Shown here: one piece after another, positions 1-32,950 of the stretch
How the letters are laid out: every line of letters starts with the position of its first letter
Position numbering within the stretch: position 1 is the stretch's first letter
From: Bacteroidia bacterium
GTDB lineage: Bacteria > Bacteroidota > Bacteroidia > AKYH767-A > OLB10
Direction of reading: 5' to 3'
NCBI GenBank assembly: GCA_016788185.1
Contig: JAEUTF010000270.1
Location: 1-32,950, forward strand
DNA: 32,950 nucleotides
Program-made: the position numbers and the translations under genes
The notes under the pieces: model-generated
Database searches by the model: none
Told to the model about the DNA's origin: nothing
The model's input: only the letters and a program-made list of their open reading frames with translations

Positions 1-20
1 CGGTTCCTGCCGGCGTTTGC

Positions 21-917
21 TTACACTTTCAAACCCATTTTTTCTGTCATCGTCAAGACACCACCAATCACCGAAAGGGCCGCCCTGGCCACCTTCGCCT
101 TCAGGGGTTTTTGACGGCTCATCATGATGTCCACTTCGTTCATAAAACGTCCCCAGTTGGAAGCGTTCAGTACATCCAGTGCCACCGAAATGGTAGGCGT
201 AACCGAATGCGCCGTGTGCCACCAACCGTTCGGAATGAACATGGTTTCGCCGGGTCCGACCACAAAGGAAACAGGAGTGGCCTTTTCCCACAAGGGAAAC
301 TTCTTCAAATCGGGATTTCGCTGGTTATCGATGAGTGACATCCACTGATTTTTGGGATCGGGATAGACATAGGGCGTCTGATCGGGAGGGATTACCGTAA
401 ACTCCTTCTCGCCATACAACTGGTTGATGTAGGCATGAAGTCCCATGTAATCGTAATGCATGTAAGGGAATTGTCCTCCCGGTGAACCAAAGAAAATCTC
501 CATGGTATCGGCTCCTCCGAGGAATCCCTTGGGCAGAAGCCGGCTGTGGGTACGGTCGGGAAGTGCAAAATTGTAGCGCGGCGTAACATCGGGCAGGAGT
601 TCCGGATAATCGGTATTGATCTGCAACTTGCAGGGATACGGAGCCGGATTGTCTTTGGTGGCCACCATCATGAGATCAATGAAGTCGCCCAGCCGAAACA
701 GCTTACCCTGGACCTTCACCTCACGGTTTCCGTAATTTTCCTTAAAAAATTCAGGGGTGAACTTTTCCCTCGCCGCCCAGGAGTTGGTGGCATCTCCGAT
801 CACCACCGGATAATTGGCGAAGAGGTGCTTCTCGGCAAACTCATCGTAGGACATGCCGTACTTTTTCTCCACCACCAGGTCGCCCAGCCGGGCCAGAACA
901 ACTGACTTTGTAGCCAT
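21..917 (-). CDS. FIH-like JmjC/cupin-8 family Fe(II)/2-oxoglutarate-dependent oxygenase
   Basis: This 298-residue protein has the layout of a cupin-8/JmjC oxygenase related to factor-inhibiting HIF. An HxD pair (H154-Y-D156) sits in the motif MHYDYMG. A distal histidine lies in GWWH (H234). Between them, GEKEFTVIPPDQ carries a lysine (K171) where FIH-type enzymes bind 2-oxoglutarate, followed by a tyrosine/proline-rich stretch like that of FIH. Known enzymes of this fold hydroxylate protein side chains or small molecules in the cytoplasm; the substrate here cannot be read. There is no signal peptide. The ATG at 917 is the first good start and lies about 30 nt downstream of a possible promoter. 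It is divergent from the operon starting at 1045, and only 20 bases of downstream sequence are in the window. Family call is firm, function is open. Confidence 0.8.
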   Translation of the reverse strand: MATKSVVLARLGDLVVEKKYGMSYDEFAEKHLFANYPVVIGDATNSWAAREKFTPEFFKENYGNREVKVQGKLFRLGDFIDLMMVATKDNPAPYPCKLQINTDYPELLPDVTPRYNFALPDRTHSRLLPKGFLGGADTMEIFFGSPGGQFPYMHYDYMGLHAYINQLYGEKEFTVIPPDQTPYVYPDPKNQWMSLIDNQRNPDLKKFPLWEKATPVSFVVGPGETMFIPNGWWHTAHSVTPTISVALDVLNASNWGRFMNEVDIMMSRQKPLKAKVARAALSVIGGVLTMTEKMGLKV

Positions 918-943
918 CTCTTAAAAGATTATAAATTGGTTCA

Positions 944-976
944 CGAATATACTACCCGTTTGGCAGCCCAGGACAA
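944..976 (-). promoter_or_regulatory. Possible promoter of the JmjC/cupin gene
   Basis: Read on the minus strand there is a TTG (974-976), a 22-nt spacer and TATATTCG (944-951), one base away from the Bacteroidota -7 consensus TAnnTTTG. It lies about 27 nt upstream of the ATG at 917. The -7 box is imperfect, so this is a modest call. Confidence 0.35.
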
Positions 977-996
977 CAATTCAAGGTAAATAGTAC

Positions 997-1028
997 TTGG
1001 AAGGTGGCGAACGGGTTCATTAACTTTG
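997..1028 (+). promoter_or_regulatory. Bacteroidota-type promoter (TTG-N21-TAACTTTG)
   Basis: TTG at 997-999, a 21-nt spacer and a perfect TAnnTTTG box (TAACTTTG, 1021-1028) match the sigma-ABfr consensus known from Bacteroidota. Transcription would begin near 1032-1034, giving a leader of about 12 nt before the ATG at 1045. It overlaps the upstream region of the divergent minus-strand gene. Confidence 0.6.
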
Positions 1029-1044
1029 TAAAAACAATGGAAAT

Positions 1045-1491
1045 ATGAAAAAAGCGTCTTTGTTCTTTCCGGTCCTGTTCTTTCTACTCCTGATCGGACT
1101 GAAGCCGGCACCTGCACAAAAGCCCGCTCCGACTACGGAGGAGGAGTATGTGATGGGAGCGGTAGGATACAAAATGTTCATGCAAATGGGTGTGGAACTG
1201 AAGGGCGGATACAAGGTGCGTGACCTTGGCGAATACGAATACGGGGAGCGCAAAGCCGCTTTCAAAGGTCTGCATCGTCCGGGAGAGGAAAAACCCTGTG
1301 CCCTTATCATGGTCTATACCAAACTGAGAGGCGCTCCCGAATACTATTGCATCCCTACGCTGGATGCCCCGGAGCTGTTGTGGGACAAATACCGCATCAG
1401 CCTGGCCGGCGAAACCGACAGCAAGCAGGAGCAACTGCAGTTTTTCAGTTTCGCGCTTGCCAAAGCCCTGATGCTACAGTCCACCCGATGA
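1045..1491 (+). CDS. Secreted protein of unknown function
   Basis: I do not recognise a family for this 148-residue protein. It begins with a clear signal peptide (a lysine pair, a leucine/phenylalanine-rich core, then APAQ around residues 22-25). The mature part is a small mixed alpha/beta domain of about 120 residues with two cysteines, so it is probably periplasmic or exported. The start at 1045 is supported by the promoter just upstream; an ATG eight bases earlier runs into a stop after three codons. Its stop codon overlaps the start of the next gene in an ATGA arrangement, so the two are almost certainly co-transcribed and translationally coupled, and they may work together at the cell envelope. 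Confidence 0.7.
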   Translation: MKKASLFFPVLFFLLLIGLKPAPAQKPAPTTEEEYVMGAVGYKMFMQMGVELKGGYKVRDLGEYEYGERKAAFKGLHRPGEEKPCALIMVYTKLRGAPEYYCIPTLDAPELLWDKYRISLAGETDSKQEQLQFFSFALAKALMLQSTR

Positions 1492-2108
1492 AGTATGGTG
1501 GCGTGCTGCTTTTCTTCCTGCTGCAGCTCCCTGCACAGGGCCAGGGTGTGGTGAAGAGTTTTTTTTCGCTGGGCAGGCCGGAGCAGTGCTGGGCGCTCAG
1601 CCACCCTTTCAAAGCCGGCAAGGCATTTCGCATCACCCGCGACGTGAGAAAACATGTGAGTGAGGTGTACAGGTACGAGGCACTGGATTCATTTCCCCAT
1701 GGCGGTAGCCTGGATGCTTACCGGCATTGTTACTGGATGGCCAGTCTGGGCGGGAAGATCGGTTCACGTGCCGCACGCAAGCTGGGGAAAGCGCATGAAA
1801 AAAGCAATTACCGCGCCTTCCGCAGGGGAAAAGCAGTGGATGGCGTTATTCAGGACTCCAATGCGGTGGTGATGGACCTGCACAACAACGAAGCCGGATT
1901 GCGGCTGGCGGAAGCCCATCCGGAGCACAGCCCCGAAAGCCTGCAGCAACTGGTGATGGAAGAACTGCGTTCGGGAAGACTGCTCCGTCTGAAAACGAAT
2001 CATGCCGGACAGTTGCTGCCCTGCGAAGGCTCCACGCCGGTGGATTTCAGCCGACGCGGGCGGAAACAATGGCAAATGCCCACCTGCCTCCTCAAAAGCA
2101 ATGAATAA
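1488..2108 (+). CDS. Secreted DUF6973-like (Wnt-like) domain protein
   Basis: This 206-residue protein starts at the ATG at 1488, inside the stop codon of the previous gene. The frame stays open upstream to 1347, but that extension overlaps the upstream gene and would bury the signal peptide. After the signal peptide (residues 1-19) comes a motif series DAYRHCYW (76-83), KLGKAHE (98-104) and MDLHNNEAG (129-137). In my recollection this DAxRHxxW...AHE...MDLxNNxxG pattern marks the uncharacterised DUF6973 family; the invariant His, Asp and Asn residues suggest a catalytic or metal site, which is inference. Three cysteines remain in the mature region. Function is unknown; the coupled upstream gene is the obvious partner to test. 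Confidence 0.65.
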   Translation: MKYGGVLLFFLLQLPAQGQGVVKSFFSLGRPEQCWALSHPFKAGKAFRITRDVRKHVSEVYRYEALDSFPHGGSLDAYRHCYWMASLGGKIGSRAARKLGKAHEKSNYRAFRRGKAVDGVIQDSNAVVMDLHNNEAGLRLAEAHPEHSPESLQQLVMEELRSGRLLRLKTNHAGQLLPCEGSTPVDFSRRGRKQWQMPTCLLKSNE

Positions 2109-2176
2109 ACCGGAATTCATGGTCTTGTCATGCAAAAAAACCGCATTCCTCGTACTTTAGACGTTTCAAATTCATC

Positions 2177-3370
2177 ATGAAAAAATTACTGATTCTCTGC
2201 ACCACGTTCCTGTTCATTCATTTTTGTGCCCCAGCACAAGATAAAACAGGCATCCTTTTCCAGGCCATCCCCTTCGAAGCGGCCATACAAAAGGCCAAGA
2301 CGGAGAAGAAACCGATTTTCCTGCACGCCTATGCATCCTGGTGCCATTTCTGTGAATTCATGGCCGACAGCGTATACACCCAGGCGGAGATCGCCGATTT
2401 TTACAACCGGAATTTCATCTGCATCAAAATGGACATGGAGAAGGAAGGCCGAGAGCTCAATAAAAAACTGCGCGTGCAAAACTATCCCTCCCACGTCTTC
2501 TTTGATTATCCCACCACGCAGATGATGCACCGCTCAGCGGGAAAAAAGAACACGGCTGATTTCCTTCAGCTGGGCAGGGATGCCCTCGACTCCACCAAAC
2601 AGCTGAGGACGTTCGAAAAGAAATACTTCAATAAGACAGCGAGTCTGCAGGAAATCAGCACCTACCTGAAGATGCTGGACAAAGCCGGTCTTGATAACCA
2701 ACCCGCGATCAACACCTACCTCACCGGATTGAGCGAAGAGGACATGATGAAGTATGAAAACTGGCGGATCATGTACGATCTGTTCAGGGATGTGGAAATG
2801 CCCGCTTTTCAGAAGGTGATGCTGCTGCGCGAAGATTATGCAAAAAAATACACGGCCGACAGCATTGACAATAAAATCATCACCCTGTACAACGGCGCCC
2901 TGATGACACGGGTGCAAAAACTGGATTCGCTGGGCTACGAGAACATGATCGGGAAATTGAAAAAATCACGGCTGGATTTATCGGAGAAAATCATCGCCTA
3001 TGCTGAACTCAACCGCTATAAAATGAAGTCCGACTGGAAAAACTATCAGCTGGCCGCTGTGCCTTTTATAGAAAAGTTCTGCGCCAACGATTACAGGAGA
3101 CTGAACGAAGTGGCCTACAATTTTTATGAACGGGTAAGCGACAAAGCCCTGCTGGCCAAAGCCGAAACCTGGGCCCAGCAGGCGGTCAGCCTGCAGGACA
3201 ATGTAAAGCACAATCACACCCTGAGCTGTATTTATTACAAACTGGGCAGGAAATCACTGGCAAAAACAGCCTGTGAACACACCATGGAGCTGGCAAAGAA
3301 AAGCGGAATCGATTACAAGCAATCCACTTTACTGCTCGAGAAAATTGAGGCGCTGAAAGAAGCGGAGTAA
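2177..3370 (+). CDS. Exported thioredoxin-fold protein with helical C-terminal region
   Basis: The 397-residue protein has a signal peptide (residues 1-20) and then a thioredoxin-like domain at about 28-140. The redox motif is WCHFC (55-59), with Cys at 56 and 59, and a cis-proline is expected at NYPS (P104). The rest, about 150-397, is helical and ends in TPR-like segments near 310-390. This layout (Thioredoxin_7-like head plus helical tail) is common in Bacteroidota exported proteins and suggests a periplasmic thiol-disulfide reductase or chaperone, though no substrate is visible. A weak promoter-like sequence lies at 2153-2160. It is 68 nt downstream of the previous operon and convergent with the VOC gene, with 9 nt between the stops. 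Confidence 0.8.
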   Translation: MKKLLILCTTFLFIHFCAPAQDKTGILFQAIPFEAAIQKAKTEKKPIFLHAYASWCHFCEFMADSVYTQAEIADFYNRNFICIKMDMEKEGRELNKKLRVQNYPSHVFFDYPTTQMMHRSAGKKNTADFLQLGRDALDSTKQLRTFEKKYFNKTASLQEISTYLKMLDKAGLDNQPAINTYLTGLSEEDMMKYENWRIMYDLFRDVEMPAFQKVMLLREDYAKKYTADSIDNKIITLYNGALMTRVQKLDSLGYENMIGKLKKSRLDLSEKIIAYAELNRYKMKSDWKNYQLAAVPFIEKFCANDYRRLNEVAYNFYERVSDKALLAKAETWAQQAVSLQDNVKHNHTLSCIYYKLGRKSLAKTACEHTMELAKKSGIDYKQSTLLLEKIEALKEAE

Positions 3371-3379
3371 AGCGATTTT

Positions 3380-3763
3380 TCAGCTTTTACAGGCCAAGGC
3401 CAGGACGTGCCCGTCCGGATCCGCAAAATAGGCTACGCGATCGCCCCAGTCGCGGTGTTCAGACGGGCTCACCAGCAAAGCTCCTGCTGCAGCGGCGCGT
3501 GCGCAGGCCCGCTCCAGGTCATCAACCACTAAATAAAGTTCACAACGGGGTATGCCGCTACCGTGATCCGGATGCGGCAGGCGGTCGCCCAGAATCCGGG
3601 CGATGCCCGCATTGGGCATCAGGCCGAGTTTGCAATGTTCGTTCAACATGAACTCCGTCATCCCCGGAACATCCAGTACCGGAGCCGCATTCAACACGGC
3701 CGAATAAAATGTAGTGCTGGCCGACTGGCTTTTTACATACAAGATGATTTCTACCAGATTCAT
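3380..3763 (-). CDS. VOC (glyoxalase/bleomycin-resistance) family protein
   Basis: This 127-residue protein has the two beta-alpha-beta-beta-beta modules of the vicinal oxygen chelate fold: VEIILYVKS with FYSAVLNA at the start, and CELYLVVDDLERACARAAAAGA followed by DRVAYFADPDGHVLALA at the end. Length is usual for a single-chain VOC protein that works as a dimer. The YFADPDGHVLALA ending is typical, but the metal-binding glutamate expected near the C-terminus is not obvious, so it may be a binding protein rather than a glyoxalase I enzyme. It is a single gene, convergent with the thioredoxin-fold gene. The 191-nt stretch separating it from the amidohydrolase gene contains an eight-C run but no visible gene. 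Confidence 0.75.
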   Translation of the reverse strand: MNLVEIILYVKSQSASTTFYSAVLNAAPVLDVPGMTEFMLNEHCKLGLMPNAGIARILGDRLPHPDHGSGIPRCELYLVVDDLERACARAAAAGALLVSPSEHRDWGDRVAYFADPDGHVLALACKS

Positions 3764-3954
3764 TTTTATACGGATTTAATTATCATCTGAAATCCCGTCA
3801 GGTACTGAGCGGCATGTTACGAAACCCATGCATGGCCTGAACCATTTGTGCCGAAATCAGTAAGCATCTTTCTTTCGCTTCTCTCCCCCCCCTTCCGATC
3901 GCCTTCAGCGAAATCGTTTTCTGACCAGGCAGGACAAGGAACCTGCATTCCATA

Positions 3955-5589
3955 TTAAGGGGCATAGACCTGTTCACCTGCCAGCCAGGTGCTCATCACC
4001 TTTGTGCTGAACAACTCCGACTCGTCCGCTTTCATGATATCCTTTTCCAGGACCACGAAATCGGCCCACTTGCCCGGTTCGATGCTGCCACGCTCCTGCT
4101 CCTGAAACGATGCATAGGCCGCCCAGATGGTCATGGCCCGCAAGGCCTGTTCCCGGCTGATGGCGTTTTCGGGCTGGAAGCCGGCCGGCGGATATTGCTG
4201 CTGATCCTTGCGCACCACCGCGGCATAAAAACCGTACAGCGGCGGAATGGCCTCTACCGGAAAATCGGAACCGGCGGCCAGCAGGCCGGCCTGCTCCAGC
4301 AACTGACGGTACGCATAGGCCCCTTTTAAACGTACACTGCCGAGGCGATCGCCGGCCCAGTACATGTCGCTGGTGGCATGCGTGGGCTGAACGGAAGGGA
4401 TGATGGAAAAATCGTGAAAGAGGTGAAAATCCGAAGGATGCATAACCTGGGCATGCTCGATCCTCCAGCGCTTGTTGTTCTTCCCCTTCAGCACGTCGGC
4501 ATACACGGAAAGCAGGAGGCGGTTGGCTGAATCGCCGATGCAATGCGTATTGAGCTGGAAACCCATGTCCAGCGCCGTGCGTGCGGCATAGCGGATGGAA
4601 TCAATGCTGCTGAGCAGGAAGCCATGGTGTCCCGGCAGGTCGCTGTAAGGATGCAGCAGGCAGGCGCCGCGTGAGCCCAGGGCACCGTCGGCGTACAGTT
4701 TGAAGGATTGCACCTGAAGACGGTCCGACCGGTAAGGCCCCTGTTTTCGGTAATACTCCACGTTAGCTTTGCTGAAACTCACCATGGCATTGATGCGCAT
4801 GTTCAGCCGGCCGGCTTTCTGAAGGCTGTCGATCAGCAGAATGGTGGACACATCGAGTCCCGCATCCACCACCGTGGTAAGTCCCACCGCGAAGCAATTC
4901 TTCTGCGCGCTCAGCAGGGCTTCGCTCAGGGCGGTTTTGTCGGGAACCGGAATTTTCAGCTTGACCAGGTCCATGGCATTGTCGATCAACAGGCCATTGA
5001 GCCTGCCGTTTTTCTTCAGCAATTCACCGCCCTGCACGGTTGTCTGCTCATTGACCCCGCACAAGCGGAGCGCTTTTGAATTCGCCAGCGCCGCATGACC
5101 GTCGATACGGATCAGGAACACCGGTACATCGGGAAAGAGCGAATCCAGCCGGGCATTGTCGGGGTATTGTTTATCCTCCCAGTCGTTCTGATCCCATCCC
5201 CTGCCCCAGATCCATCCCATGAAACGCTGGTCCCTGTATTTCACGAGGGTGTCGATCACCTCGTCAAAGGAGCGGGTGCCCGTCAGCCAGATTTTTTTCA
5301 GGTCCACCCCATAGCCGTAAAAATGGCAGTGGGCATCGTAAAAGCCCGGGTACACCGGCCGGTGCTGCAGGTCGACCTGCTTCTTCGCATGCAGCTGCAG
5401 CAGCTGCTCGGAGGTGCCGGTGGCCACCACCTTCCCGTCTTTCACGGCAAAGGCCTCTATCACCGTAAAGGCGCTGTCAACCGTATATACCACGCCGTTA
5501 TAATAGACCGCATCGGGCACCTCCTCCGTCTTACAGGAAAAAACCAGGAGGCAGGAGCACACGGTCAGTAGGTAAATGTTCGGTTTCAT
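3955..5589 (-). CDS. YtcJ-type amidohydrolase, predicted lipoprotein
   Basis: The 544-residue protein is a metal-dependent amidohydrolase of the YtcJ/NfdA type. A lipobox-like end of the signal peptide (VFSC, Cys19) suggests membrane anchoring after lipidation. The metal-site residues are visible: the HxH pair in DAHCHF (H87, H89), a probable carbamylated lysine in FKLYADG (K297), NTHCIGD (H349), RIEHA (H379) and the catalytic aspartate in GSDFPV (D442). The small beta domain split between N- and C-terminus, and the C-terminal GKWADFVVL, are typical. Related enzymes hydrolyse amide or imide bonds; the substrate is unknown. Its ATG overlaps the stop of the upstream SDR gene (ATGA), so both enzymes are translated from one mRNA and may act in the same catabolic route. 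Confidence 0.85.
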   Translation of the reverse strand: MKPNIYLLTVCSCLLVFSCKTEEVPDAVYYNGVVYTVDSAFTVIEAFAVKDGKVVATGTSEQLLQLHAKKQVDLQHRPVYPGFYDAHCHFYGYGVDLKKIWLTGTRSFDEVIDTLVKYRDQRFMGWIWGRGWDQNDWEDKQYPDNARLDSLFPDVPVFLIRIDGHAALANSKALRLCGVNEQTTVQGGELLKKNGRLNGLLIDNAMDLVKLKIPVPDKTALSEALLSAQKNCFAVGLTTVVDAGLDVSTILLIDSLQKAGRLNMRINAMVSFSKANVEYYRKQGPYRSDRLQVQSFKLYADGALGSRGACLLHPYSDLPGHHGFLLSSIDSIRYAARTALDMGFQLNTHCIGDSANRLLLSVYADVLKGKNNKRWRIEHAQVMHPSDFHLFHDFSIIPSVQPTHATSDMYWAGDRLGSVRLKGAYAYRQLLEQAGLLAAGSDFPVEAIPPLYGFYAAVVRKDQQQYPPAGFQPENAISREQALRAMTIWAAYASFQEQERGSIEPGKWADFVVLEKDIMKADESELFSTKVMSTWLAGEQVYAP

Positions 5590-6338
5590 GAACGATGTAT
5601 GTAAATGGCATTGGCCTGTGCCAGGGGAGTTACGACAATATCATTCAACACCACGTGCGCCGGGCGGCTGACGGCAAACCAGATGATGTCGGCAATGTCC
5701 TCGGCCTGCAGGGGATGAAAGCCCTGGTAAACACTCTTCGCGCGGGCGGCATCACCGGCGAAGCGGACGATGGAAAATTCGGTTTCGGCGGCGCCGGGAT
5801 TGATGGCGGTCACCTTGATGCCGTGTTGCAGGAGATCCACCCGCATCGATTTTGTAATGGCGTCGACGGCGAATTTGGTACCGCAATACACATTGCCGTT
5901 CAGGTAGGCATCCTTGCCGGCGGTACTTCCGATGTTGATGACATGGCCCTTTTTTCGCGCCACCATCCAGGGCAATACCGTACGGCTCACATAGAGGAGC
6001 CCTTTCACATTGGTATCGATCATCCGTTCCCAGTCCTGGATATCGCCCTCGTGAATCGCCGACATGCCCGAGGCCAGGCCGGCATTGTTTACCAGCACAT
6101 CAATCTCTTTCCAGAAATGCGGCAAGGCTTCCAGTTCCTCGCTCACCGCCTGTCGGTCGCGTACATCCAGCTGCAGGGTGTACACCTTGGTTTCGTACGT
6201 ATCGCGGATGATATGTTCCAGCTCTTCGAGCCTTTCCTTCCTTCTGCCGGTTACGATAACATCCCAGCCGTGCTCCGCAAATTTCAGTGCGGCGGCGCGG
6301 CCGAAACCGGAACTGGCCCCGGTAATGAGCGCAATCAT
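5586..6338 (-). CDS. Short-chain dehydrogenase/reductase (YdfG-like)
   Basis: The 250-residue protein is a classical SDR. It has the dinucleotide-binding motif TGASSGFG (6-13), NNAG (84-87), a catalytic serine in NIGSTAG (S138) and YCGTK (Y151, K155). The arginine-rich segment after the second strand (GRRKERL, 31-37) suggests a preference for NADP(H). Overall it resembles the YdfG/serine 3-dehydrogenase group, which oxidises hydroxy acids or reduces the matching semialdehydes; that substrate assignment is inference. It overlaps the amidohydrolase by 4 nt. Upstream is a 195-nt gap with a weak -7-like box (TACTTTTA, 6362-6369, minus strand), so the pair may have its own promoter. Confidence 0.85.
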   Translation of the reverse strand: MIALITGASSGFGRAAALKFAEHGWDVIVTGRRKERLEELEHIIRDTYETKVYTLQLDVRDRQAVSEELEALPHFWKEIDVLVNNAGLASGMSAIHEGDIQDWERMIDTNVKGLLYVSRTVLPWMVARKKGHVINIGSTAGKDAYLNGNVYCGTKFAVDAITKSMRVDLLQHGIKVTAINPGAAETEFSIVRFAGDAARAKSVYQGFHPLQAEDIADIIWFAVSRPAHVVLNDIVVTPLAQANAIYIHRS

Positions 6339-6450
6339 ATTTCTTGTTTATTGATACGGTGTAAAAGTACTAAAAGCAGGACGTTTCGATGCCGCGGTAA
6401 AAAGACCGGGAAGACGAGGCTGACCTTATCACCAAAGGATGAATCAGCAA

Positions 6451-6526
6451 CCTCTGACCCGCTGCTTTGCCGGTTAGCTCCCGTAAAGCAGCGCTGCGGC
6501 ACCGGCCATTTCTTCGCAGAGGCCGG
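6451..6526. other. Potential structured element between permease and SDR genes
   Basis: A 9-bp perfect inverted repeat, CGCTGCTTT (6460-6468) with AAAGCAGCG (6485-6493), encloses a loop that can add a 3-bp CGG/CCG helix. It is bracketed by CCTCTG/CAGAGG (6451-6456 and 6517-6522). CCGGCC/GGCCGG (6502-6507 and 6521-6526) offers an alternative hairpin. It lies just past the stop of the minus-strand permease gene, so it may be the 3' end or terminator of that mRNA, although no U-run follows. Confidence 0.4.
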
Positions 6527-6533
6527 ACGGACC

Positions 6534-8249
6534 TCAGAAAGCCCGCTGTGGTTTTTCGCGGAGATGGCTGTGCCGGTATCCATAACTGAAATACAGGACG
6601 AGTCCGATCAGCAGCCATATGCCGAATCCGATCCACTGATGCACATGTATCTGCGCCATCAGATACAAACAGGAAAGAATGCCGAAGACCGGAATCACGG
6701 AGAGCCGGTGCAGGTAACTGTACAGGGCCATGATCGCAAAAACGACAAAGAAAATGAAATTGGGTACCGACTCCAGGTTGACGAAGGGGTTCACATGGTC
6801 GTGTACCCATTGCCGCTCGCCCAGGCCCAGCCAGCCCATCACCCCCAGGTAGAGGGCCGGCACGAGGTATCTGCCGTTGAAATAAGGCACCCTGAACTTG
6901 CGGGGCAGGTCGGTATGCTTCTGCATCATCAGCACGCCACCGCACACCAGGATGAAAGCGAAGAGGGTCCCGATGGAGCAGAGATCGGTGACGGTGGCCA
7001 TGTCAATAAAAAAGATCGGAATGCCCACCAAAAGACCCGTTACGATGGTGGAGAAAGAAGGCGTTCCATAACGTTTGTGTATTACCGAAAATCTTTTGGG
7101 AAGCAGGCCGTCGCGGCTCATGCTCATCCATATCCGCGGCTGTCCCAGCTGAAACACGAGCATCACACTGGCCATCGCGAAAACGGCGCTCACGGCGATC
7201 ACCCCGCTCAGCCAATGGAGGCCGCGGCGTCCGAAAACGAAGGCCAGCGGGTCATCCACCCGCAGCTCCTTGTAATTCACCATGCCGGTGAGCACCAGCG
7301 CGATGAGGATGTACAGCACCGTGCAGAGAATGATGGCGTTGAACATGCCTCTGGGCAAATCGCGTTGCGGATCGTGGCATTCCTCGGCGGTGGTGCTGAT
7401 GGCGTCGAAGCCGATGTAGGCGAAGAAAACGCCCGACACGCCGGCAAAGACACCCATCCAGCCTTCCGGCAAAAAAGGATCCCAGTTGGCGGCCTCCACA
7501 TAAAAGGCGCCGATGGCAATCACCATAAACACCACGATCAGCTTCACCGCCACCATGACATTGCCGGCATTTTTGGATTCCTTCATTCCCCGGTAAACCA
7601 GCCAGGTGATGAGGATGTTGATCACCAGCGCCGGTATGTCGAGGATGACCCGCAGGCTCCCGAACTGTGGTGCGGAGGTCCATGCCCGGTAGCCTTCCGA
7701 CTGCAGGAGCAGGGCATCGGCACCGGGCGCCTGTGCGGCCATGAACGCCCGTTTGGCTGAGAAGTAATCAATGCCCGACCAGGCCGGCAGCAAAATGCCC
7801 TGTTCCCACCCGGCAAAAGGCAATTTAAGATGAGCGAGCAGCGTACTGAAATAGCCCGACCAGGAGATGGCCACCACGATGTTTCCGATGGCGTACTCCA
7901 TGATGAGTGCCCAGCCGATGACCCAGGCGAAGAGTTCACCGAAGGCCACGTAAGAATAGGTATAGGCCGAACCGCTGACCGGTACAAGACTGGAGAATTC
8001 CGCATAGCAAAAGGCCGCGAAGCCGCAGGCAATGGCCGTAAAAATGAAAAGGAAGACCACACCCGGACCTCCATCGGCGGAGGCGCTGCCAATCGTACTG
8101 AAAATGCCGGCTCCGATGATGGCTGCGATACCCAGCGCCGTCAGATCGCGGACGCCGAGGTGTTTCTTCAGCACACCATGGCTTTCCGATTCGCCGGCTT
8201 CAACCTGCTTCAGGATCTGATGGACACTCTTGCGTCGAAAGAGTTGCAT
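6534..8249 (-). CDS. APC-superfamily amino acid permease (cationic amino acid transporter type)
   Basis: The 571-residue protein is a polytopic inner-membrane transporter with about 12-14 hydrophobic segments. The first membrane helix carries GIAAIIGAGIF (40-50), the unwound glycine-rich substrate-binding motif of APC permeases. The length and the long N-terminal lead with KKHLGVRDLTALGIAAIIG match the YhdG/CAT group, which imports amino acids by proton symport or exchange; the exact substrate cannot be read. I chose the ATG at 8249. The frame stays open to 8525, but that extension overlaps the next gene and looks non-membrane and shadow-like. The gene follows the two membrane-protein genes with a 35-nt gap, so it probably belongs to the same transcript. 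Confidence 0.87.
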   Translation of the reverse strand: MQLFRRKSVHQILKQVEAGESESHGVLKKHLGVRDLTALGIAAIIGAGIFSTIGSASADGGPGVVFLFIFTAIACGFAAFCYAEFSSLVPVSGSAYTYSYVAFGELFAWVIGWALIMEYAIGNIVVAISWSGYFSTLLAHLKLPFAGWEQGILLPAWSGIDYFSAKRAFMAAQAPGADALLLQSEGYRAWTSAPQFGSLRVILDIPALVINILITWLVYRGMKESKNAGNVMVAVKLIVVFMVIAIGAFYVEAANWDPFLPEGWMGVFAGVSGVFFAYIGFDAISTTAEECHDPQRDLPRGMFNAIILCTVLYILIALVLTGMVNYKELRVDDPLAFVFGRRGLHWLSGVIAVSAVFAMASVMLVFQLGQPRIWMSMSRDGLLPKRFSVIHKRYGTPSFSTIVTGLLVGIPIFFIDMATVTDLCSIGTLFAFILVCGGVLMMQKHTDLPRKFRVPYFNGRYLVPALYLGVMGWLGLGERQWVHDHVNPFVNLESVPNFIFFVVFAIMALYSYLHRLSVIPVFGILSCLYLMAQIHVHQWIGFGIWLLIGLVLYFSYGYRHSHLREKPQRAF

Positions 8250-8284
8250 AGAAAGGATGTATGCTGCAAAGAAAACAGAAATTC

Positions 8285-9574
8285 CTAAGCTTCCAAGTGT
8301 TCCGTGGTCTCCCTGCGCTGTTCTGCCGGCAGGAGGTAGCGAAAAAGGGCCAGCAGCATCAGGACCAGACCCGGCATCCGGTAACGAATGAGGCTGCCGA
8401 TCACCGGCGTGGTGTAGGCACTCACCACCACGATCACGGCGCCGGCGATGAAAGCAAGCACCGTCTCCGGGCATGCCGGCGTGCTGTTCTTCCGGTAGCG
8501 CAGCACAGCGGGAATCAGCAGGCATGGAAAAATCAGGTTCTCCAGAAACAAAGGAAAATAATACCAGTGGGCCAGCTGCCAGGGCCAGGGCTGGAACATA
8601 CCGTACGCAAAGGCCTCCGGCAGGTGCTTTAAAAAACTGAGCGGATCAGGAGCAAAGGAAACAGGATGCACCAAACTGCCCGAATGCATGTACACCGCAA
8701 AGCGCCACATGTTGCGTTGTTGCCCGAACAGGAGCTCGGGGACATTGATGGCGGGAATGAACAAGCCCCCCAGCAACAGAAGCGCCGTCAAGCAGGCATA
8801 GGCCAGGGTGATGGTCCGCACCGCATTTTTCATCCGGGGAAAGAGATACCAGGCCAGCAAACCGGGAAGGAAGGCCAGCAGCCAGAAGGATTTCACCAGC
8901 AGGAAGCACAAAACGAAGAAAACCATGATGGCAAAATAACCTGCCCGCCGCTGCTGGTTCCACAACTGGAAATACCGAAGGGTCATGCCCATCGCGAAAA
9001 CAAGCAGAGGCTCTTTGAGAATCGCCGAAGTCCAGATGAATACATTGGGAAGAAAGAAAATGAACAGGGCGGCCCATGGGATGGCGCTTTCCCGCCCTTC
9101 ACGGGAATAGAAAAAGCGCAGGAGGGCCAGCATGCCCAGCATGGACAATACATTGGACCAGATCAGGTGCACCCATTCATTGTTAGCTGATACCATACTC
9201 AGCAGGGCATGAAAGCGAATGACGGTACGCGCGTCGTTGTACTGATTGCCATAGCCGCTGTCGAACCAGATGTTCAGTTTTGAAAGAAATGCCAGTGTGG
9301 CCGGATCGTGATCATAATATCCGAAAACAATGCTGAAAAAAGCGGCGGGTGATGACTGAAACAAGTCATGAAAGGCCTTCGTATCGGCGAGGTAACCGTG
9401 TATATCCCCGCCCTGGTAGGTGTTGAGGTAATAGCGCGCAATGGCATACCCTCCCAGCACTTTCAACACCAGAATCAGGGGGAGTACCCAGCGGGGAACG
9501 GAGGCCGCGAAAAAAATCCGGGTGCGGGTAAACATCCAGATCAGGATCAGCAGATGCAGGACGAGGACCAGCAT
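8285..9574 (-). CDS. Polytopic membrane protein, paralogue of the upstream gene
   Basis: This 429-residue protein has about 10-12 hydrophobic segments and no family I can name with certainty. It aligns by eye with its upstream neighbour: NDARTVIRFHALL against [34 protein letters not shown] against [21 protein letters not shown], and TPVIGSLIRYRMPGL against [15 protein letters not shown]. The conserved loop with WTS...KE and the late RY(R/K)xPG motif recall polysaccharide polymerases or GT-C glycosyltransferases, so a role in surface polysaccharide assembly is possible but is inference only. Start ATG 9574 is 2 nt after the stop of the upstream paralogue, so the two are surely one operon. Confidence 0.65.
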   Translation of the reverse strand: MLVLVLHLLILIWMFTRTRIFFAASVPRWVLPLILVLKVLGGYAIARYYLNTYQGGDIHGYLADTKAFHDLFQSSPAAFFSIVFGYYDHDPATLAFLSKLNIWFDSGYGNQYNDARTVIRFHALLSMVSANNEWVHLIWSNVLSMLGMLALLRFFYSREGRESAIPWAALFIFFLPNVFIWTSAILKEPLLVFAMGMTLRYFQLWNQQRRAGYFAIMVFFVLCFLLVKSFWLLAFLPGLLAWYLFPRMKNAVRTITLAYACLTALLLLGGLFIPAINVPELLFGQQRNMWRFAVYMHSGSLVHPVSFAPDPLSFLKHLPEAFAYGMFQPWPWQLAHWYYFPLFLENLIFPCLLIPAVLRYRKNSTPACPETVLAFIAGAVIVVVSAYTTPVIGSLIRYRMPGLVLMLLALFRYLLPAEQRRETTEHLEA

Positions 9575-9576
9575 GA

Positions 9577-10893
9577 TCAGTCTTTTCTTGCCTTAAACCA
9601 GGACCAGGTTTCAGCACTCATCCAGGACCGGTAGGCTATGGCGGTGAAGGGAACCAGGAGGAAAGGGAGTCCGGGTACCTTGTATCGTACCAGTGCGCCG
9701 ATGATGGGCGTTACCCATCCCGAGAGGATGAATACGGAAACGCCAAAAATGAAAAAGGCCGGCAGCAGGCCGGGCGAGGCAGGGAAATAGTTCCGGTTGA
9801 TGCTCAAAAGCAGGACCAGCAGCAAAGTCAGTATGAAAATATTTTCGACCGCGGAGAACCACATCAGGATGTTATGGGCATGCTGCGGCAGCGGCAGCAG
9901 GAGCGTGCGCAGGAAGGCGCCGGGTGCCTCACGGATCAGGCTTTCCCAGGAAGGTTCCAGGCGCTGCACTTCCACCACGCTTTTGGCCTGCTCCTGTTCC
10001 GCTACAAAATAAAATTCCGCCTGCTTGTCGGCGATGAGCTGAGGGACCTCCCTGCCGGTAATCACCGGTGAGAGGAAACTTAGCAATACAAAATATACGG
10101 CGAAGAAGCCTGCTGTCAGGGCTACAGGATGCTTCCGGCCGTTGGAGCAGAGCACCCAGGATACAACGACCGGTACAAAGAGGAAAAAAACGTAGGCCTT
10201 TACCGTTATAAAAAGCATGGCCGCCAGCAGGATGTAAAACAGGCGAAGCAAGGAAAAGCTTTTTTCCTTCATCCAGGACGACACCTGGTACAGCAAGGTG
10301 CCCAGGGCGAAGACCAGAAAGGCCTCCTTGATCATACCGGAGGTCCACAGGAGCGTGGAGGGCAACAGATACACGATGAGGATGAGGATGACGGGGCGTC
10401 CCCTCACTGTTTCGTGGAGAACCCTGAAAATGCCGGTGAGTCCCACCATGGCCAGGAAACACATGACCACGGCATGCGGGAAATAGGTGCCCATGGTAAA
10501 AAGACGAAGGAAGGCATTGATGCGGATCATGGTCCGGCTGTCGTTGAACACCAGGTCGGTGTTGTACCAGTTCCGCATCGCATCGTAATAGGGCAGCAGG
10601 TCCGCCTCCTGCCCCCTGATTCCGGTCAGCATCCTGAAAAAATCCCAGGGATGTTCCAGGAGGGTATTGTAAATCACCGCCGAATCGTCGTAATAGCGGA
10701 AGATATCCGCATAGGCCCGGTCGGTATAGAAACGGGTGTAAATCACATAGAGGGCGAGGGCCGCGGCAATTTTAATTATAAACAGGAGGTGGAAAACCTT
10801 GACCGGAACCTGGTCTACGTGGAATATTTTCCATTTGCCAATCAAATAAATAGCCAAAAAAACAGAGGCCAGCGTGAGGGCGATTTCCAACAT
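9577..10893 (-). CDS. Polytopic membrane protein, first of a tandem paralogous pair
   Basis: The 438-residue protein is strongly hydrophobic with about 10-12 membrane segments. A soluble loop near residues 225-265 is rich in Glu and Gln. It shares the WTSGMIKE and RYKVPGLP motifs and overall length with the following gene, pointing to duplication. Its own function is not known; Wzy-like polymerase or GT-C glycosyltransferase are the candidates I would test. A perfect TATCTTTG box ends 5 nt before the ATG at 10893, so the mRNA may have almost no leader. It appears to head a transcript that continues through the paralogue and the permease. It is divergent from purL, with 123 nt between the start codons. 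Confidence 0.65.
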
Positions 10894-10898
10894 CGGCT

Positions 10899-10906
10899 CA
10901 AAGATA
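10899..10906 (-). promoter_or_regulatory. -7 box (TATCTTTG) of the membrane-protein operon
   Basis: A perfect TAnnTTTG element on the minus strand ends 5 nt upstream of the ATG at 10893. With the usual 4-5 nt from box to start site, transcription would begin 1-2 nt before the start codon. No clear TTG -33 element is seen. Confidence 0.45.
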
Positions 10907-10935
10907 AAATATTACGGTTATCGAGGCAGAAGGAC

Positions 10936-10943
10936 TATTTTTG
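10936..10943 (+). promoter_or_regulatory. -7 box (TATTTTTG) upstream of purL
   Basis: A perfect TAnnTTTG match, 73 nt before the purL ATG; it would leave a leader of about 69 nt. A -33 TTG is not visible. The leader has no purine-riboswitch features that I can recognise. Confidence 0.4.
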
Positions 10944-11016
10944 CAGCAGGAAAAGGGCCCGTCCGCAGCCGTTGACGAAAACGGCGGGCATTCCTTTCAC
11001 TGAAAAAACAAGCGCC

Positions 11017-13260
11017 ATGTCCTCCCCCACCGAAGAACTCACCACCGTCGAAACCGCGAAGAAACTAGGGCTTCTTCCCGAAGAATTTGAAAAAATCAAA
11101 CAGATTCTCGGACGTACCCCCAATTTTACCGAGCTGAGCATTTACTCGGTGATGTGGTCGGAGCACTGTTCCTATAAAAACTCCATCACCTGGCTCAAGA
11201 CCCTTCCCAAGGAAGGACCGCACATGCTGGCCAAGGCCGGTGAGGAAAATGCAGGGCTGGTGGCGATCGGCGACGGACTGGCCTGCGCCTTCAAAATCGA
11301 ATCACACAATCACCCCAGTGCCATCGAACCCTACCAGGGAGCAGCCACCGGAGTGGGCGGCATCAACCGCGATATTTTTACCATGGGCGCCCGTCCGATC
11401 GCTCAACTCAACTCCCTGCGATTCGGCAATCCCAAACTCGCCAAAACACAATGGCTGATGCGGGGCGTGGTGAAAGGTATCGGTGATTATGGCAATGCCT
11501 TCGGCGTACCTACGGTGGGCGGCGAAGTGTTTTTCGACGATTCCTTCAATGTCAACATCCTGGTCAATGCGATGTCGGTAGGACTGGTGAAAGCCGGAGA
11601 AACCGTATCGGCCATTTCCTACGGCGCCGGAAATCCGGTGTACATTGTAGGCTCTTCCACCGGCAAGGACGGCATTCACGGTGCTACTTTTGCCAGCGGC
11701 GATCTACACGAAGATTCACACGAAGATCTCCCTTCGGTCCAGGTGGGCGACCCCTTTATGGAAAAACTGCTCCTGGAGGCTACCCTGGAAATCATTAAAA
11801 CCGGAGCTGTGGTGGGGATGCAGGACATGGGTGCGGCCGGCATCATTTGCTCCACCAGTGAGATGTCGGCAAAAGGCCGGCACGGCATGAACATCTGGCT
11901 CGACAAGGTACCTACCCGGCAGGCCAACATGAAAGGCTGGGAAATCCTGCTCAGCGAATCGCAGGAACGCATGCTGGTGGTGGTGAAGAAAGGACAGGAA
12001 GCGGAGGTGGAGAAAATTTTTGAAAAATGGGACCTCAACTGCACGCAGATCGGGGAAGTCATCGAAGGCGAGCGCCTGCATTTCTACATGAACGGTGAAG
12101 AACTGGCCGATGTGCCGGCCGAATCGCTGGTGCTTGGCGGAGGCGCCCCGGTGTATGAGCGGGAATACAGGGAACCCGGCTACATGGCCCAGAACCGCGC
12201 CTTCAGCATCAGCCGGGTACCGGAACCTGCCGACCTGAAAGCCGTCATGCTGCACCTGGCCAGCCATCCCAACATCGCTTCTAAACGCTGGGTATATACG
12301 CAATACGATTCCATGGTAGGCACCATCAACATGAGCAGCAACCGGCCCAGTGATGCCGCCATCGTGGATGTGCGGGGCACCAAAAAAGCGCTCGCGCTGA
12401 GTGTCGACTGCAATTCACGGTATGTGTACAGCGATCCCGAACAGGGCTGCGCCATCGCCGTGGCTGAAGCTGCACGCAACATCGTGTGCTCGGGTGGCGA
12501 ACCATCGGCCGTCACCAACTGCCTCAACTTCGGCAACCCCTATAATCCCGAGGTGTACTGGCAATTCGTACACGCCATCAAAGGCATGTCAAAAGCCTGT
12601 ATAAAATTTGAAACGCCGGTGACCGGAGGCAATGTGAGTTTTTACAACCAATCAAAAAACGAGCAGGGCGAAGTCCCCGTTTTCCCGACGCCGACCATCG
12701 GCATGGTGGGCATCGTGCCGGATAAGAAAAACCAGATGACCCTCGACTTCAAAAACGAAGGAGACATTTTGTTCATGCTGGGTGCTTCACAGGAAGATAT
12801 CAATGCTTCCGAATACCTCTACTCCTACTGCGGCGTGAAAAACAGTCCGGCGCCCTATTTCAACCTCGACGAAGAATTCAAGGTACAGGAACTGGTGAAA
12901 AGCCTGATCCGTGAAAACCTGATCGAAAGCGCACACGATGTTTCCGACGGGGGCCTGTTCATCAGCCTTCTGGAATCGGCAATGGCCGGCAACCTGGGCT
13001 TCCGCATCGACAGCGATGAAGACTTCCGCAAAGACGCTTTCCTCTTCGGCGAAGCGCAAGGCAGAGTGATCGTCAGTGTCAGCCCGGAGAAACTCGATGC
13101 CTTTGTGGAGCTGGTGGCTTCCGGCGATGTGGATTTTACCAACCTCGGCGAAGTGGGTGGAAACGCGCTGGTCATCGATGAAGCTGAGTATGGCAGCGTT
13201 GAGTTTTTCAGGGAACACTATGAGCAGGCCATCGGGAACCTGATGAGCCACGAAGCCTGA
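11017..13260 (+). CDS. purL: Phosphoribosylformylglycinamidine synthase subunit PurL (small form)
   Basis: The 747-residue protein is the small PurL type. It uses ATP and ammonia to convert FGAR to FGAM in purine biosynthesis, and works in the cytoplasm with PurQ (glutaminase) and PurS. Both AIRS-like halves are present. Signature stretches include [16 protein letters not shown] (41-56, H50), [13 protein letters not shown] (93-105, nucleotide/metal site), [20 protein letters not shown] and [12 protein letters not shown] in the first half, and [16 protein letters not shown] and [14 protein letters not shown] in the second. The ATG at 11017 gives the normal family length; the open frame upstream to 10129 is antisense to another gene. 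purS and purQ are not in the window, so the complex is encoded at separate loci. It is not obviously in an operon. Confidence 0.95.
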
Positions 13261-13302
13261 GCGCACCGGTAAAAAAACTGACGTCATGCGCAGCGGAAGG
13301 GG

Positions 13303-13650
13303 CTACTTTGCCGTCCTGTTCCGGGGCAGGTGGATGAAGTAATAGATGAATACCATCAACAATCCCAACACAAAAAAAATGGTGGAGACGGGTCGCAAGG
13401 TATCTTCATAAAAGAACTCTCCGATCATCCATACGGAGTTGGCGCAAATCCAGCTGACCACCGCCAGGTTGTGGTATAATTCGGCAAGCGCCTTCCGGTG
13501 AAGCCAGGTGATATGAAGTGCCACCCCGATGGTCGGGAAGATCATGATGAGACCCGGAATCTTAAAGTCCAGTACCCAGCAGGTATCTTTCAGCAGCCAC
13601 ATGACGATGTGCATGTTTTCGTAGGCCCGCATTTTTTCACTGATCATCAT
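13303..13650 (-). CDS. Small conserved membrane protein
   Basis: A protein of about 115 residues with three hydrophobic segments: GLIMIFPTIGVALHITWL, AVVSWICANSVWMIGEFFYE and VSTIFFVLGLLMVFIYYFI. I recall similar uncharacterised proteins in Bacteroidota with the ICANxxWMIGEFF motif, but no function is known to me. The frame is open to a start at 13710, but those extra 20 residues are polar and unlike a membrane-protein start. The ATG at 13650 (MMISEKMRAYENMH) is preferred, and 13632 is also possible. The gene is convergent with purL, 42 nt from its stop. Confidence 0.6.
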   Translation of the reverse strand: MMISEKMRAYENMHIVMWLLKDTCWVLDFKIPGLIMIFPTIGVALHITWLHRKALAELYHNLAVVSWICANSVWMIGEFFYEDTLRPVSTIFFVLGLLMVFIYYFIHLPRNRTAK

Positions 13651-13776
13651 CACGAATGTAAAAATAATTTTATTCGACCGGCGGGCGGCTTCATTTGAAA
13701 TCCCCCGCATCCGACTGAACTTTTACACGCACCTTCCTGTGCGCTTGACGAATATCATCCATCATCCTGCGATGAT

Positions 13777-13796
13777 TCAGGGAGAAAGATCCCTGA
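13777..13796. other. Inverted repeat in the Ycf48-like gene promoter region
   Basis: TCAGGGA (13777-13783) and TCCCTGA (13790-13796) form a perfect 7-bp inverted repeat around a 6-nt GAAAGA spacer. It lies 17 nt upstream of the -7 box at 13814, where a -33 element would be expected, so it may be an operator. No T-run follows, which speaks against a terminator. Confidence 0.35.
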
Positions 13797-13813
13797 GAGG
13801 GACGATTTAAGTA

Positions 13814-13821
13814 TAGCTTTG
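13814..13821 (+). promoter_or_regulatory. -7 box (TAGCTTTG) of the Ycf48-like gene
   Basis: A perfect TAnnTTTG match ending 18 nt before the ATG at 13840; predicted leader about 14 nt. No TTG is found at the -33 position, which is instead occupied by an inverted repeat. Confidence 0.45.
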
Positions 13822-13839
13822 AGATACAAAAATCTACCC

Positions 13840-15057
13840 ATGAAAAAATTGTTGAAAGCCGTTCTCCTGGTGCTGTCGATGATGGTTCTTCATCCGGATG
13901 CATACGCTCAATGGACAGCCTTGAATTCGGGTACAACGGATGGGCTTACCGCCATCAGCGTTTGCGCTCCCGATACCGCCTACGCCGTGAGTACCGACTT
14001 TGCGAATGGCGGAAAGATTCTGGCTACCAAGGACGGCAATTCCTGGATACAACAATATTCCTCACCGGTGTACCTGTTGTGTGTGTTCTTCCGCTCCTCT
14101 TTGCTGGGATGGGCCGGCGGTGGTATCATTCCCAACGGGCTGGTGCTTAAAACAACGGATGGAGGTCAGACCTGGACCACGGCCTCCACGAACCTGCACC
14201 AGGTCTATTCGCTTTTTTTCATCAACGATACCCTGGGATGGGCCATCGGGAACAATGCCATCCAGGGTCAGTGTTTCATTTACCAGACGACGGATGGCGG
14301 CTTTACCTGGACACAACAATATACCGGAACCGATTATCTGCGAAGCATTCATTTTTCATCGCCCGCTACCGGCTATGCCGCCGGCGATAACGGAAGGATC
14401 TTTAAAACGGTGAACGGAGGCCTGAACTGGTTCTTGCTTTCCACCGGTGTGGTATTTCACTTTAACGACATTGATTTTGTAAGTGACTCGATCGGATGGG
14501 CCGCAGGAGCCTATGTAAACGGAGGCTGCTATCATACCATCAACGGAGGCAGCAGCTGGACATCGCAGGCCTTGCCGGCCACCACCCCCGTCAGTTCGGT
14601 ATCGTTTATATCGCCATCCAGAGGTTGGCTGGCCGGTAACAACGGCAGTATTTATTATACGGCCAACGGCGGTCAAAACTGGACCCTCCAGAGTTCCACA
14701 GTAAGCGGTCACCTGCGCAGCATTAAGATGTACGACCACTACAACGGCTATGCCGTTGGTCAGACCGGAACCATCGTCAAATACGAATCATCCGGCACCG
14801 GACTTGTGGAAACGAAGCAGGAGGCGATGTATGTCTATCCAAATCCCGCTGAGAATTTCATTCGTCTTGCACCTTGGTCACCCGGGTCTGACCTTGAGTA
14901 TGCCATCACGGATCAGACAGGGCGTGAACTTGTCCGGGGTACGGTATCCGGCACCGATCCGGTCCTGAAGGTTTCATCCCTCCCACCGGGCATGTACCTG
15001 CTTCGTCTCGGAAATCCGGTGGTGAGGGTTCTGCGCTTTGTCAGAAGTCCGGAATAG
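13840..15057 (+). CDS. Ycf48/BNR-repeat beta-propeller protein with T9SS sorting domain
   Basis: The 405-residue protein has a signal peptide (MKKLLKA... to AYAQ, about residue 24), then a series of roughly 45-residue blades with the BNR/Asp-box motifs TTDGGQTW, TTDGGFTW, TVNGGLNW, TINGGSSW and TANGGQNW, each preceded by a GWA or GYA strand. This matches the Ycf48/HCF136-like beta-propeller, which in phototrophs assists photosystem II but in other bacteria is a generic propeller. The last 80 residues (from YVYPNPAENFIRL) are a type A T9SS sorting domain, so the protein is exported across the outer membrane and probably kept on the surface or released. The ATG at 13840 is chosen over an upstream TTG at 13819, which lies inside the promoter box. 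Confidence 0.82.
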   Translation: MKKLLKAVLLVLSMMVLHPDAYAQWTALNSGTTDGLTAISVCAPDTAYAVSTDFANGGKILATKDGNSWIQQYSSPVYLLCVFFRSSLLGWAGGGIIPNGLVLKTTDGGQTWTTASTNLHQVYSLFFINDTLGWAIGNNAIQGQCFIYQTTDGGFTWTQQYTGTDYLRSIHFSSPATGYAAGDNGRIFKTVNGGLNWFLLSTGVVFHFNDIDFVSDSIGWAAGAYVNGGCYHTINGGSSWTSQALPATTPVSSVSFISPSRGWLAGNNGSIYYTANGGQNWTLQSSTVSGHLRSIKMYDHYNGYAVGQTGTIVKYESSGTGLVETKQEAMYVYPNPAENFIRLAPWSPGSDLEYAITDQTGRELVRGTVSGTDPVLKVSSLPPGMYLLRLGNPVVRVLRFVRSPE

Positions 15058-15105
15058 CCGGTAGTGGTGCTTTGGGAAAGAACAAAGGCACTACACTGCA
15101 TTTAT

Positions 15106-15113
15106 TACCTTTG
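15106..15113 (+). promoter_or_regulatory. -7 box (TACCTTTG) directly before mtgA
   Basis: A perfect TAnnTTTG element separated from the ATG at 15118 by only four bases. With a start site 4-5 nt downstream, the mRNA would begin at the start codon. A -33 TTG is not evident. Confidence 0.5.
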
Positions 15114-15117
15114 CCGC

Positions 15118-15801
15118 ATGCTGAAAAAGATATTCCGTATTATCCTGAGGGTAGTACTGGCATTTTTCCTACTGAGTGTTTTTTCCACCCTCCTCTTCAG
15201 ATTTGTACCGGTGCCCGTCACTCCGCTCATGCTGATCCGTTATTTTGAAATGGAAGAAGGGAAGATCGACAAGGAATGGAAATCGCTGGAGGAAATTTCG
15301 GACCACTTACCCCTGGCCGTGGTTACCGCCGAAGACCAGAAATTTGAAGAGCATTTTGGTTTTGATCTTGAAGCCATTGAAAAGGCGGTGAAGTACAATG
15401 AACGGCACAAGGGGAAAAAGGTGAAAGGGGCCTCCACCATCAGCCAGCAAACAGCGAAAAATGTATTTCTCTGGCCGGGTCGCAGCTGGATCCGCAAGGG
15501 TCTGGAAGTATACTTCACCTTTCTGATTGAGTTGCTGTGGAGCAAGGAGCGGATCATGGAGGTGTACCTGAACGTGATTGAAATGGGCCCGGGAGTCTAC
15601 GGTGCCGAGGCCGCGTCAACGTATTATTTCAGGAAGCCTGCCAGCAAACTCAGTAAAAGCGAGGCGGCCTCCATTGCGGCCATCCTGCCCAACCCCATCC
15701 GCTGGTCGGCAGCAAAACCCACACCGTATATCGTAAAAAAGCGGAACTGGATCATGCGGCACATGAACAAGATTGATCTGAAAGAAATTGATCAGCCCTG
15801 A
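15118..15801 (+). CDS. mtgA: Monofunctional biosynthetic peptidoglycan transglycosylase
   Basis: The 227-residue protein polymerises lipid II into glycan strands in the periplasm. It has one N-terminal membrane anchor (residues 5-28) followed by a GT51 domain. The catalytic glutamate is in AEDQKFEEHFGFD (E72), followed by KGASTISQQTAKNVFLW (103-119) and SKERIMEVYLNVIEMGPGVYGAEAAS (142 onwards), the hallmark motifs of the family. There is no transpeptidase domain, so it is MtgA-like rather than a class A PBP. The ATG at 15118 fits the usual length; the frame is open to 15064 but that would place the promoter box inside the gene. It is a single gene, convergent with the outer-membrane-like protein gene. 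Confidence 0.92.
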   Translation: MLKKIFRIILRVVLAFFLLSVFSTLLFRFVPVPVTPLMLIRYFEMEEGKIDKEWKSLEEISDHLPLAVVTAEDQKFEEHFGFDLEAIEKAVKYNERHKGKKVKGASTISQQTAKNVFLWPGRSWIRKGLEVYFTFLIELLWSKERIMEVYLNVIEMGPGVYGAEAASTYYFRKPASKLSKSEAASIAAILPNPIRWSAAKPTPYIVKKRNWIMRHMNKIDLKEIDQP

Positions 15802-15820
15802 ACGGTCCTTCCATACCGTT
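15801..15820. terminator. Possible terminator hairpin between convergent genes
   Basis: AACGGT (15801-15806) and ACCGTT (15815-15820) form a perfect 6-bp stem around an 8-nt loop, starting at the last base of the mtgA stop codon. The following bases are A-rich rather than T-rich on this strand, so it is a weak call. Confidence 0.3.
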
Positions 15821-15852
15821 ATAAAACCTCCGGACCATTCAGAAAATACTTT

Positions 15853-16410
15853 TCAGAATCCTACATTGATCCCCGTCCGGATGACAGGATTTTCATAAAT
15901 GCGGTAATCGCCTTCTATGACATTAAACAACACCATCAGCGAAAGCGAGGTCCTGCCGCCGATGTTCTGCGCGTAGCCACCGCCCACAAAGAGGCTGCTG
16001 ATATTTTTCCGGATCAGTTTAGTGAATAACAGGTCCGGCACTTCCATGTTGATGAGTTCGTACTCGGAATACAACAATACATTTTCCATGACCTGGTACT
16101 GCGCAAACGTGCGCCCGCCGTACATATGTGTTTCGTATTTGTACCTCCGGTCGCGGTTGTCGCTGTAATACGTATACACCGGCCCGAGCCCTGCCCCGAA
16201 TTTTTCGGTGAGGCGGTAGCCGATGACCGGTGATACATTGATATAGGTCAGGGTTCCGAAACTCAATCCGAGGTTGCCCCCGAAAAACAGCCGGTCCTTC
16301 AGGGGTCTGCGTGCTTCCTTCTCCTTCACCGGAGCGGCAGGGGCGTTTTCCTGTGCACGGAGAAATACAGGGAAGAGCAGCAGGCAGAGGATCAGGGTAC
16401 TTTTTCTCAT
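15853..16410 (-). CDS. Predicted outer-membrane beta-barrel-like protein
   Basis: The 185-residue protein has a signal peptide (MRKSTLILCLLLFPVFLRAQ) and then alternating, aromatic-rich strands (FFGGNLGLSFGTLTYINVSPVIGYRL, FGAGLGPVYTYYS, YGGRTFAQYQV, SLFVGGGYAQ) ending in a phenylalanine (GINVGF). These are typical of small 8-stranded outer-membrane barrels in Bacteroidota. I do not know its ligand or function. The ATG at 16410 is chosen because the only upstream alternative (TTG 16425) falls inside the -7 box. It is divergent from the SDR gene at 16476. Confidence 0.65.
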   Translation of the reverse strand: MRKSTLILCLLLFPVFLRAQENAPAAPVKEKEARRPLKDRLFFGGNLGLSFGTLTYINVSPVIGYRLTEKFGAGLGPVYTYYSDNRDRRYKYETHMYGGRTFAQYQVMENVLLYSEYELINMEVPDLLFTKLIRKNISSLFVGGGYAQNIGGRTSLSLMVLFNVIEGDYRIYENPVIRTGINVGF

Positions 16411-16422
16411 AATTACGTGTTT

Positions 16423-16430
16423 CAAAGGTA
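16423..16430 (-). promoter_or_regulatory. -7 box (TACCTTTG) of the barrel protein gene
   Basis: A perfect TAnnTTTG element on the minus strand ending 12 nt before the ATG at 16410; predicted leader about 8 nt. It rules out the upstream TTG as a start codon. Confidence 0.5.
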
Positions 16431-16475
16431 CGACATTCGTTCATTTTTATTCCTTTGTACGTGAAATCACCATTC

Positions 16476-17183
16476 ATGCAACAAGAAAAAGCATACCTGG
16501 TCACAGGCGCCTCCTCCGGCATCGGCTATGAAACGGCCCTGGCGCTGGCGCTTGAGGAACAGAACAAAGTCATCGCGGTATCCAGAAATGCCGGCAAACT
16601 GCAACAACTCCGTGAAGCATCGGGAAATAAAATTGAAACCCATCTGTTCGACCTCGACGGCGGAAATTTCAACGAACTGTACACACGATTGGAGCAGTCG
16701 GGCCTGAAACACCTGCACGGCCTGGTGCACAATGCGGGCTTTCTGGTGAACCGCAGCTATGCCGATATCACGCGCGAGGAACTCGAACAATGTTACCGGG
16801 TGAATGTTTTTGCGCCCTTCCTCCTGAGTCAATGCCTGCTCCCCCTGCTGAAAGCGGCCGGCTCCGCCCACATCGTACACATCAGCTCCATCGGCGGTGT
16901 GCAGGGAAGTGTAAAATTCCCGGGTCTCAGTGCCTATTCCAGCAGCAAGGGCGCCCTGGCGGTGCTGAGTGAATGCCTGGCGACTGAACTGGCGCCCGAA
17001 AAAATAAAAGTCAATTGCCTGGCCCTTGGCGCCGTACAAACGGAAATGCTGAGTATGGCGTTTCCGGGATACGAAGCCCCTTTGCAGGCCCATGATATGG
17101 GTACCTTTGTATCCTGGTTTGTGGTGAACGGCCATCGGTTTTTCAATGGAAAAATTCTGCCGGTGGCGCTGAGTACCCCCTGA
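16476..17183 (+). CDS. Short-chain dehydrogenase/reductase
   Basis: The 235-residue protein is a classical SDR with TGASSGIG (10-17), HNAG near 83-86, a catalytic serine in HISSIGG and YSSSK near 155-159. Length and motifs are complete, so it should be an active NAD(P)-dependent oxidoreductase in the cytoplasm; the substrate is not evident. The ATG at 16476 is the start; the TTG at 16455 would add only seven residues and lies next to a TTCCTTTG promoter-like sequence. It is followed after 55 nt by plsC on the same strand, so a shared transcript is likely. A link with lipid metabolism is possible but unproven. Confidence 0.83.
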   Translation: MQQEKAYLVTGASSGIGYETALALALEEQNKVIAVSRNAGKLQQLREASGNKIETHLFDLDGGNFNELYTRLEQSGLKHLHGLVHNAGFLVNRSYADITREELEQCYRVNVFAPFLLSQCLLPLLKAAGSAHIVHISSIGGVQGSVKFPGLSAYSSSKGALAVLSECLATELAPEKIKVNCLALGAVQTEMLSMAFPGYEAPLQAHDMGTFVSWFVVNGHRFFNGKILPVALSTP

Positions 17184-17238
17184 AATGAATACACATCCGC
17201 CGGCCTGAACCCCTGCTTGATGAACACAGCAGCCCATC

Positions 17239-17991
17239 ATGAAACGCACCTTGAAATTCATTTTCGGACTCTACTGCCTTCTCCCTTTCGCTCTGTCCTT
17301 TCTGCTGGTGATTCCGCTTTACTTTTTCATCTTTACTTTTTCCGGTCCGAAAAAGGCTCCTCACCGGGCCCACCGTGTTTCACGGGCATGGGCCGCCTTT
17401 CTCTTAAAGGCTTTTTACATCCGCCTCAGGATACAAAACAAATCCCTCTTAGATCCGGACCAGGTTTATGTTTTTATCGGCAATCACCGATCCTTTCTTG
17501 ATGTACCGGCCTACGCCCTTTCCTGCCCGCACACCTTTCGCTTTCTCAGCAAGGCTGAGCTGGCGCAGATTCCCTTGCTTGGATACGTCATTAAAAACCT
17601 ATACATCACCGTTAAGCGGTCCGACAAGTACGACCGGCATAAGAGTATCGAAAAAATGCTGGCCTCCCTGCAGGAAGGAATTTCCGTTTTCCTCGCGCCG
17701 GAAGGCACCCGGAACAGCAGCGAAAAACCCTTGCTGGACTTCAAGGATGGCGCCTTTCGTCTCGCCATTGCTTCCGGCCTCCCGCTGGCCGTGCTGGTAT
17801 TGCACCATACGGATCGCCTGCTGTCGCCCGGCAGGCCGTTGGAAGTCAGTCCGGGCACGCTCTACGGCGAGTGGTTAGCCCCGTTCGAAACAAAGGACTA
17901 CGATGAAAAAAGCCTGGGCTTGCTGAAAGAAAAAGTGAGACAAGAGATGGAGCAGGTAATCCTCAGGGGACCGCAGTCCGGACATCCCTGA
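17239..17991 (+). CDS. plsC: 1-acyl-sn-glycerol-3-phosphate acyltransferase
   Basis: The 250-residue protein has an N-terminal membrane helix (8-35) and a PlsC/LPLAT domain. Motif I is NHRSFLD (HxxxxD catalytic pair, about 91-97), and motif III is APEGTRNSS (about 154-162), which binds the phosphate of the acceptor. The FLSKAEL and PLLGYVIKN segments match motif II surroundings. It should transfer an acyl chain to lysophosphatidic acid at the inner membrane, making phosphatidic acid for phospholipid synthesis; a related lyso-lipid acyltransferase role, for example in ornithine or glycine lipids of Bacteroidota, cannot be excluded. Its stop lies 1 nt from that of the convergent gene. Confidence 0.87.
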   Translation: MKRTLKFIFGLYCLLPFALSFLLVIPLYFFIFTFSGPKKAPHRAHRVSRAWAAFLLKAFYIRLRIQNKSLLDPDQVYVFIGNHRSFLDVPAYALSCPHTFRFLSKAELAQIPLLGYVIKNLYITVKRSDKYDRHKSIEKMLASLQEGISVFLAPEGTRNSSEKPLLDFKDGAFRLAIASGLPLAVLVLHHTDRLLSPGRPLEVSPGTLYGEWLAPFETKDYDEKSLGLLKEKVRQEMEQVILRGPQSGHP

Positions 17992-17992
17992 A

Positions 17993-18334
17993 CTATTTCA
18001 GAGCCGGGTACTTTCCGTCAATCACGTCATAGATGGTGTAGCCATCTACCGGCAGCACCTCCAGTTGCCGGTTCAGGGCACAGATGGTGGTGGCGATGAT
18101 GTCCGGATCTCCGATGCGTGCCGGAAGAAAACGCAGCAGCAGGCAGGAGCTTTCCACGTGGTAACCGCAAAAATGAACGCCCTCCAGGCACAGCAATTGC
18201 TTCCGGATCGTATTCACCGATTGTTCGCTGAGTACAGGTACTTTGAGAATCAGCTCCTGTGCAGGGACGCCAGCCTGCCCCCCCAGCGGGAGGAAGCAGA
18301 TCAGCACATGAAAAAACAGACGGGCCGACAACAT
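17993..18334 (-). CDS. Small secreted HMA-like (ferredoxin-fold) protein lacking CxxC
   Basis: The 113-residue protein starts with a hydrophobic signal sequence ending near residue 25 (VPAQ). What follows reads as a beta-alpha-beta-beta-alpha-beta domain: ELILKVPVLSEQSVNTIRKQL, GVHFCGYHVESSCLLLRFLP, DPDIIATTICALNRQLEVLP. That order resembles the heavy-metal-associated domain, but the metal-binding CxxC loop is replaced by SEQS. Four cysteines occur elsewhere in the mature part. I do not know a function; metal binding is not supported by the canonical residues. It is divergent from acs and convergent with plsC. A TATATTGG sequence just upstream resembles a -7 box with one mismatch. Confidence 0.55.
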   Translation of the reverse strand: MLSARLFFHVLICFLPLGGQAGVPAQELILKVPVLSEQSVNTIRKQLLCLEGVHFCGYHVESSCLLLRFLPARIGDPDIIATTICALNRQLEVLPVDGYTIYDVIDGKYPALK

Positions 18335-18411
18335 CCGTCCAATATACCGGCCGGATAAAAAAAAGGACCGTAAAGGGCATGCTTTCCTTACACAATTTCA
18401 AGCCGAAAATC

Positions 18412-18423
18412 GGTAACGTTACC
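18412..18423. promoter_or_regulatory. Candidate operator: perfect 12-bp palindrome in the acs promoter
   Basis: GGTAACGTTACC is a perfect palindrome. It ends 19 nt before the acs -7 box, so it occupies the place of the -33 element, and it lies between acs and a divergent gene. The central AACGTT with a CG centre is like operators of LacI-type regulators, which is inference. Confidence 0.4.
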
Positions 18424-18442
18424 CGAAATCGCGCAGGAATTG

Positions 18443-18450
18443 TAACTTTG
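18443..18450 (+). promoter_or_regulatory. -7 box (TAACTTTG) of acs
   Basis: A perfect TAnnTTTG match ending 21 nt before the ATG at 18472; predicted leader about 17 nt. The -33 region carries no TTG but a 12-bp palindrome, as would be expected of an activator- or repressor-controlled promoter. Confidence 0.5.
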
Positions 18451-18471
18451 AAACAAGCCATAAAAAAGCGT

Positions 18472-20370
18472 ATGAACAGCCGCATCCGGAACCTTGAAGA
18501 ATACCACAAAGCCTATCAGGAAAGTGTCAGTCAACCTGAAAAATTCTGGGCAGAAATAGCCGCAGAATTTAGCTGGAAAAAACCCTGGGACAAGGTGCTT
18601 GAATGGAACTTCCGTGATTTTAACGTAAAGTGGTTTGACGGGGCCAAGCTCAACATCACGGAGAACTGCCTGGATCGTCACCTCGAATCCCGCGGCGATC
18701 AGGTGGCCATCCTCTGGGAATCCAACAATCCTGAAATACACGGACGACAACTGAGCTACCGGCAACTGCATACCGAAGTATGCAAAGCCGCCAACATGCT
18801 AAAGAACCTGGGGGTGAAAAAAGGCGACCGCGTCTGCATTTACCTGCCCATGGTGCCGGAAGCGGCCGTTGCCATGCTGGCCTGCGCACGCATCGGCGCC
18901 ATTCATTCGGTGGTGTTTGCCGGTTTTTCCGCGCAATCGCTTGCCGACCGTATCCACGATGCCCAATGCGCCTACGTCATCACCGCCGACGGCGCCTTCA
19001 GAGGCTCCAAATCCATCGCACTCAAAGAAATTGTGGATGAAGCCCTGCAACAGAGCCCGTCCGTAAAAAAGGTGCTGGTACTGAAGCATACCGCACAGCC
19101 CGTTCACTGGCAGGAAGGCCGTGACTGCTGGTGGCACGAAGAACTGGAAGGATGCAGTGAACATTGCGAAGCGGCGACGATGGACGCCGAAGACATGCTG
19201 TTCATCCTCTACACCTCCGGATCCACCGGAAAACCCAAGGGCGTGGTGCACACCACAGCGGGCTACATGGTATGGTCAGCCTATACCTTCCGCAATGTAT
19301 TTCAATATGAAAAGGGCGATGTGTACTGGTGTACGGCCGATGTAGGCTGGATCACCGGGCATAGTTACATCGTGTACGGACCCCTGCTGGAAGGCGCCAC
19401 CACCCTGATGTTTGAAGGGATACCCACCTGGCCCGATGCGGGGCGTTTCTGGCAGATTATCGACAAGTACAAGGTAAACATATTCTATACCGCCCCCACC
19501 GCCATACGCTCCCTGATGGCACACGGCGATGCTTTCGTATACCCACATTCGTTAGCATCGCTCAAAACCCTGGGGACGGTGGGTGAGCCGATCAATGAAG
19601 AAGCCTGGCAATGGTATTATGATAACATCGGAAAAGGAAAATGCTGGGTGGTGGACACCTGGTGGCAGACCGAAACCGGTGGCATCATGATTTCACCGCT
19701 GGCCCACATCACCCCTGCCAAACCCACCTATGCCACCTTGCCGCTTCCGGGCATACAGCCGGTACTCGTGAACGGCCAGGGAGAGGAAATTAAGGGCAAC
19801 AATGCAGAAGGCAATTTGTGTATTAAGTTTCCATGGCCCGGTATGCTGAGAACCACGTACGGCGATCATGAACGGTGTCGTCTGAACTATTTCTCCACCT
19901 ATGAAAACCGCTACTTCACCGGGGACGGCTGCCGCAGGGATTTTGAAGGAAATTACAGGATCATCGGACGCGTGGACGATGTGATCAATGTGAGCGGACA
20001 CCGGATGGGAACGGCGGAAGTGGAGAACGCCATCAACGAACATCCGCACGTAATCGAATCGGCCGTGGTCGGCTTTCCGCATCCCATCAAAGGACAGGGC
20101 ATTTACGCGTATGTGATCTGCGACCATCTGCCGCAGCAACCCGAACAACGCAAGAAAGAAATTCTGGAGATGGTCACCAAAATGATCGGGGCCATTGCCA
20201 AGCCGGATAAAATACAGTTTGTAAGCGGACTACCCAAGACGAGATCAGGTAAAATCATGCGAAGGATTTTACGCAAAATTGCTGAAGGCGATACAGGCAA
20301 CCTGGGCGATACGTCCACCTTGCTGGATCCGGCGATTGTGGAAAGCATCCGCGACGGTGCGCTGCAGTAG
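18472..20370 (+). CDS. acs: Acetyl-CoA synthetase (AMP-forming)
   Basis: The 632-residue protein activates acetate to acetyl-CoA through an acetyl-adenylate in the cytoplasm. It has the N-terminal ACAS segment (YHKAYQESVSQPEKFWAE), the ATP-binding loop YTSGSTGKPKG (247-257), and the acetate-pocket motif DTWWQTETGG, whose tryptophans restrict the pocket to short acids. The C-terminal signature is PKTRSGKIMRR, with K594 the lysine acetylated in characterised enzymes. Length is normal. The ATG at 18472 lies 21 nt after the -7 box; the frame is open to 18259 but that extension is not conserved-looking. Its stop is 10 nt from that of convergent crtY. A palindrome in the promoter suggests regulation, perhaps by carbon source. 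Confidence 0.93.
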   Translation: MNSRIRNLEEYHKAYQESVSQPEKFWAEIAAEFSWKKPWDKVLEWNFRDFNVKWFDGAKLNITENCLDRHLESRGDQVAILWESNNPEIHGRQLSYRQLHTEVCKAANMLKNLGVKKGDRVCIYLPMVPEAAVAMLACARIGAIHSVVFAGFSAQSLADRIHDAQCAYVITADGAFRGSKSIALKEIVDEALQQSPSVKKVLVLKHTAQPVHWQEGRDCWWHEELEGCSEHCEAATMDAEDMLFILYTSGSTGKPKGVVHTTAGYMVWSAYTFRNVFQYEKGDVYWCTADVGWITGHSYIVYGPLLEGATTLMFEGIPTWPDAGRFWQIIDKYKVNIFYTAPTAIRSLMAHGDAFVYPHSLASLKTLGTVGEPINEEAWQWYYDNIGKGKCWVVDTWWQTETGGIMISPLAHITPAKPTYATLPLPGIQPVLVNGQGEEIKGNNAEGNLCIKFPWPGMLRTTYGDHERCRLNYFSTYENRYFTGDGCRRDFEGNYRIIGRVDDVINVSGHRMGTAEVENAINEHPHVIESAVVGFPHPIKGQGIYAYVICDHLPQQPEQRKKEILEMVTKMIGAIAKPDKIQFVSGLPKTRSGKIMRRILRKIAEGDTGNLGDTSTLLDPAIVESIRDGALQ

Positions 20371-20380
20371 CAGGGGCCCT

Positions 20381-21541
20381 TCACCTGCGCATTCCGAACG
20401 TTTTCCGGGCGAGTGCATCCAGGAAGGGTCCTGCGCTGAACGAAGAAATGATTTTAAGTTCCTCCAGCGGAGTAGTGTCCTCATCGAGAAAGCGGAAAAT
20501 GCTTTGAATGCTGTTGTTCCGGTACATCTCCTCAAATAACTGCGGACCCAGTTCATTCTTACTTCTCAATATTTCAAGAAACAAGGTATCGTATTTTCTG
20601 TGCCGGCCCGAGAGTATGCCTTTGTGCGGCTTCCGCCCGTTCCGGAGGTTTTCAAGGATGATCTTTGTAAAACGACCCGCATTGCTGAAAGAATAGCCGC
20701 TGGAGGGCTTCACCCAGGAGCCGGCGGTACCGATTTTCATCAGGCCCTCCCGGCTGTACCGGTGAAAGGGGAAGTCGGTCATGGGTATCACCCCGTATTC
20801 CTGCTCCACAAGGTGGTAAGGGCCGGTATCCAGGAAATCACGGATATAACGCAGCAGCATTTCGTCGTACACCGCCTGCTCTTCCAGCACCGGCGAAAAA
20901 AAAGTGAATTCCACCAGGGCCCGGCGGCTGCTCTCCGGCAATACATAGATAAAGCTGCAGCGGTCCTTCCACCGGAAACGGAAATCCATCATGGTAAACT
21001 CCGCGGGATCGAAACAATCCTTCTCCGTTTCAATGACCCAGCCTTTGAAATGCTGCCACACCCTGCAATACTCGTCTTCCCCCGTTTTAAACTCGGGAGG
21101 CAGGCGGCTGTCGAAAACAAAGTCTGCTGTATAACGAGTGCCTGTATCCGTCAGTATCGTGACCGGATGGTGGCCCTGTACTTCCTCCACACGCTCCTTA
21201 AGCCAGGTAAAGCGCTCATCCTTTTGTATTTTCTCCGTGGCATAGCGGTAGAAATCGGCGCTGCGCAAGGTTTTATAACGGTAGGGCAAAAGGTCATAGC
21301 TCTTCTCCAGTCCGGGGCTGATAAAACGCGCCTTCTCCCAGGTTTTCCAGGCCAGGTGATCCCAAAGGCCCTCCCCCTGCTCCCAGAACGACCAGGTACG
21401 GTCGTTCGCCGTCTTCGGATCCGGGTCCAGAATGAGTATTTTTTTAGAGGAAAAAAAAGTATCCTGCTGCAGGGCCAATGCCAGCTGAAGTCCCGCCGCG
21501 CCGGCACCGACAATGCAATAGTCATACAGAGGGTTACCCAT
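20381..21541 (-). CDS. crtY: Lycopene beta-cyclase (CrtY type)
   Basis: The 386-residue protein has the FAD/NAD-binding motif YDYCIVGAGAAG (6-17) and the lycopene-cyclase signature NDRTWSFWEQGEG near residues 50-62. GTAGSWVKPSSGYSFSNAG occurs near residues 265-285. It should form the beta-ionone rings of beta-carotene from lycopene, at the inner membrane with a reduced flavin cofactor. The organism is therefore probably yellow or orange and makes carotenoids or flexirubin-plus-carotenoid pigments. No crtB, crtI or crtZ lies nearby, so the pathway is split. The ATG at 21541 is used; a TTG at 21550 lies in the -7 box. It is convergent with acs and downstream of two membrane-protein genes. Confidence 0.88.
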   Translation of the reverse strand: MGNPLYDYCIVGAGAAGLQLALALQQDTFFSSKKILILDPDPKTANDRTWSFWEQGEGLWDHLAWKTWEKARFISPGLEKSYDLLPYRYKTLRSADFYRYATEKIQKDERFTWLKERVEEVQGHHPVTILTDTGTRYTADFVFDSRLPPEFKTGEDEYCRVWQHFKGWVIETEKDCFDPAEFTMMDFRFRWKDRCSFIYVLPESSRRALVEFTFFSPVLEEQAVYDEMLLRYIRDFLDTGPYHLVEQEYGVIPMTDFPFHRYSREGLMKIGTAGSWVKPSSGYSFSNAGRFTKIILENLRNGRKPHKGILSGRHRKYDTLFLEILRSKNELGPQLFEEMYRNNSIQSIFRFLDEDTTPLEELKIISSFSAGPFLDALARKTFGMRR

Positions 21542-21547
21542 GTCAAT

Positions 21548-21555
21548 CAAAATTA
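21548..21555 (-). promoter_or_regulatory. -7 box (TAATTTTG) of crtY
   Basis: A perfect TAnnTTTG match on the minus strand ending 6 nt before the ATG at 21541, predicting a leader of only about 2-3 nt. A -33 TTG is not evident. A 10-bp palindrome GTTCTAGAAC lies about 75 nt upstream (21629-21638). Confidence 0.45.
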
Positions 21556-21697
21556 TTCAATTCACCGGAATGCACTGTAGGATCGGTACCTGCACCGCCG
21601 AAACCGCCAGCCTGACCGCACATTTCCCGTTCTAGAACAGCGGTGCCGCGCTTTTGTTTCAGCAAGGCTCAAACAGCCGTAACGGAGTATTCACTGC

Positions 21698-22336
21698 TTA
21701 AAAGCTTTTTGATTCCCGGACGGTGTTCTCCTCCACGGTCCGGATGTAATAAATCAGCCAGGTAACTGCGCCTAGCAGCTTGATGGCATCTTCCAAAAAA
21801 GTATCCTTTTCAATGGGTAGCGGCAGGATATCAATGATAGTGGAAAGGCCCAGGAAGAAAAAGGCGATAACCAACGCGATGAAATCCGAATTGAGCAATT
21901 GTTTGCGGAAACGAATGAAATAAATGAGGTAAAGGTTCAGATAAGTGAGATACACCATGTTCTCTGAAATGTTCAGGTAACGCGGGAAGACCAGTTCGTG
22001 CAACTGGAACAGGTCATCGAGCGTCATGATCAGCGTAAGCAGGCCGCTTACCAGGAGAAACTGCCTGACCCGGTTGCTGATGCTCACGTCGCTTTTCCAG
22101 GCCCCGTAAAAGCAAATGGTGACGGCGGCACTCCAGATCATGATCCCCAGGTTGGAAAAAAAACCAACGTAAAAGGGGGCATCAAACTGCGCGTTGGGAT
22201 CCTTGGTAAAAGCGTCCAGGGCGATGTCTTTCGTGATGCTGGCAAAAATAGCCAGCAGGAGTCCCAGGGTAGTGAGCAGCCAGGAAATAAGCAGAACAGG
22301 GGTTATCTTTCTGAACTGAGTGCCGATGCTGCGCAT
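21698..22336 (-). CDS. Polytopic membrane protein of unknown function
   Basis: The 212-residue protein has six hydrophobic segments (about 12-32, 55-75, 90-108, 125-142, 152-172 and 185-200). Between segments three and four is the acidic motif TLDDLFQLHELVFPRYL. In my recollection a DDLxxLHE motif recurs in uncharacterised bacterial membrane proteins; the Asp/His/Glu set could bind a metal, but this is inference. The ATG at 22336 is preceded by a purine-rich AAGGGAGGGA (22341-22350, minus strand), an unusually good Shine-Dalgarno-like site for this organism. It is 18 nt downstream of the SHOCT gene and 156 nt upstream of crtY. Confidence 0.6.
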   Translation of the reverse strand: MRSIGTQFRKITPVLLISWLLTTLGLLLAIFASITKDIALDAFTKDPNAQFDAPFYVGFFSNLGIMIWSAAVTICFYGAWKSDVSISNRVRQFLLVSGLLTLIMTLDDLFQLHELVFPRYLNISENMVYLTYLNLYLIYFIRFRKQLLNSDFIALVIAFFFLGLSTIIDILPLPIEKDTFLEDAIKLLGAVTWLIYYIRTVEENTVRESKSF

Positions 22337-22354
22337 GATTTCCCTCCCTTAAAA

Positions 22355-22975
22355 TTACTCTCCCAGAATCTGTTTTTTCTGAATATTGAATTCATCATCG
22401 GTCAGCAAGCCTTTTTCACGCAGGCTTCCCAGTTTCTGAATGCGGTCGAGCTTAAAATCAAAATTCTCCTCCCCGTTGATTTTGCGTTTCGTGGGGTGAG
22501 GCGGCTGCTCTTCTCCCTCTTCATCGTTGCGCCGGCGCATGAACATCCAGATCAGGGCAATCAGCAGAAAAATACCCACGCCCACGTTAAAGATAAAGAG
22601 AATGGAGTTGGTGTGCGAGGATTGAAGGTTGTCGCCCCGGGCTTCTTCCAGCCTGCTTTTCAGGCGGCGGTTTTCCTCCTCCACTTGCGCGGCTTTCCGG
22701 GAGGTCTCGTCGATGGCTTCCCCTTGTTTGCGCAATACACGCTGCAGGGAATCCTGACGGATGCTGAGCTGGCTGATGTAATTGTTCAGGCTGTCGATCA
22801 GGACAGCACGCCGGTCGACGTAGACTCCCTGTGCCTTCTGACCACTGACAGGTTTTAGGGCATTGTCCTGACCGGAGAGCGTCAGTTGCATACCGAACCA
22901 GAACATTAAAACCAGGAGCACCGCCCGGCGGCCACCCGGCACCCGCTTACTTCGCATTGGATAGGGAAACTTCAT
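22355..22975 (-). CDS. Membrane protein with coiled coil and C-terminal SHOCT domain
   Basis: The 206-residue protein has a signal sequence or first membrane helix (about 16-35) and a predicted coiled coil (about 55-115, rich in Gln, Glu and Arg with leucines). A second membrane helix follows (about 125-146, ending in RRRND), then a charged linker and a C-terminal SHOCT domain (about 176-206; LDRIQKLGSLREKGLLTDDEF). SHOCT domains are short helical modules thought to mediate oligomerisation. The layout puts the coiled coil in the periplasm and SHOCT in the cytoplasm. The function is unknown. The ATG at 22975 is used; 22957 is an alternative. It heads the unit that continues into the membrane protein and possibly crtY. 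Confidence 0.7.
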   Translation of the reverse strand: MKFPYPMRSKRVPGGRRAVLLVLMFWFGMQLTLSGQDNALKPVSGQKAQGVYVDRRAVLIDSLNNYISQLSIRQDSLQRVLRKQGEAIDETSRKAAQVEEENRRLKSRLEEARGDNLQSSHTNSILFIFNVGVGIFLLIALIWMFMRRRNDEEGEEQPPHPTKRKINGEENFDFKLDRIQKLGSLREKGLLTDDEFNIQKKQILGE

Positions 22976-23007
22976 TTTTCGCTTGGTTAAACTACAAAAA
23001 TCTTTGG

Positions 23008-23040
23008 CAAAAATAATTCATGGCCCGGGAGAATTATCAA
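23008..23040 (-). promoter_or_regulatory. Bacteroidota-type promoter (TTG-N22-TATTTTTG)
   Basis: On the minus strand, TTG (23038-23040), a 22-nt spacer and a perfect -7 box TATTTTTG (23008-23015) precede the SHOCT gene. The predicted leader is about 28 nt. Confidence 0.6.
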
Positions 23041-23049
23041 GAATGCCTG

Positions 23050-23115
23050 TACTTTTGAACAGGAGGCCCCCAAGAACGAAAACACAAGTCCCTTATCTTT
23101 AGTTTTGAACGGAGG
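23050..23115 (+). promoter_or_regulatory. Two promoter-like repeats upstream of the PHP-hydrolase gene
   Basis: Two copies of TA(C/G)TTTTGAAC lie 50 bp apart (23050 and 23100). Each contains a perfect TAnnTTTG box and each is followed by a purine-rich GGAGGCC or GGAGGGCC stretch. One or both could drive the plus-strand gene starting near 23142. No TTG is found at -33 of either copy. Confidence 0.35.
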
Positions 23116-23141
23116 GCCTCTTCCAATTGCTGTGCCTATCA

Positions 23142-24887
23142 ATGAAATATACGCCTGAAGTCCGGATGAAAAGAACCGTGGTGCGCCCGCTGAGCAGGGC
23201 GCTCCTCACACCGTACCACGGCCTCCTGTTGCTTTTTACATTGTTAATATCCACCGGGACGCAGGCGCAAAACCGGTATTGGTACGGCAGCCTGCACTCT
23301 CATTCGGAATATTCCGATGGCAACATGGCCAATGATACGGCGTACCGTACGGCAAAATCCTGCTTTGAATACATTCAGCAAAACACGGCCCATGTGGATT
23401 TCTGGGGCATCAGCGATCACAACCACGGCAGCGCCGGCATGGCCCTGGCCGATTATCACCGCGGATGGCTGGAAGCAGATTCGGTGAACCAGGACAACCT
23501 GTTCAGCACCTTTTACGGCATGGAATGGGGGGTCATCAGCAGCGGAGGGCATGTTATCATCCATGGCATGGATAGCCTCATCGGCTGGGAGACCGGAAAT
23601 TATGACCTCTACAACGGACAGAGTGATTACAACGGCCTTTTTAATAAAATTGCTGCCAGGACCAACACCGCATTCGCCTACCTGGCGCATATGGAAGACA
23701 GCGATTACGGAAACCTGCTGGCGGCTCCTTTCAACCCGCAATGGGATTCCGCGATAGTAGGCTTGGCCCTGCGCAACGGTCCGGCCTTCTCCACCGATAC
23801 CACCTACGGGAGCCTTCCCTCCTTCCATTACTTCGACCGCTACCTCGACCTGCTGAAAAAAGGCTACCACGTGGCTCCGGGCATCGACCACGACAACCAT
23901 TACATCGTATTCGGAAGGACGCACCCCGGCCGCACGGTTATCATTGCGGATAGCCTCAACCGTAATGCATTGCTTCAGGCCATCCGCCGCAGAAGCTTTT
24001 ATGCCTCCGACGACTGGAATGCGAAGGTGAGTTTCGGCGTCAGTGGCTTTGCCATGGGCAGCATTTGTTCGGCGGCCGCTGACCCGCACATCCGGCTAAG
24101 CATCACCGATCCCGACAACGAAAGCACCGGCAGCATCCGCATCTGGAGCGGCGTAGCCGGCAGTGGCAGCAGCGCCACCATTTTATACAGCACCACCGGT
24201 ATCGACAGCCTGGATTTCATCCATGTGCTGCCTGCCGGAAGCAGCCGCTATTACTTCGCCGAAATCACGCAGTCGGATGGTGATAAAATATGGACCGCAC
24301 CCGTCTGGTACACCTCCAACGCAAATCCTCCCCCCTTCGAACTCATCGATTTCACCGCACAACGCGCGGGGGAACATGCCGTACTCCAATGGTCGACCGT
24401 GAATGAATTCAATCTGGACCGGATTGACATCGAAAAATCGACCGACGCCCTTCAGTTCTTTGTGGCCGGAAGCAGAAGTCCGGCGGGTGGCCTGGGCCTG
24501 ACCACCACGTACAACTGGACGGATCCGCAGACACTCGACACCAGCACCTATTACCGTCTGAATGCCTACGACCTTTCCGGCCTGTCGCAACTGTCACCCC
24601 TGCGCCGTGTCGACCCTGCATTGCTTCCTCCCGGTGCCAGCATTTACCCGAACCCCTCCTCCGGCGGCGACACCTGGATCGCCTTAAGCAATACCCGGCA
24701 GGAATCCATCCGCATGGAAATTTTTAATGCCGAAGGAAAGCTGATGTACAGCGCCGTTTATTTGTCTGAAGCCGGAATTTTGTATCTTCCCTTCCGGATG
24801 GAAGCCTTCGCCCGCGGACTCTATACGGTGCGGTTCCATAACAGTGATTACAGTTTCAATATTTCTAACCGTTTTATCCGATATTGA
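23142..24887 (+). CDS. Secreted PHP-type (CehA/McbA-like) metallohydrolase with T9SS sorting domain
   Basis: The 581-residue protein has a signal peptide ending at about TQAQ (residue 43). It then has a PHP-like metal domain: LHSHSEYSDG (H52, H54, D59), SDHNH (D92, H93, H95), a glutamate in YGMEWG, a histidine in HVIIHG, AHMED and GIDHDNH. These fit the CehA/McbA family, which hydrolyses phosphoester or related bonds with bound metals; the substrate is unknown. A beta-rich region follows, then a type A T9SS sorting domain from YPNPSSGG near residue 500. So it is exported to the cell surface or medium. The start could instead be the ATG at 23166. Its stop overlaps the region where the next gene starts. 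Confidence 0.82.
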   Translation: MKYTPEVRMKRTVVRPLSRALLTPYHGLLLLFTLLISTGTQAQNRYWYGSLHSHSEYSDGNMANDTAYRTAKSCFEYIQQNTAHVDFWGISDHNHGSAGMALADYHRGWLEADSVNQDNLFSTFYGMEWGVISSGGHVIIHGMDSLIGWETGNYDLYNGQSDYNGLFNKIAARTNTAFAYLAHMEDSDYGNLLAAPFNPQWDSAIVGLALRNGPAFSTDTTYGSLPSFHYFDRYLDLLKKGYHVAPGIDHDNHYIVFGRTHPGRTVIIADSLNRNALLQAIRRRSFYASDDWNAKVSFGVSGFAMGSICSAAADPHIRLSITDPDNESTGSIRIWSGVAGSGSSATILYSTTGIDSLDFIHVLPAGSSRYYFAEITQSDGDKIWTAPVWYTSNANPPPFELIDFTAQRAGEHAVLQWSTVNEFNLDRIDIEKSTDALQFFVAGSRSPAGGLGLTTTYNWTDPQTLDTSTYYRLNAYDLSGLSQLSPLRRVDPALLPPGASIYPNPSSGGDTWIALSNTRQESIRMEIFNAEGKLMYSAVYLSEAGILYLPFRMEAFARGLYTVRFHNSDYSFNISNRFIRY

Positions 24888-24889
24888 AC

Positions 24890-25426
24890 ATGAACTACAT
24901 CCTGGAAACCAGCCGCTGCAGGATGCGCGAAATGCAGCCCGGCGACGGCCCTGTTTTTTACGAACTCAACCTCGATCCGGAGGTGATACGCTACACCGGC
25001 GATCAGCCCTTTGAAAGTGTGGAAGCCGCCACCGACTTCCTGAAAAACTACGATGCGTACAGGAAATATGGCATGGGCCGATGGGTGGTGGAACAAAAAG
25101 ACGATGGTCGCATTTTGGGCTGGTGCGGGTTGAAGTATTTAGCGGATGAACAGGAAGTGGACATTGGCTACCGCTTTTTTCGCCGCTACTGGGGCCAGGG
25201 ATTCGCCACTGAAACCGCCCGCTGCTGCATCGGCTATGGATTCGATGTGCTCCGCTTGCCCCGCATCATTGGCCGTTCGGCGGTCGCCAACCTGCCTTCG
25301 GTACGCGTGCTCGAAAAATGCGGACTTAAATTTGAAAAATTCAGTAATCTTTTCGGGGAAGATACGGTACAGCATGCCATTACAGTAGCGGAGTTTTCTG
25401 CCTTGCGGAAAATGCTGCAGGAATAA
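24890..25426 (+). CDS. GNAT family N-acetyltransferase (RimJ/RimL-like)
   Basis: The 178-residue protein has the GNAT layout of the RimJ/RimL group: an N-terminal LETSRCRMREM strand, then the CoA-binding motif A (RRYWGQGFATETARCCIGYGFD, about residues 92-113) and a late NLPSVRVLEKCGLKFE motif B. It should transfer an acetyl group from acetyl-CoA to an amine, perhaps a ribosomal protein or a small molecule; the target is unknown. The ATG at 24890 follows the previous stop by 2 nt; a TTG at 24884 in the same frame would overlap it. Translational coupling with the PHP-hydrolase gene is likely. A 9-bp inverted repeat (25426-25434 and 25471-25479) follows its stop. Confidence 0.83.
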   Translation: MNYILETSRCRMREMQPGDGPVFYELNLDPEVIRYTGDQPFESVEAATDFLKNYDAYRKYGMGRWVVEQKDDGRILGWCGLKYLADEQEVDIGYRFFRRYWGQGFATETARCCIGYGFDVLRLPRIIGRSAVANLPSVRVLEKCGLKFEKFSNLFGEDTVQHAITVAEFSALRKMLQE

Positions 25427-25528
25427 AATGTTTTGCCCAAAAGGATAAGGGTGTTGTTGCCAGGGATCTGAAAACATTTCTATCGTGATGAAAACGCCAC
25501 CTTCCGTTTAAAGAAACTCTATTCCGTA

Positions 25529-25536
25529 TATCTTTG
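25529..25536 (+). promoter_or_regulatory. -7 box (TATCTTTG) of the gamma carbonic anhydrase-like gene
   Basis: A perfect TAnnTTTG match ending 12 nt before the ATG at 25549; predicted leader about 8 nt. A TTT 19 nt upstream may act as a weak -33 element. Confidence 0.5.
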
Positions 25537-25548
25537 CACACAAAGCAC

Positions 25549-26070
25549 ATGGCACTCATCAAAGCGGTACACGGCATCCACCCCCAGTTCGGCAAAGATT
25601 GTTTTCTTGCCGACAATGCCACCGTGGTGGGGCAGGTACAAATGGGCGATCAGTGCAGCGTCTGGTTCAATGCGGTGGTACGTGGCGATGTAAACACCAT
25701 CACCATCGGCAACAAAGTCAACATCCAGGACGGCGCGGTGATTCATTGCACCTATCAGAAAGCCAAGACGGTCATCGGCAATAACGTTTCCATCGGACAC
25801 AACGCCCTCGTACACGGCTGCACCTTGCATGACCATGTACTGGTGGGCATGGGGGCTATCGTCATGGACCATGCGGTCGTGCACTCAAACTCCATCATTG
25901 CCGCCGGATCGGTGGTGCTTGAAAACACCGTGGTGGAATCCGGAACCATTTATGCCGGCGTTCCTGCAAAAAAAGTGAAGGACATTGATCCCGAACAAAC
26001 AAAGCGACTGATAGAAGGCATCGCCGGCAATTACATCCTGTATTCTTCCTGGTTTCAGGAAGAAAAATAA
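25549..26070 (+). CDS. Gamma-class carbonic anhydrase-like hexapeptide-repeat protein
   Basis: The 173-residue protein is a left-handed beta-helix built of hexapeptide repeats (ADNATVVGQVQMGDQCSVWFNAVVRGDVNTITIGNK and onwards) with a C-terminal helix. The three zinc-ligand histidines of the gamma carbonic anhydrase family are in place: H66 (VIHCTY), H84 (SIGHNA) and H89 (LVHGC). VVRGD is also typical. It matches the YrdA/PaaY/CaiE group, forms trimers with metal at subunit interfaces, and is cytoplasmic. Many members lack proven carbonic anhydrase activity, so the reaction is uncertain. The ATG at 25549 is chosen over a TTG at 25534 that lies in the promoter box. It stands alone between the GNAT gene and the exbB operon. 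Confidence 0.85.
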   Translation: MALIKAVHGIHPQFGKDCFLADNATVVGQVQMGDQCSVWFNAVVRGDVNTITIGNKVNIQDGAVIHCTYQKAKTVIGNNVSIGHNALVHGCTLHDHVLVGMGAIVMDHAVVHSNSIIAAGSVVLENTVVESGTIYAGVPAKKVKDIDPEQTKRLIEGIAGNYILYSSWFQEEK

Positions 26071-26212
26071 TTTGCACTTTTCATTTACGATCTGCTGCCG
26101 GCGACGTTGATCCTGAAGGCAAGCTTTTTATGGTGATGTTTTTTTTACCAGTAGGCGGTTTACCAAAAGCCATCCGGACCGCAATAACAAAATTAAAATC
26201 ACGTTTCCACCT

Positions 26213-26246
26213 TGTGCTTGTTAACACGAATCTGTTAGCAAGTGCA
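26213..26246. other. Long imperfect inverted repeat upstream of the exbB operon
   Basis: Left arm 26213-26226 and right arm 26233-26246 can form a 14-bp RNA hairpin with a 6-nt loop; three of the pairs are G-U. It lies 35 nt upstream of the -7-like box at 26281. No U-run follows, so it is more likely a regulatory site than a terminator. Confidence 0.35.
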
Positions 26247-26280
26247 CACCTCCCATAAAAAGCCCCCTATAGCGGAATTC

Positions 26281-26288
26281 TACCTTTA
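26281..26288 (+). promoter_or_regulatory. Possible -7 box (TACCTTTA) of the exbB operon
   Basis: It differs from TAnnTTTG only in the last base and lies 33 nt before the ATG at 26322. No -33 TTG is seen at the usual distance. Confidence 0.3.
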
Positions 26289-26321
26289 CACATTCTCTTA
26301 ACCGCAAATTCCGTTCAACAT

Positions 26322-27047
26322 ATGTCTTTATTACTTCAAATTACCCAGGGTGGCGCCGCTCTGGCCGACAGTGCCACGGCTGCCGCGGCCCCGCTTACCG
26401 CACCGACAGCTGCCCCGCTTGAGCAGAGCATGTCGCTTTGGGACATGGCCAGCAAAGGCGGACCCATCCTCATCCCCATCGCCATTCTGAGTGTGATGGC
26501 GCTGTATATTTTCTTCGAGCGCCTCTTCGTCATTCTGAAATTCAGCCGTCTCGACCAGAACTTTATGAACCAGATCCGCGACCAGGTGCACCAGGGCAAT
26601 ATACCGGCCGCGCGAAGCCTCTGCAAGGCCACCGACAACCCCATTGCCCGCATGATTGACAAAGGCCTGGCACGACTGGGAAAGCCGGTGCGGGAAATTG
26701 AAGCGGCCATTGAAAACCAGGGAAAACTCGAAGTCTTCACCATGGAACGCAACCTCGGATTTCTCGGCACCATTGCCGGTATTGCCCCGATGTTTGGCTT
26801 TCTCGGAACCATTTTCGGGGTGATCAAAATATTTTACCAGATCTCTTTACAGAACAGCCTTGAAATTGACACCATCTCCGGAGGTCTTTATGTGAAGATG
26901 ATTTCATCGGCGGCGGGACTGTTGGTGGGGATGATTGCCTATTCCTGTTACCATTACCTGGTGCAACGTGTCGACCGGGTGATCAACAAAATGGAGATCA
27001 ACGCCGTTCAGTTTATCGACCTCCTCGAAGAACCCGTGAAGCCATGA
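26322..27047 (+). CDS. exbB: MotA/TolQ/ExbB proton channel protein
   Basis: The 241-residue protein is the channel subunit of a proton-driven Ton/Tol-type motor in the inner membrane. Three membrane segments are clear: about 47-66, 146-170 and 190-215, with the family core GFLGTIAGIAPMFGFLGTIFGVI. An Ala/Pro/Thr-rich N-terminal extension of about 38 residues precedes the first segment, as in many Bacteroidota ExbB proteins. It overlaps the ExbD gene by 4 nt (ATGA), and a TonB-like gene follows, so this is an ExbB-ExbD-TonB complex rather than TolQR with TolA. It would use the proton gradient to power outer-membrane transport, for example through SusC/TonB-dependent receptors, none of which are in the window. 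Confidence 0.88.
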   Translation: MSLLLQITQGGAALADSATAAAAPLTAPTAAPLEQSMSLWDMASKGGPILIPIAILSVMALYIFFERLFVILKFSRLDQNFMNQIRDQVHQGNIPAARSLCKATDNPIARMIDKGLARLGKPVREIEAAIENQGKLEVFTMERNLGFLGTIAGIAPMFGFLGTIFGVIKIFYQISLQNSLEIDTISGGLYVKMISSAAGLLVGMIAYSCYHYLVQRVDRVINKMEINAVQFIDLLEEPVKP

Positions 27048-27454
27048 ATCTGCGACGCCGACAAAAAGCAGCTTCGGAAGTCTACAGCCATTCGCTGAAT
27101 GACATCATGTTCTTCCTCCTGCTCTTCTTCCTCATCACCTCCACCCTGGCCACACCCTCGGTATTGAAACTTCTCCTGCCCAACTCCAGGACGGGCATAC
27201 AGAGTGTGAAACACCCGGTGGTGATCGCGGTCACGCCGGATCTTCAGTTCGTGGTGAATCAGGATGTGGTGCCACGCGAAGGTGTGGAAGCCGCCGTGAT
27301 GGCCGCTGTTGCCGGACAAACCGATCCTACCGCTTTGCTGAAAGTGGATAAAACGGTTCCCTGGCAGGAAGTGGTTTTTCTGCTCGACATCGGCAATAAG
27401 AATAAAATTAAAATGGTTGCCGCCACCAACCTGACCAAACAGGAAGCGCCATAA
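27044..27454 (+). CDS. exbD: ExbD/TolR family biopolymer transport protein
   Basis: The 136-residue protein has one N-terminal membrane helix (about 20-37) with the conserved proton-carrying aspartate in LNDIMFFLLLFFL (D20), and then a small periplasmic domain (VKHPVVIAVTPDLQFVVNQDVV onwards). This is the standard ExbD/TolR plan. It overlaps exbB by 4 nt and its stop abuts the next start codon, so the three genes are tightly coupled and the products should form one complex. Confidence 0.88.
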   Translation: MNLRRRQKAASEVYSHSLNDIMFFLLLFFLITSTLATPSVLKLLLPNSRTGIQSVKHPVVIAVTPDLQFVVNQDVVPREGVEAAVMAAVAGQTDPTALLKVDKTVPWQEVVFLLDIGNKNKIKMVAATNLTKQEAP

Positions 27455-28297
27455 ATGAAATCCTACCAGCTGCGTTCACTCGGACTCACCCTGCTCATCC
27501 ATGCGGTGATTCTCGCTTTGCTGATGTTTTTATACATCTCCTCGCCCATTCCACCCTGGGAAGAAGGGCTCGCAGGCGGCGGTGGTGGCGGTAGCTTTGT
27601 GGAATTCGGTGAACTGGAATTCAACGATGTTCCGGCAGCCAGCGTGACGCCTCAGCCTCAGAAAGCGGAAGCGCAGGCCGACGAGGAGATCCTGACTTCG
27701 GATCTTGAAGAAACCATTGGCATCGATCAGCCTGAAAAGAAGAAAACGGAGGTCCGGCCCGAGAAAAAAGAAGTAAAAAAAGTCACCTCTACGCCGGTCA
27801 TCAAACAACCCGAACTGGCGAAGGTGGAAGAGCGCAAGCCCGACCCCCGCAGTTTGTATCCGGGTAAGAAAAGCAGCCAGGCCGGCGCCCCGGGCGGGAC
27901 ACAAGCCGGCAATGGTACCGGCGGACAAGGTACGGGCGACGGCGGCGGCATTGGTGACGGAAAAGGTCCGGGATCGGGCGGAGGAAGCGGCGGAGGAAGC
28001 GGCGGAGGCACGGGACCCGGCAGCGGCATCGGCTTTGACCTTGCCGGAAGAAATATGCGCAGCATGCCACGCCTGGAAGACCGTTCACAGGAACAGGGAC
28101 GGGTGGTGATTGAAATCATCGTTGACAAAAACGGCAATGTCCTGAGGGCGGAAGGACCCGCGCGCGGCAGTACCATCACTAACGCTACGCTGGTACGAAA
28201 ATCGAAAGAAGCCGCCATGAAAGCTAAATTCAGCCCCAGCCCGCAAGGGGTGGAAGAGCAAAAAGGGACCATTACGTTTAATTTTATCCTCCGATAA
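27455..28297 (+). CDS. TonB-like energy transducer
   Basis: The 280-residue protein has an N-terminal membrane helix (about 8-29) with a histidine four residues after a threonine (T12, H16), recalling the Ser16/His20 pair of E. coli TonB. A periplasmic stretch rich in Glu, Lys and Pro follows (about 62-140), then a Gly/Ser linker (about 143-195) that includes three in-frame copies of GGGS/T. The C-terminal TonB-like domain covers about 200-280, with GRVVIEIIVDKNGNVLRA and AAMKAKFSP typical. The start codon directly follows the exbD stop. It should reach across the periplasm to contact outer-membrane receptors. The poly-Gly replaces the usual Pro-rich spacer. Confidence 0.82.
   Translation: MKSYQLRSLGLTLLIHAVILALLMFLYISSPIPPWEEGLAGGGGGGSFVEFGELEFNDVPAASVTPQPQKAEAQADEEILTSDLEETIGIDQPEKKKTEVRPEKKEVKKVTSTPVIKQPELAKVEERKPDPRSLYPGKKSSQAGAPGGTQAGNGTGGQGTGDGGGIGDGKGPGSGGGSGGGSGGGTGPGSGIGFDLAGRNMRSMPRLEDRSQEQGRVVIEIIVDKNGNVLRAEGPARGSTITNATLVRKSKEAAMKAKFSPSPQGVEEQKGTITFNFILR
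27977..28012 (+). repeat. 12-bp tandem repeat in the TonB-like gene linker
   Basis: GGCGGAGGAAGC occurs twice exactly (27977-27988, 27989-28000) and once with changes (28001-28012). It is in frame and encodes GGGS GGGS GGGT. Such a coding minisatellite can change copy number, which would alter the linker length. Confidence 0.8.
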
Positions 28298-28469
28298 ATC
28301 CCAGCGGAGCTTTCCTTAGCCCTTCCGGTACAAACCATAACACTTCCGATCTGAACACTGCAGGCAATCGTGCCTGAGGCGGATTCCGCTCTCCGGAACG
28401 GCATTCGGCCTGGAGACGCCCGCGTGTACCCCGGATGTCAGATACCCGTTTTATCATTTCCAGGATCAT

Positions 28470-28477
28470 TACTTTTG
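28470..28477 (+). promoter_or_regulatory. -7 box (TACTTTTG) directly before folC
   Basis: A perfect TAnnTTTG match separated from the GTG start at 28482 by four bases, predicting transcription to start at the first codon. No clear -33 TTG is seen. The 172-nt stretch before it (28298-28469) holds no gene that I can support. Confidence 0.5.
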
Positions 28478-28481
28478 CCCT

Positions 28482-29771
28482 GTGACGTATCAGGAGACCC
28501 TGGATTATCTCTTCTCGGCCTTGCCCATGTTTCACCGGGTAGGACCTGCCGCGTACAAGCCCAGCCTCGACAACACCCTGGCCCTGGCGGCGGCGGTCGG
28601 ACATCCGGAAAAAGGACTTCGCTGCCTGCACATTGCCGGAACCAATGGCAAAGGGAGCTGCTCGCACATGCTGGCTTCCGTGTTGCAGGAGGCAGGATAT
28701 AAAACCGGACTCTACACCTCACCGCACCTGAAAGATTTCAGGGAGCGCATGCGGGTAAACGGAACGATGATTCCGGAGGAATGGCTGGCGCAATACGTCA
28801 GCGATCACCGGAAGGTGTTTGATGAAATAAAACCATCCTTCTTTGAAATGAGTACGGTCATGGCTTTTTCCTGGTTCCGGCATATGCGGACCGACATCGC
28901 CGTTATAGAGACCGGCCTGGGCGGACGCCTCGACTCCACCAACATCATCACTCCCCTGCTTTCGGTGATCACCAACATCGGCATGGATCACATGCATCTC
29001 CTGGGCCACACGCTTGCCGCGATTGCGGAAGAGAAAGCAGGCATCATCAAACCGGGCGTGCCGGCGGTAATCGGCGAAGTGCTCCCTGAAACGCGTGGAG
29101 TATTCCTGCGCAAATCGAAAGAAACAGATAGCCCGCTGTACTTCGCCGCCGAACGTTTCAGCGCCGGTGTTATCCGCCACGAGCTGCTGGAAGAAAGTAT
29201 GCGGCTGAATATCCTGAAAGACGGGGAAACCGTGTTCGGAGACCTGACATGTGACCTGACCGGACAGTACCAGCTCAAAAACATCCTCACCGTGTGCCAG
29301 GCGCTGGAGGTCCTGAAGGCAGCACTGAATATAACGGAAAGCCATATCCGAAGAGGATTATCTTCCGTAAAGAAGAACACCGGCCTGCAGGGACGCTGGC
29401 AGATCCTTTCCAGGAAACCGCTCGTGATCTGTGATACCGGACACAACGAAGACGGTCTCCGGGAAGTCATGGCCATGCTTGACCGGCTGCATTTCGGACG
29501 CCTCCACTTTGTGCTGGGCGTGGTGGAGGACAAGGACCTGGAAAACACGCTGCAACTGTTGCCGGAAAAAGCCAGGTATTATTTCTGCCGGGCCGATATT
29601 CCCCGCGGACTGGATGCCGGCCTGTTGCAGGAAAAAGCAGCAAGGGCAGGATTGGAAGGAGTCGCTTTTCAGGGTGTACGGCAAGCACTGGAGGCGGCCA
29701 AAGCCGAAGCCGGCGAGGAAGACCTCGTTTTTGTTGGCGGCAGCACCTTTACCGTTGCGGAAGTGGTGTAA
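28482..29771 (+). CDS. folC: Folylpolyglutamate synthase / dihydrofolate synthase
   Basis: The 429-residue protein is a Mur-ligase-type enzyme that adds glutamate to dihydropteroate and folates in the cytoplasm. It has the P-loop HIAGTNGKGSCSHML (50-64), then YTSPHLKDFRERM, VIETGLGGRLDSTN (141-154), and EEKAGIIK (183-190) with the lysine (K185) expected to be carbamylated. DTGHNEDG follows in the C-terminal domain. The length is normal. The start is GTG at 28482, which keeps the family's usual N-terminus (YxxxLDYLFSALPMFHRVG). It follows the TonB-like gene by 184 nt and is convergent with the SprB-repeat gene, 8 nt from its stop. Confidence 0.93.
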   Translation: MTYQETLDYLFSALPMFHRVGPAAYKPSLDNTLALAAAVGHPEKGLRCLHIAGTNGKGSCSHMLASVLQEAGYKTGLYTSPHLKDFRERMRVNGTMIPEEWLAQYVSDHRKVFDEIKPSFFEMSTVMAFSWFRHMRTDIAVIETGLGGRLDSTNIITPLLSVITNIGMDHMHLLGHTLAAIAEEKAGIIKPGVPAVIGEVLPETRGVFLRKSKETDSPLYFAAERFSAGVIRHELLEESMRLNILKDGETVFGDLTCDLTGQYQLKNILTVCQALEVLKAALNITESHIRRGLSSVKKNTGLQGRWQILSRKPLVICDTGHNEDGLREVMAMLDRLHFGRLHFVLGVVEDKDLENTLQLLPEKARYYFCRADIPRGLDAGLLQEKAARAGLEGVAFQGVRQALEAAKAEAGEEDLVFVGGSTFTVAEVV

Positions 29772-29779
29772 AGCCTGCT

Positions 29780-31075
29780 TCAGCGTATGTTCTGCACCAC
29801 CGCTCTGGCCGAGTACCTGCGTCCTTCGGAACTCCATTTTACCTGGTAAACACCGGAAGCGGGTATTTTAAGTGAAATCAGATCCGCTCCCCTTTCCAGC
29901 AAAATAAAATTCACCGCACTGCCTTTCAAATCATATATCCTGATGTCTGAAACGAGGTGTCCTTTTATCCGGATCAGGCCGTCATCACTCGGATTGGGAT
30001 ACAGGTACGAATCACCGGTTCCGCCCGGTTCCGCCACACCGACCGACAAGGGTATGCTCACACAAAAGGTATCCACGCAGCCGCTCACATCGGTCAGGAA
30101 TACGCAACAGCTACCGGCGCAGAGGCTGTCGACGTTTGCCGCAGCAGACCCGGCAGCATTGCCGCAGCTATCCCAGGCAAAGGTATAAGGCCCGCCATTG
30201 CCCCCCGCGGGATTCAGAATGACCGCTCCGTTGCAGGAGCCGTTATCCGGCGTAATGCTGAACGTGCCCGACAGCGAATTGGGCGCAACGACGGATACCA
30301 TCTGGTTGCTGCTCAAGCCGGAAGAATCCGTAACCGTCACATAATAGATTCCGGCGCATAGGCTGTCCCAGGTGGCCGTAGCCGGACCATTGCTCCATTG
30401 AACCTGATAAGGAGCCGTTCCGCCGTTTGGAACAACGGTAGCGCTGCCATCACAAACACCGAAACAGGAAGCGTTGGTCACATTCACCGACAGGGACAAT
30501 GCCGGCAAGGGCGATGCGCAGCAGTTGCCTGCATTGCTCAGCAAGACCTGGCCGGTATAACATCCGTACTGGGTACGGTGCGCGTACACGCTGCCACCCG
30601 GAAACACCTGCCGAAAGTAATCCTCGATCTGATCAACGGTATTGCAGCCGCCCTGACTGCTGGTGGTATCGCAGCTGTAGGCGCAAATGATGTTCGGATT
30701 TCCGTTCGGGTTAGCGCTGGGGGCCGGAGGTGCAAAGCTGATACTGGAGGGAATAACGGTTCCGGTACTGCTGATGACGGTGGTGGGGACGGCTGGTGTA
30801 CAATTCGTGTTGTTTGCGCTGTTGTACCCGGCATACCGCACTTCCGTCACTGTACTGACGAAAGGCCCTGAAAGATTGATGGCGATGGCTTCATAGCTCA
30901 CCACCCCGATCTTCAGGTTGGGAATGTTCTGGTCGATGACCAGGTTCAGCGTACCGCCATCGTAATTGCTGACGATAAAAATATTGCCCGAAGGATGGCA
31001 GATGGTCTGAGCGGATACTGTGGTCAGATTCACCAGCAGGACCACCAGTGCTGAAAAGAAACATGTGTAATTCAT
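29780..31075 (-). CDS. Secreted SprB-repeat protein with T9SS sorting domain
   Basis: The 431-residue protein has a signal peptide (residues 1-22, ending VSAQ). An N-terminal region (about 23-190) is rich in Thr, Asn and Cys. Two SprB-type repeats follow: a clear one (about 195-262; NASCFGVCDGSATVVPNGGTAPYQVQWSNG with the AGIYYVTVTDSSG ending) and a degenerate one (about 270-345). The C-terminus, from YLYPNPSDDG, is a type A T9SS sorting domain. SprB repeats are named after the Flavobacterium gliding adhesin and occur in large surface proteins, so an adhesive or structural surface role is likely. Many cysteines (at least 14) suggest disulfides. Its stop is 8 nt from that of convergent folC. 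Confidence 0.82.
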   Translation of the reverse strand: MNYTCFFSALVVLLVNLTTVSAQTICHPSGNIFIVSNYDGGTLNLVIDQNIPNLKIGVVSYEAIAINLSGPFVSTVTEVRYAGYNSANNTNCTPAVPTTVISSTGTVIPSSISFAPPAPSANPNGNPNIICAYSCDTTSSQGGCNTVDQIEDYFRQVFPGGSVYAHRTQYGCYTGQVLLSNAGNCCASPLPALSLSVNVTNASCFGVCDGSATVVPNGGTAPYQVQWSNGPATATWDSLCAGIYYVTVTDSSGLSSNQMVSVVAPNSLSGTFSITPDNGSCNGAVILNPAGGNGGPYTFAWDSCGNAAGSAAANVDSLCAGSCCVFLTDVSGCVDTFCVSIPLSVGVAEPGGTGDSYLYPNPSDDGLIRIKGHLVSDIRIYDLKGSAVNFILLERGADLISLKIPASGVYQVKWSSEGRRYSARAVVQNIR

Positions 31076-31189
31076 CTGTTTTGTATTTAATGAGTGGAAA
31101 ATAACAAAAACATTTCATTTTCCCTGCAAGGGCACACTTCTCCGCACCCTCATTCTCCTGCTCCTCCGTGACCCCTCCGGCAAGAGCGG

Positions 31190-31238
31190 GAAAAAGAAAT
31201 CCCGGTCATGGGCTCAGGGATAGAGCCCATGACCGGGA
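31190..31238 (-). terminator. Rho-independent terminator of the T9SS cargo gene
   Basis: On the minus strand, 14 nt after the stop at 31253, a perfect 16-bp stem (31223-31238 with 31200-31215) with a 7-nt loop is followed directly by a T-rich run (31190-31199). This is the clearest terminator in the window. Confidence 0.78.
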
Positions 31239-31252
31239 GATGAAAACAAGGT

Positions 31253-32329
31253 TTAGTCCTTTATGAATTTAAGCTGCTGCAGGCGGCCGTCCATTCCGGT
31301 CACGCTGAGGATATAGCTTCCGGGAGCGAGTGTCTGCACATTGATCGGGCCCTGGAGGGTTTGGCCCCGGAGGACTTCCTGGCCGTCGACAGCATAAATA
31401 TTCCATTGACGGATGCCCTGCGGATTCAGCCCCTTTAAATCAAAGGACCCGGCTACCGGATTCGGATAGGCGGCCAGGGCTGTTCCTGGGATTTCATGCT
31501 CATTCAGGCCGGTGATGCTGATGGTGTTCTTATAATAATGCACATCGTGAAGACCGGTATCGTCGTACAAGGCGTGGGCATAATGCAGGAGGTTCTGGTT
31601 GCTGTACCAGTAAAAAGAAGAATCGGTGGTAGTTTGCGGAAATCCCGGCACCAGGCTCCATTGATTACCCGTTAAGATTCCTTTCACCCATGCGGAATCG
31701 ATGGTGGTATTGATTCTGCGCTCCAGCAAGGAAGGATAAGAGCCGGAAGGCAGGATCATGTTGCCTGCGGCAATCACATCCACGATGGCTGATAACGCCG
31801 AACGGTAACGTACGGAATCGTATGCTGGCTGACCGATGGCTGCACCGGTGGTGATGATCTGGATGGTCGTGCTTCCCGTTCCGCCGCTGCCATAGGTATA
31901 CGGAAAAGACATGGTGACCACGGGAGGATTGGCCAGGACAGGCATCAGGGATCCGGTACCGATGGGGTCACCCATGAAACCCAACAAGGTAACACCACCG
32001 GCATCTACGTGCATCATATCGCGGGAACCATCGAAGCCTTCATAGGTACAATGGGTTGCGGTGGGGAAGGCGCCGCCGCCCGGAACGGAAGCGGGCGGTA
32101 CAATGCTCAGGGTATCGTCGGCACCCGGCACGGCAGCAATCACGGAGAAATCCCAGGTGTTGCTGATGCCTGATTTGCCGAATGTAAAGGCAGGCGAAGG
32201 CACGTTGGCATCGTAGTAGATCATGGCGGTATTGGTGGCCGGTGCCATGGAAGCGTTCAGGCTGATTTGACCGGAAGAAAAAAGCGGGAACAGAAGCAGT
32301 AAGCTGTACAGGTAGTAGTTTTTCTTCAT
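31253..32329 (-). CDS. Secreted protein with T9SS sorting domain
   Basis: The 358-residue protein has a signal peptide (MKKNYYLYSLLLLFPLFSSGQ) and a C-terminal type A T9SS sorting domain of about 80 residues (from AAYPNPVAGSFDLKG). Between these is about 250 residues of beta-rich, Gly/Thr/Ser-rich sequence with no cysteine-rich or catalytic motif that I recognise (for example FTFGKSGISNTWDFS and FPYTYGSGGTGSTTIQI). It should be carried across the outer membrane and then anchored or released. The function is unknown. It is transcribed in the same direction as the SprB-repeat gene, but the strong terminator after its stop separates them. A TAAGTTTG box lies 22 nt upstream of its ATG. Confidence 0.78.
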   Translation of the reverse strand: MKKNYYLYSLLLLFPLFSSGQISLNASMAPATNTAMIYYDANVPSPAFTFGKSGISNTWDFSVIAAVPGADDTLSIVPPASVPGGGAFPTATHCTYEGFDGSRDMMHVDAGGVTLLGFMGDPIGTGSLMPVLANPPVVTMSFPYTYGSGGTGSTTIQIITTGAAIGQPAYDSVRYRSALSAIVDVIAAGNMILPSGSYPSLLERRINTTIDSAWVKGILTGNQWSLVPGFPQTTTDSSFYWYSNQNLLHYAHALYDDTGLHDVHYYKNTISITGLNEHEIPGTALAAYPNPVAGSFDLKGLNPQGIRQWNIYAVDGQEVLRGQTLQGPINVQTLAPGSYILSVTGMDGRLQQLKFIKD

Positions 32330-32351
32330 TGTATAATGGTTTAAGATCCAT

Positions 32352-32359
32352 CAAACTTA
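32352..32359 (-). promoter_or_regulatory. -7 box (TAAGTTTG) of the T9SS cargo gene
   Basis: A perfect TAnnTTTG match on the minus strand ending 22 nt before the ATG at 32329; predicted leader about 18 nt. A TTG at -33 is not seen. Confidence 0.45.
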
Positions 32360-32404
32360 ACATTCGTAAGGGGAACTTTCCATGGACCGAAAGATAGTTT
32401 CAGG

Positions 32405-32950
32405 AAACTTATACACCGGCTTTCTGAACCGGAGTGCGGATCCTGCAAAGCATTTCAGGTACCTGATTTTACTTCAGAGAGGGGATGGTGGCTCTCGGTT
32501 TCTCCTGATTGGCTCATCGTATTTTTTTGACTCAACAAGCTTTACCCATTTCAAACGAATACAAACGTTTAGTATCCGGCTTTTTGTTTCCCTTTAAATA
32601 ATTTTACTTTTGGGGCGGGACCGGAGGCCCCCTCATTTATCTTACCTGGCTTTATGCATTTTTATGACCCCGGCAAGCGCCATCCATTTTAAACGGATGC
32701 AAACGATTATTATCCGGCTATCTGTTCTCCAATACTTAATTTTACTCCGGGGCGGGGATAGCGTCCCCCAAAAAATCAAATGTCTTTAAACGGATACAAA
32801 CGCTTATTCAACGACTATCCATTTTCTGTTTCATAATTTTACTCCGGGGCGGGGCTGGAGGCCCCCGGTTTATCCCACTTGAAGCATCGCATTTTCATGA
32901 GTCCAGTAAGCTCCAATCTTTTTAAACGGCAGCAAACGCTCATCATCCGA
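32405..32950. repeat. Imperfect tandem array of a ~137-bp unit, continuing past the window edge
   Basis: Four units are aligned by two anchors. ATTTTACT occurs at 32466, 32601, 32739 and 32836, with spacings 135, 138 and 97. CAAACG occurs at 32562, 32700, 32797 and 32933, with spacings 138, 97 and 136. One unit lacks about 40 bp. Just after ATTTTACT each unit has a GC-rich inverted repeat, followed by an ATTTT(T/C)ATGA(C/G)-type stretch and then TTTAAACGGA-type sequence before the next CAAACG. No convincing gene is present in this 600-base stretch; an open frame at 32382-32597 is mostly repeat. The right boundary is unseen. I do not recognise the repeat family. Confidence 0.75.

Follow-up and report, generated by a model that had tools for sequence, protein, structure and literature searches.

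Tandem arrays of gene-less promoters with start-site hairpins in a Bacteroidia genome share their anatomy with promoters of DNA-uptake genes

Transformation genes are known in Bacteroidota, and in other phyla competence boxes such as the cin-box of ComX and the CRP-Sxy/TfoX sites have been described. Families of sibling small RNAs driven by one regulator are known as well, for instance LhrC1–5 of Listeria. The CiaRH-dependent csRNAs of Streptococcus pneumoniae, sibling small non-coding units each with its own regulator-dependent promoter, act on competence (PMC4507080). Intergenic repeated hairpins, some of them in tandem, form the REP, BIME and REPIN elements associated with RAYT (Y1) transposases (PMC3733652, PMC3116915). 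In the open literature we found neither a competence regulon or box described for Bacteroidota nor a description of the promoter-hairpin arrays analyzed below.

The window, a 32,950-nt stretch of Bacteroidia DNA, is contig C213 of a 3.23-Mb genome (97% complete, 282 contigs) and ends in an array of diverged repeats that shares features with all of these systems. As in the sibling small RNAs, each copy carries its own promoter, consisting of a box, a −33 repeat and a −7 box at fixed spacing; unlike csRNAs and LhrC, the arrays comprise about 60 copies in tandem rather than five, the predicted product is only ~20–30 nt long with one hairpin starting at +1, and relatives do not share the hairpin sequence. 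Like the REP-type elements, the repeats are intergenic hairpins, and one array in a relative adjoins a Y1_Tnp gene; however, the unit here is an 80-bp promoter plus hairpin, the hairpin varies by lineage, and most genomes, including this one, have no linked transposase. Like the cin-box and CRP-Sxy sites, the box is a promoter element shared by dispersed uptake and recombination genes, but it differs in sequence, is built of phased 10-bp repeats and occurs in Bacteroidota. On balance we favor, with modest confidence, the view that the units are orphan competence promoters fused to a G-rich start-site hairpin, giving short hairpin RNAs and/or titrating the activator. Our computational analysis showed the promoter anatomy of the units, its identity with that of uptake-gene promoters, and selection on the box, the −7 box and the hairpin.

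In the last 500 bases of the window, the repeat occurs once in degenerate form, three times in full and once truncated, always on the + strand. The degenerate first copy (32441–32496; nhmmer 16.6 bits, direct repeat D3) has lost the upstream box and retains a −7-like TGATTTTA (32464–32471) and a GAGAG/CTCTC hairpin (32477–32496). Unit B (32552–32632; covariance model E 1.2e-11) is a full core with a 1-bp insertion, in which the box opening with CAAACGAATACAAACGTTTA is followed by the −7 box TAATTTTA (32599–32606), a G-run from 32612 and a hairpin at 32617–32631. In unit C (32690–32769; covariance model E 3.9e-16), alignment A1 placed the box of phased TANNCGNNTA-type repeats (TAAACGGATG CAAACGATTA T TATCCGGCTA) at 32690–32720, with the last repeat centered on −33; the −7 box TAATTTTA lies at 32737–32744, the predicted start is the G at 32749, 5 nt past the box by the −12 to −5 rule (PMC9723704), and the hairpin GGGGAT-AGC-GTCCCC spans 32754–32768. 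Unit D (32787–32866; E 2.5e-17), which of all copies in the genome fits the family model best, has its −7 box TAATTTTA at 32834–32841, a predicted start at 32846 and the hairpin GGGGCT-GGA-GGCCCC at 32851–32865. Only the beginning of unit E (32923–32950) precedes the contig end. The 44 bases at 32907–32950 are identical to positions 1–44 of contig C6, and the two contigs are very likely adjacent in the genome; since C6 holds the rest of unit E (C6:17–95) and two further copies (C6:157–236 and C6:290–354), the window array has at least seven copies. The spacings of 135, 138 and 97 bp that the original prediction had given between diverged copies were confirmed. Its tandem unit of ~137 bp stood as a repeat and fell as a fixed length, the repeat being a rigid 80-bp core with variable linkers; the GAGAG/CTCTC stem that it described exists but belongs to the degenerate copy, the real stem being GGGGNN-NNN-NNCCCC at core positions 65–79.

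The search for the unit elsewhere, proposed as a check of that prediction, recovered it on other contigs of the same genome and in relatives. BLAST with the unit detected more arrays on C90, C195, C108, C74, C160, C163 and C249; a profile search counted 64 copies on nine contigs including C213 and C6, and the covariance model 61 copies on nine contigs at E 0.01. Apart from a few gaps, the copies are spaced mostly by 95–101 or 125–144 bp. Several contigs break inside arrays; therefore, the true copy number is probably higher, and two contigs may share one array. The arrays of this genome occupy unrelated intergenic places without consistent neighbors. Searches of the array against Rfam (gathering threshold and E 5) and for tRNAs, of a plasmid collection for the repeat, and of IMG/VR viral contigs for the box and hairpin patterns returned no match, and a generic sigma-70 scan of the array found nothing, as expected for Bacteroidota. 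A protein-repeat reading was rejected, the open frames of the array shifting between 97-bp units.

A gap-free alignment of 63 cores from this genome and its relatives over 80 columns resolved the anatomy of the unit. Columns 1–31 (TAAACGGATACAAAYGTTTATTANNCGACTA) contain TANNCGNNTA-type repeats with a phase of 10–11 bp, columns 36–40 read TTTTC, columns 48–55 carry TAnnTTTA/G, which is the Bacteroidota −7 box located 16–17 bp past the last repeat, and columns 60–80 (GGGGCGGGGACNNNGTCCCCC) hold the G-run and the G-rich hairpin, located at the predicted start. TAnnTTTG serves the main sigma factor of Bacteroidota as its −7 box and, in Flavobacterium psychrophilum, occupies positions −12 to −5 (PMC9723704). 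Applying this published rule, we infer +1 at column 60, where the G-run begins, which would place the CG of the third repeat at −34/−33 and the hairpin at +6 to +20. The identification of each core as a promoter of the kind found before DNA-uptake genes is well supported, and the array makes sense once most of the unit is recognized as a promoter, which the original prediction had missed; its two proposals, protein-binding sites and small structured RNAs, each keep a place in the explanation. Transcription and function of the units are inferred.

The unit core was present in 12 of the 24 genomes of the family and in three genera, and a 20-bp core pattern matched without mismatch in 8 of the 24; the reversed box pattern, used as a control, gave no match in this genome and its 23 relatives. 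In this genome the box, here without the hairpin, was found between comEC and a divergent rhomboid gene, ~100 bp before recA, between purK and hpt, before DUF3127, PDDEXK_3 and lamin-tail genes, and before a second ssb, the housekeeping ssb being devoid of it. Genes directly behind hairpin-less boxes in this genome or relatives comprised comEC, comF, a ComEA-like HhH gene, DUF2851 and DUF3127, and also genes for a PolB-like exonuclease, PDDEXK_3, purK, a lamin-tail protein, antitoxins and ribE. At comEC, the box with the same −33/−7 spacing and no hairpin directly preceded all eight readable starts in genera g1 and g5 (some with 1–3 mismatches) and none of five in other genera; dprA had no box in the nine genomes in which dprA was found. 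The box sites of the relatives, which are draft genomes, fell into two classes. In 17, an open frame starts within 75 nt of the −7 box, and the next 34 nt have a mean GC of 0.38 and a mean folding energy of −4.4, two of these sites resembling hairpin units with a chance frame. In 45 sites without an immediate gene, mean GC was 0.64 and mean energy −13.0, with 44 of 45 at −6 kcal/mol or lower; the array units belong to this second class of gene-less box promoters. Hairpin units at times lie 100–300 bp upstream of a gene-linked box, as at comEC (L088, L146), the exonuclease gene (L135, L157) and DUF2851 (L099), and G002, G003 and G009 likewise contain tandem clusters. In G002, a 265-aa protein without a Pfam match is encoded directly behind a perfect box (L149:2210–3004).

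A scan of GTDB genomes with the extended box returned at least 117 stretches. Among the matches listed, the box lay upstream of ssb in many Bacteroidota taxa and also before yifB/comM (twice), HhH, tyrosine recombinase and helicase genes; the last repeat was 16 or 17 bp from the −7 box in 31 of 39, and a −7 box was present at 39 of 246 sites compared to 3.1% in shuffles. Draconibacterium mangrovi and Fulvivirga sediminis are examples of cultured Bacteroidota with the box. The matches listed also included box-plus-hairpin layouts outside the family with other stems, such as GGGGTGGGAAATGTAGTTTCCCCTTTTTT (L211, L244). The family model itself had no match at 1e-5 in 394 other Bacteroidota genomes under strict filters that left few candidates to score, and the exact unit therefore looks family-bound. 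In many Bacteroidota, a small zinc-finger gene (C-x2-CG-x2-L-x-GR-x-DKKFC..C, DUF2116-like), divergent from ssb, lies beside the box (L202, L188, L195, L222, L239, L241, L243 and L268) and is a candidate new competence gene.

Conservation among the 49 distinct cores of this genome was concentrated in the promoter elements and the stem. The mean pairwise difference was lowest in the hairpin stem (0.025), followed by the specified −7 positions (0.062), the G-run (0.098), the specified box positions (0.156) and the TTTTC element (0.167); it reached 0.43 in the hairpin loop, 0.52 at the two free −7 positions and 0.54–0.61 in the spacers. The copies have therefore diverged widely, keeping only those low-difference parts, although copying of a small number of functional masters could account for part of this conservation. 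At the two variable stem pairs, 90 of 98 cells held a standard pair where re-dealing predicts 74.6, and none of 10,000 shuffles reached that number (49 own-genome copies, kinship not controlled), bearing out the covariation proposed originally; across all 63 cores, likewise with kinship not controlled, 93.1% of cells were paired compared to 90.1% in shuffles. Independent support for selection on the hairpin came from the relatives, in which its sequence was swapped completely while its position was unchanged (GGGTTTAAACCC in G002, GGGATGCATGGCATCCC in G009, GGGGGCCTAGTGGCCCCC in G014 and GGTCCCGAGGTTTTCTCGGGA in G020). The pattern upholds the original view of a hairpin under selection rather than a neutral satellite. 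As the original prediction had cautioned, GC richness alone brings some pairing: the share of orphan sites that outperformed composition shuffles at the 0.1 level was 64%, short of the full set. A neutral satellite whose pairing arises by chance from a GC-rich sequence would agree with the tandem arrays, variable linkers and degenerate copies; nevertheless, we regard it as extremely improbable because functional positions differ by 2.5–16% and the spacers of the same copies by 54–61%, the same core recurs in three genera, and its anatomy equals that of gene promoters.

The regulon marked by the box is, in our judgment, likely that of competence. Transformation of Riemerella requires ComEC, ComF, RecA and an HhH protein and is reduced by an insertion in yifB (PMC8459023); here, comEC, comF, HhH, recA, second ssb and yifB/comM genes share the element at a fixed distance. 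The LexA repressor (PF01726) was absent from all eight genomes searched and found in 10 of 14 control genomes, which led us to reject an SOS regulon and makes a competence box the probable interpretation. The regulon is not purely one of uptake, since purK, ribE, antitoxin and transposase genes have the box in front of them as well. The occurrence of purK, hpt, ribE, antitoxins, helicases and nucleases among the box genes, together with recA and ssb, which would equally fit DNA repair, could point to another network serving general DNA stress or nucleotide supply. We find this improbable: comEC, comF, HhH/ComEA-like and yifB/comM are uptake genes, LexA is missing, and it is the second ssb, not the housekeeping one, that has the box.

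An intact promoter is kept in ~60 gene-less copies, each with a start-site hairpin, and transcription starting at the units with a short hairpin RNA as its product is therefore the simplest account. A putative activator would bind the phased TANNCGNNTA repeats, the last of which would replace the usual −33 element, and would recruit RNA polymerase to the TAnnTTTG-type −7 box, where the polymerase would meet GGGGNGGGG...CCCC at +1 to +20 rather than a gene. The product would be a stable hairpin RNA of very small size. In 25 of the 49 own-genome copies, the hairpin has a T-run behind it, which makes it terminator-like and would end the transcript; the other half lack one, so termination is not general. 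The ~60 promoters could then supply a multi-copy hairpin RNA and/or form an activator sink setting the threshold or the end of competence. We consider it fairly probable that the units are transcribed; that the hairpin RNA is the functional product, as opposed to titration or plain spread, is a close call to which we lean slightly less than halfway.

A pure decoy, in which the copies titrate the competence activator while the hairpins merely stop run-through into neighbors and the RNA has no role, would fit the excess of orphan boxes (~60) over gene-linked ones, of which our searches of this genome found roughly ten, the scatter of the arrays over unrelated intergenic places with no consistent neighbor, and the T-runs of the 25 copies. 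However, a decoy could do without a −7 box and without a precise +1 hairpin, yet these are the most conserved parts, and the copies of genus g5 are mostly single and dispersed, making this version unlikely. Somewhat less likely still is a selfish repeat, for example a REP-like miniature element moved by a Y1 RAYT/IS200-type transposase, which carries the competence promoter of its transposase gene and keeps hairpin and promoter since copies without them would not spread. Such an origin is suggested by the array on contig C129 of G002 (L328:1195–2888), where seven box-plus-hairpin units lie directly upstream of a Y1_Tnp (IS200-like) gene whose own promoter is a hairpin-less box, and by one Saprospiraceae Y1_Tnp gene (L207) that adjoins a box. 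A transposable element would require a mobilizer, for which a Y1 transposase is the one candidate. Nevertheless, the association held at only 1 of the 30 Y1_Tnp loci fetched from the 24 family genomes, hairpins of another kind flank the Y1 gene of this genome, and G003 carries 14 units but lacks a Y1 gene. The hairpins also change in sequence from lineage to lineage while keeping their position, which is not how a transposase recognition site behaves. The miniature-element family of the original prediction is thus unsupported as a general explanation. The only Y1_Tnp gene of this genome (L151:1010–1870, contig C195) has its own GC-rich flanking hairpins of the GCCCCGAAGGGGC type in a typical REP/RAYT arrangement.

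More broadly, we tentatively propose that Bacteroidota share a competence box of phased TANNCGNNTA repeats ending at −33, and that some lineages have multiplied it into gene-less arrays, producing hairpin RNAs or binding the activator, that tune natural transformation. The box marks regulon members from sequence alone and makes the search for the activator direct, and it proposes new uptake genes, namely DUF2851, DUF3127, PDDEXK_3/GxxExxY, the zinc-finger gene divergent from ssb, and the lamin-tail proteins. In genus g5 (L295, L299, L088), low-complexity tails such as CAAATTATCAAATTAGCACATT fill the intergenic sequence ahead of box copies. Unexpectedly, the arrays also supply dozens of conserved promoters that drive no gene, and they point to a hitherto undescribed, multi-copy component of the competence system.
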